A stretch of 64,000 nucleotides of DNA from Lysobacter alkalisoli (GTDB lineage: Bacteria > Pseudomonadota > Gammaproteobacteria > Xanthomonadales > Xanthomonadaceae): contig NZ_CP041242.1 in the NCBI RefSeq assembly GCF_006547045.1, positions 2,304,001 to 2,368,000 of the forward strand, written 5' to 3'. The position numbers were made by a program, and so were the translations under genes. Within the stretch, counting starts at the first letter, position 1, and the number at the start of each line of letters is the position of its first letter. The notes under the pieces were generated by a model. That model saw only the letters and a list, made by a program, of their open reading frames with translations. It ran no database searches and was not told the DNA's origin. This document shows, piece by piece, positions 1 through 64,000 of the stretch.

Positions 1-2
1 AC

Positions 3-59
3 GGCGAGCGCGTACTGGTGAACACCACCACCGGCGAGTTCTCAGGCCGCGCGGATTGA
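3..59 (+). CDS. Elongation factor P-like protein (EfpL/YeiP), C-terminal fragment
   Basis: The window opens inside a reading frame that ends at TGA 57-59. The last 18 residues read GERVLVNTTTGEFSGRAD. This resembles the C-terminal strand of EF-P-family proteins, and the GRAD ending recalls the EF-P paralogue YeiP/EfpL rather than canonical EF-P. A separate canonical efp lies at about 49 kb, so this would be the second paralogue, which eases stalling on polyproline-like motifs. Only a few codons are visible, so the family call is moderate. Confidence 0.5.
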   Translation, partial: GERVLVNTTTGEFSGRAD

Positions 60-75
60 TATCCCGCGGACGGAC

Positions 76-149
76 GTAGCCCGGGTAAGCGAAGCGCACC
101 CGGGACATGATGTCCGCAATCCCGGGTGCGCTTCGCTTACCCGGGCTAC
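76..149. repeat. REP-type inverted repeat (family R1), full copy
   Basis: Two perfectly complementary 30-nt arms (76-105 and 120-149) flank a 14-nt centre. The left arm starts GTAGCCCGGGTAAGCGAAGC. Related copies occur at 6091, 29687, 33434, 39571 and 56371, all intergenic. It lies between the convergent EF-P-like and Nudix genes and could form a terminator-like hairpin on either strand. Confidence 0.85.
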
Positions 150-152
150 GGG

Positions 153-749
153 CTACGGTCGCGGTCTCTGCCGCTGCAGCCACTTCTCCGCCATCCGCAG
201 CAATGACGGGTCGGCGCCTTCGTCGTCGGCCAGCGCCCGAATGTCGCGCCAGGCCAGGTCCAGCGACTCCTCGCTGACCACGAAATCCTCGTCCGTGCCG
301 GCTCGGACGACGTAGCGCACGTCGTAGTGCCAGTGACCGGGCACGTCGCCGCGTTCGGGAATCCAGTGGCGGTCGAGATCGAAGGGTTCGGGCTCGACGC
401 TCAATCCACCCAGCCCGGACTCCTCTTCCGCTTCTCGCAGGGCCACCCGGGCCAGGTCGCGGTCGCCGTCGGCATGGCCGCCGAGTTGCAGCCAGCGTTC
501 GAGTTTGCGGTGGTGGGTCAGCAGCACCCGCGTCCCGGAGCGATCGACCAGCCAGGCCGAAGCGGTGAAGTGCCCGGCCAGCCGCGAGCGCTCGAACGGA
601 TCGAATGAATCGGCCAGCAGTTCCAGGAACTGCCCGGCAGCCTCCGCCTCGCCGGGCCAGCGCCGGGCGTGGATCTGCAGCGCCTCGGCAAGACCCGCCG
701 CCAGGCCGTGGATGTCGGGGGAAGCAGTACCGGGTTCGTTATGGGACAT
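153..749 (-). CDS. Nudix hydrolase
   Basis: Nudix-fold hydrolase of 198 aa from the preferred ATG at 749; the frame stays open to 812 but the extra N-terminus looks non-coding. The Nudix box lies in the C-terminal half: GGHADGD...LREAEEESGL keeps the catalytic REUxEExGU core. The first Glu of the GX5E part is replaced by Arg, so the box is slightly degenerate. The family hydrolyses a nucleoside diphosphate linked to a moiety X; the substrate cannot be read from the sequence. Cytosolic, with no signal peptide. It is not in an obvious operon, and a palindromic repeat follows its stop codon. Confidence 0.85.
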   Translation of the reverse strand: MSHNEPGTASPDIHGLAAGLAEALQIHARRWPGEAEAAGQFLELLADSFDPFERSRLAGHFTASAWLVDRSGTRVLLTHHRKLERWLQLGGHADGDRDLARVALREAEEESGLGGLSVEPEPFDLDRHWIPERGDVPGHWHYDVRYVVRAGTDEDFVVSEESLDLAWRDIRALADDEGADPSLLRMAEKWLQRQRPRP

Positions 750-944
750 CGGGCAAAAAAATGAACGAGGGGCGCCCCAGTATCGCCGATCCATGACGGC
801 CGTAATCGCCAACGACCGTCCCTTGCTGCCGGTTTCACGGCTGGGTTATGGTGGCGCGCCACTTCGCCGGACGGACGCCGCAACGCGCCGCCGGTGTTGA
901 ACGTACTCCCGGCGAACCTTCCGGGAATCCAGCCGGGGAACCTG

Positions 945-2462
945 ATGCAAGACAACGTGAACACCCGCCCGGGCCGCGAGCCCAGCGTGCTCGAACCCAG
1001 TTTGTGGCAGGCGGTGACCCCCCTGGTGTTCCTCGCGGTGCTGCTGGCCGGCGCGGTGTACGTGTTCGCCGACGATGCCTCCTACGGCGCCAACCAGGTC
1101 TCGCTGATGCTGGCCGCCGGCGTGGCCGCCCTGATCGGCCTGCGCAACGGCCAGCGCTGGATCGATATCCAGAACAGCCTGGTGCACGGCATCTCGCTGG
1201 CGATCGTGCCGATCTTCATCCTGCTTGCGGTTGGCGCATTGATCGGCACCTGGATCCTGTCCGGCACGGTGCCGACCCTGATCGTCTACGGCCTGAAGCT
1301 GCTGCACCCGTCGTTCTTCTACCCGGCCGCCTGCCTGATCTGCGCGATCGTGGCGCTGGCGATCGGCAGCTCGTGGACGGTCGCCGGCACCCTCGGCGTG
1401 GCCCTGATCGGCGTTGGCCAGGGCCTGGACATGTCGCCGGCGATCACCGCCGGCGCGGTCATTTCCGGCGCCTATTTCGGCGACAAGATGTCGCCGTTGT
1501 CGGACACCACCAACATCGCGCCGGCCGCCGCCGGCAGCGAACTGTTCGCGCATATCCGGCACATGACCTGGACCACGGTACCCAGCATCCTGATCGCTCT
1601 GGTGCTGTTCACCGTGGTCGGCCTGAACGCCGCACGCGGCAGCGGCGACAGCGGCTTCGGCGATCTGCCGGAGGTGCTGGGCGGGCAGTTCAACCTCGGA
1701 CTGCATCTGCTGATTCCGATGGCGGTGGTGTTCGTACTGGCGATCCGCCGCTTCCCGGCCTACCCGACGATCCTGATCGGCGCCCTGCTCGGCGGCGTGT
1801 TCGCGGTGATCTTCCAGCCCGAACTGGTGCTGAAGCTGGCCGACAAGGAGGCGCTGTCGCGGCCGATGGCGATGCTGGCGGGCGTGTGGAGCGCACTCGC
1901 CGACGGCTACAAGGCCGGCACCGGCAACGAGGCGGTCGACGAGCTGCTCAGCCGCGGCGGCATGAGCAGCATGCTCAACACCATCTGGCTGATCATCTGT
2001 GCGATGGGGTTCGGCGCGGTGATGGAGAAGACCGGCCTGCTGGAACGGATGATCCGCAGCGTGCTGAAGGCGGCGAAGTCGACCGGCTCACTGATCGCCG
2101 CGACCCTGGCGACCGCGGTCGGCTCGAACGCGATCGCTGCCGACCAGTACATGTCGATCGTGCTGACCGGCCGCCTGTACAAGCCCGAGTACGAACGCCG
2201 CGGGCTGGCTCCGGTCAACCTGTCGCGCGCGCTCGAGGATGCCGGCACGATCACCTCGCCGCTGATCCCGTGGAACACCTGTGGCGCCTACATGGCGGTC
2301 ACCCTTGGCGTGGCCACGCTCGATTACCTGCCGTACGCCTTCTTCAATCTGATCAGTCCGTTCATGTCGGCGCTCCTGGCCTACCTCGGATTCAAGATCC
2401 TGCGCGTGGCGCCACAACCCGCCGTCACCTCATCCAACCGTCCGGCCTCCCCACAGCCGTAA
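945..2462 (+). CDS. nhaC: Na+/H+ antiporter, NhaC family
   Basis: Polytopic inner-membrane protein (505 aa) with about a dozen hydrophobic segments. It matches the NhaC/ion-transporter superfamily pattern, including a conserved polar stretch AYFGDKMSPLSDTTNIAP in the first half and its inverted-repeat counterpart VGSNAIAADQYMS in the second. It would exchange external H+ for internal Na+. The start at ATG 945 is preferred over the upstream in-frame codon at 894 because a GGGGA ribosome-binding site precedes it. The next gene is a Na+-coupled symporter 64 bp downstream in the same direction, so the two may be co-transcribed. The ion specificity is inferred from the family. Confidence 0.88.
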   Translation: MQDNVNTRPGREPSVLEPSLWQAVTPLVFLAVLLAGAVYVFADDASYGANQVSLMLAAGVAALIGLRNGQRWIDIQNSLVHGISLAIVPIFILLAVGALIGTWILSGTVPTLIVYGLKLLHPSFFYPAACLICAIVALAIGSSWTVAGTLGVALIGVGQGLDMSPAITAGAVISGAYFGDKMSPLSDTTNIAPAAAGSELFAHIRHMTWTTVPSILIALVLFTVVGLNAARGSGDSGFGDLPEVLGGQFNLGLHLLIPMAVVFVLAIRRFPAYPTILIGALLGGVFAVIFQPELVLKLADKEALSRPMAMLAGVWSALADGYKAGTGNEAVDELLSRGGMSSMLNTIWLIICAMGFGAVMEKTGLLERMIRSVLKAAKSTGSLIAATLATAVGSNAIAADQYMSIVLTGRLYKPEYERRGLAPVNLSRALEDAGTITSPLIPWNTCGAYMAVTLGVATLDYLPYAFFNLISPFMSALLAYLGFKILRVAPQPAVTSSNRPASPQP

Positions 2463-2526
2463 TCCGCAGACAGGGCACCGCGACCGGTCGCCCGAGCAAC
2501 AGCAATACGAGGCACAGCAGACCGTC

Positions 2527-3905
2527 ATGGAAAAAACCTCGATCCACGGCATGTGGTCATCCCGCCTGATGTTCATCCTCGCCGCCGCCGGTTCGGCGGT
2601 CGGGCTGGGCAACATCTGGCGCTTCCCCTACCTGACCTCGGACAACGGCGGCGGCGCCTTCGTGCTGGTCTATCTGGCCTGCATCGTCCTGGTCGGACTG
2701 CCGATCCTGATCGCCGAGGTGCTGATCGGCCGCCACGGGCGCATGAGCCCGATCAACACCCTGCGCAAGATTTCGCGCGAGGAAGGCAGCAGCCGCGGCT
2801 GGGTCGCCATCGGCTGGATGGGGATCGTCGCCGGGGTACTGATCCTGAGTTTCTACAGCGTGGTCGCCGGCTGGACCCTGCACTACGCCTGGTTGTACCT
2901 GAAACACCTGTTCGGCGGCGCCGGCATCACCGATCCCGCGGCGACGTTCTCGGCCTTGTTGTCGAACCCGCTGGAGCTGACCTTCTGGCATGCACTGTTC
3001 ATGCTCCTGACTACGGTGGTGGTAGCGCTGGGTGTGGAACAGGGACTGGAACGCGCGGTCCGCTTCCTGATGCCGGCGCTGCTGCTGTTGCTGCTGTTGC
3101 TGGTCGGCTATGGCCTGACCACCGGCCACTTCGGCGAGGCGCTGGCGTTCCTGTTCAAGCCGGACTTCTCGCGCATCACCGGCGGTGTGTTCCTGAGCGC
3201 GATGGGCCAGGCCTTCTTCACCCTCAGCCTGGGCATGGCGACGATGATGACCTACGGCGCCTACCTGCCGCGCGAGGGCATCTCGATCCCGCGCACGGTG
3301 GCCGCGGTCGCGCTGACCGACACCTCGATCGCCCTGCTCGCCGGCATGGCGATCTTCCCGATCGTGATCACTTTCGGTCTCGATCCGGCCGGCGGCGGTC
3401 CCGGCCTGATCTTCGCCTCGCTGCCACTGGCGTTCGAGGCGATGGCGTTCGGCACCGTGTACGGCCTGCTGTTCTTCGGCCTGCTTGCGATCGCGGCATG
3501 GACATCGTCGATCTCGCTGCTGGAGCCTGGCACAGCGTTCCTGAGCGAGAAGTTCGGGATCAAGAACCGCAAGGGCGCGGCGCTGTTGCTTGCCGGCCTG
3601 TCCTGGGCGGTCGGCCTGCTGTCGGTGCTGTCGCTGAACCTGTGGTCGGGGTGAGGTTCCCCGCCGACATGAACGTGCTCGGCGGCAAGAACATCATGGA
3701 TTTCGTCGAGTTCCTCGCCAACGATCTGATGCTGCCGCTGGGCGGCCTGTTGATCTCCCTGTTCGCCGGCTGGGCACTGAGCCGCAAGGTGCTGCGCAGC
3801 GAGCTGTCCGAGATGCCGGAGTGGATGTTCGTGGCGCTGCGCTGGGTGCTGCGCGTCCTCGCCCCGCTGCTGGTGCTGATCGTGCTGATCCGCGCAGTGA
3901 TCTGA
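2527..3905 (+). pseudogene. Sodium-dependent transporter (NSS/SNF family), frameshifted near the C-terminus
   Basis: Neurotransmitter:sodium symporter family. The N-terminus carries the unwound TM1 signature (AAAGSAVGLGNIWRFPYL) that binds Na+ and substrate, followed by GGGAFVLVYL. The first frame stops at 3652-3654 after LNLWSG. The missing end (FVEFLANDLMLPLGGLL...) continues in the -1 frame to TGA 3903-3905. Restoring one base near the GGGG run at 3648-3651 gives about 459 aa, normal for bacterial members, with the last two membrane helices complete. The remainder is intact, so sequence error is as likely as genuine loss. Substrate (amino acid or similar) unknown. Confidence 0.82.
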
Positions 3906-3909
3906 AGCC

Positions 3910-4031
3910 AGCTTCATTGACGCATGCGCCAATGAAGCTCCCAAAGTTTGCGTTGCAAACCTTGGGCTCCAGGCCATGCTTCCAATCCCCCGCTCGCGCC
4001 TACGGCGCGAGCCGCCCCCTTACCAAGGGGG
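3910..4031. repeat. Four-hairpin intergenic element, copy 1
   Basis: Four consecutive inverted repeats begin 4 nt after the transporter stop codon. H1 has 10-nt arms (3910-3919/3930-3939). H2 has 11-nt arms and a 3-nt loop (3941-3951/3955-3965). H3 has 9-nt arms and a 3-nt loop (3992-4000/4004-4012). H4 has 7-nt arms and a 3-nt loop (4015-4021/4025-4031). A second copy with the same H2-H4 geometry but different arm bases lies at 55615-55732. There is no classical U-tract. Function unknown; a 3'-end RNA structure or a mobile REP-like unit are both possible. Confidence 0.8.
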
Positions 4032-4055
4032 CTTGAAGCGCCGGCCAACTGTCCA

Positions 4056-4162
4056 GAAGCCGGTGGCCATGGGTTTGCGGGACCTTCGGAGGCAGGATGC
4101 CGACGATGAGCCTACATGGACGTACTTGCGGCGTGTCCCGCAAACCCATGGCCACCGGCTTC
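4056..4162. repeat. Long cruciform element with 28-bp arms, copy 1
   Basis: Perfectly complementary 28-nt arms at 4056-4083 and 4135-4162 enclose a 51-nt centre with smaller inverted repeats around GATGAGCC. The left arm is preceded by CTGTCCA. A second copy of almost identical length and layout is at 39425-39532. It sits immediately upstream of the mtnB promoter. Confidence 0.85.
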
Positions 4163-4186
4163 CCCCGAGCATGTCATCGCGTCCGC

Positions 4187-4192
4187 TAGAAT
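4187..4192 (+). promoter_or_regulatory. Predicted -10 element of the mtnBDC operon
   Basis: TAGAAT ends 7 nt before the mtnB ATG, so the transcript would be leaderless or nearly so. No convincing -35 lies 16-18 nt upstream. Similar TAGAAT boxes precede cysS and epmB in this window. Confidence 0.4.
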
Positions 4193-4199
4193 TGTCGGC

Positions 4200-4832
4200 A
4201 TGAGCGCCCTCCCTTACGACCCCGCCCGCCTCGCCCACTGCGCGGGCGAACTGATCGTCAACATCCGCGAGCTGTCCGAGCGTGGCTGGACCCCGGCCAC
4301 CAGCAGCAACTTCTCGCAGCGGATGGACGAGCGCCACGTCGCCATCACCGTTTCCGGCCGCGACAAGGGGCGGCTGGTCGAAGACGACATCATGGTCGTC
4401 GACCTCGACGGCAGGCCGGTCGCGACGGACAAGAAATCCTCGGCCGAAACGCTGCTGCACACCCAGCTTTACAAGCGCTTCCCGGAGACAGGCTGCGTCC
4501 TGCATACCCATTCGCTGGTCCAGACCGTGGCCTCGCGCCTGTACGCCGGAGCCGGGCATGTCCACCTGGAAGGCTACGAGCTGCTGAAAGCCTTCACCGG
4601 CAATACCACCCATGAAACCGCGATCGAGCTGCCGGTACTGCCCAACAGCCAGGACATGTCGACCCTGGCCGCACAGGTCGACTGCCTGCTCGACCAGCAG
4701 ACCCTGTGGGGCTACCTCATCGATGGCCATGGCCTGTACGCCTGGGGCCGCGACATGGCCGAGGCCCGCCGCCACCTTGAGGCATTCGAGTTCCTGCTCG
4801 CCGCCGAACTTGAGTTGAGGAAGCTGAGATGA
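4200..4832 (+). CDS. mtnB: Methylthioribulose-1-phosphate dehydratase
   Basis: Class II aldolase/adducin-fold enzyme (210 aa) of the methionine salvage pathway. It dehydrates 5-methylthioribulose-1-phosphate to 2,3-diketo-5-methylthiopentyl-1-phosphate. Visible features are the phosphate-binding segment TSSNFS, a catalytic Glu region near HLEGYE, and the zinc-binding HTHS motif. The frame is open upstream to 4116, but that stretch is repeat DNA; ATG 4200 follows the predicted promoter. It overlaps mtnD by 4 bp (ATGA), first gene of a tight three-gene operon. Cytosolic. Confidence 0.95.
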
Positions 4833-5386
4833 GCCGCCTGCGCATTTTTTCCGACACCGATCCCGCCAATCCGCACCTGACCACCTCGGACCATGCCGGG
4901 ATGGCCGCCGAACTGGCCCGCATCAACGTCGCCTTCGAACAATGGGAAGCCGACCAGCCGGTCAAGCCGGGCGACCCGCCCGAAGCGATCATGGCCGCCT
5001 ATCGCGCCGACATAGACCGCCTTGTTTCCGAGCACGGTTTCAAGACCGTCGACGTGGTCAGCATCGCACCGGACAATCCGCAGAAGGAGGCGATGCGGAG
5101 CAAGTTCCTCGACGAACACTTCCACAAGGAAGACGAGGTCCGCTTCTTCGTCGCCGGCTCGGGCCTGTTCACCCTGCACGTCGACGACAAGGTCTACGAA
5201 GTGCTGTGCGAGGCCGGCGACCTGATCGCGGTACCGGACGGCACCACCCACTGGTTCGACATGGGGCCGGAACCGAGCTTCATCGCGATCCGTTTCTTCA
5301 CCGAGCCCGATGGCTGGGTCGGCCATTTCACCGGCACCGACATCGCACAGAAGTTCCCGCGCTACGAGCGCGGGCAGGCGGTCTGA
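4829..5386 (+). CDS. mtnD: Acireductone dioxygenase
   Basis: Cupin metalloenzyme (185 aa). With Fe2+ it oxidises acireductone to the 2-keto acid precursor of methionine plus formate; with Ni2+ the family produces methylthiopropionate, formate and CO instead. The four metal ligands are present: His97, His99 and Glu103 in the segment HFHKEDE, and His141 after GTT. Length is typical. It overlaps mtnB by 4 bp and is followed directly by mtnC. The metal used in vivo cannot be read from the sequence. Confidence 0.97.
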
Positions 5387-6094
5387 ATGTCCGCGCCCAA
5401 GGCCATCCTCACCGACATCGAAGGCACGACCAGCAGCATCTCCTTCGTCAAGGACGTGCTGTTCCCCTACGCGCGACGTGCCCTGCCCCGCTTCGTCGAG
5501 ATGCACGGCAAGGAACCGGCGGTGCGCAAATGGCTCGACACCGTCGCCACCGACAATGGCGGCATGTGCAGCGACCACATGGTCGTCGAGGTGCTGCAAG
5601 GCTGGATCGATGAAGACCGCAAGCACACCGCGCTGAAGGCATTGCAGGGCATGGTCTGGGCCGATGGCTATCGCAGCGCCGACTTCACCGCCCACATCTA
5701 CCCGGACGCCGCCGAGATGCTGCAGGCGTGGCACGCGGCCGGGCTGCCGCTGTACGTCTATTCCTCCGGCAGCGTGCCGGCGCAACGGCTGTTCTTCGGC
5801 CACAGCGACGCCGGCGACCTGACGCCGCTGTTCTCGGGCTGGTTCGATACCGAGATCGGCGGCAAGCGCGAAGCGCAGAGCTACCGCAACATCGTCGACA
5901 GCATCGGCCTCCCGGCTGGCGAGATCCTGTTCCTGTCGGACGTGGTCGAGGAACTCGACGCCGCGCGCGAGGCCGGGCTGCAGACCGCCCTGCTCGACCG
6001 CCGCGAGGACTATCCGCAACCACGCGAAGGCGAAGCCACCCACGGCCACCCGCGCCACGAGTCGTTCTCCGGGATCGTGCCCGCAGCCTCGTAA
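5387..6094 (+). CDS. mtnC: Enolase-phosphatase E1
   Basis: HAD-superfamily enzyme (235 aa). It enolises and dephosphorylates 2,3-diketo-5-methylthiopentyl-1-phosphate to acireductone, the substrate of MtnD. HAD motifs are visible: motif I LTDIEGTT with the nucleophilic Asp near residue 10, motif II YSSGS, a conserved Lys in GGKREA, and motif [13 protein letters not shown] 5387 directly abuts the mtnD stop. The operon order is B-D-C. mtnA and mtnK/mtnP are not in the window. An R1-type repeat half overlaps the end of the gene. Confidence 0.97.
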
Positions 6095-6126
6095 CCCGGG
6101 CAGGGCGAAGCCGCACCCGGGCTACG
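6091..6126. repeat. REP-type repeat (family R1), half copy
   Basis: A single arm pair GTAACCCGGG...CCCGGGCTAC overlaps the mtnC stop and lies between the convergent mtnC and metallophosphoesterase genes. It shares the CCCGGG/GCGAAGC core with the copies at 76 and 29687. Confidence 0.7.
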
Positions 6127-6128
6127 AA

Positions 6129-7766
6129 TCAAGGCTCGGCGTCTTCCAGACGATAGACCGTACTCGCGCGCTGCTCGCCCTGCCAGCGGTCGAAGGCGCG
6201 CACCTCGATGCGATGTTCACCGACCGGCAGGTCGGTCGGCAGTGCGGCGCGCCACAGATGCGGCGAAGGCTTGGCTTCCGGGGCGCGGTCGTAGCCACGC
6301 AGTGTGGCGGAGGCATCGTCGGCGACATTGATCGCCAGGATCCGAGGGTCGGGTTTCACGACGTGCTGCATCGGTTCCCATGCGCCACCGTCGATGCGGA
6401 ACTCGACACGGGTGTCGGCATCGCCCATGAACACATTCGCATGCACCCCGAAACCGGGCCAGGCGCCGCGACGCAGCACCTTCGGTGCATGCAGCGCCAT
6501 CGCGTCGGACAGTCCTTCCTGCGGCCCGCGCCTCGCGACCTTCCACTGCAGTGAATAGCCGCCATCGGCCGCCACCTGCATCCGCGCATGACCGTTGGGG
6601 GTACCGTCGCTCATGGTGGTATCGGGAATGCCGTCGGCGTCCTTCACGCCCGACCAGAACGAGCCGCAGGTGGCACCAACGTTGTATTCGTGCAACGGTT
6701 CCCTGCCATGCCAGCCGCTTTCGGGCCCGTGCCAGACATGCTGCTGCATATGGGTATGCGCGCTGAGCAGCAGCACCTGTTCGAATGGCTCCAGCATCGC
6801 GAACAGGCGCTCGCGGTCGGCACGGCGGAAGCTCTCCCGGCCCGGCGTGGTATCGAAGAACGGGATGTGCACGGCGATCACCAGCAGTCGGTCGCGACGG
6901 GCCCCGGCCAGGTACTGTTCGAGGAATTCGAACTGGTCCTCGCGCAGCCCGCCGATGTAGGCCGGACGCTGCCCGGGCTGGTAGATCACGTCGTCGAGCA
7001 CGATGAACGAGGCCTGCGGCTCTTCCCAGGCGAAGGTATCGGGGCCGAAATGGTGGCGAAAGGTCGACAGCGAGCCGGTATCGTCCGCCGCATCGAAATC
7101 GAGGTCGTGGTTTCCGGGCACATGCAGCCACGGGATGCCGAGCCGCGCGGTCTGCGCGTTCATCACCGGATACAGCGACAGGTCGTCGTTGACGATGTCG
7201 CCGAGGCTGAGCCCGAGCGAGGCCAGCGGTCGCCCGGCACCGGCCTGTTCCTGCAGCAGCGGCTCGACGATGTCGCGGCGGTAGTAGTCAACGTCGACGG
7301 TGGATTTGGGCTGGGGATCGCCGAACACGAGCACTTCGAGCTCATCACCGGTTTCGCGCGGCCACAGCGCGAAATCGCGGCAACCGTCGCGGGTCACCGG
7401 CACCCCGCCGTACTTCAGTTCGGGTCCGGGTTCGCGCTGCACATTGCCCCAGTAGTCCGGCAAGCCGTCCGCGCGCATCGGAACCGCATGCTCCGGCGGC
7501 TTGATCGCGAAGCGGCTGCGGCCATCGATCGCGGCCAGGCGGTAACGCCCTTCGGCATCGGTGGTCACGATGGCGACGCCATCGGAAACCCGCACGCCGG
7601 ACACGCCCGGCTCGCCCTCGTCACGCTGGCCGTTGCGGTTGGCGTCGAGATAGACCAGGCCCCCATCGCAATCGGTAGCGGACACCGACAACGACATCCA
7701 CGCCAGCCCTGCCATCAGCAATGCCGGCAGGTTGAAGCGGGTACGGAAAGAGTCCTTCATCGTCAT
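6129..7766 (-). CDS. Secreted calcineurin-like metallophosphoesterase
   Basis: 545 aa with an N-terminal signal peptide (hydrophobic stretch ending near SVSA, residue about 30). A small N-terminal beta domain follows, with a calcium-binding-like DANRNGQRDEGE loop, then a calcineurin-type catalytic domain: VFGDPQ, GDIVND, GNHD, HIPF and SAHTHM supply the dinuclear metal ligands. A C-terminal beta domain occupies the last 150 residues. This order matches calcineurin-like phosphoesterases with MetallophosN and C-terminal modules. Probably periplasmic. The substrate is unknown; phosphodiester or phosphomonoester hydrolysis is inferred from the family. Confidence 0.85.
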   Translation of the reverse strand: MTMKDSFRTRFNLPALLMAGLAWMSLSVSATDCDGGLVYLDANRNGQRDEGEPGVSGVRVSDGVAIVTTDAEGRYRLAAIDGRSRFAIKPPEHAVPMRADGLPDYWGNVQREPGPELKYGGVPVTRDGCRDFALWPRETGDELEVLVFGDPQPKSTVDVDYYRRDIVEPLLQEQAGAGRPLASLGLSLGDIVNDDLSLYPVMNAQTARLGIPWLHVPGNHDLDFDAADDTGSLSTFRHHFGPDTFAWEEPQASFIVLDDVIYQPGQRPAYIGGLREDQFEFLEQYLAGARRDRLLVIAVHIPFFDTTPGRESFRRADRERLFAMLEPFEQVLLLSAHTHMQQHVWHGPESGWHGREPLHEYNVGATCGSFWSGVKDADGIPDTTMSDGTPNGHARMQVAADGGYSLQWKVARRGPQEGLSDAMALHAPKVLRRGAWPGFGVHANVFMGDADTRVEFRIDGGAWEPMQHVVKPDPRILAINVADDASATLRGYDRAPEAKPSPHLWRAALPTDLPVGEHRIEVRAFDRWQGEQRASTVYRLEDAEP

Positions 7767-7832
7767 GTGGGCGGGCGGCTCCGGGCGGAAGGCCGATTAT
7801 GCCGCCTGATGCCTGCAGGACGATGAGGCCCG

Positions 7833-8426
7833 TCAGCAAACCCGATGCCGCTGCCGGAGCACCTCGACCACGTCGTCCAGCGAGCGCCCGCGTGCGCGCA
7901 GCAGCACCAGCAGGTGGAACAGCAGGTCGCCGGCCTCGTTGCACAGCGCCTCTTCGTCCTGCGCGACCGCCGCCAGCGCCGTCTCCACACCCTCCTCGCC
8001 GACCTTCTGCGCAATCCGTCGCACCCCGGCCTCGAACAGGCCGGTGGTGTAGCTCTTTTCGGGACGCTCGCGTTCGCGCTGTCCGACCAGCGCGTCGAGC
8101 TCGGTGAGGAACGCGCCCGGCGCCTGGCGGAAACAGCTGGTGGTGCCGAGGTGGCAGGTCGGACCATTCGGCCGAGCCATCAGCAACAGGGTGTCGCTGT
8201 CGCAATCGGCCTCGATCGAGACCAGGTCGAGGAAATGCCCGGACGACTCGCCCTTGGTCCACAACCGCCCTTTGCTGCGGCTGAAGAAGGTCACCCGCCG
8301 CGTGTCCAGGGTGGCCTGCAGTGCGGCGCGATCCATGTAGCCCAGCATCAGTATCCGGAGCGTACGGTCGTCCTGCACGATGGCCGGCAGCAGACCGCCC
8401 TGTTTGTCCCAGGCCAGGGAATCCAT
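7833..8426 (-). CDS. hisI: Bifunctional phosphoribosyl-AMP cyclohydrolase / phosphoribosyl-ATP pyrophosphatase
   Basis: HisIE fusion (197 aa) for steps 2 and 3 of histidine synthesis. The N-terminal HisI domain shows the SRSKGRLWTKGESSGH core and zinc/metal residues in CDSD and CHLGTTSC. The C-terminal HisE domain (about residue 105 on) has the helical EKSYTTGLFEAG...KVGEEGVE signature. ATG 8426 is chosen because the protein begins at the conserved LAWDKQGGLLPAIVQ. A GTG at 8513 would extend it and overlap hisF, but the 55-nt hisF-hisIE gap holds a small palindromic repeat, supporting the shorter form. Last gene of the his operon. Confidence 0.92.
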   Translation of the reverse strand: MDSLAWDKQGGLLPAIVQDDRTLRILMLGYMDRAALQATLDTRRVTFFSRSKGRLWTKGESSGHFLDLVSIEADCDSDTLLLMARPNGPTCHLGTTSCFRQAPGAFLTELDALVGQRERERPEKSYTTGLFEAGVRRIAQKVGEEGVETALAAVAQDEEALCNEAGDLLFHLLVLLRARGRSLDDVVEVLRQRHRVC

Positions 8427-8434
8427 TGAGAGGT

Positions 8435-8452
8435 CCGCGCGTGGATGTGCGG
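8435..8452. repeat. Small palindrome with GTGGATG core
   Basis: Two 8-nt arms (8435-8442, 8445-8452) flank GG, with two G-U pairs. The surrounding 20 bases match the palindrome at 36976-36995 at 18 of 20 positions and resemble the inner hairpin of the element at 39425. It lies between hisF and hisIE. Confidence 0.5.
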
Positions 8453-8481
8453 GCTTTTGCGAGGGACCGGCCTCATGCTCA

Positions 8482-9255
8482 TCAAACACTGCGCACCTCG
8501 ATTCCGTCTGCACGGAGCTGCTGCTTCAATGTCGGTATCGCGATCGCACCGGAATGGAACACGCTGGCCGCCAGCGCGCCATCGACATCGGCCTGACGGA
8601 ACACCTCGCTGAAATGTTCCGGCACGCCAGCGCCGCCGGATGCGATCAGCGGCACGTTGCACAGCAGGCGTACCGCCTCGAGCTGTTCGACATCGTACCC
8701 CTGGCGTACGCCGTCGCTGCCCATGCAATTGAGCACGATCTCGCCAGCACCCAGGCCCTGTACCTCGTCCACCCAGTCCAGCGTCCGCTTCGCCAGCGCC
8801 TGCGTCCTGGAAGGATCGCCGGTGTACTGGCGCACCCGCCACTCGCCATCGGCGTCGCGCAGGCTGTCGATCCCGACCACCACGCACTGCACGCCGAAAG
8901 CTTCGGCCAGTTCGGCGATCAGCGCCGGTCGTTCCAGCGCCGGGGTGTTGACCGACACTTTGTCGGCGCCGGCATGAAGCACCGTGCGCGCGTCCTCTAC
9001 GCTGCGGATGCCACCGGCGACGCAGAACGGGATGTCGATCACCCGCGCCACGCGCTCGATCCAGTCACGATCGACGCTGCGGCCTTGCGGACTGGCGGTG
9101 ATGTCGTAGAACACCAGCTCGTCGGCGCCCTCGTCGCGATAGCGCAAGGCCAATCCGACGATGTCTCCCATGTCGACGTGATCGCGAAAGCGCACGCCCT
9201 TGACCACACGGCCGTCGCGCACGTCCAGGCAGGGAATGATGCGTCGGCTCAGCAT
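8482..9255 (-). CDS. hisF: Imidazole glycerol phosphate synthase, cyclase subunit
   Basis: (beta/alpha)8-barrel subunit (257 aa). It uses ammonia channelled from HisH to convert PRFAR to imidazole-glycerol phosphate and AICAR. Landmarks are the N-terminal [16 protein letters not shown] with the catalytic Asp, the phosphate-binding loops VAGGIRS and ASGGAG, and the Asp in [10 protein letters not shown] 9255 is the standard start; it overlaps the hisA end by 7 bp, implying translational coupling. Cytosolic heterodimer with HisH. Confidence 0.97.
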
Positions 9256-9995
9256 GCCGCCTCCGCCAACGCGTCGGCGAGCGCGAAGCGGCCATCGAGC
9301 AGCGCCTTGCCGAGCACGGCGCCGGCGCAACCGGCTTCGTGCGCAGCGGCGATGTCGGCGATGTCGCGCATCCCGCCCGACGCCTGCACCCGCAGGCCGG
9401 ATGCAGCGGCGGCGATATGCCGGTACAGGTCGATGTTCGGCCCGCCGAGGGTGCCGTCGCGGTCGATGTCGGTGCACAGCAGGTGCTGCAACCCGGCGTT
9501 GGCGTAGTACGCGAGCATCGTTTCCAGGCCAACGCCGCTGTCTTGCGTCCAACCGGCCACCGGCAGCTGCCAGCTGCCGTCCACCCGCCGCGCATCCAGC
9601 GCAACCGTGATGCGCCGGGCACCGAACCGATCGATCCAGCCCGCGACGGTTTCCGGTTCGCGCACGGCCAGCGAACCGACCACCACGCGGGTGGCGCCGG
9701 CTTCCAGCAACGCTTCCACGTCGGCCTCGCTACGGATGCCGCCACCGGTCTGCACCTGCATGCCGGTTTCGGTGTCGATCCGCCGCAGCAATGGCGCCAG
9801 CGTGTAGCCCCCGGCCCGCGCGGCATCCAGATCGACCAGATGCAACCAGCGTGCTCCGGCGGCGGCGTACCGCTTGGCGAGAACCAGCGGCGCATCTTCG
9901 TACCGGGTTTCCCGCGCATAGTCGCCCTGGTGCAGGCGCACGGTACGGCCATCGCGCACGTCGATCGCCGGATACAGTTCGAACCCGGCACTCAT
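9249..9995 (-). CDS. hisA: Phosphoribosylformimino-5-aminoimidazole carboxamide ribotide isomerase
   Basis: ProFAR isomerase (248 aa), a barrel enzyme related to HisF, performing the Amadori rearrangement before the HisHF step. It begins [17 protein letters not shown] with the catalytic Asp and has phosphate-binding [10 protein letters not shown] and ASGGMRD loops and the second catalytic Asp in CTDIDRDGT. The frame extends upstream far beyond 9995, but ATG 9995 overlaps the hisH end by 4 bp and gives the normal length. Confidence 0.97.
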
Positions 9996-10591
9996 GCCAG
10001 CGACTCCGACAGGAAGTTCTCGAGCAGGCGCGCACCGACCGTGGCCGAGCGTTCGGGATGGAACTGCGCGCCCCAGCAACGGCCACGGCGCACGACGGCA
10101 GCGAACGGTTCGCCATGCTCGCTGGTCGCCAGAGTGTCGTCGCTGACCGGCGCGGCATAACCGTGCACGAAGTAGGCATGGCTGCCATCGCCGATGCCTG
10201 CAAGCAGCGGATCTTCGCGCTGCATCTGCAGGGTATTCCAGCCCATGTGCGGAACCCGCAGGCCGGGCCAGCCGGGCATCCGGCGCACCCGCCCCGGCAT
10301 CAGACCAAGACATTCCACGTCGCCTTCCTCCGAGGATTCGAACAGCATTTGCATGCCGAGGCATATACCCAGCAGTGGTTGCTGCAGGTCGCGCACCAGT
10401 TCGATCAGCCCAAGATCGCGCAGGCGGGTCATCCCGGCCGTTGCAGCGCCAACACCGGGCAGGATCACGCGGTCGGCGGATGCGATCGTTTCCGGGTCGG
10501 CGCTCAACCGGGCGTCCACGCCGAGCCGCTCGAAGGCGTAGCGCACCGAGCCGATGTTGGCACCGCCCGAGTCGATCAACACGACCCTCAT
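9992..10591 (-). CDS. hisH: Imidazole glycerol phosphate synthase, glutamine amidotransferase subunit
   Basis: Class I glutamine amidotransferase (199 aa) that hydrolyses glutamine and passes ammonia to HisF. The triad is visible: the nucleophilic Cys in LGICLGMQ (residue about 77) and His/Glu in QFHPERS near the C-terminus. ATG 10591 overlaps the hisB TGA by one base (TGATG); a GTG one codon upstream is the alternative. Confidence 0.96.
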
Positions 10592-11673
10592 CACAGCACT
10601 CCCTTGGTGCTCGGCAACTCATTGCCCTCGCGGCGGATCGCCTGTCGCAATGCACGCGCGAACGCCTTGAAGCAGGCCTCGACCTTGTGATGGTCGTTGT
10701 CGCCCTCGACCTTGAGGTTGAGATTGAGACCGGCGGTTTCGCATAGCGAACGGAAGAAGTGCGGCACCATTTCGGTCGAAAGCCCACCGACCTTGTCGCG
10801 CCTGAAATCGCCATCGAAGACGAAATACGGCCGCCCGGAGAAGTCCAGCGCGGCGGACGCCAGGGTCTCGTCCATCGGCAGGGTGAACCCATAGCGGCCA
10901 ATACCACGCTTGTCGCCCAGGGCCTCGCGTAATGCCTGTCCCAGTGCCAGCGCGCAGTCCTCGACGGTGTGGTGCTCGTCGATGTGCAGGTCACCCTCGC
11001 ATCGCAAAGACAGCGCGAAACCACCGTGCTTGCCGACCTGCTCCAGCATGTGGTCGTAGAAACCGATTCCGGTCGACACCCGCGGCTCGGCACTGCGGTC
11101 GAGGTCGACTTCGACATCGATCTTCGTCTCACGGGTATTCCGGCCAACCCGTGCCGTGCGCGGCGCATCCGCAAGCTCGTGTGCGATTCCGGCCCAATCC
11201 CAATCGCCGCCGAACTCCTTGGTGCGCAACTGGAACGCGCGGATGCCGAGATTGCGGGCGAAGGCGTTGTCGGTCTCGCGGTCGCCGACCATCGCCGAGC
11301 GGGTCCAGTCGATACCGCGATCCCTGAGGTAGTGCAGCACCAGACCGATACCCGGCTTGCGCGTCGGCGCGTTGTCGGCCGGGAAGCTGGTATCGATCAG
11401 CACCTCGCGGAAGCGGATGCCCTGGCTCTCGAACAGCTGCATCATCAGCGCGTGCGGACCTTCGAAGCTCTCGCGTGGGTAGGCATCGGTCCCGAGCCCG
11501 TCCTGGTTGGTGACCATCACGAACTGGTAGCCGGCATCGCGCAGGCGCAACATCGCCGGCACCACGCCCTCGACAAAGCACAGCTTCTCGAAACTGTCGA
11601 TCTGGTGGTCCGGCGGCTCCGCGATCAGGGTGCCGTCACGATCGACGAACAGGATCGGCTGCAGCGTGCTCAT
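10591..11673 (-). CDS. hisB: Bifunctional histidinol-phosphatase / imidazoleglycerol-phosphate dehydratase
   Basis: Two-domain HisB (360 aa). The N-terminal HAD phosphatase has FVDRDGT as nucleophile motif, VTNQDG, and a KPG...MVGDRETD end. The C-terminal dehydratase (from about residue 165) carries [10 protein letters not shown] and [10 protein letters not shown] metal sites. In enterobacterial HisB the phosphatase holds zinc through a CxH...CxC loop; the equivalent segment here reads [15 protein letters not shown] with no Cys, as I recall for xanthomonad proteins. Stop overlaps the hisH start; 10 bp follow hisC. Confidence 0.96.
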
Positions 11674-11683
11674 GACAGCGTGC

Positions 11684-12796
11684 TCATGCGTTCACCGCCC
11701 GGCTGCCGGCGTCAAGCCGCTGCAATACATCCAGCACCAGCGCGTTCTGCTCCGGCGTGCCGATGCTGATCCGCAGCGCGTCGTCCAACTGCGGCGCGGA
11801 ACGCTGGTCACGCACGACCACCCCGGAGGAAAGCAGCGCCTGGAACGCCGTTTCCGCATCGCGGAAACGCACCAGCAGATAGTTGCCTTGCGATGGATAG
11901 ACGCGCACGACCGACGGCAGTGCGGCGAGGTCTGTCTGCAACCGCGCGCGCGCGGCCTTGACCGTTTCGACCCGCTGCCGGGTGCGGGCCAGCGCGGCCC
12001 CGGTGAGTGCAGCCAGGGCCAGCTCCGTGCACGGCGCCGGCACCGGATACGGGGCCTGGCAGCAGCGCAGCACCGCGATCAGGCCGGCATCGGCGATCAG
12101 GGAACCGATCCGTGCGGCGGCCAGCGCATGCGCCTTCGACAGCGTGCGCAGCACGGCGATGTTGGAACACCTGTCGATCAGGCCGATCGCCGACGCGACA
12201 TCCGAAAACTCGCCATAGGCCTCATCGACCACGACCAGCGCGCGGCCTTCGAGCTTCCGGGCCAGCGCTCCGACGTCCGCAAGCGGGATCGAGCCGCCTG
12301 TCGGATTCGATGGCGAACACAGAAACACCAGCTTCGCCCGGTTCGTCAGCGCGGCATCGGCGATCGCGGCAAAGTCCGGCGCGAAGCCGGCTTCGTCGTC
12401 GACCAGGGGCACCTCGACCAGCCGCGCATTCTGCAACCGCGCGCAGACCGCATACATGCCGAACACCGGTGGCGTGACCACCACCGCGTCACGACCCGGT
12501 TCGCACAACGCGCGTACCAGCAGATCGATGGCCTCGTCGCTGCCGCGGCCGATCAACAGCCGGGTTATGTCGCAGCCGTACAACCCGGCGAGCTTCTCGC
12601 GCAGCGCCTGCGGTTGCGGATCGGGGTAGCGCCGGCTGTTGCCATCGGCGTCGGCCGGATTGGCCCAGGGCGACTCATTGGCGTTGAGCCATATCTCGCC
12701 GCACAGGGCTTCGGTCCGCGCCGACGAGTAGCCGCCGAAATCGCGCAGATCCTCGCGCACGAGGTCCAGGACACCCGGCTTCGGATCGACGCTCAT
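11684..12796 (-). CDS. hisC: Histidinol-phosphate aminotransferase
   Basis: PLP-dependent fold-type I aminotransferase (370 aa), transferring the amino group from glutamate to imidazole-acetol phosphate. Visible are LNANESPW near the N-terminus, [11 protein letters not shown] (cofactor phosphate), [16 protein letters not shown] with the PLP-contacting Asp/Tyr, and the Schiff-base Lys in [17 protein letters not shown] 12796 overlaps the hisD stop by 4 bp; the open frame further upstream is a shadow of hisD. Confidence 0.96.
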
Positions 12797-14121
12797 GCGG
12801 CCGCCTCCAGGCGCAGTGTGACCGCACGCCGGTGCGCGTCCAGTCCCTCCGCCGCGGCAAGTTCGGCCGCACAGGGACCGACCACGGCCAGTCCGGCGGC
12901 GGAAACTTCCTGCACGGTGATCGCGACCTGGAAGCTGGCCACGCTGACGCCACTGCAAAAGCGCGCTGCGCCGCCGGTCGGCAGCACGTGGTTGGTACCG
13001 CTGCAGTAGTCGCCAAGTGCTTCCGGCGCCCAGTCGCCGAGAAACACCGAGCCGGCCACGCGTACCTTCGGCAACTGGCTTCGCGCATCGCGCAGGGCCA
13101 GGATCAGGTGCTCCGGCGCATAGCGGTTGCTGATCTCGAACGCCTGATCCAGAGATTCGACCTGCACCAGCAACGACGACTGCAACGCCTTGCGGGCGAT
13201 ATCGGCCCGCGGCAGTGCTGCCAGTTGGGTTTCGATCCCGGCAGCCACCGCATCGAGAAGGGCCGCATCCTCGCTGAGCAACAGCACCTGCGAATCGGGG
13301 CCGTGCTCGGCCTGCGACAACAGGTCGGCGGCGACGAAGGCCGGATTGGCGCCGGCATCGGCGATCACCAGCACCTCCGACGGCCCGGCCGGCATGTCGA
13401 TGCCAACGCCGACGCCGCCCGCAGCCGACGACACCTGCCGCTTGGCCTCGGTGACCCAGCCGTTGCCGGGGCCGAACAGCTTGTCGCAACGCGGCACACC
13501 GCCGGCGCCGTAGGCCATCGCACCGATCGCCTGCACGCCGCCGAGCTTGAACACAGTGTCGATGCCGCAACGCGCGGCCGCGTACAGCACCGCCGGATCG
13601 GCACTGCCGTCATGACGTGGCGGCGTGCACAGCACCACCTCGCGGCAACCGGCCAGCCGCGCCGGTATGCCCAGCATCAAGGCGGTGGACGGCAACGGCG
13701 CGGAACCGGCGGGGACGTACAGCCCGACCCGCTCGATCGGACGCAGGATGCGTTCGCAGCGGACGCCATCGGCGGTATCGACTCCGTATGGCTGCGCCAT
13801 GCCTTCGCGGTGGAACAGTTCGATCCGCACCGCGGCTTCATCGATCGCGGCGCGCAATGTCGGCGACAGCGCATCGGCCGCGGCGGCGAACTCGTCGGCC
13901 CCGGCCCGGAAATCAGCCAGCACGTCCTCACCGGCGCCGTCGAAGCGCCGCGTGTATTCGCGCAACGCGGCTGCCCCACGTTCACGGATGTCGGCCAGCA
14001 TGCCGGCCACGGCCTCGCCCACTTCGGGCGCACGCGCCTCGACCGGACGCACCAGTACCGCTTCGCGCCGGGCCTCGTCCAGTCGCGACCATTCGAGCCG
14101 CTTGCAGATGGAAGCGTTCAT
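12793..14121 (-). CDS. hisD: Histidinol dehydrogenase
   Basis: Zinc-dependent NAD enzyme (442 aa) catalysing the last two oxidations, L-histidinol to histidine. Features include [19 protein letters not shown], the NAD-binding region around [13 protein letters not shown], the zinc/catalytic [11 protein letters not shown] segment (Gln/His), and RYAPEHL with the catalytic Glu-His. ATG 14121 overlaps the hisG end by 4 bp and gives the usual family length. Confidence 0.97.
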
Positions 14122-15032
14122 GCCAGCATGCCCTCGACCGGCAGCACCAGCAGTCCGCTGGCACCGGCCTGCTTGAGCTCCTCCAGCCGCTGCCAGGTCA
14201 CCACGCCATGGCACAGGGCCTGCAACGCGAGGCCGTCGCTGCCCTCGACCTGCATCACCGTCGGCGCTTCCGCGTCCGGCAGCAGCGGCAGCAGCGACGG
14301 AATCGCCTCGCGCGGGGCCCGGAACATCAACAGCTTGCTGTGGCGCATCCGCAGCACGCCGTCGAGGCGGCGCAGCAGCAGCTCGGCCAACTCCCCACGC
14401 GCGTCATCGAATGCCGCTACCGGCCCGGCCAGCACCGCCTCGCTTTCGATCAGGGTCATCACCGGCTTGAGCTGGTTCGCGGCCAGGGTCGCACCACTGG
14501 ACACCAGGTCGCAGATCAGGTCGGCCTGCCCCAGCTTCGGCGCGATCTCGACCGAGCCGGACAACTCGACCACGCCCGCCTGCACGCCCTGCCCGTCCAG
14601 CCACTGCTGCAGGATCTGCGGGTAACTGGTGGCGATGCGCTTGCCGGCCAGTTGCGACGGGTCGCGCCATTCCCAGCCTTCCGGCACCGCCAGCGCCAAC
14701 CGGCAACCGCCGAAACCCAGCGCGCGCAGCTCCCTGAACACCGAAGCCTCGCGCTCGCGCCGGACCGCGATGTCCTGCTCGAGCAGCACGTTGCGGCCGA
14801 CCACGCCGAGATCGCAAACACCGTCACGGATCAGGCCCGGGATGTCGTCATCGCGCACCAGCAGCAGGTCGATCGGCAGGCTTTCGCCATAGCAGAACAG
14901 GCGGTCGCGGCTTTCGCGCCAGCTCAGCCCGCACGAGGTCAGCAGCGCACGGGCCGGCTCGGCCAGGCGCCCGGATTTCTGGATTGCGATACGCAGACGG
15001 TCGCGCGCGCCGCTGCCGATGGTCTGACTCAT
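14118..15032 (-). CDS. hisG: ATP phosphoribosyltransferase (long form)
   Basis: First committed enzyme of histidine synthesis (304 aa): ATP + PRPP to phosphoribosyl-ATP. The length matches the long form with a C-terminal histidine-binding regulatory domain, so allosteric feedback by histidine is expected. N-terminus [12 protein letters not shown], and the PRPP loop with [12 protein letters not shown] in the middle. ATG 15032 is preferred over in-frame ATGs upstream because a GAGGAAAGCAGG ribosome-binding site precedes it. It lies 19 bp after yerC. Confidence 0.97.
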
Positions 15033-15051
15033 CCTGCTTTCCTCGACCGCC

Positions 15052-15372
15052 TCAGCGGACATTCGATTGCGAGCATTCCAGGGCCGCGGAGTAACCGCCC
15101 GCCCCGCGCTCCATGGTCCGGGCGACACGCCCGATGGTGGTGACGCTGACCCCGGTCTGGTCGTGGATCTCCCGGTACGAAATGCCCTGTGCGAGCAGCG
15201 GCACCACGCGCCAGCGGTCGGCCATGGCCTCCAGCTCGGCCGGAGTGCACAGGTCTTCGAGGAATGCCTGCATCAGCTCGGGTGCCGGCAGCGCCGCCAG
15301 AACCTCGGCCAGTTCCGCCACGCCTCCCGCCAGCGCGTCCTCCAGCACCTCTTCGCCATGTCGCCGCTTCAT
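15052..15372 (-). CDS. TrpR-like regulator (YerC/YecD family), probable his operon repressor
   Basis: Small all-helical protein (106 aa) of the Trp repressor superfamily. The N-terminal half forms the helical dimerisation region ([21 protein letters not shown]), followed by a helix-turn-helix ([21 protein letters not shown]). It is the first gene of the histidine operon, and a 28-bp perfect palindrome lies just upstream over the predicted promoter. This suggests an autoregulated repressor using histidine as co-repressor, as TrpR uses tryptophan. Comparative-genomics work has described such TrpR-family histidine regulators (HisR); the assignment here rests on family and position. Confidence 0.85.
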
Positions 15373-15385
15373 GAATCGTCGTCTT

Positions 15386-15413
15386 CTAATGTATTAACGC
15401 GTTAATACATTAG
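15386..15413. promoter_or_regulatory. 28-bp perfect palindromic operator of the his operon
   Basis: A perfect palindrome of 28 bp centred on CG (half-site CTAATGTATTAACG) lies 13 nt upstream of the yerC ATG in an otherwise G+C-rich region. It contains the predicted -10 box. The symmetry fits a dimeric repressor; the best candidate is the TrpR-like product of the adjacent gene. Confidence 0.8.
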
Positions 15414-15435
15414 TTTATGAGAACAGCACCGTCAA
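15407..15435 (-). promoter_or_regulatory. Predicted sigma-70 promoter of yerC-hisGDCBHAFI
   Basis: On the minus strand, -35 TTGACG (15430-15435) and -10 TAATGT (15407-15412) are separated by 17 bp. The -10 lies inside the 28-bp palindrome, so repressor binding would block RNA polymerase. The predicted leader is only about 30 nt and codes no His-rich peptide, arguing against classical his attenuation. Confidence 0.55.
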
Positions 15436-15619
15436 CGGGCCCGGAAGGTCAGGCACACGGAATGGCTGTGGCGGCAGCGGATACGATGCCGAGGGCAGTA
15501 CACTCGCCCGAGGGGTGCCGTCCGCATCCCGGCACGGTCGCCGTAATGCAATGGGGGCATCAAGGCGCCACACCGGCGCCGTCGGTAGCCACTCAACTCC
15601 GTCACAAGGGACTTGGGGG

Positions 15620-17455
15620 ATGGGAATCAGAACCCAGTGGATCGCAATGCTGGTCGTATTGCTGCTGGTGGTGTCCGCACCACTGGCAACGGCCATCTCG
15701 GCACCGGGACTGCCGCCACCGGCCGTGCTCGACGACAACACGGCCGAGTACCACCTTGGCCCCCACGTGAGCTTCCTGCACGATCGCGAAGGGCGGCATG
15801 CACTGGAAGATGTCATGACCGGCGCAGCGGCCGGCTTCGCACCGCTTCCCGGTGGCAGCGACGCGCTAGGCTTCCAGCGCGGCGCGTTCTGGTTCCATGC
15901 GCGCGTCGTCAATCGCGCCCCGGGACAGACCCGCTGGCTGCTGGTGCAGCAATACCCGCTCAGCGACGACATCCGGTTCCACGCCGTCTACCGCGACGGC
16001 CGGATCGTGCGCCACCATGGCGGCGATCACCAACCCTTCTCGGCGCGCAGCGTGCGCTACCGGCATCCGAACTTCTGGGTCGAGCTGCCTGCCGATGAGC
16101 CGGTCGACCTCTACGTCCGGGTGCAGAGCGAAAGCTCGATGCAGGTGCCACTGGTGCTGTACACGCCCACCGCGTTCGCCGAGATGACCCGCGACGTCCA
16201 GTTCGGGATCGGGCTGTACTACGGGATCCTGCTCGCGCTGTTCTTCTACAACCTGGTGTTGTGGCTGACCACGCGCGATTCGAGCTACTTCTGGTACGTG
16301 TTCCACCTGACCGCGTTCGGACTGGTGCTGTTCACCCTCAACGGCCTGGGCTTCGAGTACCTGTGGCCGGAGTCGTCGTGGCTGGCCGACAAGTCGGTGC
16401 CGCTTTCGATCTGTCTGGCCCAGGTCGGCGTGCAGCAGTTCGCACGCAAGTTCCTCGACCTGAATAACCGCTGGCGCTTCGGCGACCGGGTCGGACTGGG
16501 ATTGATCGCCTTCTTTGTCCTGCTCGGCATCGCCTCGGCATTCCTCCCTGTCCGAATCTCGACGCCGCTCGCCTCGGCATGCGTGTTCATCAGCGTCGGC
16601 TGGGTCGCGGTGGAAGCCATCGTCGCGATCCGCCTCGGCTATGCGCCGGCACGGATCTTTCTGCTGGCCTGGGCAACCTTCCTGGTCGGCACGGCGATGT
16701 TCGCCTCGGTGGCGTTCGCGCTATTGCCCAAGACCTTCGTCACCGAGTACGGCGTGCAGATTGGATCGGCACTGGAAATGCTGCTGTTGTCGGTCGCGCT
16801 GGGGTACCGCTACGCCGCGCTTCGAAACGAGAACGAGCGCATCGTCCGCGATGCGAAGCGACAGCTCGAGTACCAGGTCGCCGAGCGCACCCGCGAGCTG
16901 CGTGAGGCGCTGGCGCAACTTGGTGATGCCAACGCCCGCCTGCGCGAATCCAACCAGCGCGACGCGCTGACCGGCCTGCACAACCGCCGCCATTTCCACG
17001 AACAACTGGTTCCGATGCTGGATCAGGCACGCGCGAACCGGCAGCCGTTGTCGCTGCTGATGATCGACCTCGACCACTTCAAGGAAATCAACGACCGCTA
17101 CGGCCACCTCGCCGGCGACGCGTGTCTGCGCTGGGTCGCACATGCGATCGGCGACGAACTGCGTTCGCACCGCGCGCTGCTGGCACGGTTCGGCGGCGAG
17201 GAGTTCGTGGCCGCCCTGCCCGGCCACGATCTCGACCAGGCGCGAATCGCTGCCGAGAAAATCCGTACCCGGCTGGAGTCGAATCCCTGCGAGACGCTGG
17301 GCCGACCCACCCGGGTCACCACCAGCATCGGCGTGCACGAGATCAACCCCGCGGCATCGGGCGGTATCGACTCCGCGATCGAATACGCCGACCGGGCGCT
17401 GTACCTGGCCAAGTCGAGCGGTCGCAATCGCGTGCAGACATCGGCCGTGTCGTGA
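15620..17455 (+). CDS. Membrane diguanylate cyclase, 7TMR-DISM sensor with GGDEF domain
   Basis: 611 aa: signal peptide, periplasmic 7TMR-DISM extracellular-2-like domain (about 40-200), seven hydrophobic helices (about 200-400), a short coiled coil, then a C-terminal GGDEF domain. The active-site motif is intact as RFGGEEF, so synthesis of c-di-GMP from two GTP is expected. The RxxD inhibitory site normally five residues before the motif is absent. ATG 15620 follows a GGGGG stretch. The ligand sensed is unknown; related sensors bind carbohydrates. Convergent with the ammonia-lyase gene. Confidence 0.9.
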   Translation: MGIRTQWIAMLVVLLLVVSAPLATAISAPGLPPPAVLDDNTAEYHLGPHVSFLHDREGRHALEDVMTGAAAGFAPLPGGSDALGFQRGAFWFHARVVNRAPGQTRWLLVQQYPLSDDIRFHAVYRDGRIVRHHGGDHQPFSARSVRYRHPNFWVELPADEPVDLYVRVQSESSMQVPLVLYTPTAFAEMTRDVQFGIGLYYGILLALFFYNLVLWLTTRDSSYFWYVFHLTAFGLVLFTLNGLGFEYLWPESSWLADKSVPLSICLAQVGVQQFARKFLDLNNRWRFGDRVGLGLIAFFVLLGIASAFLPVRISTPLASACVFISVGWVAVEAIVAIRLGYAPARIFLLAWATFLVGTAMFASVAFALLPKTFVTEYGVQIGSALEMLLLSVALGYRYAALRNENERIVRDAKRQLEYQVAERTRELREALAQLGDANARLRESNQRDALTGLHNRRHFHEQLVPMLDQARANRQPLSLLMIDLDHFKEINDRYGHLAGDACLRWVAHAIGDELRSHRALLARFGGEEFVAALPGHDLDQARIAAEKIRTRLESNPCETLGRPTRVTTSIGVHEINPAASGGIDSAIEYADRALYLAKSSGRNRVQTSAVS

Positions 17456-17468
17456 TGCCCCCTGCTCA

Positions 17469-17505
17469 TTGCCGGTGGCTGGCATACGCCACCGGCCACC
17501 GGCAA
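17469..17505. terminator. Possible bidirectional terminator hairpin
   Basis: 11-nt complementary arms (17469-17479 and 17495-17505) separated by 15 nt lie between convergent genes. No U-tract follows on either side, so rho-independent termination is uncertain. Confidence 0.45.
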
Positions 17506-17519
17506 CCGAAAAGCAACAG

Positions 17520-19433
17520 CTACCGGTTCAACGCCTCCCGCGCCGCGGCGATCACCCGGCCGTCGGCGACCAGTTGCACGGCGGTCGCGACTTCCGCATC
17601 CATCGCGCGGTCGCGCTCCAGGAATGGGATCGCTTCGCGAATCGCGGCATGGGCGGCGGCGACCGCGATGCCGGGACGGAATTCCTCGGCTTCGGCCAGT
17701 TCGATTCGCAGGCCCTCGACCTCGGCCAGGAACCCTTCGCGCGCGGCATCGTCGGCTGCCGGTGCACCGGCCACCTTGGCGGCCAATGCCTGCGCAGCGG
17801 CGCGACGCGACAGGTCGCGGGCGGCATTGATCATGTCGCGACGCAGGTCCAGCGCCTGCGCGGCGGTGTACAGCTCCAGCGCCAGCACCTTGCCGAGGTC
17901 GCCTACCATCGACAGCACGTGGCGTGCCTCGTTGGCGCCCATCGACACGTGGTCTTCGGCATTGGCGCTGGTCGGGATCGAATAGACCGAGGCCGGCATC
18001 GCCCGGCTGGACAGGTCGTTGACGATCGCCGCGGCGGTGTACTGCACGATCATGTGCCCGGATTCGGTCGAGTCCTCGTTGCCGATCAGGAACGCCGGCA
18101 GGCCGTCGTTGGTGGCCGGGTCGACCAGTTTGTTGAGGCGGCGCTCGGAAATGCTGGCCAACACCGGGATCGCCGCCTTGACGTAGCTCATCGCCAGCGC
18201 CAGCGGCATGCCGTGGAAGTGGCCGGCTGAGATCACCTGCTCCTCCACATGCTCTTTCTGCGCGTCGGGGAACACGATCGGGTTGTCGGTCAGCGCGTTG
18301 AGCTCGACCTCGAGCACACGCGCGGCCTGCGCCGCCGCATCGCGGACCGCGCCGTGGACCTGCGGAATGCAGCGCAGCGAATAGCTGTCCTGCGGCTGGT
18401 GTTTCTTGCCGCCGCGGAACGGACGGAAGCGGGCGTAGAACTTCTCGCGGCCGTGGCGCTGGGTCAGCGGCACCCAGTCCCAGCCGATATCGAAGCGCAG
18501 CGCCTGCGATTCCGGCGCGCTCTCGGCAAGCACGCTCCAGCTCTGCGGCAGCCACGGCCGGAAACGCGGGACGAGGTGGTACGGGATGTCGGAAAGCGTG
18601 GAGCCCTCAAGCAGACGACGCAGGTTGGTCGCCACCTGCACCTGGCCCGGATGCGGGCGCAAGGCATGTACTTCCTTGGCGAACGCGCCCAGGCGGCCGG
18701 CGAAGGCGTCGATGGTCATTGCCGCGGCAAGATCGGCGGTGTCGAGCAGTTCCTCCAGCCGGTGCAATGCCAGTACGCCGCAGGCCAGCATCTGCGCGGT
18801 GCCGTTGTTGAGCGCCAGGCCCTCCTTGTACGACAGCGTGACGGGCTTCAGGCCGGCACGGCGCAGCGCCTCCGCCCCAGGCAGGCGATCGCCGTCGAAG
18901 AAGGCTTCACCGCCGCCGAGCAGGACGATGGCCAGGTGCGACAGTGGTGCCAGATCGCCCGAGGCACCGACCGAACCGAGCTGCGGCACCACCGGCACCA
19001 CGCCGGCATTGAGCATGTCGGTCAGCGCCTGCAAGGTTTCGACCCGCACGCCGGAATGGCCGCGCATCAGGGTGTTGATGCGGATGCACAGCATCGCGCG
19101 GACAATCTCCGGCGCGAACGGCTCACCGACGCAGACCGCATGGGTCACGATCAGATTGCGCTGCAGCTCCTCATGCAGGGTTTCGCCGCTGGTTTCGACG
19201 CCCGGCAGTTCCTCGCGCAGGCGATGCGCGCCGAGCAGGCGGTCGGCATTGCTGCCGAAGCCGGTCGAGACACCGTAGATCGGCTCCTCGCGGCGAACCT
19301 GTTCGGCAAGAAAGTCGGCCGCGCGTGCCACCGCGGGCAACTGTTCGGGCGCAAGTTCGACATGGGCGCCATAGGCCACGTCCACCAGTTGTGCGCGGGT
19401 CAGCGAGCGGCCATCGAGTTTGATCGGTTTCAT
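17520..19433 (-). CDS. hutH: Histidine ammonia-lyase-like enzyme, unusually long
   Basis: MIO-type aromatic amino-acid lyase (637 aa). The MIO triad Ala-Ser-Gly is at 157-159 in GSVGASGDLAPLSH; YGVSTGFG and TSANAEDHVSMG are also conserved. The position that distinguishes substrates reads Thr-His (97-98), close to the Ser-His of histidine lyases, so histidine to urocanate is the likely reaction. Canonical HutH has about 510 residues. Here an extra stretch of roughly 50 residues lies between RRLLEGS (about 278) and QDSYSLRCIPQ (about 349), plus terminal extensions. It starts 4 nt after the hisS stop, so it is coupled to hisS. No other hut genes are nearby. Confidence 0.8.
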   Translation of the reverse strand: MKPIKLDGRSLTRAQLVDVAYGAHVELAPEQLPAVARAADFLAEQVRREEPIYGVSTGFGSNADRLLGAHRLREELPGVETSGETLHEELQRNLIVTHAVCVGEPFAPEIVRAMLCIRINTLMRGHSGVRVETLQALTDMLNAGVVPVVPQLGSVGASGDLAPLSHLAIVLLGGGEAFFDGDRLPGAEALRRAGLKPVTLSYKEGLALNNGTAQMLACGVLALHRLEELLDTADLAAAMTIDAFAGRLGAFAKEVHALRPHPGQVQVATNLRRLLEGSTLSDIPYHLVPRFRPWLPQSWSVLAESAPESQALRFDIGWDWVPLTQRHGREKFYARFRPFRGGKKHQPQDSYSLRCIPQVHGAVRDAAAQAARVLEVELNALTDNPIVFPDAQKEHVEEQVISAGHFHGMPLALAMSYVKAAIPVLASISERRLNKLVDPATNDGLPAFLIGNEDSTESGHMIVQYTAAAIVNDLSSRAMPASVYSIPTSANAEDHVSMGANEARHVLSMVGDLGKVLALELYTAAQALDLRRDMINAARDLSRRAAAQALAAKVAGAPAADDAAREGFLAEVEGLRIELAEAEEFRPGIAVAAAHAAIREAIPFLERDRAMDAEVATAVQLVADGRVIAAAREALNR

Positions 19434-19437
19434 TAAT

Positions 19438-20850
19438 TCAACGTCCTTCCAACGCGCGTGATTGTTCCAGTTCGACCTTGAGCGTGCTGGCCAGCTGATC
19501 GCGCGCGACCTCGAACTGCTCCTCGCGCTTGAGATCCTTGACCGCGACCACACCGCGCGCCTGCTCGTCCTCGCCGGCCAGCACCACGAAGCGGATGCCG
19601 GCGCGCGAGGCGTACTGGAACTGCTTGCCGAGCTTGCGCGGCTCCATCTGCACCTCGGTGTTGATGCCACCGGCACGCAGGCGGCGGGCGATGTCGAGTG
19701 CGTCGGGCAGGCCATCGGCATCCATCAGCGCGACCATCGCCTGCACGGTGCTGTCGGCCACGTCGATCACGCCGGCCTCGCGCAGCTGCCAGAACAGCCG
19801 GGTCAGGCCGATCGAGATACCGACGCCGGGCAGTTTCGATTTGGTGTAGTGGCTGGCCAGGTTCTCGTAGCGGCCGCCGGAGCAGATCGAACCGATCTGC
19901 GGGTAGGCATCCAGGATGGTCTCGTAGACGGTGCCGGTGTAGTAGTCCAGGCCGCGTGCGATCGAGAAGTTGAGCGCGTAATGATTCTCGGGCACGCCCA
20001 GCGCGCGCACCAGTTCCAGCACCTCGCGCAGTTCGGCCACGCCCTCGCGCAGCGCGTCGTTGCCGTCGCCGTCGCCGAGCGCATCGAGCCTGGCCATCGC
20101 ATCGGCATGCGATGTCGAACGCACCTTCACGAAATCGAGGATCGCCGCCACCGTTGCCGTCGGCAGGCCGAAGCCCTCGCCGGTGAGCGTGTCGCGCACG
20201 TGCTCCTCGCCACGCTTGTCGAGCTTGTCGACCTCGCGCAGCACCAGCGCCTGCTGCTCGGGGTCGGATACGCCCTGCGCCTCGAAGAAGCCGCGCATCA
20301 GCTTGCGGTTGTTGAGCTGGATGGTGAACTTGCCGATCGCCATCTCCGAGAACACCGCATGGATCACAGCCGGCATCTCGGCATCGAAGCGCACGCTCAG
20401 GCTGTCCTTGCCGATCACGTCGATGTCGCACTGGTAGAACTCGCGGAAGCGCCCGCGCTGCTGGCGCTCGCCGCGGTAGACCCGCTGCATCTGGTAACGG
20501 CGGAACGGGAACGCCAGTTCGTGCTCGTGCTCGGCCACGTAGCGCGCCAGCGGTACGGTCAGGTCGAAACGCAGCGCCAGTTCCGGGCGTCCGGAATCCG
20601 CTTTTTCAAGCGCACCGGTGGACTGCACGAAGTAGACCTGGCGCTCGGTCTCGCCACCGGACTTGGTCAGCAATACTTCCGACAATTCCATCACCGGCGT
20701 CTCCACCGGCAGAAAACCGAACCGTTCGAAGTTGCGGCGGATGGTGTCGAGCAGGCGCTGGAAGGCAATCTGGTCGGGAGGCAACAGCTCCATCACCCCG
20801 GCCGGGGTGCGAGGCTTGATCGGCGCGCTGGTAGAGGGGGTGTGGGACAA
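19438..20850 (-). CDS. hisS: Histidyl-tRNA synthetase
   Basis: Class II aminoacyl-tRNA synthetase (470 aa) charging tRNA-His. Class II motifs are visible: [25 protein letters not shown], the histidine-binding [14 protein letters not shown], and a C-terminal GISIGLTRL motif followed by the anticodon-binding domain. The start is TTG at 20850, chosen because AGGAG sits 8 nt upstream and the protein then begins at the expected place ahead of [12 protein letters not shown]; no ATG fits. It is followed after 4 nt by the ammonia-lyase gene. Confidence 0.96.
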
Positions 20851-20971
20851 GAACGGAACTCCTGTCGGAAGGGGCCACGCGCAGCGGCGCGGGCAAAGGG
20901 CGGATAGCCCGACAGTCTAACGGTTACACGACCGGCACCGGATCCACCGGACGAAATCTTCAACGATGCTA

Positions 20972-21000
20972 TTGCCACCCACCGGGCGCCTCATTACAAT
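20972..21000 (+). promoter_or_regulatory. Sigma-70 promoter of tRNA-Pro
   Basis: -35 TTGCCA (20972-20977) and -10 TACAAT (20995-21000), five of six consensus bases each, with a 17-bp spacer. The start point would be near 21007, about 9 nt before the tRNA. Confidence 0.7.
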
Positions 21001-21015
21001 GGCGCGCTCTGCCGT

Positions 21016-21092
21016 CGGGGTGTAGCTCAGCCTGGTAGAGCGCTACGTTCGGGACGTAGAAGTCGCAGGTTCAAATCCTGTCTCCCCGACCA
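21016..21092 (+). tRNA. tRNA-Pro (anticodon CGG)
   Basis: 77-nt cloverleaf with an encoded CCA end. The anticodon stem CTACG/CGTAG encloses loop TTCGGGA, giving anticodon CGG for codon CCG. D-loop AGCCTGGTAGAG and T-loop TTCAAAT are standard. The acceptor stem has one T-T mismatch (positions 6/67). It closely parallels E. coli proK. Confidence 0.96.
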
Positions 21093-21134
21093 TCCATTTG
21101 CCGGTCATTCAACGATGACCGATGCGAAACGAAG

Positions 21135-21157
21135 AACCGGCTCCGGCCGGTTTTTTT
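21135..21157 (+). terminator. Rho-independent terminator of tRNA-Pro
   Basis: A 7-bp stem AACCGGC/GCCGGTT with a 4-nt loop is followed by a run of seven T, 43 nt after the tRNA. Confidence 0.85.
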
Positions 21158-21245
21158 GTGTCCGGAGTTCGGGGCGCGCCAGACCCTTGAGCCGGCCGGG
21201 GCGCGTGCAGCGGGTGAGAAGCGGTGAGACTCCGTGATTCATTTT

Positions 21246-21261
21246 TGTGACGTAGATCGCA
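21246..21261. promoter_or_regulatory. CRP/Clp-like box upstream of pgaA
   Basis: TGTGACGTAGATCGCA matches the TGTGA-N6-TCACA consensus at 9 of 10 defined bases and has A/T-rich flanks. It lies about 150 bp upstream of the predicted sigma-54 promoter. In xanthomonads the CRP homologue Clp recognises this consensus. Confidence 0.5.
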
Positions 21262-21391
21262 TAAAATTCCACCCCCCTTTGCTGCCGCCGATGGGCCGGC
21301 AGCCTGCAGCCACGTCGATGAGCCGCGCCTCGTCGCGATCTGACCATGCATTCATGAATACGGCTCTCTGGCTGGAGCAGCCGCCTTCAGC

Positions 21392-21408
21392 TGGCACGCC
21401 AATTGCAT
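21392..21408 (+). promoter_or_regulatory. Predicted sigma-54 (RpoN) promoter of pgaABCD
   Basis: TGGCACG-N4-TTGCAT gives the -24 GG and -12 GC separated by 10 bp, an essentially perfect match to the sigma-54 consensus. Transcription would start near 21418. Such promoters need an enhancer-binding ATPase; a 10-bp palindrome ATTCATGAAT at 21350-21359 is one candidate upstream site. Confidence 0.65.
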
Positions 21409-21424
21409 AGAAAGCTTCACAAGT

Positions 21425-21440
21425 TGTGATGGATATCACA
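21425..21440. promoter_or_regulatory. Perfect CRP/Clp box in the pgaA leader
   Basis: TGTGATGGATATCACA is an exact TGTGA-N6-TCACA palindrome, and the flanks extend the match to the long E. coli CRP consensus. It lies just downstream of the predicted sigma-54 start point and 33 nt before the pgaA ATG, a position suited to repression by roadblock. Confidence 0.7.
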
Positions 21441-21473
21441 TTTACAGAACGACTCAGCAGTCACGGACCGAAC

Positions 21474-23500
21474 ATGCATCCAGTGCAGCAACTCACCACC
21501 GCATTGGCCCTGGCATTGAGCATCATGCCCGGAGCCAGCGTCGCAAAAGACAATGAGACGGCAATTGTCGATATCGAGCACCTGCGTGAGGAGCATCGAT
21601 GGCTCGACGCGCTGGCCGCGATCGGCCGGGCCCGCGCTGAAGCCCCTGAAAGCCCGGCCCTGTACCGGCTGCAGGTGTTGACCCTGCTCGATCTGGGCAG
21701 CAGCCATCAGGCCTGGACCCTGTACCGGGCCCGGCCGGAGCTGTTCGACCGGGCCGAAGCCGAGCGGCTTGAAGGGGCGCAACTGGCGCGGCTGGTCACC
21801 TGGGGCGGCCTGTATGCCGAGTCCGAGCAGGCCCGGACGCAGAAGCTGGCCCTGGCCGAGCAGGCCCTGCAGGATCGCCGGGCATCGTCAGGCGGTCCCG
21901 ACCTGCGCGCCCGGTACGACGAGATCGTGCTGCTCAATCGCCTCGAACGTCACGACGAAGTGGTCGCGCACTATCGTGCCCTGCAGGCCGAACGGGTCGA
22001 ACTGCCGCCGTACGCGCTGGCCCGGGTCGCCGAGTCGCTGCTCGCCGAGCGCCACCCGGCCGAGGCCATCCCGTTGTTCCAGCAGGTCGAGCGTGAGTTG
22101 CCGGAGGACTGGGATGCGCGGCTGCTGCTGGGCTATGCATACTCGGAAAGCGAGGATTTCGACGCCGCCTACGCCCATCTGGAAGCGCTCAAGACCGCTG
22201 AACCAGCCTGGCTACGTGTACCCGGAGCACGCCAGGATCATGCCAATCCGCGCCATTACGACGCCGACAGCAACCTCGCCCTGCTCCACCTCTATGGCCA
22301 GGACAGCGCCGGCGCACAGCAGCGGCTGGAGGCACTGGCCGTGATCGGCCCCAACAACGCCGGCCTGCAGACCGCGCTCGGCGAGGTATACCGTGCGCGC
22401 GGCTGGAGCGAGCGCGCACTGGAACGCTTCAGGATCGCCGGCACCCTGGAACCGGAGCATGTCGGCGCCGCTATCGGCCAGATCGGCGCCCTGCTCGATC
22501 TGGACCGGGTCGATCTGGCCCGTCCGCTGCACGACCGTCTGCTGGCCGAGCATCCACGCAATCTCCAGGTCCGGCAGATGGCCCGTGACTGGGACAACCG
22601 GATGGGTTGGCAATGGCAGCTGGAAGCCACCAGCGGACGCAGCGATGGCGACGCAGCCGACGGCGGTACCTCTCCCCTCGGCAACCGTGACGGCAGTTAC
22701 CGGGTCGCGGTCCAGAGCCCGCTGTTGAACGACCGCTGGCGGGCCACTGCCGAAACCCGCGATGCCTGGGCCGACTTCCAGGGCGCGCGCGTGCACGACC
22801 ACCGCAGCGGCGTCGGCCTGTCCTATGCCTACGACCGGCTGACAGCCAGCGCCGGCGTCGACCGCGCCCACGACGACTGGACCGACCAGGGCACCGGCGG
22901 ATACCTCAACGCCGGCTGGCGCCTGAGCGATACCTGGCACATCGGCGCCGGCTGGCGCCGCAACACGCCCGAAGGCTCGCTGCAGGCCCGCCGCTCCGGC
23001 ATCACCGCCGACAGCCTGAGCCTCAGCGCCAGCTGGGTCCCTCGGATTACGGACGCGTGGATGCCGGCCTGCAACAGCTCCGCTACGACGACGGCAACCG
23101 GCGCGAGGCGCTGTTTGTTGACGCCGAGCGTCGCTTTGTGACGCGCCCCCACCTGCTGGTCGACGGCCTGCTCGGTGGCTATACCAGCCGCGGCAGTCGC
23201 GACGACGCGCCCTACTTCAACCCGGGCCGCGACGGTTCACTGCGGATCGGCGCGCGCCTGGACCACATCACCTGGCGCCACTACGACCGCCACTTCCGCC
23301 AGCGCTTCACCGCCAGCGCCGGTCCGTACTGGCAGGAAAGTCATGGCAGCGCATGGGTCCCACAGCTGCGCTACGAACACGAATGGCGCTTCGGCATCGG
23401 CCGCCTGCTGCAGTACGGGGTGAACTGGTCGCGGCCGGTCTACGACGGCGTGCGCGAAGAACGCCTCGGCTTCGATCTCGCGTTCCGCTGGGGGGAATGA
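21474..23500 (+). pseudogene. pgaA: PgaA, outer-membrane porin for poly-beta-1,6-GlcNAc export (frameshifted)
   Basis: A signal peptide (MHPVQQLTTALALALSIMPG) leads into a periplasmic tetratricopeptide-rich region and a C-terminal beta-barrel. The barrel breaks: the first frame ends at 23141 in nonsense after LSASWV, while the true end (DYGRVDAGLQQLRYDDG...FRWGE) continues in the -1 frame to 23500. Restoring one base near the CCC at 23039-23041 gives about 675 aa, shorter than E. coli PgaA (807) but complete to a terminal strand. ATG 21474 is preferred over starts at 21426/21429, which fall inside the CRP box. One base separates its stop from pgaB. Confidence 0.85.
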
Positions 23501-23501
23501 C

Positions 23502-25415
23502 ATGGAACGTATAAATATGAGCCGCACCGACATGAAGCGCACCCTCGTCCTCGCCCTCTGCGCCCTTGCCCTGCTCGCCGCCACGCTGGTATCCGGCCGG
23601 GCCGGCGCTGCCGAGCTGTTGATAATCAGCTACCACGACATCCGCGACGACATCGCGCGCAAAGGCGACCCCGACCAGTACGCCGTCAGCACCCAGAACT
23701 TCGCCGCCCACCTGGACTGGCTGGCCGGTCACGGCTACCGGCCGGTCGCGTTGGACGACGTGATCGCGGCTTCACGCGGTGAAAGGCCACTGCCCGACAA
23801 AGCCGTACTGCTGACCTTCGACGACGGCCTGCGCAGCGTCCATACCCATGCCTTCCCGCTGCTGCGTGCCTACGGTTATCCGGCGCTGGTGGCGGTGGTC
23901 ACCGACTGGGTCGACCTGCCGCCGCATCGCCAGATCGATTACGGCCCGCGCATGTTCACCGGTGACGACTTCCTGACCTGGGACCAGTTGCGCGAGATGC
24001 AGGCCAGCGGCCTGGTCGAAGTCGCCTCGCACAGTCACGACCTGCATCACGGCGTCAATGCCAATCCGCAGGGCAACTCGACCCCGGCCGCGGTCACCCG
24101 CATCTTCGATCCGGAGCGGCAACGCTACGAAAGCGAGGCCGAATACCTGGCCCGCATCCGAGACGACCTGTCGACCAGCGCTTCGCTGATCGAACGCGAG
24201 CTGGGCCACCGACCGAGGGCGATGGTGTGGCCCTATGCGGCCTACAACAGCCAGGTCAACGCGATCGCCGACGCGCTCGGCATGACGGTGACCTTCGACC
24301 TCGAGGGCCGCAGCCAGGCAATCACCGCCGGCATGCATGGCAACGGCCTGCACGGCCTGGCGCGCCTGTTGCTGTTCGACAATCCCGGCATCGACGATCT
24401 CGCCTACGAGCTGCGCCACGACGAACAGCTCGAAGGCATGCGCGCACTGCAGATCGATCTCGACTACGTGTACGACGCCGACGCCGCGCAGATGGAGCGC
24501 AACCTCGACGCGCTGATCGAGCGGGTCAAGCAGATCGGCCCCAACCATGTGTTCCTGCAGGCCTTCGCCGATCCCGACGGGAACGGTTCCGCCGATGCGC
24601 TGTACTTCCCCAATCGCCACCTGCCGCTGCGAGCCGACCTGTTCAATCGCGTGGCCTGGCAGTTGCGTACCCGCGCCGGGGTCAAAGTGTTCGCCTGGCT
24701 GCCTGTGCTCGGCTACGAACTGCCGGATGCGCGCCTGCGCGGATCGCTGGCGATCGAAAGCAGCAATCCGGCCGAGACCTTCCGCCTCGACCCGTTCCAA
24801 CCCGAAGCCCGGCGCATCATCGCCGAGGTCTACGAGGATCTGGCTGCCAGCAGCTACTTCGAAGGCCTGCTGTTCCACGACGATGCCCTGCTGCGCGAGG
24901 ACGAACTGGCCGACGCCGCCCCGTCCACTCCTGCCGCGCGCACGCAGGCACTGATCGACTTCACCCTCGAGCTGCGTGACGCCGCCGGCAAGTGGCGGCC
25001 GAAGCTGCAAACGGTGCGCAACCTGTTCGCCGCACCGGTACTGCAACCGGAGAGCGAGGCCTGGTTCGCGCAGCGGCTCGATGCATTCAACGCCGCCTAC
25101 GACTACACCGCGGTGATGGCGATGCCGTGGATGGAAGGCAGCGCCCGGCCGCAGGCGTGGCTGGACCGGCTGGTGAAGGAGGTCTGGCGCCACCCCGGCG
25201 CACCAGAGCGGACCGTGTTCGAACTGCAGACGGTCGACTGGAATACCGGAAGGCCGATCCCCGCCGACCTGCTGAAGGCACAGGTCAGGCGTCTGCAGGC
25301 CCAGGGCGTGCGCCACCTGGCCTGGTACCCGGACAACTTCATCGACGACGTGCCGCCGATGTCCGATGCGCGTGAAGCGATTTCGGCACGTTCCTTCCCC
25401 TACCTGGAACCCTGA
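23502..25415 (+). CDS. pgaB: Poly-beta-1,6-N-acetyl-D-glucosamine N-deacetylase
   Basis: 637 aa. The N-terminal polysaccharide deacetylase domain (about 35-290) has LTFDDGL and the metal-binding SHSHDLHH. The C-terminal glycoside-hydrolase-like domain (about 315-620) with HVFLQAFADPDG and YWEGLLFHDDA-like stretches (here YFEGLLFHDDA) matches PgaB. It partially deacetylates PNAG in the periplasm before export through PgaA. The signal peptide (MKRTLVLALCALALLAATLV) ends at AGA without a lipobox, unlike the E. coli lipoprotein. ATG 23502 follows GGGGAA; ATGs at 23517 and 23532 are alternatives. Confidence 0.93.
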   Translation: MERINMSRTDMKRTLVLALCALALLAATLVSGRAGAAELLIISYHDIRDDIARKGDPDQYAVSTQNFAAHLDWLAGHGYRPVALDDVIAASRGERPLPDKAVLLTFDDGLRSVHTHAFPLLRAYGYPALVAVVTDWVDLPPHRQIDYGPRMFTGDDFLTWDQLREMQASGLVEVASHSHDLHHGVNANPQGNSTPAAVTRIFDPERQRYESEAEYLARIRDDLSTSASLIERELGHRPRAMVWPYAAYNSQVNAIADALGMTVTFDLEGRSQAITAGMHGNGLHGLARLLLFDNPGIDDLAYELRHDEQLEGMRALQIDLDYVYDADAAQMERNLDALIERVKQIGPNHVFLQAFADPDGNGSADALYFPNRHLPLRADLFNRVAWQLRTRAGVKVFAWLPVLGYELPDARLRGSLAIESSNPAETFRLDPFQPEARRIIAEVYEDLAASSYFEGLLFHDDALLREDELADAAPSTPAARTQALIDFTLELRDAAGKWRPKLQTVRNLFAAPVLQPESEAWFAQRLDAFNAAYDYTAVMAMPWMEGSARPQAWLDRLVKEVWRHPGAPERTVFELQTVDWNTGRPIPADLLKAQVRRLQAQGVRHLAWYPDNFIDDVPPMSDAREAISARSFPYLEP

Positions 25416-25424
25416 GGAGCCGAC

Positions 25425-26672
25425 ATGGAAAGCATCCCCTTCTGGCTGTTCGGCTTCGCGTTCTACTACCCGATCGTGATGTCGTTCTTCTGGATGTCCG
25501 GCGGCCTGTACTACTACTGGCGCCGCGAGCGAAAAGCGCCGCCGCGCACCAGCCCGCCGGCGATGGACCGCATGCCGATGGCCTCGATCCTGATCCCATG
25601 CTTCAACGAGAGCGAGCAGGTCGACGAGACGATTGCCGCCGCGCTGGCCCAGCGCTACCCGGACTTCGAGGTCATCGCGATCAACGATGGCAGCAGCGAC
25701 GACACCGCGGAGAAGCTCGACCGCCTTGCCGCACACCATGAGCGCCTGCGGGTGGTCCACCTCGACCGCAACATGGGCAAGGCGAACGCCCTGCGCATGG
25801 GCACGCTCGCGGCACGCTCGGAGTACCTGGTCTGCATCGACGGCGATGCCCTGCTCGACGAATATGCGACCCACTGGATGGTCTGGCACCTGACCTCCGG
25901 ACCACGCGTGGGTGCGGTCACCGGTAACCCGCGCATCCGCAACCGCTCGACCCTGCTCGGCCGGATGCAGGTCGGCGAATTCTCCTCGATCATCGGCATG
26001 ATCAAGCGTGCCCAGCGCGTGTATGGCCGTCTGTTCACCGTGTCCGGCGTGATCAGCGCATTCCGCCGCACCGCCCTGCACCGGATCGGCTACTGGGCCG
26101 ACAACATGGTCACCGAGGACATCGACATCAGCTGGCGGCTGCAGATGGACCACTGGGACATCCGTTACGAGCCCAACGCGCTGTGCTTCATCCTGATGCC
26201 GGAAACGCTGAAAGGCCTGTGGCGCCAGCGCCTGCGCTGGGCGCAGGGTGGCGTCGAGGTCATGCTCCAGCACAGCCCGGACCTGCTGTCGTGGCGCAAG
26301 CGGCGGATGTGGGCGGTGCTGGGCGAATACCTGCTCAGCGTGACCTGGGCCTACACGATGCTGTTGATCATGGTGCTGTGGGCACTGGGCAAGTTCATCG
26401 CGCTTCCGCCCGCGCTGCATATCGAAACGCTGCTACCGCAGTGGCACGGCGTGATCCTGGCGCTGGTCTGCATGCTGCAGTTCGCCGCCAGCATCATCAT
26501 CGACCGGCGCTATGAAGCCCGGGTCGGCCGCAACTATTACTGGATGATCTGGTACCCGATGGTCTACTGGCTGGTCGGCATGCTGACCACCGTGGTCGCG
26601 GTACCCAAGGGCATCCTCAAGCGCCGCAACACCCGGGCCGTATGGGTCAGCCCGGACAGGGGAGTACGATGA
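25425..26672 (+). CDS. pgaC: Poly-beta-1,6-N-acetyl-D-glucosamine synthase
   Basis: Family 2 processive glycosyltransferase (415 aa) in the inner membrane. One or two N-terminal helices precede the catalytic domain; motifs are INDGSSD, the DGD metal site in CIDGDALL, TEDIDISWRL and QRLRWAQGG (QxxRW), followed by C-terminal helices. It polymerises GlcNAc from UDP-GlcNAc and needs PgaD; in E. coli c-di-GMP binds the PgaC/PgaD pair. It lies 9 bp after pgaB with GGAG upstream and overlaps pgaD. Confidence 0.96.
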   Translation: MESIPFWLFGFAFYYPIVMSFFWMSGGLYYYWRRERKAPPRTSPPAMDRMPMASILIPCFNESEQVDETIAAALAQRYPDFEVIAINDGSSDDTAEKLDRLAAHHERLRVVHLDRNMGKANALRMGTLAARSEYLVCIDGDALLDEYATHWMVWHLTSGPRVGAVTGNPRIRNRSTLLGRMQVGEFSSIIGMIKRAQRVYGRLFTVSGVISAFRRTALHRIGYWADNMVTEDIDISWRLQMDHWDIRYEPNALCFILMPETLKGLWRQRLRWAQGGVEVMLQHSPDLLSWRKRRMWAVLGEYLLSVTWAYTMLLIMVLWALGKFIALPPALHIETLLPQWHGVILALVCMLQFAASIIIDRRYEARVGRNYYWMIWYPMVYWLVGMLTTVVAVPKGILKRRNTRAVWVSPDRGVR

Positions 26673-27151
26673 AATACGACTCGCTGCTGATCGAGAATTC
26701 CAGGTCGCGCCCGCTGGCCGTCCGCACCGCCTGGGGCGTGGTCACCGCGATCTGCTGGGGGCTGTATGCCTACTTGTGGCTGCCATTGCTGACCCTGATC
26801 CTGTGGCTTTTCGGCGTGCACACCGCCGCCACCGAGCTGTACCTGCGCAACAACCAGGTGGAGCCGTTCATGCTGATGGCACTGCCTCTGCTCGCGTTGG
26901 CCGTCGCGGTGCTGTTGATCAGCTGGGCCGAGCTCAACCGGGCACGGTTCGGCAACCGCGAACGCCGTTCGGCCACTCCTGACGCGAGCGCAAGAGAGGT
27001 GGCCGATGCCCTGGGCGCAACGCAGGCGGTCGCCGACACACTGCGGGCCGGCAAGACCATCGTGGTCAGGATGGATGAGCAGGCCTGCCCCCATGCGGCC
27101 ATCGCACACTCGCGCCCGGTCCCGGAAGGCGAGGCGGCAGCCCTGGCCTGA
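26669..27151 (+). CDS. pgaD: PgaD, accessory subunit of PNAG synthase
   Basis: 160 aa with two transmembrane helices (about residues 20-50 and 65-90) and a cytosolic tail, the PgaD pattern; it begins with the conserved LLIENSRSRP. Together with PgaC it forms the c-di-GMP-responsive synthase. ATG 26669 overlaps the pgaC stop by 4 bp (ATGA). The tail is longer than in E. coli and not obviously conserved. Last gene of the operon, convergent with proA. Confidence 0.88.
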   Translation: MKYDSLLIENSRSRPLAVRTAWGVVTAICWGLYAYLWLPLLTLILWLFGVHTAATELYLRNNQVEPFMLMALPLLALAVAVLLISWAELNRARFGNRERRSATPDASAREVADALGATQAVADTLRAGKTIVVRMDEQACPHAAIAHSRPVPEGEAAALA

Positions 27152-27163
27152 AATCGGCCCGGC

Positions 27164-27186
27164 GACCGGACTCTGCCTGTCCGGTC
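27164..27186. terminator. Hairpin between convergent pgaD and proA
   Basis: 8-nt arms GACCGGAC/GTCCGGTC (27164-27171, 27179-27186) with a 7-nt loop overlap the proA stop. There is no U-tract, so termination is only suggested. Confidence 0.4.
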
Positions 27187-28455
27187 AGGACGTCGTCCGC
27201 GACTGCGGATGACGGACCTGGCCCTGGCCACGAACGACGAAGCGCTCGATGGTCAATGCCTCGGCGCCCATCGGGCCGTAGGCATGCAGACGCGTTGTCG
27301 AAATGCCGATCTCGGCCCCGAGGCCGAGTTCGCCCCCGTCGTTGAAGCGCGAGGATGCGTTGACCATCACCGCGGCGCTGCGGGTGCCGCGCACGAATGC
27401 ATCGGCCACCGGAGCATCGGCGGTGACGATGACCTCGGTATGGTCCGAACCAAAGCGGCCGATGTGGGCCAACGCCGCACCGAGGTCGGGCACCACGCGC
27501 ACCGCGATGACCAGGTCGAGGAACTCGGCCGCGTAGTCGTCTTCGCCCGCCGGCACGACATCAGGGCACAGCGCCCGGGTACGTGCGCACCCACGCACCT
27601 CGACATCGCGCTCACGCAACGCCTCCACCGCGCCGGGCAGGAAGGCCGGGCCACGGCTTCGTGCACCAGCAGGGTTTCCAGCGCATTGCATACGCCAGGC
27701 CGCGAGGCCTTGCCGTCGACCAGCAGGTCGCGAGCCACGTCGAGGTCGGCGGCCGCGTCCACGTACAGATGGCAAACGCCCTTGTAATGTTTGATTAGCG
27801 GCACGCGCGCGTGCTCGGCGACGAAGCGGATCAGGCCCTCGCCGCCACGCGGAATGGCCAGATCGATCAGGTCGGTGAGCTGCAACAGTTCCAGCACGTG
27901 TTCGCGCGCCGGGTCGGCCACCAGCGATACCGCCGCCTCCGGCAGGCCCTCGTCGCGCAGCGCCGCATGCAGGCAGGCGGCGATCGCGGCATTGCTCGAG
28001 CGCGCTTCCGACCCGCCGCGCAGCAGCACCGCGTTGCCGGCCTTCAGGCATAGCGCGGCGGCATCGGCGGTCACGTTGGGACGCGACTCGTAGATCATCG
28101 CCACCAACCCGAGCGGAATGCGCCTGCGCTCGATCAGCAGGCCGTTGGGCAGGGTTTCGCTGCGGGTGACCTCGCCGACCGGGTCGGGCTGTGCGGCGAT
28201 CTCGCGCAATGCCCGGGCGATCGACGCCAGCCGGTCGAAGTCGAGCCGCAGGCGATCGAGCATCGCGGCCGACAGTGCCGCTGCCTCGCCACGCACCATG
28301 TCTTCGGCATTGGCGGCCAGCACCGCTGGCTGGTCCGATTCGATGCGATCGGCCATGCGTTCGATCAGGCGCCGCCTGGCCTCGGGCTCCAGCGCGGCAA
28401 TCGCCGACTGTGCCGCCCGCGCCTGCTCGGCCAACGCGCGCACGTAGCCGCTCAT
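27185..28455 (-). pseudogene. proA: Gamma-glutamyl phosphate reductase (frameshifted)
   Basis: Aldehyde-dehydrogenase-fold enzyme reducing glutamyl-5-phosphate to the semialdehyde for proline synthesis. The 5' frame carries [30 protein letters not shown] and [16 protein letters not shown]. It then loses frame near 27647-27652; the rest ([14 protein letters not shown]...[22 protein letters not shown]) continues in the -1 frame to TGA 27185. One added base gives about 423 aa, matching E. coli ProA (417). The catalytic Cys usually seen before NALETLLV is present (GVCNA). With the complete proline/arginine cluster intact, a sequencing error is the simplest reading. It overlaps proB by 4 bp. Confidence 0.88.
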
Positions 28456-29663
28456 GAGGCCCCCACTCCACTCTCTCCTCCGGCAATGGAAGAGGGGCCT
28501 TTCAGAAGCACCAGGTCGTCACGATGGATCACGGATTCTCCGTAGCGGAAACCAAGGATGGATTCGATGTCGTGGCTGCGCCGCCGCGCGATCCGGCGGA
28601 TCTCGTCGGCACTGTACTGCGTCAGGCCACGGCCAAGCTGCACGTCATCCTCATCGACGATGACCTCGACCACGTCGCCGCGGCGAAAGTCGCCCACCAC
28701 CCGCACCACCCCGCCCGGCAACAGCGACGCACCACGACCGCGCAGGGCCTGGGCAGCACCGGCATCGACGAACAGCGAACCCGCACCCGGCGCATGCCGC
28801 AACCACTGCTTGCGGGCGCGCAGACGGTCGCCTTGAGCATCGACCAGGGTGCCGCTCAGCAGGCCCCGGGACAGCGCGGCGACGACGTCGGCATCGCGGC
28901 CGGAGAACAACACGGTACGGATGCCTGCAGTCGCCGCTTTCGACGCCGCCTCCAGCTTGGTGCGCATGCCCCCGGTGCCAAGCATGCCAGCGTCGCCACC
29001 GGCCGCGCGCAGGAGTTCAGGCGTCAGATGTTCGATGCGGTCGATGGCGCGCGCATCCGGGTCGCGATGCGGATTCGCGCTATACAGCCCGCCTATGTCG
29101 GTGGCGATCAACAGCAGGTCGGCATCGACCAGCGAGGCCACCGCGGCGGCAAGATTGTCGTTGTCGCCGAGCTTGAGTTCATCGACGGCGACGGTGTCGT
29201 TCTCGTTGATGACCGGCAGCGTGCGCAGCCGCAACAGCTCGCGCAGCGTCGCCCGCGCGTTGAGGTAGCGCCGGCGATTGCGCAGGTCGTCGTGGCTGAG
29301 CAGCACCTGCGCCACCGGAACCTCGATGAGCTGCTGCCAGAAGCCGATCAGCGATGCCTGGCCCAACGCGGCCAGCGCCTGGCGCAGCACCAGCCCGCTG
29401 CCGGTGCTGCTGTTACCGGCGATGCTGTGGCCGGCGAAGCTGTTACCCGCGGTGTGGATCCGGCCACGACCGGCCGCGACCGCGCCAGACGACACCAGCA
29501 CCACTTCGCGTCCGTCTGCCATCGCGCCGCTGATGAAACCGGCCAACGCTCCGGCATGGCACGCATCCAACCCGCTCTCGCCGGCCAGCAGGCTGCTGCC
29601 GACCTTGAGCACGGCACGGCGCCAGTTCGGCAGAGGCTGTGGAGTGAAGTCGGACGCGCTCAT
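28452..29663 (-). CDS. proB: Glutamate 5-kinase
   Basis: Amino-acid kinase domain (about 1-275; [33 protein letters not shown]) followed by a C-terminal PUA domain; 403 aa. It phosphorylates glutamate, the first step of proline synthesis, and is normally inhibited by proline. Between VAAGRG and [12 protein letters not shown] it carries an insertion of three near-identical pentapeptides ([15 protein letters not shown]) encoded by 15-bp repeats. It overlaps proA by 4 bp and lies downstream of argH in the arg-pro cluster. Confidence 0.95.
29406..29450. repeat. 15-bp in-frame tandem repeat inside proB
   Basis: Three imperfect 15-bp units (29436-29450, 29421-29435, 29406-29420 in coding order), e.g. 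GCGGGTAACAGCTTC, encode [15 protein letters not shown] in a loop of the kinase domain that is much shorter in other ProB proteins. Confidence 0.75.
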
Positions 29664-29686
29664 GAGGTCATTGGGTCACGGAATTA

Positions 29687-29763
29687 GTAGCCCGGGTAAG
29701 GCGAAGCCGCGCCCGGGAATGCCTGGCGGAACCCCGGGTGCGGCTTCGCCTTGCCCGGGCTGC
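29687..29763. repeat. REP-type inverted repeat (family R1), full copy
   Basis: Left arm GTAGCCCGGGTAAGGCGAAG... (29687-29717) and near-complementary right arm (about 29733-29763) lie between argH and proB. Relative to the copy at 76 the arms carry paired changes (GGCGAAGCC versus GCGAAGC). Confidence 0.8.
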
Positions 29764-29813
29764 TTCATTCTGGCCTGCACCAGGCAGGGCCTGGATAACC
29801 AAGCATCATGTCG

Positions 29814-31109
29814 TCATGCCGCGTCGAGCGCCTCCAGCCGCCGCCGCAGCACATCCAGCCGCAACTCGCCTGCCGCGCCCGGCGACACGCGCGCGGCGAG
29901 ACTGGCATCGGGATCGCCTTGTGCCCAACGCGCCGGGTCGGCGGCCTGGCGATAGGCCTCGCGAAACGGCAGGCCCTCGCGTGCCATGTCGACGGCCAGG
30001 TCGGTCGCGTACATCGACGGCTCCAGCGCGGCACGCATCCGGTCCTGCCGCCATTCGAGGTTGCGCAGCAGGTCCGGCAGCAGCTCCAGCGCGCCGAGGC
30101 CACGACCGAAGGCATGGAAGATCGCGCCCTTGGAGAACTGCAGATCGCGGTGGTAACCCGACGGCAGCGACAGCAACTGCTCGATCTCGGTACGCGCCGC
30201 TGCGGCGGCCGAATAGCTCGCACGCATCAATTCGATCACGTCCGGGTTGCGCTTGTTCGGCATGATCGAACTGCCGGTGGTGTACTGCGATGGCAGTTCG
30301 ACGAAGCCGAACTCGCCGCTGGTGAACAGGCTCAGGTCCCAGGCCAGCCGGCGCAGGTCGAGCAGCGCCGAGGACAACGCCTCGATCGCCGCCATCTCGA
30401 ACTTGCCGCGCGAGAGCTGGGCGTAGGTCGCCGCCACCTGCATGCGGCCGAAGCCGAGTGCCTGCGTGGTGTGGTCGCGGTCCAGCGGCAGGTTGACGCC
30501 GTAGCCGGCGGCGCTGCCGAGCGGGTTGGCGTCGAGCCAGGCGCGGGTCTGCGCGGCGCGCTGCGCGTTGTCGATGAAGCCTTCGGCCCAGGCCGCCCAC
30601 CACATGCCCAGCGACGACACCACCGCACGCTGCAGGTGGGTGTAGCCGGGCAGCGGCACGTCGCGCTCGGCCTCGGCCCGCGCCAGCGCGACCTCGGCCA
30701 CCTCGCGCGACACCGCGGCCACGCACTCCATGCGGTCGCGCAGCCACAGCCGGGTCGCGACCAGCACCTGGTCGTTGCGGCTGCGACCGGTGTGGATCTT
30801 CTTGCCGGTGTCGCCAAGACGCTCGACCAGCCGCGCCTCGATCGCAGAATGGCCGTCCTCGTACTGCTCGTCGAGCACAAAGCGGCCGGCACTGAAGTCA
30901 TCGGCCAGTACCGCCAGCTCGCGCTTGAGCCCATCCAGCTCGTCGTCGTCCAGGATGCCGATGCGCTGCAGCCCCTCGGCATGCGCGCGGCTGGCCTCGA
31001 TGTCGAACAGGAAGAACTCGCGATCGAGGATCACGTCCTCGCCGGCGAGGAACTGCTGGATGCGCTGGTCGACCTTGACCCCGGGCTTCTGCCACAGCAA
31101 CTGGCTCAT
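29814..31109 (-). CDS. argH: Argininosuccinate lyase
   Basis: Fumarase/aspartase superfamily enzyme (431 aa) cleaving argininosuccinate to arginine and fumarate. Signature [21 protein letters not shown] and PGYTHLQRA are present; the C-terminus is slightly shorter than the E. coli enzyme (457 aa). ATG 31109 overlaps the argC stop by 4 bp. The coding direction is the same as the rest of the arginine cluster. Confidence 0.96.
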
Positions 31110-32065
31110 GTATTCCGCTCCGCGACGGGGATGCCCGCCATCTCGTCAAATCCAAAGGCGATGTTGAGGTTCTGCAACGCCTGCGTCGCCGCGCCCTTGA
31201 GCAGGTTGTCCTCGGTCGCGACCGCGACCAGCCGGCGCCCGTCCGGCGACAGCGTGAAGCCGCCCAGCTCGACGTCGTGGCGGCTGGCGATGCGGCTGAC
31301 CCAGGGCGTCCCTTCGACCACCCGCACCAACGGCTCGCCGGCATAGCGTTCACGGTAGCGCGCGACGATCTGGTCGAGCTCGAAAACAGCCGCCAGCGGC
31401 ATGTTGGCGGTGATGGTCAGCCCGCGAAAATGCGGCGCCACGTGCGGAAGGAACTGCACCTCGTGACCGAGCTGGCGGGTGACTTCGCGCTCGTGGATGT
31501 GGTTGGTCAACGCATACGGCATCAGGTTGTCGCGCAACAGCTCGACGTCGTTCTTGTCCGACGGCGTGGTGCCGGCACCGGAGTAGCCGGACACGCCGAA
31601 GCACTGCACCGGCCCGGCCAGTGCATCGAGCATCGGTGCGACGACCAGCTGCATCGCAGTCGCGTAGCAGCCGGGGTTGCTGATCCGCCGCTGCCCGGCG
31701 TATCTGTCCCGGGTGAGTTCCGGCAGGCCGTAGTACCAGCCATCGTCGAAACGATAGTCGGCCGACAGGTCGACGATGCAGGTATCCGGCGCCCGCGCAT
31801 CCACCGCGGCCACGAACGGCGCCGCCTTGCCGTTGGGCAGTGCCAGCACCAACGCATCCACGCCCTGCCCGGCCGCCTCGTCGGGCCCATGGGAGACATA
31901 CGACAGATCACCTTCGTAGTCCGGCTCATGATCGGAAAGCTTCTGTCCCGCCCGCTCGCGCGACGACACGAAGGCCAATTCGAACCGGGGGTGCGAGGCG
32001 AACAGCCGGATCAGTTCCGACCCGACGTGGCCGCGTGCACCAACGATGCCGATCCGGCGAATCAC
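31106..32065 (-). CDS. argC: N-acetyl-gamma-glutamyl-phosphate reductase
   Basis: NADPH-dependent reductase (319 aa) making N-acetylglutamate semialdehyde. Nucleotide-binding [16 protein letters not shown] at the N-terminus, the catalytic Cys in SNPGCYAT, and a conserved His near [12 protein letters not shown] are visible. It overlaps argAB upstream and argH downstream by 4 bp each. Confidence 0.96.
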
Positions 32066-33414
32066 CGTGCCACCTCCCGTGCCGCATCCGCCAGCGTGGG
32101 TTCACGCCCGGCGCAATGCGCCACGCAGCGCTCGATCTCGCCAAAATCCTCGATCCCGTACCAGAACACTTTCCACTTCTCCTGCCGGTAGCAGCCGTCC
32201 GATTCGGAGTAGTAGAACTGATTGACCGCATTGCCGTGCCGCGAGCGCCAGAACAGGCGCGGGTTCTGCTCGCGCATGACCAGCCAGACCGCACGGCCGA
32301 GGCCTTCGCCCTGTGCATCGTCGAGCACGGCGAACTTGTCGAGGTAGATGCCCTCTGCTTCCCGGGTGAGGACTACCGCGGCACGATAGTTCTCGCTGAC
32401 ATAGGCCCGGTACAGCGGGGTGCGTTCGAAGTAGTCCGGCAACAGCCTGCGGCCGAACGCGGATTCGACCAGCCCTCGCAGGCGGGCGGTGTCCAGTTCG
32501 TCCCAGGACGACACCTCCAGCACCCGCTCGCCGCGCCGCACCAGGGTACCCGAGCCCTTGTGGGTGAACAGCTCCTTGGCCAGTTCCGACGGCTTGGTGA
32601 TCGACACCGAGGAAGCCAGCGGCAGCTTGTCGAGCAGGTCCTTGATCTGTTCGATCTTCACTCGCATGCCGCCGTTGATCCACGACTGTGCGATCAGATG
32701 GTCGTACTCGGTCGACAGGTTGATCGAATCGATCACCTTGCCCTTGTCGTCGAGCAGACCACCGGTGCCGGTCAGGAACACGATCTTGTATGGCTGCAGT
32801 ACCTGCACCAGTTCGTTGGCGGCAAAGTCGGCGTTGACGTTGAGGATCTGCCCGCCCGCGGTCTCGCCGAGGCTGGCGATCACCGGAATCGATCCGGCAT
32901 GGAGCGCGGCTTCGATCGGCGCCAGATTGACCCGCTTGACCTCACCGACCAGGCCATAGGTATCGCGGTCGAGGTATTCGGACTCGAACACGCCCGACAC
33001 GATCGATGTCGCACGGGCGTCGAAGGCCTGCAGCGCCTCGACCAGTTTCAGGTTCTGGCTCTGGAACACGCGGCGCACGATCGCCAGTGCCTCCGGCGAG
33101 GTGACGCGAAGGCCGTCGACGGTCTGCTTCTCGATGCCTGCCGCAGTCAGTTCCGCGTCGAGCTGGGGACCTGCGCCGTGGATCACGATCGGGGTCAGGC
33201 CGACGTCCTGCAGGAACGCCAGCGACGAGGTCAATGCGTCGAGGTCATCGCGCAGTACCGCGCCGCCAACCTTGACCACCGCGAAGCGCGATGCGTCGAG
33301 CTGCGAGAAACGCTTGAGGTACTGACTGATTTCCTTCGCGCTGGCCATGCTCGACAGCAGCCGGACGATGGTCTGGCGGGTCTGGATGTCGTGGCTGGAA
33401 AGTTTCGCGTTCAT
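32062..33414 (-). CDS. argB: Bifunctional N-acetylglutamate synthase/kinase
   Basis: 450-aa fusion. An amino-acid-kinase domain (about 20-290: [34 protein letters not shown]) phosphorylates N-acetylglutamate. A C-terminal GNAT-like domain (about 300-440: [40 protein letters not shown] in part) supplies N-acetylglutamate synthase activity. This NAGS-K type is known from Xanthomonas and resembles the mitochondrial enzymes, so it is expected to be arginine-sensitive. It explains why no separate argA or argJ appears. It overlaps argC by 4 bp; an R1 repeat lies upstream. Confidence 0.94.
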
Positions 33415-33433
33415 TCGTGTGTGTGGGATCCAC

Positions 33434-33510
33434 GTAGCCCGGGCAAGCGGAGCGCACCCGGGACTGTCTTGATGCTTCCCCGGGCGCGGCTTTGCCTTAC
33501 CCGGGCTATG
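33434..33510. repeat. REP-type inverted repeat (family R1), chimeric copy
   Basis: The left arm (33434-33463) has the GCGGAGCGC form and the right arm (about 33478-33510) the GCGCGGC form, so arms of two sub-types are paired and the inner stem is imperfect. It lies between argE' and argAB. Confidence 0.75.
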
Positions 33511-33511
33511 G

Positions 33512-34597
33512 TCAACTGTTGAGAATCCGGACGATCGACTCGGTATAGCGCTGCAGCTGCTGCAGCTCTACCCACTCGTCGGCGGTATGCGCCTGGGCGA
33601 TGTCGCCCGGGCCGTAGACGAAGGCGGTCATGCCGGCGGCGGAAAACAGCGAGGCCTCGGTCCAGAAATCGACCGCATTGCCGATCGGCAAGCCGAGTTC
33701 GTCGGCAAGATCGCGCGCGGCCAGGCGACGCTCCTCCGCCCGTGACACGTCCCCCGAAGGCAGTGACGGCCCGCGGAACGTCTCTTCGTATTCGGCGAGT
33801 GCGTCCGGATTGGCCATATCGCGCAAGCTCGCATGCAGCGCATCGATGTCCTGCGACGGCAACGGGCGGAAGCCGAACCGCACTTCCGCACTCGGCGCGA
33901 TCATATTGGCCTTGATGCCGCCCTCGACCTTGCCGATGTTGAAGCGCAGTCCGGTCAAGCCACCAAAGCGCAGGTGTTTCTGGGCTTCGACATGGTCCAG
34001 CGCCGACACGCCCCAGCGCATCGCGTTGTGCAGCGCGCTGAGCGACAGCGCGTTCTCGGCCGAGGCATGGCCGGCCTGACCCTTGAATGCCATCCGTACC
34101 GCACTGATGCCGCGATGGGCCAGCACCGCCTCGCAGCGGGTCGGCTCGGCGATGATCGCTTCGTCGAAGCCATGATCGGTGCCGAGGAAACCTGCGATGC
34201 AACGCGCGTCGTTGGCTTCCTCGTCGGTCGAGAACAGGAACGCGGCATCGCCCGTGGTCATCGAGGCCGCGGTCACCAGCCCGGCCGCCGCGCCCTTGAT
34301 GTCGCAGGCACCGAGCCCGATCGCGCGATCGCCCTCGACCCGCAGCACGTGCGGATCGGCGCTCCACGCTTCCGACGACGGCACCGTGTCGAGATGGACG
34401 TTGAACAGCCGCTTCGGATTGCCACGCACGGCCAGCATCGACACCGCGCCGGCACCGTGATCGGTTACCCGCACTTCGAAACCCGGCAACTGTTCGCGCA
34501 GGTAGTCGAAGATGCCACCGGTGCCGATTTCACGCGGCGGGTTGCGGGTGTCGAACGACACCAGCGCTTCGAGATGCTTGAGGGTCTTGGAGAGCAC
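33512..34597 (-). CDS. argE: N-acetyl-L-citrulline deacetylase
   Basis: M20-family zinc hydrolase (361 aa). Metal-site motifs are [22 protein letters not shown] and FSTDEEAN. In xanthomonads the enzyme acts on N-acetylcitrulline rather than N-acetylornithine, matching the acetylornithine carbamoyltransferase in this cluster. The substrate therefore follows from context: acetylcitrulline to citrulline, feeding argininosuccinate synthase encoded 12 bp upstream. A generic acetylornithine deacetylase is the alternative but less likely. Confidence 0.92.
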
Positions 34598-34609
34598 GCC
34601 GGCCGACCC

Positions 34610-35812
34610 TCAGTCCTGTCCACTGCGGTTGATTTCGGCCCACAGCGTGCTGCTCATGCCGAACAGCTTGATGAAGCCCTCGGCCTCCTCCACGCCCCAG
34701 TCCGCCGACTGCGCGTAGGTCGCGCCCTTGGCATTGAGAATATGCGGCGAATCCACGGCCACCGCATTGACGAGGCCGCCGGTGGTTTCCAGCGTGACCT
34801 CGCCGTTGACGGTCGACTGGCTGGAGGCGAGGAAGGCCTCCAGGTCGGTCTTGAGCGGGTCGTGGAAGAAACCTTCGTAGACCAGCTCGACCCACTTGCG
34901 TGCGACATCGGGCTTGAAGCGGTTCTGCTGCTTGCTCAGCACCGCCTCCTCCAGCGCGCGGTGCGCGGTGAGCAGCGCGACCAGGCCCGGGGCTTCGTAG
35001 ACGATGCGGCCCTTCAGGCCGATGGTGGTGTCGCCGGTGTACATGCCGCGACCGACGCCATATCGCGCGAACAGGCCGTTGAGCTTCGCGAGCAGCTCGT
35101 GGCCGTCGATCTTCTCGCCGTCGAGCGCGACCGCCTCGCCGTTCTCGAAGCGCAGCTTCACCTGAAGCGCTTCGGCCGGCCATTCGGCGCGCGGCTTGCA
35201 CCAGCCACGTGCGCCCTCGCCCGGGGCCTCCCACTTGTCGATCTCCCCGCCGGACAGGGTCACGCCGAGCAGGTTCTCGTTGATGGTGTAGCTCTTCTGC
35301 TTGGCACGCACGCCGAAGCCGCGTTCCTCGAGGTAGGCCTGCTCGTAGGCACGGGTCTGGGTGTGTTCCTTCTGGATTTCACGAATCGGTGCGACGATCT
35401 CGTAGTCGCCCGACGCCTTCACCGCCAGGTCGAAGCGCACCTGGTCGTTGCCCATGCCGGTGCAGCCGTGGGCGATCGCCCTCGTGCCCAGTTCGGCGCA
35501 GCGCCGGAGCGCGGCGTCGACGATCAGGTAACGGTCGGACACCAGCAGCGGATACTGGCCCTGGTAGCTCGCGCCCGCCCACACGAACGGCTTGACGAAG
35601 CCCGACCACACCGCAGGGCCGCCATCGACGGTGACGTGGCTGGCCACGCCCAGTTCGGCCGCGCGCTTCTCGATGAAGTCGCGCTCCCCGGCATCGACGC
35701 CGCCGGTATCGGCGAACACGGTATGCACGTTCCAGCCGCGCTCCTGCAGGTAGGGCACGCAGAAGCTGGTGTCGAGGCCGCCGGAGAAGGCGAGGACGAT
35801 GTCTTTGCTCAT
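34610..35812 (-). CDS. argG: Argininosuccinate synthase
   Basis: ATP-dependent ligase (400 aa) joining citrulline and aspartate. The N-terminal P-loop-like [18 protein letters not shown] and the [15 protein letters not shown] segment are diagnostic. The open frame extends to 35920, but the upstream part is repeat DNA and ATG 35812 gives the conserved N-terminus. Its citrulline comes from acetylcitrulline in this pathway. Confidence 0.96.
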
Positions 35813-35827
35813 GGTCGAAAAGTCTCT

Positions 35828-35937
35828 GTCTTTGTTCCCCCTCCCCCGCTTGCGGGGAGGGTTGTGGTGGGGCAACGGGGTGCGGCGATGCCTGCCCTCA
35901 CCCCAACCCCTCTCCCGCAAGCGGGGAGAGGGGCTTC
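35828..35937. repeat. CCCTCTCCCGCAAGCGGGAG-type inverted repeats
   Basis: Two hairpins built on CTCCCCGC/GCGGGGAG arms face each other across about 60 nt (first about 35838-35860, second about 35913-35937) between argF' and argG. The motif is a widely dispersed intergenic repeat in proteobacteria. Confidence 0.65.
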
Positions 35938-35941
35938 AAAC

Positions 35942-36952
35942 TCATTGGCCGATCAACGCTGCCATGATCGCCTTCTGCACGTGCAGGCGGTTCTCCGCCT
36001 CGTTGATCGCGATGCATTGCGGGCTGTCCATCACCGCGTCGGTGGCCTTGACGTTGCGGCGCAGCGGCAGGCAGTGGCTGAACACGCCGTTGTTGGTCAG
36101 TGCCATCTTCGCCTCGTCGACCATGAAGTGCTTGTACTGGTCGCGGATCGGCTTCTCCGGCGCCCAGTTGCCGAAGTACGGCAGCGCGCCCCAGCTCTTG
36201 GCGTAGACCACGTCGGCGCCGGCGTATGCGCTCTCGATGTCATGGCTGACGGCCAGCGAACCGCCGTTCTCGGCGACGTTCTGCTCCGCCCACCCCATGT
36301 AGCGCTCGTCGAGGATGTACTGCTCGGTCGGGCACAGCAGGGTCACGTCCATGCCCAGGCGGGTGGCAATCGTCAGCGCCGAATTGGCCACCGCGGTGTT
36401 GAGCGGCTTGGGATGGTAGGTCCAGGTCAGCACGTACTTCTTGCCGCGCAGGTCGCTGGTGCCGAAATGCTCCTGCAGCGCCAGCGCATGGGCCAGTTCC
36501 TGGCAAGGATGGGTGATCGTCTCCATGTTGATCACCGGCACCGGCGAATACTTCGCGAAGCTCTTCAGCACCCGGTCCTCGCGGTCATTGGCCCAGTCGA
36601 CGAACTTCGGGAACGCACGCACGCCGATCAGGTCGACGTAGCGGCCCAGCACCTGCGCGACCTCCTTGATGTGCTCCTCGGTATCGCCGTCCATCACCGT
36701 GCCGAGGTCGAACTCGATCGGCCATGCGTCCTTGCCCGGCTGCAGCACCACGGCGTGGCCTCCGAGCTGGAACGTGCCCAGCTCGAAACTGGTGCGGGTG
36801 CGCATGGACGGGTTGAAGAACACCAGCGCAATCGACCTGCCCTTGAGCTGGTCGCCCAGCCTGTTGCGCTTGAATCCGGCCGCCTGCTCCAGCAGCGCAT
36901 CGAGGTCGGGACGGGACCAGTCCTGGGTATTCAGGAAGTGCTTGAGGGTCAT
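35942..36952 (-). CDS. argF': N-acetylornithine carbamoyltransferase
   Basis: Transcarbamylase (336 aa) that carbamoylates N-acetylornithine to N-acetylcitrulline instead of ornithine to citrulline. It is recognisably the Xanthomonas AOTCase: carbamoyl-phosphate loop SMRTRTSFE, HPCQELAH, CLPLRRNVKATDAVMD, and Glu92 that distinguishes acetylornithine from succinylornithine enzymes. ATG 36952 gives the conserved MTLKHFLNTQDWSR start; the frame upstream to 37072 runs through a terminator. First gene of the arginine cluster. Confidence 0.97.
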   Translation of the reverse strand: MTLKHFLNTQDWSRPDLDALLEQAAGFKRNRLGDQLKGRSIALVFFNPSMRTRTSFELGTFQLGGHAVVLQPGKDAWPIEFDLGTVMDGDTEEHIKEVAQVLGRYVDLIGVRAFPKFVDWANDREDRVLKSFAKYSPVPVINMETITHPCQELAHALALQEHFGTSDLRGKKYVLTWTYHPKPLNTAVANSALTIATRLGMDVTLLCPTEQYILDERYMGWAEQNVAENGGSLAVSHDIESAYAGADVVYAKSWGALPYFGNWAPEKPIRDQYKHFMVDEAKMALTNNGVFSHCLPLRRNVKATDAVMDSPQCIAINEAENRLHVQKAIMAALIGQ

Positions 36953-36976
36953 CGAATTCTGCCTTTCTTGGGAAGT

Positions 36977-36994
36977 CCGCACATGGATGTGCGG
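36977..36994. repeat. Small palindrome with CATGGATG core
   Basis: CCGCACAT-GG-ATGTGCGG, a perfect 8-bp stem, lies 24 nt upstream of the argF' ATG. It matches the hisF-hisIE palindrome at 8435 and the inner hairpin of the element at 39425. It could be mistaken for an operator; its recurrence suggests a REP-like repeat. Confidence 0.55.
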
Positions 36995-37034
36995 GGGTGT
37001 CGCGGATGGAAACGCAATAAATCGCCCAAAACAA

Positions 37035-37062
37035 AAAAGCCCAGCGGCGAGGCTGGGCTTTT
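37035..37062 (-). terminator. Rho-independent terminator upstream of argF'
   Basis: 11-bp stem AAAAGCCCAGC/GCTGGGCTTTT with a 6-nt loop; on the minus strand a T6GT4 tract follows. It would end transcripts of the 37265-37741 gene and isolate the arginine cluster. An attenuator role for argF' cannot be excluded. Confidence 0.8.
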
Positions 37063-37264
37063 CATGTGTCACCCGTGTATCACGGATGCTTCACAAACAG
37101 GCGATGTCGCCTACCCAACCAGTCGTGGCGGGTACGGTCGGCGCGCGCGCGAGGTCATCCCCGCCGCCATCCAGGCGGAAGTCAGAATGTCGGCGTCGGC
37201 GTAGTAGGGATTCATCAGGAGGCGAATGCTCGCACGGGCTGCGCGCGCGCGCAAGGCACGACGC
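37063..37264. other. Intergenic region with no recognised gene
   Basis: About 200 bp between the terminator and the stop of the next minus-strand gene. It contains no convincing reading frame, tRNA or long palindrome. A short G+C-rich alternating stretch (GCGCGCGCGCGAGG near 37138, GCGCGCGCGCAAGG near 37244) is the only pattern I see. Confidence 0.5.
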
Positions 37265-37741
37265 TCATTCGCCGGAACGGACCGGCACCACGGGGGTGAT
37301 CGAAACCCGGATCCGGAGCCGGTTGCCGGGATCCTCGGTCAGCCGCGAGCGGTACTTGGCGCCCTTGTACAGGTAATCCACGTCATAGGCGATCGGTCGC
37401 TGGAACTCGCGCTCGACCTGCACCGGGCGGCACTCGACCGGCGCCGGAACCTCCTCACCCTTGTCCCTGTCGCGGCTGAGGGCATCGCGGACCGCACCGA
37501 CCATCCGCGACAGACGGGAATCGCCTTCCTCGATCGGAGGATCGCACTCCTCTTCCACCCGGGTCGCCGTAAGGGTCTGGTAGACGGGGGTGACCCGCAG
37601 CACCTGGGCGTAGTCGTAGCGCACGTTCTCCGCCTGGACGACCACGCTGTCCTGCGCCCGGGCGATCGGAGCGATCTGGACGATCAGCAGGGCCAGCAAG
37701 GCCAGCTTCAACGGGCAGGACAACAGGGGGGGACGGGTCAT
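37265..37741 (-). CDS. Exported hypothetical protein resembling 17-kDa surface-antigen-like proteins without the glycine zipper
   Basis: 158 aa from ATG 37741: signal peptide (about residues 1-28, ending ARAQ), then [22 protein letters not shown] and a C-terminal [20 protein letters not shown] segment with VRVSITP. Start and end resemble periplasmic/outer-membrane proteins of the glycine-zipper 2TM family, but the central glycine-rich zipper is replaced by a charged linker ([13 protein letters not shown]). Two Cys could form a disulphide. Function unknown. ORF start codons upstream to 37915 lie in a non-conserved region. Confidence 0.7.
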
Positions 37742-37973
37742 CTCGCAGGCGCGGTCAGGTTTGTTCAGAAATTGTAAGTGCAGTCTGCGGGTATGGCATG
37801 AACCCCGGCTGTCATGCCCCGCCAGCCGGCCCCGGAACGGGTCCTCCGTCATCGCTGTCACCTGCCCGGCTCGCGGCCCGCCACCTGGCCGCATGCAATG
37901 CGCTTTGGAAAACACTGCCCGGAAAACACCGTGTGGCAGCCACCGCGACAGGCAAGCCGCCGAACTTACGGGC

Positions 37974-37979
37974 TAGAAT
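37974..37979 (+). promoter_or_regulatory. Predicted -10 element of cysS
   Basis: TAGAAT lies 25 nt before the cysS ATG. No clear -35 is seen. Confidence 0.35.
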
Positions 37980-38004
37980 GCCGCGACTTCCTGTTGCATC
38001 TCCC

Positions 38005-39384
38005 ATGAGCCTCCATCTCTACAACAGCCTGACCCGGCGGGTCGAAGCCTTCTCGCCGGCCGATCCGGCGCGCACCACGATGTACCTGTGCGGGCCGACG
38101 GTCTACAACTACGTCCACATCGGCAACGCACGTGGCCCGGTGGTGTTCGGCGTGCTTGCCGACGTATTGCGCCGGCGCTTCGGCACCCTCGCCTACGCCC
38201 GCAACATCACCGACGTCGATGACAAGATCAACGCCGCGGCGAAGGAGCAGGGCGTGCCGATCTCGGCCATCACCGACCGCTTCGCCGCCGCCTATCGCGA
38301 GGACATGGCGGCGCTCGGGGTGAAGCCACCCGATCTGGAGCCGGCCGCGACCGCCCACATTCCACAGATCATTGCAATGATCGAGCGGCTGATCGAGGGC
38401 GGTCACGCCTATGCCGCCGACGGACATGTACTGTTCGCGGTCGACAGTTTCGACGAGTACGGCAAGCTGTCGCGCCGCGACCTGGATGAGATGCTGGCCG
38501 GCGCCCGCATCGAGGTCGCGCCATACAAGAAGAATCCAGGCGACTTCGTGCTGTGGAAACCGTCGACCGACGACCTCCCCGGCTGGGATTCACCCTGGGG
38601 CCGCGGGCGCCCGGGCTGGCACATCGAATGCTCGGCGATGGCCGCCGCCCACCTGGGCGAAACCATCGACATCCACGCCGGCGGCGTCGACCTGCAGTTC
38701 CCGCACCACGAGAACGAGGTCGCGCAGAGCGAATGCGCGCATGGCGGCCGGACCTTCGCCCGGTTCTGGCTGCACAACGGCATGCTCAACCTCGACGGCG
38801 CCAAGATGGCCAAGTCGGTCGGCAACATCCAGCGCGTGCACGAGCTGATCCGGCAGCACCCGCCTGAGGCGCTGCGCTACGCCCTGTTGAGCGCGCACTA
38901 CCGGCAGCCGCTGGACTGGTCGGACGGATTGATCGAGCAGAGCGTGCGGACGCTGGACCGGCTGTACGGGACGTTGCGCGACCTTGGCGACATTGAGGTC
39001 GAGACACGGATCCCGGACGGCATCGAGGCCGCGCTCGACGACGATCTCAATACCCCGCAGGCGTTGGCCGAACTGGCGCGCATCGCATCCGAGGCGCGCA
39101 AGGCCAGCGCCGACGGCACGACCGATGTGGACAAGGCCCGATTGAAGTCCGACCTGCTCGGCGCCGGCCTCGCCCTGGGCCTGCTTCAGCAGGACCCGGC
39201 CGCATGGTTCGCGCGCGGCGCCTCCGGCGAGGACGACGCCCGCATCCAGGCCCTGGTCGAGGAACGCATCGCGGCCAAGAAGGCCCGCGACTTCGCCCGC
39301 GCCGATGCGATCCGTGATCAATTGGCCCAGGATGGCATCATCCTGGAAGACACCCCACAAGGGGTGCGCTGGAAACGGGGTTAG
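38005..39384 (+). CDS. cysS: Cysteinyl-tRNA synthetase
   Basis: Class I synthetase (459 aa). HIGH-type motif HIGNAR follows the zinc-binding Cys of [12 protein letters not shown]; other zinc ligands are the Cys of HIECSAM and His/Glu of PHHENE. The KMSKS loop reads KMAKSVGN, with Ala for the usual first Ser. The C-terminal helical domain is complete. The frame is open upstream to 37798, but ATG 38005 gives the standard N-terminus [12 protein letters not shown]. Monocistronic; a long cruciform repeat follows it. Confidence 0.96.
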
Positions 39385-39424
39385 GGCAGACCACTCCCCT
39401 CACAAAGAGCCTGCGCTCTGTCCA

Positions 39425-39532
39425 GAAGGCGGTGGTCATGCCTTTGCGCGACCGTCCGCAACATGGATGTTGCGGATGAGCCCCCATGGATGGGTTCACG
39501 GCGTGTCGCGCAAAGGCATGGCCACCGCCTTC
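39425..39532. repeat. Long cruciform element with 28-bp arms, copy 2
   Basis: Arms 39425-39452 and 39505-39532 pair over 28 bp with one G-U wobble. Two inner hairpins follow the pattern CCGCAACAT-GG-ATGTTGCGG and CCCAT-GG-ATGGG around GATGAGCC. Against the copy at 4056 the arms differ at several paired positions that all keep base pairing. CTGTCCA again precedes the left arm. Confidence 0.85.
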
Positions 39533-39570
39533 CACAGCACGTAACCGGCTTCACCCTTCTCTCCATCTTT

Positions 39571-39600
39571 CCCGGGTGCGCTCCGCCTATCCGGGCTACG
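39571..39600. repeat. REP-type repeat (family R1), half copy
   Basis: CCCGGGTGCGCTCCGCCTAT followed by CCGGGCTACG; a single arm immediately upstream of sufE. Confidence 0.6.
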
Positions 39601-39616
39601 TTGCAGCAAAGCGGCG

Positions 39617-39622
39617 TAAAAT
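39617..39622 (+). promoter_or_regulatory. Predicted -10 element of sufE
   Basis: TAAAAT lies 10 nt before the sufE ATG, so the mRNA would have almost no leader. No clear -35. Confidence 0.35.
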
Positions 39623-39632
39623 CACCCTTGCA

Positions 39633-40085
39633 ATGAACGCCATCGCCTCCCCCGCCACGCCCTTTCCGCTGGAACCGACCGCCACCGACGCACAGGCGGC
39701 GATCCGCGACGAGTTCGCGTTCTTCGGCGACTGGGCCGAACGCTACCAGTACCTGATCGACCTTGGCCGCAAGCTGCCGGACCTGCCGGCAGAGTGGAAG
39801 ACCGAGGAACACCGCCTGCACGGTTGCCAGTCCATGGTCTGGATCGTGCCCGAGGGTGACGCCTCGCGCCTGGACTTCCACGCCATCAGCGACTCGGCGA
39901 TCGTCTCCGGCCTGATCTACCTTGCCCTGCGCGTGTACTCGGGCCGCAGCGCCGCCGAGATCGCCGCCAGCGATGCCGACTACATCGCCGACATCGGCCT
40001 GGCCAAACACCTCTCGCCGACCCGCAGCAACGGCCTGGCCTCGCTGCTGGCCTTCATCCGCGCCGAGGCGGCGAAGCATCTGTAG
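39633..40085 (+). CDS. sufE: SufE family cysteine-desulfuration protein
   Basis: 150 aa. SufE accepts sulfane sulfur from the SufS cysteine desulfurase and passes it to the SufBCD Fe-S scaffold. The sulfur-accepting Cys is in HRLHGCQSMVW (about residue 65), and the helical C-terminus (LSPTRSNGLASLLAFIR) is conserved. ATG 39633 is chosen; the frame is open upstream but lies in repeat DNA. No suf operon is nearby. A REP hairpin covers the stop codon. Confidence 0.92.
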   Translation: MNAIASPATPFPLEPTATDAQAAIRDEFAFFGDWAERYQYLIDLGRKLPDLPAEWKTEEHRLHGCQSMVWIVPEGDASRLDFHAISDSAIVSGLIYLALRVYSGRSAAEIAASDADYIADIGLAKHLSPTRSNGLASLLAFIRAEAAKHL

Positions 40086-40137
40086 GAGTGCCCCTGGGCG
40101 CGACCATCGTCCCGGTCGCGCCCAGGGGCGCTCCTAC
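40082..40137. repeat. Palindromic REP (GTAGGAG type)
   Basis: 24-nt arms (40082-40105 and 40114-40137) start GTAGGAGTGCCCCTGGGCGC, with one wobble pair and an 8-nt loop, overlapping the sufE stop. A related half copy lies at 43951. This GTAGGAGCG...CGCTCCTAC type is common in Pseudomonas and Xanthomonas genomes. Confidence 0.8.
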
Positions 40138-40150
40138 GAACTCAGGAAGC

Positions 40151-40178
40151 AAAAAGGCCCCGCCGGAGCGAGGCCTTT
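40151..40178 (-). terminator. Rho-independent terminator of dksA
   Basis: On the minus strand AAAGGCC...GGCCTTT followed by TT encloses a G+C-rich loop, 29 nt after the dksA stop. The overlapping REP and this hairpin separate it from convergent sufE. Confidence 0.7.
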
Positions 40179-40206
40179 GTGATGCAGTCGAACGGGAGCC
40201 GGACCG

Positions 40207-41244
40207 TCAGTCCCCCATCTGCTTCTGCAGATGTTCCCAGCGCTCCTGGGCGTCGATGGTGCGCTCGGCGGTCAGGCGTGCGTCCAGGCGCTCCAGGCCG
40301 ATCTCTTCGCCGGTGTCCACGCAGTAGCCGTAGTCACCGTTGTCCAGGCGCTTGAGGGTGCTGTCGATCTTGCCGATCAGCTTGCGATAGCGGTCGCGGG
40401 TTCGCAGCTCCAGCGAGTTTTCGGTCTCGCGGGTCGCGCGCTCGGCCTCGTCGCCGACATCGCGGACTTCTTCCTTCAGGTTCTCGATGGTCTGCTTGGA
40501 CTCCTCGACCAGGTCGGCACGCCACTTCAGCAGGCGCTGGCGGAAGTATTCGAGCTGCAACGGGCTCATGTACTCCTCCTGCGCGCCCGGCCTGTAGCCT
40601 TCGGGCAGGATCGGGCGGCCGGTATCCGGATCGGTCTTGTACGGCACGACCTTGAACTTGTTCTTCGGCGCCGGCGCCTGCGGGCGCGCGGCTACCGCCA
40701 CCGCGACCTTGCCGGCCGGGCGTCTGGAAGCAGCCGGCTTGCTCTTGGCCGGCTCGGCAGCCTTGACCGGGGCCGTCTTGGTGGCCGGACGTGCGGCCGG
40801 CTTCTTCACCACGCCGGGCTTGGTCGCCTTCGCGGGGGCCGGCTTGCTTGCGGGGGCCTTCTTCACGTCGACCTTCTTCACTTCGACCTTCTTCACTGCG
40901 GCTTTCTTCGCCGCCGGTTTGGCGACAGCTTTCTTGGCAACGGCTTTCTTCACCGGCGCCTTCTTTGCCGGAGCCTTCTTGGCGACAGCCTTCTTCGCGG
41001 CCGCCTTTTTCACAGCGACCTTCTTTGCGGCTGGCTTCTTCACAGCAGCCTTCTTCGCGGCCGGCTTCTTGGCAGCGGTCTTCTTGGCAACGGCTTTCTT
41101 CACGGCAACCTTCTTTGCGGGGACCTTCTTCGCGGCCGGCTTTTTCGCGGCCACAACCTTCTTGGCGGTCTTGGCGGTCTTCTTCGCCACAGCCTTGCGG
41201 GAGGCAGGCTTGGCGGCCTTTGCGGTTTTCTTTTTCACTGCCAC
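40207..41244 (-). CDS. dksA: DksA/TraR-family RNA polymerase-binding protein with histone H1-like N-terminal tail
   Basis: 345 aa. The C-terminal 110-120 residues form a DksA domain: coiled-coil tip [18 protein letters not shown] with the two Asp that reach the polymerase active site, then the globular domain. Of the four zinc Cys only one remains (GYCVDTGEE... TIDAQER), as in Cys-poor DksA proteins. The N-terminal roughly 195 residues are Lys/Ala/Pro repeats ([17 protein letters not shown]) like histone H1 tails and probably bind nucleic acid. Start is GTG 41244: a promoter is predicted at 41290-41318 and AAGGA precedes it; the longer frame to 41343 lies upstream of that promoter. Confidence 0.88.
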
Positions 41245-41289
41245 GGGCGACTCGTCCTTCTTGATTCCCTTGTGACGGGAAAGCGCGCT

Positions 41290-41318
41290 GTTATACCCTG
41301 CCCCGGCTACCGCGGCAA
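41290..41318 (-). promoter_or_regulatory. Predicted sigma-70 promoter of dksA
   Basis: Minus strand -35 TTGCCG (41313-41318), -10 TATAAC (41290-41295), 17-bp spacer. Start point near 41283, leaving about a 40-nt leader before GTG 41244. Confidence 0.55.
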
Positions 41319-41352
41319 CCGCAACCGCCGCGGATTTCCGCACGAAGGCCCC

Positions 41353-41646
41353 GTGATCGACCGTCTCCTCATTGCCCTGCTGCGCTTCTACAAACGGTGG
41401 ATAAGTCCGCTATTGGGCCCCCGCTGCCGCTTTCACCCCACCTGCTCGGTGTATGCAATGCAGGCCATCGCGCAGTATGGCGCCCTGAAAGGCAGCTGGC
41501 TGGCCGCCCGTCGGGTGCTGCGCTGCCACCCGTTGCACCCCGGCGGGTACGATCCGGTGCCGCAGCCACCCGGCCACGCCACCGACACTCCGTCGCCTGA
41601 ACAGAACCCGGACCCGCCCTCATGCCCTCATCCCCACGAACACTGA
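41353..41646 (+). CDS. yidD: Membrane protein insertion efficiency factor YidD
   Basis: 97 aa. Amphipathic inner-membrane-associated protein that assists YidC-dependent insertion. The conserved core is complete: [27 protein letters not shown] and [12 protein letters not shown]. Start is GTG 41353 preceded by GAAGG. The C-terminal Pro-rich tail (residues 70-97) is non-conserved and overlaps the dihydroorotase gene by 25 bp. YidD normally sits in the rpmH-rnpA-yidD-yidC cluster; here it is next to dksA and pyrC, away from that locus. Confidence 0.93.
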
Positions 41647-42992
41647 TCGTCAACGCCCGGCTGGTGAACGAAGGCCGCGAATTCGACGGCGACCTGCGAA
41701 TCGCCGATGGCCGCATCGCCGAGATTGGCACCGGCCTGTCCGCGCGCGACGACGAAACCGTGATCGACGCCGCCGGCCGCCGCCTGCTGCCGGGCATGAT
41801 CGACGACCAAGTGCACTTCCGCGAACCAGGCATGGAATACAAGGCCGACATGGCCACCGAGTCGGCCGCGGCGGTCGCTGGCGGCCTGACCAGCTTCATG
41901 GACATGCCCAACACCAGTCCGCCGACACTCGACGCCGCCGCGCTGGAAGACAAGTACCGCCGCGCCGCCGGCCGCGTCTGGGGCAACCATGGCTTCTACC
42001 TGGGGGCAAGCAACGACAATCTCGAAGCGATCCGCACCCTCGATCCGCTTACCGCGCCTGGCGTGAAGGTGTTCATGGGTGCCTCGACCGGCAACATGCT
42101 GGTCGACGATCCCGAGATCCTCGACGCGATCTTCCGCGAGGTGCCGACCCCGATCATCACCCACTGCGAAGACACGCCGATGATCGAGGCCGAGACCGCC
42201 CGCTACAAGGCGAAGTACGGCGACGACATCCCGGCCGCCTGCCACCCGGACATCCGCTCGCGCGAGGCCTGCATCAAGTCGACCCGGCTGGCGATCGAGC
42301 TGGCCCGCCGCCACGGCACCCGCCTGCATGTGCTGCACATCTCCACCGCCGACGAGCTGGCGCTGTTCGAGGCCGGTCCGCTGGTCCGCGCCGACGGCAG
42401 CCGCAAGCAGATCACCGCCGAGACCTGCATCCACTTCCTGCGCTTCGACCGCCGCGACTACGAGACGCTCGGACATCTGATCAAGTGCAATCCGGCGATC
42501 AAGGACCCATCCGACCGCGAGGCGCTGATCCGGGCCGTCGCCGGCGACGTGATCGACGTGCTCGCCACCGACCACGCCCCGCACACGCTGGAGGAGAAGC
42601 ACAACCCCTACGTGCGCGCACCGAGCGGCCTGCCGCTGGTGCAGTTCGCGCTGGTCGCCGCACTGGAGCTGGTGCACGAGGGTCACATGGGCACTGCCCA
42701 GATCGTGCAGAAGTTCGCCCACGCACCGGCGCAGCTGTTCGACGTGGCCGAACGCGGCTTCCTGCGCGAGGGCTACTTCGCCGACCTGGTGCTCATCGAC
42801 GACGCGCCTGTCGATGGCAAACCATTCACGGTCGAGCGTTCGCAGGTGCTGTCGAAGTGCGGCTGGTCGCCATTCGAAGGCCGCAGCTTCCGGTCGCGAA
42901 TCGCCTCGACCTGGGTCAACGGCCGGCTGGTCTGGGACGGTGAGCGCCTGGTCGGCGAGCCGGATGGCCAGCGACTGACGTTCGCGCGATGA
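41622..42992 (+). CDS. pyrC: Dihydroorotase, class I type
   Basis: 456 aa amidohydrolase of the class I dihydroorotase/allantoinase group. Metal-site motifs: [10 protein letters not shown] (HxH position reads QVH), [10 protein letters not shown] with the bridging Lys, ITHCED, HVLHIST and LATDHAPHT. It would interconvert carbamoyl-aspartate and dihydroorotate in pyrimidine synthesis, although paralogous hydantoinase-like activity cannot be excluded. The first His of HxH is Gln, which is atypical and worth checking. It overlaps yidD and, by 4 bp, the M23 gene. Confidence 0.85.
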
Positions 42993-43900
42993 GCCGCGCG
43001 ACGGCGCTTGCCCGGCCCGGCCCGCTTCTCGCCCTGCTGCTGATGGCCTGCGCCAGTCACCCGCCGCCCACCGCGGCGGCGACATCGACACAGGCCGACC
43101 GCCCTCCGTCCCTGCCCGCCCCCGGTCGTCCGGTCTCCCGTCCCACCGGCATCTCGTTCCTGCCGACCTCGGTTTCGCAGGGCGCACTGGTGATCGGGCT
43201 GGCCGATCCCGCTGCCCGGGTCGAGTACGACGGCCGCGTGTTGCGGGTCTCGCCGGAAGGCCGCTTCGTGCTCGGCGTTGGCCGCGACGCCAGCGGCGTG
43301 CTGGAAGTCCGGATCACTCAGCCCGACGGGCAATCCCTGGTCCACCGGATCGCGGTGACCCCGCGCGACTGGCCGGTCGAGCGCGTCAGCGGCGTGCCGC
43401 CGAAGACCGTCGATCCGCCCAAGGCCATCGCTGAACGCATCGCCCGCGAGCAGGCCCGGGTCACCGCCGCACGCACCCGCGATGATGCCCGTACCGATTT
43501 CACCCAGACTTTCATCTGGCCGGTGCAGGGACGGATCAGCGGCCGCTTCGGCAACCAGCGTGTCTACAACGGGAAACCCGGCTCGGCGCACTCGGGCATG
43601 GACATTGCCGCCGCCAACGGCACCCCGGTCAAGGCCCCGGCCGCAGGCATCGTCACCTTCGCCGACGCGGACCTGTACCTGACCGGCGGTACCGTCCTGC
43701 TTGACCACGGCCACGGCGTCAGCTCGAACTTCCTGCACCTGTCGCGGCTGGACGTGAGGGTCGGCGATCGCATCGAGCAGGGCCAGGTGATCGGCGCAGT
43801 CGGCGCCACCGGCCGTGCGACGGGGCCACATCTGCATTGGGGGATGAACTGGTTCGGCACCCGCGTCGACCCGCTGCTGGTGCTGGGCGACGCTCCCTAG
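42989..43900 (+). CDS. M23-family (LytM-type) peptidase, probable lipoprotein
   Basis: 303 aa. A signal sequence ends at LLLMACAS, a loose lipobox, suggesting an envelope lipoprotein. After a Pro-rich linker comes a beta domain (about 60-130), then a LytM domain (about 190-295) with zinc ligands in HSGMDIAA and GPHLHWGM and HLSRLDV between. The active-site set looks complete, so peptidoglycan endopeptidase activity is expected. ATG 42989 overlaps the dihydroorotase stop by 4 bp. Confidence 0.88.
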   Translation: MSRATALARPGPLLALLLMACASHPPPTAAATSTQADRPPSLPAPGRPVSRPTGISFLPTSVSQGALVIGLADPAARVEYDGRVLRVSPEGRFVLGVGRDASGVLEVRITQPDGQSLVHRIAVTPRDWPVERVSGVPPKTVDPPKAIAERIAREQARVTAARTRDDARTDFTQTFIWPVQGRISGRFGNQRVYNGKPGSAHSGMDIAAANGTPVKAPAAGIVTFADADLYLTGGTVLLDHGHGVSSNFLHLSRLDVRVGDRIEQGQVIGAVGATGRATGPHLHWGMNWFGTRVDPLLVLGDAP

Positions 43901-43950
43901 ACCGACGCATGGCACCCGAAGTGCCCACCTTGCTGGCAACCCCGCCCGCA

Positions 43951-43972
43951 GGAGCGGCCTTGGCCGCGATCG
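43951..43972. repeat. Half REP (GGAGCGGCC type)
   Basis: GGAGCGGCCTTGGCCGCGAT is one arm of the GTAGGAGCG repeat class seen complete at 40082. It lies between convergent genes. Confidence 0.5.
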
Positions 43973-43976
43973 TAAA

Positions 43977-44951
43977 TCAGTCGTGCCGGGGGCCGCTGCC
44001 GCTGACCTTGGCCACCGCGTCGTGCGGATGCAGGCTCTCGAAGTGGGCGACCTCGGCCTCGTAGCGTTCCACGTGCGGGTCGTTGCCCAGCACCGCGGCG
44101 ACACGACGGGCCGCGTCCTCGCAGAACATCAGGTTGGCGGCGTTGAGCGCGGCGAAGGCCTGCTCGTCTTCACGCTTGACCGCGGTCTGCACCGGCGTGC
44201 CGAGACGCTGCTCGAGCGCGTCGATCAGAGCCGCCAGCGGCAACTCCTCGAACTGCGGACGCAGTTGCAGGCGCACGCTGGCGCGGCTGCGCTGGGCGTG
44301 CGGGGTCGCGGCCAGGCCGCGTTCGGAGGCCAGCCAGTCGCCGACCACGGCGGTGGAGATCGGCCGGGCGTCGGCGAAGTCGGCGGAAAAGCGTTCGGCG
44401 TTGAGTTGCCGCGACAGCGCTGCCGAGGCCGGACAGGTGCTTGAATATTCCACCATGAACGCCAGCGACAGGCGCAGGTGGCCGTCGACCAGCAGGGCCT
44501 CGATCTCGATCGGGTAGCGCTTCCAGCCGGCATTGCCACTGGCCAGCGCCGGCCGCAGCAGCATCTGGTCGTAGCGCAACACCAGCCGCGCGGCCGACGA
44601 CAGGCCATCCTGCGAGTCGACCAGCGACTGCAGCACGCGGCGCAGGCCGGCCGGGGTCACCGCCTCGCTGGCAAAGGCGTCCTGAAGGCGCAGGTACAGG
44701 CGCGACATGTGGATGCCGCGCGCATCGGCGTCATCGAGGCTGACCGCGACATCGACCGAAGCCGCCACTTGCACCGGCTCGCCACCGGGGGTGGCGATGC
44801 GCAACGGCAGGGCGATGTGCGACATGCCGACCCATTCCAGCGCTCGCGCCTCGGCGGCGGCATCGAAGGCCACGTCGGGGAGCTGGCGGGAGGAGCTGGA
44901 CTGGGGATTCACGGCAAGGCCTTGCGATTTCGGGGAGGAAGTGCTGTTCAC
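43977..44951 (-). CDS. folE2: GTP cyclohydrolase FolE2 (type IB)
   Basis: 324 aa from GTG 44951; a GTG at 44912 with AAGG upstream is an equally good start giving 311 aa and beginning near the conserved LPDV. Type IB cyclohydrolases open GTP to dihydroneopterin triphosphate for folate without requiring zinc. Key segments: ALEWVGMSHIALPL, DDADARGIHMSRLY, the active-site Cys in SSTCPASAALS and Glu in VKREDEQAFAALN. FolE2 is often induced under zinc limitation; I did not find a convincing Zur box. Confidence 0.9.
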   Translation of the reverse strand: MNSTSSPKSQGLAVNPQSSSSRQLPDVAFDAAAEARALEWVGMSHIALPLRIATPGGEPVQVAASVDVAVSLDDADARGIHMSRLYLRLQDAFASEAVTPAGLRRVLQSLVDSQDGLSSAARLVLRYDQMLLRPALASGNAGWKRYPIEIEALLVDGHLRLSLAFMVEYSSTCPASAALSRQLNAERFSADFADARPISTAVVGDWLASERGLAATPHAQRSRASVRLQLRPQFEELPLAALIDALEQRLGTPVQTAVKREDEQAFAALNAANLMFCEDAARRVAAVLGNDPHVERYEAEVAHFESLHPHDAVAKVSGSGPRHD

Positions 44952-44996
44952 CCGGGCCGAGATGGGGGCACCGCCCCGGGATGCAACAACGGGGCC

Positions 44997-45002
44997 ATTC
45001 TA
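44997..45002 (-). promoter_or_regulatory. Predicted -10 element of folE2
   Basis: TAGAAT on the minus strand, 45 nt before GTG 44951. No good -35 was found. Confidence 0.3.
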
Positions 45003-45042
45003 GCGGTCTCCCGCCAGCCGCTCCGCAACGCAGGCGGAACGG

Positions 45043-45792
45043 TCAGTTGCGGGCCGCCCGCCAGGCCTTCGCCAATACGGCCCAGGGTTTCAGTGCCCGG
45101 CCCGGCTCGGCCAGCCCCAATCGGGCCCTAGCCAACGCGGTCCAGAGCCGGCGTGGCAGGGTCGCGGCCGGTGCCATCGGCCAGCGCTGGCGCAACTGCC
45201 CGGCCCAGATCGCCGTCGGCTCGCCCTCCCCGGCCCGGGCGAATATCGCCAGCGGCACGTGGCCGTCGCCTTCGTGGAAAAAGCGCGCCTGCAGCAGGCA
45301 GGCGGCGATCGCGTCGCGCGAGGCCCGCACGGCCCCCGGCGCGGGGTCCTGCGCCCTGTCCAGCCCGGCGCCGAACAACCGCAACTCCACTTCTGCCGCA
45401 GCCGTGGCGAATGGCTCAAGCAATGCAAAGGCCTCGGCATGGTCGCCCGGCCGTTCGCGACTGGCCTGCAGCGCCGGCAAGGCTGCCGCCAGCGTGTCCC
45501 AGCCTGCCGGCAACCGTTGCAGGTCGATCCCGAGCGGATGCCGGCGCGCACCGCGCGACCAGCCACCCAGCTCTTCGGCCCACCAGGCCAACTTCGCCTC
45601 GCCGGGACGCGGATCGCGACCGCCCCAGGCGGCGTCGCCCAGTTCCTGCAACAACGCAGCCCAGGCCAGAACGGTCGCGCGCTGGCCCGCGGGCACGAAG
45701 ACCTCGGCCAGGCTCCACTCCGGCCAGCGCTGCCGCCATTTGGCGATAAAGCTGTCCAGCGCATCCTGGTTGGAAGCGGTCTCGATATTCAT
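45043..45792 (-). CDS. Squalene/phytoene synthase-like protein, degenerate
   Basis: 249 aa. The segment LLQELGDAAWGGRDPRPGEAKLAWWAEEL followed by RHPLG aligns by eye with the trans-isoprenyl-diphosphate synthase (squalene/phytoene synthase) fold, where the first Asp-rich motif precedes KLAWWREEL. The Asp motif here (DAAWGGRD) is altered and no second DxxxD is evident, so catalysis is doubtful; NDUFAF6-type non-catalytic relatives exist. ATG 45792 overlaps the gph stop by 4 bp, so it is in the ubiG-gph transcription unit. Function unknown. Confidence 0.65.
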   Translation of the reverse strand: MNIETASNQDALDSFIAKWRQRWPEWSLAEVFVPAGQRATVLAWAALLQELGDAAWGGRDPRPGEAKLAWWAEELGGWSRGARRHPLGIDLQRLPAGWDTLAAALPALQASRERPGDHAEAFALLEPFATAAAEVELRLFGAGLDRAQDPAPGAVRASRDAIAACLLQARFFHEGDGHVPLAIFARAGEGEPTAIWAGQLRQRWPMAPAATLPRRLWTALARARLGLAEPGRALKPWAVLAKAWRAARN

Positions 45793-46460
45793 CGCTGCGG
45801 CCAACGCCCGCGATCGGCCAGTTCAACCGGCTGCTCGATCAACGTATCGCCGCCCCAGTCCCGGGGTCGGTCGTCCGGCAGGCGGTAGCCCCACAACGCA
45901 ACCACCGAGCGCATGCCAGCCGCGTGCGCGGCGACGATGTCGCGCTCGTCGTCACCGACGTAGACACAATCGGCCGGATCGACTCCGATCGCCTTGGCCG
46001 CATGCAGCAGCGGCAACGGGTGCGGCTTGCGCTCGGGCAATGTGTCGCCGCCAACCAATACCGCGCAGCGCTCCGCCCAGCCGAGATGCGGCAGCAATTC
46101 GCGGGCCAGATGCTCGGGTTTGTTGGTGACGATGCCCCAGACCGTGCCGGCCGCTTCAAGCGCGCCGAGCATGGCCTCGACGCCGTCGAACACGCCTCCA
46201 TGACGGCCGATCTCGCGCTGGTAGTGGTCGAGGAAGGCCGGCACCCGGGAGAGGCGTTCGTCCTCGGCCAGGTCGGGGAACGCCGCCTGCAGCATCGCCC
46301 GTGCGCCGCGCGAGACATGCGGACGGAATCCAGCCAAGGTCATCGGCGCGCGGCCGTCTGCTTCAAGCATCGCGTTGGCCGCGGCGAGCAGGTCGTGGAC
46401 GCTGTCGGCGAGGGTGCCGTCGAGGTCGAAAAGGGCGGCCTTGGGGAAGACTGGAGACAT
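45789..46460 (-). CDS. gph: HAD phosphatase, phosphoglycolate phosphatase / MupP type
   Basis: 223 aa, HAD subfamily IA. Motif I FDLDGTLADS, motif II GIVTNKP, Lys in ERKPHP and motif IV YVGDDERD. Sequence-based annotation would give phosphoglycolate phosphatase. The neighbours argue for MupP, the N-acetylmuramate-6-phosphate phosphatase of cell-wall recycling: in Pseudomonas the order mtaD-like deaminase, ubiG, mupP is the same. The two functions cannot be separated by eye. Confidence 0.85.
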   Translation of the reverse strand: MSPVFPKAALFDLDGTLADSVHDLLAAANAMLEADGRAPMTLAGFRPHVSRGARAMLQAAFPDLAEDERLSRVPAFLDHYQREIGRHGGVFDGVEAMLGALEAAGTVWGIVTNKPEHLARELLPHLGWAERCAVLVGGDTLPERKPHPLPLLHAAKAIGVDPADCVYVGDDERDIVAAHAAGMRSVVALWGYRLPDDRPRDWGGDTLIEQPVELADRGRWPQR

Positions 46461-46481
46461 TGGAAGGCGGTTCTGAGATGA

Positions 46482-47198
46482 CTACATCGCCGGCTTCAGT
46501 GCGCAAGCCAGGTAGTTGATATCGGTACGTTCGATCACCCGCGCGGCATTGCGCCAGGGTTCGTACATCAGGCCGCTGACGTCCTCCAGCTGCAGACCGG
46601 CGGCGCGCAGCCAGGCGGCCAGCTCGGACGGACGGATGAAATCGCGGTAGTGGTGGGTCCCCTTGGGCAGCACGCGGGCAACGTACTCGGCGCCGACGAT
46701 CGCCAGCGCGAACGCGGCCGGGGTACGGTTGAGCGTCGACAGGAACAGGCGGCCACCCGGCTTGAGCAGCGTGGCGCAGGCGCGGACGATCGCGGCCGGG
46801 TCCGGCACGTGCTCGAGCATCTCCATGCAGGTGACGGCATCGAACCGGCCGGGCATTTCCGCCGCCAGCGACTCCACCGACTGCAGCCTGTAGTCGACGC
46901 TGACGCCGGTCTCCAGCCGGTGCAGGCGGGCGACCTTGACCAGTTCCGGGGCCAGGTCGATCGCGGTGACCTCGGCACCCTCGCCCGCCAGCGCCTCACT
47001 GAGCAGGCCACCGCCGCAGCCGACGTCGAGCGCCCTCGCGCCTTGCAGTGGGACGCGGCCGGTGACGTAGCCCAGACGCGCCGGATTCAGCGCATGCAGC
47101 GCCTTCTGCGGGCCTTGCGGATCCCACCAGCGCTGGGCGAGCGCGCCGAACTTGTCGAGTTCGGCCTGGCTGAAGTTGGTGTTGTCGGGTTGACTCAT
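46482..47198 (-). CDS. ubiG: 3-demethylubiquinone-9 3-methyltransferase / polyprenyl-dihydroxybenzoate methyltransferase
   Basis: SAM-dependent O-methyltransferase (238 aa) performing both O-methylations of ubiquinone. SAM motif [36 protein letters not shown] and the UbiG-specific [14 protein letters not shown] are all present. N-terminus [21 protein letters not shown] is diagnostic. It lies 21 bp upstream of gph in the same operon. Confidence 0.96.
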
Positions 47199-47294
47199 GG
47201 TGGGTCTGATTTCGTTCGCGTGGTGGGTATCGTTGCGCTCAACCCACCCTGCAACAACCCGCAGTGTGGACAGCGCCGGAGGCGAAACCCATCG

Positions 47295-48638
47295 TCATGA
47301 CAGCCTGATCGATGCAATCCGCTTGCGCCATTCGCGCGCCTTCGCAATCAAGGTTGCCGCATCCAGCGTGACCAGTTCCCGGTCGCGCAACCGGGCCTGG
47401 CCGGCGATCCACACGTCGGTGACCTGGTGGCGGCCAGCGGCGTAGACCAGTTGCGAGATCACGTGGTGCAGCGGCTGGGTCTCGACCTGGGCGAGGTCGA
47501 CGCAGGCCAGATCGGCCTGCTTGCCCGGTTCGATCGAGCCGATGCGGTCCTCGAATCCGACCGCACGCGCGCCGCCCAGGGTCGCCGCGCGCAGCGCGCT
47601 GGCGGCATCGAACGCGGCGGCATCGTTCGCCACCGCCTTGGCCAGCAGCGCCGCGGTGCGGGTCTCGCCGAACATGTCGAGGTCGTTGTTGCTGGCGCAG
47701 CCATCGGTGCCGACAGCGATCGTGACGCCGGCCTTTTCCAGCTTGCCGACCGGACAGAAGCCGGAGGCCAGCTTCAGATTCGACTCCGGGCAATGCACGA
47801 CCACCACCCCGCGCTCCGCGCACAGGGCAATCTCGGCATCGGTGAGGGCCGTCATGTGCACGGCGACCAGCCGATCGGTGACCAGGCCGAGCCGGTCCAG
47901 CCGTGCCAGCGGCCGCTGGCCGTACTTCTGCAGCGACTCCTCGACCTCGTGCCGGGTCTCGTGGGTGTGCAGATGGACGGGCATGTCGAGCTGGTCGGCC
48001 AGCATGCGGATGCGTTCAAAGCTGGTATCGGACACGGTATACGGCGCATGCGGCACGAAGGCGGTGGCAATCAGCGAGTCGTCGCGCCACTGGTCGTGGA
48101 CCTCGATCGCGCGGTCGAAGTATTCGTCGTCCGACTGGGCCCAGGCGGTCGGGAAGTCGATCACCGGCAGGCCCACGCGGGCACGGAAGCCGTGGCGCTG
48201 GTAGACCGCGGCCTGCACGTCGGGGAAGAAGTAGTTTTCGTTGGCGCAAGTCGTGCCGCCGCGCAGCATCTCGGCGATCGCCAGCTCGATGCCGTCGGCG
48301 ACGAACTCCGGCCCGATCACCGCACCCTCGACCGGCCAGATATGGCCCTGCAGCCACTCCATCAGCGGCAGGTCGTCGGCGACGCCGCGCAGCAGGGTCA
48401 TCGGGTTGTGGGTGTGGGCGTTGACCAGCCCCGGGATCAGCGCCGAATGCGGGCGCGACACGATCTCCGCCGGGGCGAAGCGGGCGCGTGCCTCACGGGT
48501 CGGCAGCATGGCGACGATCTTGCCACCGGATACGGCGACGGCGTGGTCCTCGAGCACCACGCCATGCGGATCGACCGGCACCACCCAGCCGGCTTCGATC
48601 AACAGGTCGCAGGGCTTGGGGGCGGTATCGGGGGTCAT
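47295..48638 (-). CDS. mtaD: 5-methylthioadenosine/S-adenosylhomocysteine deaminase (TRZ/ATZ amidohydrolase)
   Basis: 447 aa amidohydrolase. Metal-site motifs: PGLVNAHTHNPM (HxH), a His in HLHTHETRHEVEES, AVHMTALTD and GTDGCASNNDLDMF. The family deaminates methylthioadenosine to methylthioinosine or acts on S-adenosylhomocysteine. In P. aeruginosa the gene next to ubiG has this role. It is therefore functionally related to the mtnBDC operon at 4.2 kb. ATG 48638 is chosen; upstream frame is repeat DNA. About 96 bp from ubiG. Confidence 0.9.
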   Translation of the reverse strand: MTPDTAPKPCDLLIEAGWVVPVDPHGVVLEDHAVAVSGGKIVAMLPTREARARFAPAEIVSRPHSALIPGLVNAHTHNPMTLLRGVADDLPLMEWLQGHIWPVEGAVIGPEFVADGIELAIAEMLRGGTTCANENYFFPDVQAAVYQRHGFRARVGLPVIDFPTAWAQSDDEYFDRAIEVHDQWRDDSLIATAFVPHAPYTVSDTSFERIRMLADQLDMPVHLHTHETRHEVEESLQKYGQRPLARLDRLGLVTDRLVAVHMTALTDAEIALCAERGVVVVHCPESNLKLASGFCPVGKLEKAGVTIAVGTDGCASNNDLDMFGETRTAALLAKAVANDAAAFDAASALRAATLGGARAVGFEDRIGSIEPGKQADLACVDLAQVETQPLHHVISQLVYAAGRHQVTDVWIAGQARLRDRELVTLDAATLIAKAREWRKRIASIRLS

Positions 48639-48652
48639 TCGTTTCCTTTGCT

Positions 48653-48744
48653 TGTCATTCCCGCGAAGGCGGGAATCCAAGGACTTTCGCCTCGAAAGAC
48701 AGTCAACAGCAACGTCCATGGATCCCCGCCTTCGCGGGGATGAC
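48653..48744. repeat. GTCATTCCCGC-type inverted repeat pair
   Basis: Two hairpins, ATTCCCGC/GCGGGAAT (48657-48676) and ATCCCCGC/GCGGGGAT (48722-48741), are bounded by GTCAT and ATGAC and separated by 45 nt. The type is a widespread proteobacterial intergenic repeat (similar to neisserial dRS3 units), here between mtaD and efp. Confidence 0.75.
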
Positions 48745-48788
48745 GACTTGGCAAAGCCGTGGCCGCCTTACGGCCACGGGCCAAATCG

Positions 48789-49355
48789 TCACTTGACGCG
48801 GCTGACGTACTCGCCGGAGCGGGTATCGACCTTGATCGTCTCGTCCTGGTTGACGAACAGCGGCACGCGGACCACCGCGCCGGTTTCCAGGGTCGCCGGC
48901 TTGCCACCGCCACCGGAGGTATCGCCGCGCACGCCAGGATCGGTCTCGGTGATCTTCAACTCGACGAAGTTCGGCGGCTGCACCGCGATCGGCGTGCCGT
49001 TCCACAGCGTGACCACGCATTCTTCCTCGCCCTTGAGGTACTTGCGCGCTTCGCCGACTCCGGCCTTGTCGGCCTGGACCTGCTCGAAGCTCTCCGGGTT
49101 CATGAAGTGCCAGTACTCGCCATCCGCGTACAGGAACTGCATGTCGGTATCGACCACGTCGGCGGCCTCGAGCGCGTCGGTCGCCTTCATGGTCAGTTCG
49201 ACCACGCGGCCGGACTTGATGAAGCGGTACTTCACGCGGGTGAACGCCTGGCCCTTGCCCGGCTTGACGTACTCTGTATCGGTGATGATGCACGGCTCGT
49301 TGTTGACGAGGATCTTCATCCCGTTCTTGACGTCGTTCATGCCATAGCTGGCCAT
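48789..49355 (-). CDS. efp: Elongation factor P
   Basis: 188 aa. Three beta-barrel domains; the loop [16 protein letters not shown] carries Lys34, the residue beta-lysylated by EpmA/EpmB. The N-terminus [15 protein letters not shown] and C-terminus [14 protein letters not shown] are typical. It promotes peptide bond formation at polyproline stretches. ATG 49355 follows AGGAG. The presence of epmB on the opposite strand 121 bp away supports the lysylated type. A paralogue C-terminus is at position 3. Confidence 0.96.
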
Positions 49356-49412
49356 CGCACAACTCCTGCAGTGTTCTTGTCTGGATGCCGGCCGCGGGCA
49401 TGCGGTCGGCGG

Positions 49413-49418
49413 TAGAAT
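49413..49418 (+). promoter_or_regulatory. Predicted -10 element of epmB
   Basis: TAGAAT lies in the efp/epmB divergent region, 59 nt before the preferred ATG at 49477. It makes an upstream in-frame start at 49417 unlikely. Confidence 0.35.
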
Positions 49419-49476
49419 GACGGGCTCGCGGCGGGGTGAATCGTTCAGCCCACCGCTCGAGCACGAGCAGTCGCAC

Positions 49477-50520
49477 ATGATACCCGCAGCCTTGGCCTCC
49501 ATGCAGCCGGAGGGACCGTCCGGACCCGCCAGTGCCCCCAACTCGTCCCAGCGCTGGCAGCAGCTCTGGCGCGAGGCCGTGCGCGATCCGCGCGAGCTGC
49601 TGGCCCTGCTCGGGCTGGAACGGGCCGCGCTGGCGATCTCCGATGCGGCCGCGGAACAGTTCCCGTTGCGGGTACCGCGCGGCTTCATTGCCCGCATGCG
49701 CCATGGCGACCCCAACGACCCGCTGCTGCGCCAGGTCCTGCCGCTGGACGAGGAGATGCGTCCCGTCCCCGGCTTCAGCCTCGATGCGGTCGGCGATGGC
49801 GCAGCCAAGGCCGCCGACGGGGTGATCCGCAAGTACAGCGGCCGGGCCCTGCTGGTCGCCACCGGCAGTTGCGCGGTGCACTGTCGCTACTGCTTCCGCC
49901 GCCACTTTCCCTATGCCGAAGAGGCCGCCGCCGCGGCCGGGTGGCGCGACACCGTCGCTCTGATCCGCCGCGACAGCTCGATCGACGAGGTGATCCTGTC
50001 CGGTGGCGACCCGTGGTCGCTGGCCACCCACAAACTGGCCGAGCTGACCGGCACCCTCGCCGGCATCCCGCACATCAGGCGCCTGCGCATACATACCCGG
50101 CTGCCGGTGGTGCTGCCCGAACGCGTCGACGACGCCCTGCTCGCCTGGCTGGCCGCCCTGCCCTGGCCGGTCACGGTGGTGCTGCACGCCAACCATGCGA
50201 ACGAGTTCGATGCCGGCGTCGACGCATCCCTCGCCCGCCTGCGCGGCACAGGAGCCACGCTGCTCAACCAGGCGGTACTGTTGCGCGGGGTCAACGACTC
50301 GGTCGATGCACTGGCCGGCCTGTCCGAGCGCGGCCACCGGGCCGGCGTGCTGCCGTACTACCTGCACCAGCTCGACCGGGTCCAGGGCGCCGCCCATTTC
50401 GAGGTCGGCGACGACGAAGCCAGACGCCTGCACGCCGGGCTGGCAGCGCGGCTGTCGGGCTACCTGGTACCGCGACTGGTCCGCGAGGTGGCCGGCGATC
50501 CGGGCAAGCGACCACTGTGA
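49477..50520 (+). CDS. epmB: EF-P beta-lysylation protein EpmB (lysine 2,3-aminomutase-like)
   Basis: 347 aa radical-SAM, PLP-dependent aminomutase converting (S)-alpha-lysine to (R)-beta-lysine for EF-P modification. The cluster motif is [11 protein letters not shown] (CxxxCxxC). EpmB-type N-terminus with [11 protein letters not shown]...DPLLRQVLP, and SGGDPW and [11 protein letters not shown] are conserved; the short C-terminus distinguishes it from true lysine aminomutase. Start ATG 49477 lies downstream of the -10 box; 49501 is an alternative. Divergent from efp. EpmA is not in the window. Confidence 0.94.
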
Positions 50521-50682
50521 GCGGCTGTGGCGAACACCGCCGACCCGCCATCGACGATTCGTCATCGAGATGATGGATCGTCAATCGACATTCAAATGCT
50601 GACAGCTTTGCGAAAACACTACCTTGTGCATGGACGCGCTGCCGGCTTCATGACATAAACGGATCCGGGGAGGACAACACAC

Positions 50683-52758
50683 ATGCAATTCGGCAAAGAC
50701 CTGCCACTCCGGCTGCTGGTCGTCGACGACAGCGTCGAGGCCGCCGAGGCCATCGTCAGCACCCTGCGCAATGCCGGTATAGCGGTGCGGCCCAGCCGTC
50801 CTGAAAACGCCGCGGCGCTGGACCAGTTGCTTGCCGGCCAGCCGCTCGACATCGTCATCGCCGCGCATGGCGCGCGCAGCGTGCCTCTCGCCGAGGTGAT
50901 GCAGCGGGTCGATGCCAGCGGCAAGGACCTGCCGGTACTGGTGCTTCACGACGACATCGATACCCAGCGGGTACTGAACGCGGCCTCGATCGGTGCCCGC
51001 GGCATCGTCCTGCGCCCGCAGCTGGACCTGCTACGCGATACCGTGGTGCGCGAATGGTCCGACCTGCAGGCCCGCCGCGGCCTGCGCAAGCTGGAAAACC
51101 ACGTCCGCGAGACCGAGCGCCGCTGCGATGCGCTGATCGAATCCTCGCGCGACCCGATCGCCTACATCCACGAGGGCATGCACATCCGTGCCAACGCGGC
51201 CTACCTGGAGATGTTCGGCTTCGACGACTTCGAGGAGATCGAGGGCATGTCGCTGCTGGACATGGTCGCGCCGCACCACGTCGACGAGTTCAAGCAACTG
51301 CTCAAGAAGCTGTCGAAGGGCGAAGCGCCGCCGCCGCGCTACGAACTGGAAGCCCGGGGCATGGACGGCAATGCCTTCCCGGCGACGATGGAGTTCACTG
51401 CCGCCACCTACGAGGGCGAGCCCTGCCAGCAGGTGGTCCTGCGCCAGCAGGAGATCGACCCGGCCCTCGCCCGCGAAGTCGAGGAGCTGCGCCAGCGCGA
51501 CCAGGTCACCGGCCTGCTCAACCGCCCGACCTTCCTGCGCGCACTCGAGGACACCGTGGCCCATGCAGCCGAGAAGGCCAGCCACCACGTGCTGCTGCTG
51601 GTCGAGCCCGACCACTACGCGCACCTGCTGCAGGAGATCGGCCTGGATGCCGCCGACGAACTCGTCGCCGCCTGCGGCCGTCGCCTCAGCGAGGTGCTGG
51701 CCGACACCGACGTGGTGGCCCGTTTCGGGGAGCATCAGTTCGCGGTCCTGCGCCGCAACAGTGAATACAACGCCTCGGTGGCGTTGGCCGAAACGGTCCG
51801 CGCCGCCTTCGCCGACGCCGTGCTGGACACTGGCAAGCGCTCGCTCAACGCCACCGTCAGTATCGGCGGCGTGCAGATCGGGCAAAAGATCGCCAGCGTG
51901 ACCGCGGTGCTGGGCAAGGCCAGCCAGGGCGTGCAGTCCGCCGCCGGCGTGGGCGGCAACCGGGTCGAGCTGTTCGATCCCAGCGCCGCCGACCGCGCCG
52001 AGGAAGAGCGCGTCGAGGCCTGGGTCAAGCGCATCCGCGACGCGATCGACAATGACCGCTTCATCATGCACTTCCAGCCGCTGATCGGCCTGCACGGTGC
52101 GCCTGACGAGATCTACGAAGCCTACCTGCGGCTGCTCAACGAGCATGGCGAACTGGTCCAGCCGATGACCTTCCTGCAGATCGCCGAAGAACACGGCCTG
52201 CTGTGGGAGATCGACCGCTGGGTGGCCGGCCATGCCATCAGCGTCCTCGGCGAACGCCGCAAGGCCGGGCATGACACCACCCTGCTGATCAAGATCACCG
52301 AGGTGTCGCTGCAGGACGACAGTCTGCTCAAGCACATCGGCGAGCAGCTGGCCCGCCACGGTGTCGAAGGCCGGCAGTTGGTTGTGCAACTGCCCGAGTC
52401 GAAAGTGTTCACCCATCTGCGCGCGGCGCAGACGTTCCAGATCGAGGCCGGCAAGCTCGGCGTGCGGGTCGGGCTGGAACAGTTCGGCAGCGGCCTGAAT
52501 TCGTTCCAGCTGCTCAACCACTTCAACGCCGGCCTGGTCAAGCTCGACCGCGGCTTCATGGACGACCTGCAGAACAATGCCGACAATCAGGAACGGATCC
52601 GCGAGATCGCCAGCAAGGCCCGCGAGGCCGGTCGCCTGACCATCGCCGAATTCGTCCAGGACGCCTCCAGCATGACCATTCTGTTCGGCGCCGGCCTCGA
52701 CTATGCCCAGGGACAGTTCCTGGCGGCGCCAGGGCCGGAGATGAACTACGAGTTCTAG
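50683..52758 (+). CDS. fimX: FimX-type REC-PAS-GGDEF-EAL protein
   Basis: 691 aa. Degenerate receiver domain (about 8-120, VVDDSVE but incomplete acidic pocket), PAS domain (about 145-250), degenerate GGDEF (RFGEHQF instead of GGDEF, about 355), degenerate EAL (EAYLRLL instead of ExL, about 475). Neither catalytic site is intact, so it is a c-di-GMP receptor rather than an enzyme. In Xanthomonas FimX binds PilZ and PilB to control type IV pili. The EAL domain presumably keeps c-di-GMP binding. A GGGAGGA-like ribosome-binding site (GGGGAGGA) precedes ATG 50683. Confidence 0.9.
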   Translation: MQFGKDLPLRLLVVDDSVEAAEAIVSTLRNAGIAVRPSRPENAAALDQLLAGQPLDIVIAAHGARSVPLAEVMQRVDASGKDLPVLVLHDDIDTQRVLNAASIGARGIVLRPQLDLLRDTVVREWSDLQARRGLRKLENHVRETERRCDALIESSRDPIAYIHEGMHIRANAAYLEMFGFDDFEEIEGMSLLDMVAPHHVDEFKQLLKKLSKGEAPPPRYELEARGMDGNAFPATMEFTAATYEGEPCQQVVLRQQEIDPALAREVEELRQRDQVTGLLNRPTFLRALEDTVAHAAEKASHHVLLLVEPDHYAHLLQEIGLDAADELVAACGRRLSEVLADTDVVARFGEHQFAVLRRNSEYNASVALAETVRAAFADAVLDTGKRSLNATVSIGGVQIGQKIASVTAVLGKASQGVQSAAGVGGNRVELFDPSAADRAEEERVEAWVKRIRDAIDNDRFIMHFQPLIGLHGAPDEIYEAYLRLLNEHGELVQPMTFLQIAEEHGLLWEIDRWVAGHAISVLGERRKAGHDTTLLIKITEVSLQDDSLLKHIGEQLARHGVEGRQLVVQLPESKVFTHLRAAQTFQIEAGKLGVRVGLEQFGSGLNSFQLLNHFNAGLVKLDRGFMDDLQNNADNQERIREIASKAREAGRLTIAEFVQDASSMTILFGAGLDYAQGQFLAAPGPEMNYEF

Positions 52759-52873
52759 GGGCCTGGGGCAGGTTCTTTCCCCGGGGGCGGCGAACCTCGC
52801 CCGGGAGCATTCATGCCGCCGACCTTCTCCGCGCGCGGCCTGCGACCTTGCCCAGGCTGCGGATTGGCGCCGA

Positions 52874-53788
52874 TCAGCTCACCACGCGGCCTCCGGCCGG
52901 CTGGATCGGTGCGTTGCGCAACGCCTGGATGCGCTCCGCCAGCGGCGGGTGGCTCATCAGCAGCTTGCGCAGGCCATGGCCAACGGCACCACTGATGCCG
53001 AACGCGGCGACCTGCTTGGGCAGAGTGTTCTCGCCATAGGTGACCGACAGCCGCTCCAGCGCGGCGATCATCTTCTGCTTGCCGGCAAGCGCTGCACCGC
53101 CCTCATCGGCACGGAACTCGCGGTAACGCGAGAACCACATCGCGATCATGCTGGCGAACAGGCCGAACACCATGTCGAGCACGAACACGATCGCGTAGTA
53201 GGCAAGCCCCGGCCCGCTGTCTCGGCCACCGCTCAGGTAACCGTCGATGACCCGGCCGACCACGCGCGCAAGCACGATCACGAAGGTGTTCAGCACGCCC
53301 TGGATCAAGGCCATGGTCACCATGTCGCCGTTGGCGACGTGGCTGACCTCATGACCCAGCACGGCCTCGGCCTCGTCGCGATTCATCGCCCGCAACAGGC
53401 CGGTCGATACCGCGACCAGGGAGTTGTTGCGGCTCGGGCCGGTGGCGAAGGCGTTGATCTCCGGCGCGTCGTAGATGGCCACTTCCGGCATCTTGATGCC
53501 GGCGGCGTCGGCCTGGCGGCGCACGGTCGAGACCAGCCACTGCTCGGCCTCGTTGCGCGGCTGCTCGATCACATGGGCGCCGGTGCCGCGCTTGGCCATC
53601 CACTTCGACATCATCAGCGAGATGAACGACCCGCCGAAGCCGAACAGCAACGCGAACACCAGCAGGCCGGCATTGCTGCCGGTGGCGATGCGGATACCGA
53701 ACACGTTCTCCAGCACCGCCAGCACGATGCTGATCAGGGCCAGCACCGCCAGGTTGGTGGCCAGGAACAGGGCAACTCGTTTGAACAT
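52874..53788 (-). CDS. htpX: Heat-shock membrane protease HtpX
   Basis: 304 aa M48 zinc metallopeptidase of the inner membrane. Two N-terminal helices, HEVSH zinc motif in [14 protein letters not shown], two more helices, and the third ligand Glu in FRADEGGA. It degrades misfolded membrane proteins. ATG 53788 has AGGAA upstream and gives the conserved N-terminus [16 protein letters not shown] possible sigma-32 promoter lies just upstream. Divergent from gluQ. Confidence 0.96.
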
Positions 53789-53825
53789 GTCTGATTCCTC
53801 AGCACGGCAATATGCGATCCCGTCG

Positions 53826-53854
53826 AAGTGTGGCAGGCTTCGGGCAATTTCAAG
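53826..53854 (-). promoter_or_regulatory. Possible sigma-32 (heat shock) promoter of htpX
   Basis: On the minus strand CTTGAAA (53848-53854) and CCACACTT (53826-53833) are separated by 14 nt; the consensus is CTTGAAA-N12-16-CCCCATNT. The -35 is perfect, the -10 matches 5 of 7 defined bases. Confidence 0.4.
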
Positions 53855-53857
53855 TGA

Positions 53858-54856
53858 ATGCCCGACGTGACCGCGCTCCCCGCTCCCGGGCCCGATGCCG
53901 CGCCTCGCCACCCCTCCGGCTATCGTGGCCGCTTCGCCCCCTCGCCCACCGGCGACCTGCACTTCGGCTCGCTGCTGGCGGCCTTCGGCAGCTGGCTGCT
54001 GGCGCGCGCCGCCGACGGCGAATGGTGGGTGCGGATAGAGGACCTGGATCCGCCGCGCGAGGTTGCCGGCGCCACCGCCCGGCAATTGGCCACCCTGCGT
54101 GCGTTCGGACTGGAAACGGATGCGCCGGTCGTCCGCCAGAGTGATCGCCACGCGTTGTACCAGGCGGCGCTCGACCGCCTGCTCGACTCCGGCGCCGCCT
54201 TCGAATGCCATTGCAGCCGCAGCGAACTTGCGGCCAGTGGGGGCATCCATCGCCGCTGCATCGCCCGGCGTCGGCGCGATCGGCCTGCGATCCGCCTGCG
54301 CGTGCCCGACGGTAGCGTGGTCGTCTTCGACGATGCGATCCAGGGACCGCAACGACAGGACGTCGCCACCGAGGTCGGCGACTTCGTGCTGCGCCGCGCC
54401 GACGGCTTCTGGGCCTACCAACTTGCGGTGGTCGTGGACGATGCGGCGCAGGCCATCTCCCATGTGGTACGCGGTGCCGACCTGCTCGACTCCACCCCGC
54501 GCCAGATCCTGCTGCAACGCGCGCTCGGCTTGCAGACTCCCGCCTACGCGCACCTTCCACTGGTGGTCGACGCGCAGGGCCGCAAGCTGTCCAAATCCGA
54601 CGCAGCCCTGCCGGTGGAGGCTGCCGATCCGCTGCCCGCCCTGCGCCGGGCCTGGATCGTACTGGGCCATGATCCTGCCGCCCTCGCCGGCGCCTCCGAC
54701 GTGCCTGCGGTGCTGGCCGCCGCTCGCAGCGCCTTCGATCCTTCGAGGATCCCACGCACACTCCCGGCACCGGCGGTTGCGACAATCGTCGATACGGACA
54801 TGGCATCCACACATCCTGACGCTATGATCGGCGCTGGGCCGCCCGGTCGCGGCTGA
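53858..54856 (+). CDS. gluQ: Glutamyl-Q tRNA(Asp) synthetase
   Basis: 332 aa truncated class I GluRS paralogue lacking the anticodon-binding domain. It attaches glutamate to queuosine in tRNA-Asp. [21 protein letters not shown] holds the HIGH-like motif (HFGS), and KLSKSD is the KMSKS loop. Zinc Cys are seen in CHCSRSELA and HRRC. The last 25-30 residues look non-conserved. Start ATG 53858 overlaps the htpX promoter region. Confidence 0.93.
54823..54828 (+). promoter_or_regulatory. Predicted -10 element of phbB
   Basis: TATGAT lies inside the 3' end of gluQ, 40 nt before the phbB ATG, which is preceded by GAGGAGAGGA. The -35 is weak. Confidence 0.35.
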
Positions 54857-54868
54857 GGAGAGGACAAC

Positions 54869-55609
54869 ATGCAGTCACGCGTTGCATTGGTCACCGGCGG
54901 AACCGGTGGCATCGGCACGTCCATCATCAAACGGCTGGCCTCGATGGGGCACAAGGTCGCCACCAACTATCGCGACGAGAGCCGCGCCAAGGCCTGGCAG
55001 GAAAAGATGAAGGCCGAGGGCATCGAAGTGACGATGGCCAAGGGCGACGTCACTTCCGCCGACGAAGCCCAAGCGATGGTGCGCGAGATCGAGAACCGGC
55101 TCGGCCCGATCGAGATCCTGGTCAACAATGCGGGCATCACCCGCGACACCACGTTCCACAAGATGAAGCCGGAGCAGTGGAACGACGTGATCTGCACCAA
55201 CCTCAATTCGGTCTACAACGTGACCCGTCCGGTCATCGAAGCCATGCGCGAGCGCAAGTGGGGACGGATCATCCAGATCAGCTCGATCAACGGCCTCAAG
55301 GGTCAGTACGGCCAGGCCAACTACGCCGCGGCCAAGGCCGGCATGCACGGCTTCACCATCTCGCTGGCGCGCGAAAACGCCAAGCTGGGCATCACCGTCA
55401 ACACCATCTCACCCGGCTACGTGGCCACCGACATGGTGATGGCGGTGCCGGAAGAAGTCCGCGCCAAGATCGCTGCCGACATCCCGACCGGCCGCCTCGG
55501 CCGGCCGGACGAGATCGCCTATGCGGTGGCGTTCCTGGTCGACGAGGAAGCGAGCTGGATCACCGGCTCCAACCTGGACATCAACGGCGGCCACCACATG
55601 GGTTGGTAA
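54869..55609 (+). CDS. phbB: Acetoacetyl-CoA reductase (SDR family)
   Basis: 246 aa NADPH-dependent short-chain dehydrogenase reducing acetoacetyl-CoA to (R)-3-hydroxybutyryl-CoA for polyhydroxybutyrate. Rossmann motif [13 protein letters not shown], and catalytic Ser-Tyr-Lys in [22 protein letters not shown]; the C-terminus [12 protein letters not shown] is characteristic of PhaB/PhbB rather than FabG. A four-hairpin element begins right after its stop, then phaR. No PHB synthase or thiolase in the window. Confidence 0.94.
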
Positions 55610-55614
55610 GGGAC

Positions 55615-55732
55615 GTTTACCAAGCCTTGCTCGGTAAACTCCAAAACCTGCTGCGCAGGTTTCGGGCCCGGTCAATGCGCTCCCACACCCCCATTCGCGC
55701 CTGCGCCGCGAATCGCCCCCTGACTCAGGGGG
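55615..55732. repeat. Four-hairpin intergenic element, copy 2
   Basis: H1 GTTTACC/GGTAAAC (55615-55621/55633-55639), H2 11-nt arms with 3-nt loop (55641-55651/55655-55665), H3 9-nt arms with 3-nt loop (55693-55701/55705-55713), H4 CCCCCTG-act-CAGGGGG (55716-55732). It begins 5 nt after the phbB stop. H2, H3 and H4 have exactly the geometry of the copy at 3910 with different arm bases. Confidence 0.8.
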
Positions 55733-55822
55733 CCATGGGCCTTGATGCGAATTCGCCAACAGTTGCAAGGCAAGTGTCCCTGCGCCATGCTGCAGGGCAC
55801 CACGTACACGAGCTGACGTTTC

Positions 55823-56323
55823 ATGGCCGCAATCCGTGTCATCAAGAAATATCCGAACCGCCGCCTCTACGACACGGAGATCTCCAGCTACATCACCATC
55901 GAAGACGTGCGCCAGCTGATCGTCGACGGTGAGTCCTTTGAAGTCCGCGACGCCCGCAGCGGCGATGACCTGACCCGCCAGGTGCTGCTGCAGATCATCG
56001 CCGAGCAGGAACAGGACGGTGAGCCGGTGCTCTCCACCCAGCTGCTGAGCCAGATCATCCGTTTCTACGGCGACTCGCTGCAGGGCTTCATGGGCAGCTA
56101 CCTGGAGCGCTCCATGCAGCTGTTCCTCGACCAGCAGCAGCAGTTCCGCAAGCAGATGGGCGGACTGGTGGGCGAGACCCCGTGGGCGATGATGAACCAG
56201 CTGACCGAGCGCAACCTGGCGATCTGGAAGGAATTCCAGCAGAACCTGTCGGGCAGCGTCGGCCAGACCCCGACCTCGGGCCGCAACACGGGCCGGCCGG
56301 AAGGCGGCAAGCGCGGGCGCTGA
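55823..56323 (+). CDS. phaR: Polyhydroxyalkanoate synthesis repressor PhaR
   Basis: 166 aa. The N-terminal PHB/PHA accumulation regulator DNA-binding domain (IRVIKKYPNRRLYDTEISSY and ITIEDVRQLI) is followed by the PHB accumulation regulatory repeat and a helical Gln-rich C-terminus that binds PHB granules. PhaR represses phasin and pha genes until PHB is present. Located 213 bp downstream of phbB with a structured element between. The last 25 residues (PTSGRNTGRPEGGKRGR) are low-complexity. Confidence 0.93.
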   Translation: MAAIRVIKKYPNRRLYDTEISSYITIEDVRQLIVDGESFEVRDARSGDDLTRQVLLQIIAEQEQDGEPVLSTQLLSQIIRFYGDSLQGFMGSYLERSMQLFLDQQQQFRKQMGGLVGETPWAMMNQLTERNLAIWKEFQQNLSGSVGQTPTSGRNTGRPEGGKRGR

Positions 56324-56370
56324 CTTATGCGGTCGGGGATCGGCAACTCGTAAGGCTGCCCCTCCCGACG

Positions 56371-56403
56371 TCCCGGGTGCGGCTTGCGCCTTGTCCGGGC
56401 TAC
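56371..56403. repeat. REP-type repeat (family R1), half copy
   Basis: CCCGGGTGCGGCTTGCGCCT followed by TGTCCGGGCTACG, between convergent phaR and the M48 protease gene. Confidence 0.6.
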
Positions 56404-56475
56404 GTTCTTTCGATGATCGGCAGAGCCGGTGGACAACCGGGGATTCTGAGCCCTGACACCTGATCCCTGCCCGGC

Positions 56476-57390
56476 TCAGCGTGCCTCGCAATACTTCGCC
56501 CGGAACGCTTCCGCCTGCGGCATCAACGCCTGCAATTCGCGGATGCGGTTGTCGGGATCGGGATGGGTCGAGGCGAACTCCGGCGGACGCTGTCCTTCGC
56601 CGAGCTGGCCCATGCGCTGCCATAGCCCGATCGCCTGGTTCGGGTCGTAGCAGGCCGCCGCGGCCAGCATCAGGCCGACCCGGTCAGCCTGGGTTTCATG
56701 GTTGCGCCCATAGGGCAACACCAACCCGTACTGGGTGCCGGCGCCGATCGCGGCCATGATCGCCTGTTGTTGTTGCGGCGACATGTCGCCGACCGCCATG
56801 CCGGCGGCCAGTTGCCCCATCTGCACCAGTTTCTGCTGCGCCATCCGTTGCGAGCCGTGACGCAGCAGCGCGTGGGCGATCTCGTGCCCCATCACCACCG
56901 CGACCGCGTCGCGGGTCTGGGCGACCGGGATCAGACCGGTATAGACCGCCATCTTGCCGCCGGGCAGGCAGAACGCATTGACCTGCTCGGACTGGATCAC
57001 CGCCACGTCCCACTGGAATCCCTCGTGGCTGGTCGGCACCTCCTGGTCATACATCGCCGCCAGTTCGGCGGTGACCTGAGGCACCCGGCTGATCAGGCGC
57101 TGGGCGATCTCACGGATTTCGCGGCTGACCTCGGCATCGGCCGGCAACAGCGCACCCTGCGCGTGGGCATCGCCCAGCACCTGCTGGAACGCCTGCGCAC
57201 CCAGTTGCACTTCCTCGCCGGGACTGGCGCCGTAATGGGCCGTTTCCCCGGTGTAGGGATCGACCTCGGCGGTGCCGAACCACTGCCAGACTGCATAGAC
57301 CGCGAACAGCAGCAGGATCCACCAGCGGAACTTGCCTCCGCGACGGGCATCCGTTGGCTGTCGCGTGCCCGGCATCGGACTGCGTCTCAT
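56476..57390 (-). CDS. M48-family zinc metalloprotease with N-terminal membrane anchor
   Basis: 304 aa. One N-terminal transmembrane helix (WWILLLFAVYAVWQWF, about 22-38), then a periplasmic peptidase M48 domain with HEIAH in VVMGHEIAHALLRHG and the third ligand in NHETQADRVG. Related to YcaL/LoiP-BepA-type envelope proteases without TPRs. The Cys pair near the C-terminus (CYDP, KYCEAR) may form a disulphide. ATG 57390 is chosen; it lies one base after the stop of the SUMF1-domain gene, so the two are one operon. Confidence 0.9.
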   Translation of the reverse strand: MRRSPMPGTRQPTDARRGGKFRWWILLLFAVYAVWQWFGTAEVDPYTGETAHYGASPGEEVQLGAQAFQQVLGDAHAQGALLPADAEVSREIREIAQRLISRVPQVTAELAAMYDQEVPTSHEGFQWDVAVIQSEQVNAFCLPGGKMAVYTGLIPVAQTRDAVAVVMGHEIAHALLRHGSQRMAQQKLVQMGQLAAGMAVGDMSPQQQQAIMAAIGAGTQYGLVLPYGRNHETQADRVGLMLAAAACYDPNQAIGLWQRMGQLGEGQRPPEFASTHPDPDNRIRELQALMPQAEAFRAKYCEAR

Positions 57391-57391
57391 C

Positions 57392-59223
57392 TCAGATCTC
57401 CCGCACCACCCGGAACCCGACCCGGGCATTGGTGACATCATTGCGCACCGACAGCCGCCACGCCGAGCGGGTCTGCTCCGGCGAGTTCGCCCACGAGCCG
57501 CCACGCACCACCTTTTCGCGGCAGCCCGGGTTGACCCAGGCATGAGCGTCGCGCGGCGCCCGGCGGTAGTTGTCGTGCCAGCAGTCGGCCACCCACTCGC
57601 TCACGTTGCCGGCCATGTCATGCAGGCCGAAGGCATTGGCCGCGTAATTTCCGACGGGAGCCGGCCCCCAGGCACCATCGCCATAATCCGGGAAGGCGTT
57701 GCGCCAGTTGCGGCCACTTGGGGAAACGTCCTTGCCACCGGTGAAATTGCCGCTGTTCTCCGGCGGATCGCCATCGCCCCAGGGGAACCGTGCCTGACTG
57801 CCCGCGCGCAGGCCATACTCGAACTCGGCCTCGCTCGGCAGCCGGTAGGTGTGGCCGGTCTGCTCGGACAGCCATTCGGCATAGGCTGCCGCATCACCGG
57901 AACTGACGTGGATCACCGGCAGATTGTCATCGGCCCGATTGCCCGCGTAGTCATGCCCGGGACCGACCCGGCTGCGACGCGTCAGGTTGCCGCTGCGTTC
58001 GTCGTAGGCGGTCGAATAGCCTCGGCGCACCGCCCGCGGCTGATGTCCGCTGGCCTCGACGAAGCGACGGAACTCGGCGACGGTCACCTCGGTCCGGGCC
58101 ATCGCGAAGCCGCGCTCGAAGCGAATGTTGCGGGTCGGGCGCTCGGCGTCGGTGGCGCCGGCCTCGCCATCGGCCGCGCCCATCGTGAACGCGCCATGCG
58201 GCACCACCACCATCTGAGGTCCACGGCCGCCGTGCCTGAGCGCGTCGGTAAACACCTGGCCGGGGCGGAACAGGCCGTAGTGGGTGACCAGTTCGATCCG
58301 TTCGCGCAATTCCACCGCGGCCGGATCGCCAGCCGGCGCAATCCTCAGCAGTTCGGCCAGGACCTCGCGTGCCGGGTCGAGCCCAGCCTCCTCCGACAGC
58401 GCGGCGATGCCCTGGTCGCGCAGGCTGCCGATACGTGCGCGCCGCATGTCCGCTATGCGCTCGCGAGCATGCCCGACCGTGGCGGCATCGGGCCGGACCT
58501 TGCCGGCACGGACCAGCCAGCTCTCGGCACCGTCGTAGTCATCGCCTTCGGCGGCCAGTTCGGCCTGCCGGATCAGCGCACTCTCCGCGGCAGCCAGCCC
58601 TGCAACGCGCGCGCATCGCCCGGGCGCAGCTCCAATGCATGGCGGAAATGGCCGACGGCGGCATCCTTGCCGGTGTCGATGCGACCGGCCTCCAGTGCCT
58701 GCTCGCCGAGGCGATCGGCACGTGAAGCCTGGTCGGCCGTGTCCAGCCGTTGCAGGTAGGCCTGTACCGCATCCGACTCCGGCGCAACCGAACTGGCCAC
58801 CATGCCGATACGATGGGCCTGCTGCAGGCGCTCGGGCACGTCGTCGATTTCCCCGAGGGCCTCGTCGCCCTGTGCGACCAGAGCAGCGAGCGCCGCATCC
58901 AGCCCTTCGGCCACTTCCGCGTCATCAGGCACATGCGCCTTCAACGCGAGATAGATCGGGATCGAATCCTCGTCGCTCTCGAACAGGTCACCCGCCTCCA
59001 GCGCCTCGCCGGCCCGTGCCTTCAGCGCTTCGACATCGTCGTCATCGACCGCGACCTCCGGTGCCTCCCAGGCCGGCACCGGAGCCACCTCCTGGTCGAC
59101 GCTGATGGTGACGGAGGGACCGGCCGGGTCGGTGCGGATGACCTCCGCTTCGTCCTCGGCCGGTGCCGGCCCGCGCGAGCAGCCGGCAATGGCCACCAGC
59201 GCCACGAATGCGGCTGTGGCCAT
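57392..59223 (-). pseudogene. SUMF1-domain lipoprotein with helical repeats (frameshifted)
   Basis: The 5' part (to about 58598) encodes a lipoprotein: signal peptide with lipobox AIAGC, acidic linker, then TPR-like helices. It breaks at DARALQG; the continuation (LAAAESALIRQAELA...) lies in the -1 frame and joins the formylglycine-generating-enzyme-like domain. One added base at the CCC run 58598-58600 gives about 610 aa. The SUMF1 domain shows GNVSEWVADCW and RGGSWANSPEQTRSAWR; the two catalytic Cys of true formylglycine generators are missing, so a binding role is more likely. Operon with the M48 protease. Confidence 0.8.
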
Positions 59224-59459
59224 GAATGGCACCGGACGGGCGGCATGGGACCGTTTCTGATTCGAGCGGATTGGGGGCGTTGCGCGCAAGCATCCTCCGT
59301 GGCGTTGGTGCCGGGTGGGGTGGCCCCTGCGCGCCATGGTTGGCGCGCTCGCAGATCAAGCATGGATGGTGCCTTGTCCGGGCCCTCCATTTTCTCGTGC
59401 CCGGTGAAAGTAGGCTATTGTCGCCCGCTCCGGCAACTTCCGCTCATCCAGACCTGCCC

Positions 59460-60569
59460 GTGCCCGCCCTGATCACCGACCCCACCGCGCTGCAGGCGCG
59501 CTTCGCCACCCGCCCGGCCCGCATCGGCCTGGACACCGAATTCATCCGTGAACGCACCTACTGGCCGCAGCTGGCGCTGGTCCAGATCGCCCTGGAAGGC
59601 CCGGCCGGGCCGGATGACGAGCTCGAAATCCTGCTGATCGACCCACTCGCCCCGGGCATTACCGAAGTGCTGGCCGGGCTCCTCGCCGATACCGCGATCC
59701 TGAAGGTGATGCACAGTCCCAGCGAGGACCTCATCGCGTTCAGGCACACCTGCGGCACGGTGCCGACACCACTGTTCGACACCCAGCTCGCCGCTGCGCT
59801 GTCCGGCATCGGCAGCGGCATCGGCTACCAGAAGCTGGTCGAACAGGTGACCGGGGTGGTTCTGGCCAAGGGCGAGACCCGCTCGGACTGGTTGCGGCGA
59901 CCGCTGTCGGCGGCACAGCTGGAATACGCCGCCGACGATGTCCGCCACCTGTTCGAACTGCATGACGCGCTCGACCACCGCCTCGGCGAACTCGGCCGCC
60001 GTGAATGGCTGGCCGAGGACGCTGCCCGCACTGTCGAACAGGCTGCCGGCGACACCCCCGACCCCTGGCCGCACCTGTCGATGCGCAGCGCTCGTTTCCT
60101 CGACCTCGACGCCCAGCGCCGGCTGGTACGGCTGCTGCGCTGGCGCGAGGACCATGCCCGTCGCAGCGACCGGCCAAAGACCTGGATCCTCGACAACGAG
60201 CTGGCCCATGCCCTGGCCCGCAACCCGCCGATCGATCTGGCCGGCCTGCAGCGCGAGTTCGACGCTCATCCCAAAGCGCCACGCAAGCTGGCAGAGACGG
60301 TCTGGGACGTCCTCAATACCCCGCTGGAAGACGAGTCCGAAGCCCCCGACGCCGGTCTTGCCGAACGCCGGGATCGCAACCGCCTGAAGAAGATGCAGGC
60401 CGCGGTGGCCGAATGCAGCGCCGAGCTCGGCCTGCCCGACGGCGTGCTCGCCTCGCGCCGCTGGCTGGAAGCCCTGCTCGACCACGGCACCTGGCCCGAC
60501 GCCCTGTCCGGCTGGCGGCGCACGGCCCTGGAGCCGCGGTTGACCCCACTGCTGGCCCCGCAAGACTGA
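59460..60569 (+). CDS. rnd: Ribonuclease D
   Basis: 369 aa 3'-5' exoribonuclease for tRNA maturation. DEDD catalytic motifs: IGLDTEFIRE (DxE), HSPSEDLIAF (D) and YAADDVRHL (YxxxD); an HRDC domain follows (about 215-290) and a second C-terminal helical domain. Start GTG 59460 gives VPALITDPTALQARF; longer frame to 59226 runs through non-conserved sequence. It is divergent from the SUMF1 lipoprotein gene and convergent with mocA. Confidence 0.94.
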   Translation: MPALITDPTALQARFATRPARIGLDTEFIRERTYWPQLALVQIALEGPAGPDDELEILLIDPLAPGITEVLAGLLADTAILKVMHSPSEDLIAFRHTCGTVPTPLFDTQLAAALSGIGSGIGYQKLVEQVTGVVLAKGETRSDWLRRPLSAAQLEYAADDVRHLFELHDALDHRLGELGRREWLAEDAARTVEQAAGDTPDPWPHLSMRSARFLDLDAQRRLVRLLRWREDHARRSDRPKTWILDNELAHALARNPPIDLAGLQREFDAHPKAPRKLAETVWDVLNTPLEDESEAPDAGLAERRDRNRLKKMQAAVAECSAELGLPDGVLASRRWLEALLDHGTWPDALSGWRRTALEPRLTPLLAPQD

Positions 60570-60606
60570 GCGGACGGCGGTAAGCGCACGTTCTATGCGA
60601 GATCGT

Positions 60607-61302
60607 CTACGCGGGGTCGTCGCCGAAACCGGCCGCGTCCCGGCGCGTGCCCGCGTCGAACAGGTCCAGCCAGCCCTGCCGCCTTGCGCTGGCCACGTCG
60701 TCCGCCGTGTCCAGATCGAACTGCAACTCCGGCGCATCCAGCCATCCCAACGTGTCGGCAGCTTGCGTGTTCAGCGCATGTCGCAAACCGCGATCTCCGT
60801 GCAGGTCCATCGCCGATTGCAGGACCGATGACGACACCACCGCCGGAATGCCGGCGCGGATGTCGCCCGCGTCGCCATGCCGGGTCGCCGCACAACCCGA
60901 TGCGGATGCCGCCGCGTGCGTCAACAGCTCATTGAGATGATGCGCTTCCAGTGCGGGCTGGTCGCACGCCAGCAACAGCGTGGCACCCGCATGGCCTGCC
61001 AGTGATGCCGCCGCCACGCGCAGGCTGCTTGCCAGGCCTTCCTGCCACTGCGCGTTGGACACACACTCCATAGCCACGCGCTCCATGGTCAGGCGTTCGA
61101 TAGTCAGATCTGCGACAGCCTCGCGAATGCCATGCTCATGCGCGCCGCAGATCACCAGTACCCGTTGCGGCCCGGTTGCCATCGCCAGCCGCGCGACGCG
61201 ATGCACCAGCGTTTCGCCTTCGCGCCTGAGCAACTGCTTGGGCCGGCCCAGACGCCGACTGCCGCCTGCCGCGAGCACCACGGCACAGTGCCCGGTCATC
61301 AT
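60607..61302 (-). CDS. mocA: Molybdenum cofactor cytidylyltransferase-like nucleotidyltransferase
   Basis: 231 aa MobA-like NTP transferase. VVLAAGGSRRLGRPKQLL is the nucleotide-binding N-terminus, with LLACDQPALEAHHL as the metal-binding Asp motif. With xdhC and molybdenum hydroxylase genes adjacent, it probably makes molybdopterin cytosine dinucleotide. A three-unit pentapeptide repeat (LTIER, LTMER, VAMEC) is inserted before NAQWQEGLASSLR. ATG 61302 overlaps the xdhC stop by 4 bp. Confidence 0.9.
   Translation of the reverse strand: MMTGHCAVVLAAGGSRRLGRPKQLLRREGETLVHRVARLAMATGPQRVLVICGAHEHGIREAVADLTIERLTMERVAMECVSNAQWQEGLASSLRVAAASLAGHAGATLLLACDQPALEAHHLNELLTHAAASASGCAATRHGDAGDIRAGIPAVVSSSVLQSAMDLHGDRGLRHALNTQAADTLGWLDAPELQFDLDTADDVASARRQGWLDLFDAGTRRDAAGFGDDPA
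61063..61107. repeat. 15-bp in-frame tandem repeat inside mocA
   Basis: Three imperfect 15-bp units (61093-61107, 61078-61092, 61063-61077 in coding order), e.g. CTGACCATGGAGCGC, encode LTIER-LTMER-VAMEC. Confidence 0.7.
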
Positions 61303-62288
61303 GCCGCCGTGCCGATGTGCAGCGACTGCAACTGCGCGGCAATGCTCAAGGCGATGGCTTCGGGCCCCTGCCCGCCCAGATTCAACCCGACGGGTGAGTG
61401 CAGGCGCGGCAACAATGCCTGTCGCGTGGCATCGGGCAGCAGCTTGAACAGATCTTCGCGCCTGCGTACCGGACCGAGCAGGCCGATGAACGGAATCGCC
61501 GACGCCGCAAGCGCCACCAACGCCTCGCGGTCCAGTTCGAAATGATGATGCATGATCAGGGCGGCGTCCCAGATCCCGCCCCCATCTTTCCCGTCCCCGC
61601 CTTGCACAGCCAGGGCGTCCCCGGGCGACAGCGCCAGCACGTGGTCCGCGGCATCGGCTTGCGGTCGCCAGCGCGGCCTGCATTCCGCCAACGTCGTTAC
61701 CCAACCCAGGCTTTTCAGCAACGACAGCAGCAGCGAGGTTTCCGGGCCCGCGCCCAGCACGAGCACCGTGGGCGGCGGCGGCAGATGCAGCGCCACGTCG
61801 CGGAGCGCGCAGGCATCGTCGAACGTGTCGACTCGCTCGAACTCCCAGCACTGCCGGAGTGCCGCCACTCGTGCGTCGATGGTGCCCGCACCGACAAACG
61901 ACAGATGCAATCCGCCCTGGCCCGCCAGCCACGCCTGCGCAAGACCGGTCCATCCCGGCAGCCCGGCCAATGGCAACAACACGATGTGCAACTGCCCGCG
62001 ACAACCGACCGCCGAACCGGAAAAAAGCGCCGTGTCATCGCGGGTGTCGATGCTCATCCACGCCGGATTGCCGCCGGCCGCCACGTCGCGGGCGCGGCGC
62101 TCGATCTCCGGCTCCAGGCAGCCGCCGCTGAGCCAGCCCACCTGGCCGGTCGACTCACCGAACACGGCCATCGCGCCCGGGCCGACGTAGGTGGACCCTT
62201 CGGTCGCCACCACCACGGCCAACGTCGCGGCATCGCCGTCCCGGTGGGCGGCCAGGGCGGCTTCGATCACGGTACGCAAGGCAGGCAT
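61299..62288 (-). CDS. xdhC: XdhC-family molybdenum hydroxylase maturation factor
   Basis: 329 aa. XdhC proteins bind the molybdenum cofactor, promote its sulfuration and deliver it to molybdenum hydroxylases. N-terminal CoxI/XdhC domain (VVVATEGSTYVGPGAMAVF, SGGCLEPEIERRARD) and C-terminal Rossmann-like domain (LVLGAGPETSLLL, IWDAALIMHHHFELD, PFIGLLGPVRRREDL). Operon with mocA; divergent from iorAB, its likely client. ATG 62288 chosen by the conserved MPALRTVIEAAL. Confidence 0.92.
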   Translation of the reverse strand: MPALRTVIEAALAAHRDGDAATLAVVVATEGSTYVGPGAMAVFGESTGQVGWLSGGCLEPEIERRARDVAAGGNPAWMSIDTRDDTALFSGSAVGCRGQLHIVLLPLAGLPGWTGLAQAWLAGQGGLHLSFVGAGTIDARVAALRQCWEFERVDTFDDACALRDVALHLPPPPTVLVLGAGPETSLLLSLLKSLGWVTTLAECRPRWRPQADAADHVLALSPGDALAVQGGDGKDGGGIWDAALIMHHHFELDREALVALAASAIPFIGLLGPVRRREDLFKLLPDATRQALLPRLHSPVGLNLGGQGPEAIALSIAAQLQSLHIGTAA

Positions 62289-62372
62289 GCACGCAGGATA
62301 CGGCGTGAGGTGGCACGCCTGCATCCGAGAGCGTATGTTTGATCCACCCCAGCCACCGCCAGGGCAACGCTC

Positions 62373-62858
62373 ATGAAACTGCACGTCAATGGTGTCGAAC
62401 ACGAAGTCGATGCGCCGCCCGACATGCCGCTGCTCTGGGTGTTGCGCGACCTGATGGGACTCACCGGCACCAAGTTCGGTTGCGGTATCGCCCAATGCGG
62501 CGCATGCACCGTGCATCTGGATGGCGCACCGCTGCGCGCCTGCGTCACGCCGGTGTCGGCCGTTGGTGCACGCAAGATCACTACCATCGAAGGCCTCTCC
62601 AGCGACGGCGACCACCCGGTGCAGAAGGCGTGGGCGGAACTGGACGTCGTGCAATGCGGCTACTGCCAGTCCGGGCAGATCATGTCCGCCGCCGCGCTGC
62701 TGGCCGCGGTGCCCTCGCCCAGCGATACCGACATCGACCAGGCCATGTCCGGCAACATCTGCCGCTGCGGCACCTACCAGCGCATCCGCGCCGCCGTGCA
62801 TCGTGCCGCGGAACACTCTGCCACGAAGCCTGCCGCCGCAGAGCATGGCGAAGGCTGA
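62373..62858 (+). CDS. iorA: Molybdenum hydroxylase small subunit, two [2Fe-2S] clusters (isoquinoline 1-oxidoreductase alpha type)
   Basis: 161 aa. Plant-type ferredoxin cluster Cys in [17 protein letters not shown] and RACVTP, and a second cluster in QCGYCQSGQ and [11 protein letters not shown]. It relays electrons from the molybdenum subunit encoded 45 bp downstream. Xanthine-dehydrogenase family without a FAD subunit here, as in IorAB-type enzymes, which pass electrons to a cytochrome in the membrane. The substrate (N-heterocycle or aldehyde) is not determined. Confidence 0.92.
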
Positions 62859-62903
62859 CCTCATTCCCTGCCCGATCCGGCCCCTGGCCCGACGGAGATC
62901 CGC

Positions 62904-64000
62904 ATGAACGCAGTCATGAATGCCTCCCGCCGCCGCTTTCTCAAGGCCAGCGCCGCAGTGGGTGGCGGCCTGGTCATCGGCTTCGTGATACCGGGCAGCA
63001 AGCGGTTCGCCGCTGCGCAGGAAAGCTCTGACCCGGCCGCCACCTCCTTCTCGCCCAATGCATTCCTGCGCATCGGCAACGACGATCGGGTGACCGTGGT
63101 GTTGGCGCATTCCGAAATGGGCCAGGGCATCTGGACCACCTTGTCGATGCTGATTGCCGAGGAGCTGGACGCCGACTGGTCGAAGATCGCGGTCGAACAC
63201 GGCCCGGCCTCGCCCGCGCTCGCCAGTCCGGTGTTCGGCATGCAGGGCACCGGCGGTTCGACCACCACCTGGTCCGAGTTCGACCGCTACCGCCGCGCCG
63301 GCGCCACCGCGCGCGCCATGCTGGTGCAGGCGGCATCCGATCGCCTCGGCGTCCCGGTCGGCGACATCCGGGTGGAGAACGGCGAAGTGATCGCCGGCAA
63401 TCAGCGCCTGCGCTTCGGTGAACTGGCCGACGAGGCCGGCCGGTTGACGCCGCCGGATCCGGCCACGCTGACGCTGAAGGAACCCGCGGACTGGAAGGTC
63501 ATCGGCAAGCCGACCAAGCGCCTGGACACGCCGGAAAAAATCACCGGCAAAGCCATCTTCGGCATGGACGTGCAGTTCGAAGGGCTGCTGACCGCCGTCG
63601 TGGCGCGTTCGCCGGTCTTCGGCGGCCGCATGAAAAGTTTCGACGACAGCGCCGCCCGTGCCGTGACCGGCGTGCGCGAGGTGGTGGCCGTGCCGAGCGG
63701 CGTGGCAGTGGTGGCCGATCATTTCTGGGCCGCCAAGCGCGGCCGCGACGCCTTGAAGGTGGAATGGGAGCCGGGCGAGTTCGCCGGCACCGACAGCGCC
63801 GCCCTCCGGACCCGGTTCAACGAGTTGGCTGGCCAGCCCGGCGCCATTGCGGCACAGGTGGGCACGCTTGCGACCGACGCTCAAGCGACCGATGACAGCA
63901 CCGTCGATGACAGCATTGTGTCGGCCGACTACGCCGTGCCCTACCTGGCGCACGCGGCGATGGAACCGCTCAACTGCACCGTGCGCATCGAGGACGACAA
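62904..64000 (+). CDS. iorB: Molybdopterin-binding aldehyde/isoquinoline oxidoreductase large subunit (IorB type), partial
   Basis: The first 365 codons are present; the frame runs off the window without a stop. A twin-arginine-type signal (SRRRFLKASAAVGGGLVIGF) predicts Tat export. Conserved molybdopterin-domain pieces follow: LAHSEMGQGIWTTL, FGMQGTGGSTTTW, DTPEKITGKAIFGMDV and YLAHAAMEPLNCTV. Start ATG 62904 is preceded by CGGAGA. The mature complex with IorA would sit in the periplasm, consistent with IorB-type enzymes. Codons near 63870-63920 form a 15-bp repeat. Confidence 0.9.
   Translation, partial: MNAVMNASRRRFLKASAAVGGGLVIGFVIPGSKRFAAAQESSDPAATSFSPNAFLRIGNDDRVTVVLAHSEMGQGIWTTLSMLIAEELDADWSKIAVEHGPASPALASPVFGMQGTGGSTTTWSEFDRYRRAGATARAMLVQAASDRLGVPVGDIRVENGEVIAGNQRLRFGELADEAGRLTPPDPATLTLKEPADWKVIGKPTKRLDTPEKITGKAIFGMDVQFEGLLTAVVARSPVFGGRMKSFDDSAARAVTGVREVVAVPSGVAVVADHFWAAKRGRDALKVEWEPGEFAGTDSAALRTRFNELAGQPGAIAAQVGTLATDAQATDDSTVDDSIVSADYAVPYLAHAAMEPLNCTVRIEDD
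63870..63914. repeat. 15-bp in-frame tandem repeat inside iorB
   Basis: Consecutive 15-bp units (63870-63884, 63885-63899, 63900-63914) share GCGACCGA and GATGACAGC halves and encode ATDAQ-ATDDS-TVDDS-IV in a variable loop. Confidence 0.65.

Follow-up and report, generated by a model that had tools for sequence, protein, structure and literature searches.

What is a stack of four hairpins doing directly behind a stop codon? The question is raised by two intergenic stretches of the 64,000 nucleotides of Lysobacter alkalisoli DNA analysed here (the window), at 3910-4032 (element 1) and 55615-55733 (element 2), both on the plus strand. We find that the two are members of one dispersed structured repeat of about 120 bp, with a fixed order of parts: hairpins H1 and H2, a C-rich linker, and hairpins H3 and H4.

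Two four-hairpin units and their surroundings

Element 1 reads as one whole unit, with a covariance-model match (C1:2307907-2308032, 111.9 bits) and an RNA fold in support. It follows a small ORF (3642-3905, plus strand, about 88 codons, start not fixed) with its own stop codon, TGA at 3903-3905; H1 starts 4 nt downstream. The gene upstream of this ORF (2527-3654) presumably encodes a sodium-dependent transporter, a name taken from its protein. H1 of element 1 (3910-3939; 13-4-13, given as arm-loop-arm; AGCTTCATTG..CAATGAAGCT) is of the type that we call subfamily A. H2 (3940-3966; 12-3-12; CCCAAAGTTTGC/GCAAACCTTGGG) is followed by the linker (3967-3991), by H3 (3992-4012; 9-3-9; GCTCGCGCC-TAC-GGCGCGAGC) and by H4 (4014-4032), which is 7-3-7 at 4015-4031 (GCCCCCTT-ACC-AAGGGGGC) with the additional pair G4014-C4032. 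In the predicted RNA fold the linker sequence GCUUC pairs with GAAGC just behind the stop codon. Pairing of the linker with the bases after H4 (GCTTC(C)AA with TTGAAGC in element 1) was also tried and was rejected: over 100 units the longest complementary run does not exceed that with permuted partners, 66 of 300 permutations being as high.

Element 2, of subfamily C, is likewise one whole unit by direct reading, by model match (C1:2359611-2359733, 117 bits) and by RNA fold. Its H1 starts 5 nt downstream of the TAA stop (55607-55609) of a plus-strand gene (54869-55609) that we take, from its protein, to be an acetoacetyl-CoA reductase-like gene, phaB. Its hairpins are H1 (55615-55639; 11-3-11; GTTTACCAAGC-CTT-GCTCGGTAAAC), H2 (55641-55665; 11-3-11; CCAAAACCTGC-TGC-GCAGGTTTCGG), H3 (55693-55713; 9-3-9; ATTCGCGCC-TGC-GCCGCGAAT) and H4 (55715-55733), again 7-3-7 at 55716-55732 (GCCCCCTG-ACT-CAGGGGGC) plus G55715-C55733. 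The mismatches are one A.C in each H1 and each H2 of both elements, and one C.C in H3 of element 2. As RNA, elements 1 and 2 each fold better than 200 of 200 dinucleotide shuffles (z -6.1 and -3.6). The positions given in an earlier note on this DNA, 4-5 nt after a stop codon with four consecutive hairpins each, are thus borne out by direct reading. Its claim that arms and loops are of equal length in the two copies stands for H3 and H4, and 11-3-11 is correct for H2 of element 2; H2 of element 1 is longer by one pair.

Other palindromes occur nearby. A second palindrome family stands 24 nt behind element 1 (window 4056-4162; also 39421-39533). The palindrome at 4056-4162 has perfect arms of 28 nt around a 51-nt centre and gives 64 rows in its own genome, of which, besides itself, about 40 are near full length at 74-97% identity. 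Similar hairpins were seen by eye behind the lpd gene in three genomes (G060, G084, G086). Where the window has 4033-4170, locus L360 of genome G004 has a short palindrome (GGAAGCCGCCGGCTTCC) in place of the long one, as if the long palindrome had grown, or had been inserted in the centre of the short one. Two further GC-rich hairpins lie at window 48657-48676 (ATTCCCGCGAAGGCGGGAAT) and 48722-48741 (ATCCCCGCCTTCGCGGGGAT).

A repeat family behind the genes of Lysobacteraceae

A covariance model built from 36 copies yields 41 rows in the L. alkalisoli genome (search at E<1e-5, all rows at E<=3.1e-6), corresponding to 40 places and one reverse-strand shadow; 150 of 2414 first-look candidates were scored, so the genome holds at least 40 places, and adjoining units in this match list overlap by up to 7 nt. 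Plain DNA searches of the same genome gave 42 rows at E<=10 for element 1 (best four other copies at 86-88%) and 33 rows at E<=1 for element 2 (best other copy at 93%). The two lists overlap only partly and neither element retrieves the other; they belong to different subfamilies. The subfamilies are set apart by H1 (A, AGCTTCATTG..; B, GATTCCCGGGC..; C, GTTTACCAAGC..; D, GATATCCGG.., the last in Lysobacter maris and G004) and also by H2. One L. maris locus (L096, 2119-2430) shows a subfamily of that species with the same build and a wholly different H2 (CACGGGTTTCGC/GCGAAACCCGTG).

Units also occur in head-to-tail arrays that repeat every 121 bp or so (C1:238345-238709, 954331-954695, 1562714-1563078, 3134568-3134933 and 513480-513711), in which H4 of one unit runs directly into H1 of the next; there is one opposed pair, C1:3716937(+)/3717115(-). 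Three L. maris loci (L084, L105, L137) have a hybrid H1 that combines the 5' arm of one type with the 3' arm of another, which suggests recombination between H1 loops in arrays.

The family is largely one of Lysobacteraceae. The model matches at E<=0.01 in 25 of 36 same-family genomes, with a best E below 1e-10 in 21; among 24 genomes from other families of the order, four match, none below 1e-10 (best 1.7e-8). Match counts for the own genome and its relatives include reverse-strand shadows; G002 and G004 have at least 59 each. In G045, a genome of the order but of a different family, the model gives 28 weak matches (best 1.7e-8); these may belong to a related repeat family, or to one that is simply rich in hairpins. 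A search with an exact H2-only pattern hit 86 stretches of GTDB contigs. Among the 80 matches listed, 45 are from L. maris, and the others include Lysobacter, Luteimonas, Stenotrophomonas, Xanthomonas, Pseudoxanthomonas and Thermomonas, [Pseudomonas] boreopolis (which we take to be a Lysobacteraceae species) and MAGs labelled Lysobacteraceae, Lysobacterales or Proteobacteria. The further copies in related genomes on which the earlier note's case hinged were thus found by DNA, pattern and covariance-model searches.

For the genomic context we used a gene finder seeded on GC by codon position and trained on the own genome; it was checked only by the plausible picture that it gave of the window, and it served for other genera too. 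It placed 93 copies or arrays: 35 lie in sense between co-directional genes (++), 24 lie between convergent genes (+-), 20 are antisense to both neighbours (--), three lie between divergent genes, and 11 have only one neighbour called. In 28 of 62 cases H1 stands between -20 and +17 nt from a stop codon of its own orientation; H4 comes that close to an opposing stop in three of 49 (Fisher p 4e-6). If copies were spread uniformly over these gaps, 12 of 58 would be near the stop, against the 28 observed. The position relative to stop codons, seen by the earlier note in two copies, therefore extends to the family: copies stand behind genes and rarely between divergent ones, and H1 frequently lies at the stop codon or spans it.

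Pairing kept through sequence change

Double changes occur in 25 of 40 pairs among the 36 copies, and the covariation score is 0.289, against 0.120 for shuffled and at most 0.109 for slid partners; further pair types are barely above shuffles (54 vs 48.6, with 11 of 500 shuffles as high). Because part of this set had been found by a pairing-aware (hairpin) scan, two tests were made on copies chosen otherwise, namely by gene (the 3' ends of lpd) and by flanks (the H3 modules of L. maris).

We found lpd at E<=1e-200 in 76 of 79 family genomes and examined 70 lpd 3' ends (leaving out G010, G032, G078, G085, G096 and G101); 69 were read by eye (G103 left out) and all 70 were searched with the model. 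The element stands at eight of the 70 (G000, G014, G016, G018, G064, G067, G089, G098), in seven genera, since G016 and G089 are of the same genus. The model recovers the same eight copies as reading by eye (E 1.5e-10 or better), and the units are four-hairpin structures of about 110-130 bp. The copy in G064, with its irregular H2, was left out of the covariation count. The other seven copies have 95.9% of their cells paired and double changes at 16 of 39 pairs; their covariation score of 0.370 compares with 0.172 for shuffled and at most 0.111 for slid partners. The further pair types, 25 vs 22.5 in shuffles with 65 of 500 as high, are not clearly above the shuffles.

The 5' arm of H1 at lpd consists of the last lpd codons, the stop codon lies in or beside the loop, and the 3' arm mirrors the local codons. 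Three coding-side pairs of the scored H1 stem are variable; each falls on a third codon position (His, Lys and Ala codons), and each is compensated. Synonymous codon positions of lpd thus covary with untranslated bases across genera, which makes the choice between selection and templated palindrome repair directly testable at this locus. At two further H1 pairs a change on the untranslated side has broken the pairing, each in a single genome. Most of H2 differs in sequence from one of these genomes to the next, with its pairing retained.

H1-like hairpins of 7-9 pairs, lacking H2-H4, are present behind lpd in three other genomes (G062, G068, G095). We set these aside as weak evidence because stop-codon-centred hairpins of at least 7 pairs occur at two of 57 window genes (one of them phaB) and at 1.4% of random positions; the same count led us to reject such hairpins as a general feature of the genome.

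Among the L. maris H3 modules, 58 of 62 are fully paired, with six different arm pairs, and the remaining four have one mismatch. Across the 36 copies, the lpd set and the L. maris H3 modules alike, then, arms keep their pairing as they change. The earlier note had read covariation between its two copies as a sign that the folded form is selected; the retained pairing is confirmed, but it is consistent with selection on RNA as well as with copying of one arm from the other, and the mismatches, discussed below, point to the opposite strand.

Quasi-palindrome correction by template switching is a known mechanism of neutral arm copying, and could keep hairpins perfect without selection on the folded molecule. 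Compensation could come from such templated repair instead of selection; the further pair types are barely or not above shuffles. The L. maris H3 arms differ together, with single-sided intermediates rare (4/62), and the synonymous coding positions of lpd are mirrored in the 3' arm as foldback copying would give. Nevertheless we consider it quite unlikely that neutral copying accounts for the family: from genus to genus the four hairpins keep their order and nearly the same arm lengths, together with the C-rich linker; copies are not placed at random with respect to stop codons; and an A.C at H2 position 6 persists uncorrected in several genomes.

The repeat comes and goes at individual loci. 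Seven genomes of the genus were compared. Between phaB and phaR, G000 has a single unit, G002 has a unit next to a decayed copy, and G004 has a decayed copy; in G001, G003, G005 and G006 the gap contains no unit. The transporter gene is followed by one unit in G000, by two tandem units in G004, and by none in the other five. These differences within the genus tell us that a locus can acquire a unit, multiply it or lose it; some units nevertheless persist from genus to genus. Occupancy is patchy at every one of these loci (8/70 at lpd, 2/7 behind the transporter, and at phaB as just described), and the element is therefore dispensable. Loci that naturally have or lack it (lpd, phaB, transporter) offer material on the effect of a hairpin stack at a stop codon.

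Strand of folding, role and relation to known repeats

Mismatches and loops bear on which strand folds. We parsed 103 units, made up of 68 from 130 matches (leaving out reverse-strand shadows, weak rows and some array units) and 35 from another 48. With only Watson-Crick pairs scored as paired, their stems show 143 A.C, 22 G.T and 70 other mismatches on the gene strand, or 82, 22 and 67 over distinct stems. Counted per genome, helix, position and pair, there are 48 A.C events vs 10 G.T; ignoring genome, 22 vs 10 (p 0.025). An A.C on the gene strand reads as G.T on its complement, which suggests folding of the opposite strand. Triloops of the form C(TNC)G on the gene strand, which are C(GNA)G on the other, make up 34 of 62 in H1, 63 of 96 in H2 and 73 of 92 in H3, with two, three and zero of the reverse type; in DNA, C(GNA)G loops are highly stable. 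Folded as RNA, the opposite strand is the more stable one in 102 of 103 units, and folded as DNA in 100 of 103, partly because its linker is G-rich. H4 lacks the bias of H1-H3 (A.C 4, G.T 6 over distinct stems; C(TNC)G in one of 88), and the seven lpd orthologues contribute few events (A.C 2, G.T 3). What H1-H3 show in their mismatches and triloops speaks for the opposite strand as the one that folds, and the kind of loop for DNA.

These patterns would fit a repeat whose working form is the opposite strand as single-stranded DNA, that is, a small non-autonomous mobile hairpin element spread by an HUH-type transposase acting in trans or by template switching at its hairpins during replication. 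The head-to-tail arrays, and the one unit in G000 vs two in G004 at the same locus, would fit as well. We regard this as possible but rather unlikely overall, because independent mismatch events are few, H4 is without the pattern, and the locus-stable lpd copies across genera look inherited rather than mobile. A transposase of the RAYT/Y1 type is rejected as a necessary partner: none of the 11 Y1 loci examined, L147 of the own genome included, carries the element in the flanks examined, and G004 has its at least 59 model matches and no Y1 transposase gene. Spread on plasmids or phages finds no support either, with no blastn match to element 1 at 1e-5. (L147, at C1:2272942-2273271, is the only Y1-transposase gene found in the L. 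alkalisoli genome, with TGACCCC-type repeats around it; the second gene pair behind it is presumably mobile-element-like.) On a related and unlikely proposal, H1 would recruit the last codons and stop of the host gene as an arm, kept or renewed by foldback of the opposite strand as single-stranded DNA, so that a mobile four-hairpin unit would turn into a stop-codon structure that is specific to its gene and lasts.

A transcription terminator, Rho-dependent or of an unusual intrinsic kind, might be expected behind stop codons, and might use the C-rich, G-poor linker between hairpins or the TTTCCTCC-like tract that follows H4 in several copies from other genera. This is very improbable, we think: a scan of the two window elements found no U-tract (intrinsic) terminator at either, and by reading, terminator-like hairpins stand downstream of the element at lpd in G000, G064 and G089. 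There the element itself is not the terminator and would lie in the 3' UTR.

Our preferred interpretation, to which we give about an even chance, is that of a composite extragenic repeat of Lysobacteraceae, resembling REPs and BIMEs (bacterial interspersed mosaic elements), that acts in the 3' UTR by protecting 3' ends and reducing read-through. One unit of four hairpins would have been copied to many 3' flanks, multiplying locally as head-to-tail arrays and spreading although it carries no gene. When the last ribosome has moved off the stop codon, the hairpins would fold in the upstream gene's transcript; the stack may then block 3'-to-5' exonucleases, so that 3' ends are trimmed back to the stack and the upstream message is protected, and it may weaken read-through into the next gene. 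An H1 that spans the stop codon may also slow translation termination. Several observations count against this 3'-UTR reading: the excess of A.C over G.T events on the gene strand in stems of the dispersed copies (48 vs 10) is the opposite of what selection on a sense RNA would lead one to expect, 20 of the 82 copies or arrays having both neighbours called are antisense to both, templated repair could account for the compensation, and the element is patchy at each locus.

How, then, does the repeat compare with known systems? Rfam finds only the tRNA at 21016-21089 above threshold in the whole window, and at E<=5 all its matches in 3850-4200 are far below gathering scores. Titles and abstract openings of the literature outside subscription journals gave no description of a four-hairpin element. 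Integron attC sites, of which the bottom strand is the folded one, also stand directly behind stop codons, but the repeat has no cassette order and four separate hairpins. The REPs of Stenotrophomonas and Xanthomonas, among which SMAG is named, are hairpin repeats from the same bacterial family. In the parts of PMC2817692 that treat them, these are single palindromes headed by GT(A/G)G and accompanied by RAYT genes, and the sequences tabulated in that passage differ from H1-H4. REPs in general, as described in passages of PMC2817692 and PMC3733652, are single palindromes of 20-40 bp with a conserved 4-nt tag, GT(A/G)G or CGTC, and occur mostly in head-to-head or tail-to-tail pairs. These defining tags are absent from our repeat: with each helix of H1-H4 and each side counted separately, 0-10 of the 103 units have GTRG no more than 6 nt away, and 0-3 have CGTC. 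The repeat further differs from REPs in its four distinct hairpins per fixed unit of about 120 bp, its head-to-tail arrays and the lack of a RAYT link in the loci seen. It shares with REPs, as those same passages portray them (PMC2817692, PMC3733652), GC-rich short-loop hairpins, many extragenic copies mostly behind genes, a location between co-directional or convergent genes, and palindromes kept via complementary changes. The roles given for E. coli REPs in passages of PMC5082802 are 3'-end protection, termination, and ribosome stalling within 15 nt of a stop codon.

Like BIMEs, the repeat is modular and tandem with a variable number of units; in BIMEs REP orientation alternates, whereas the five arrays named above are all head-to-tail, with units in the same direction. 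The earlier note had held that the architecture matches no terminator, riboswitch or REP family. This is right as to Rfam, U-tracts at the two window elements and REP tags, and does not hold for placement, abundance and behaviour, which are REP/BIME-like. With it the REP-like repeats gain a multi-hairpin class that is family-wide and has neither a tag nor a known transposase. In position, abundance and behaviour it is a variant of these repeats and not a class apart.
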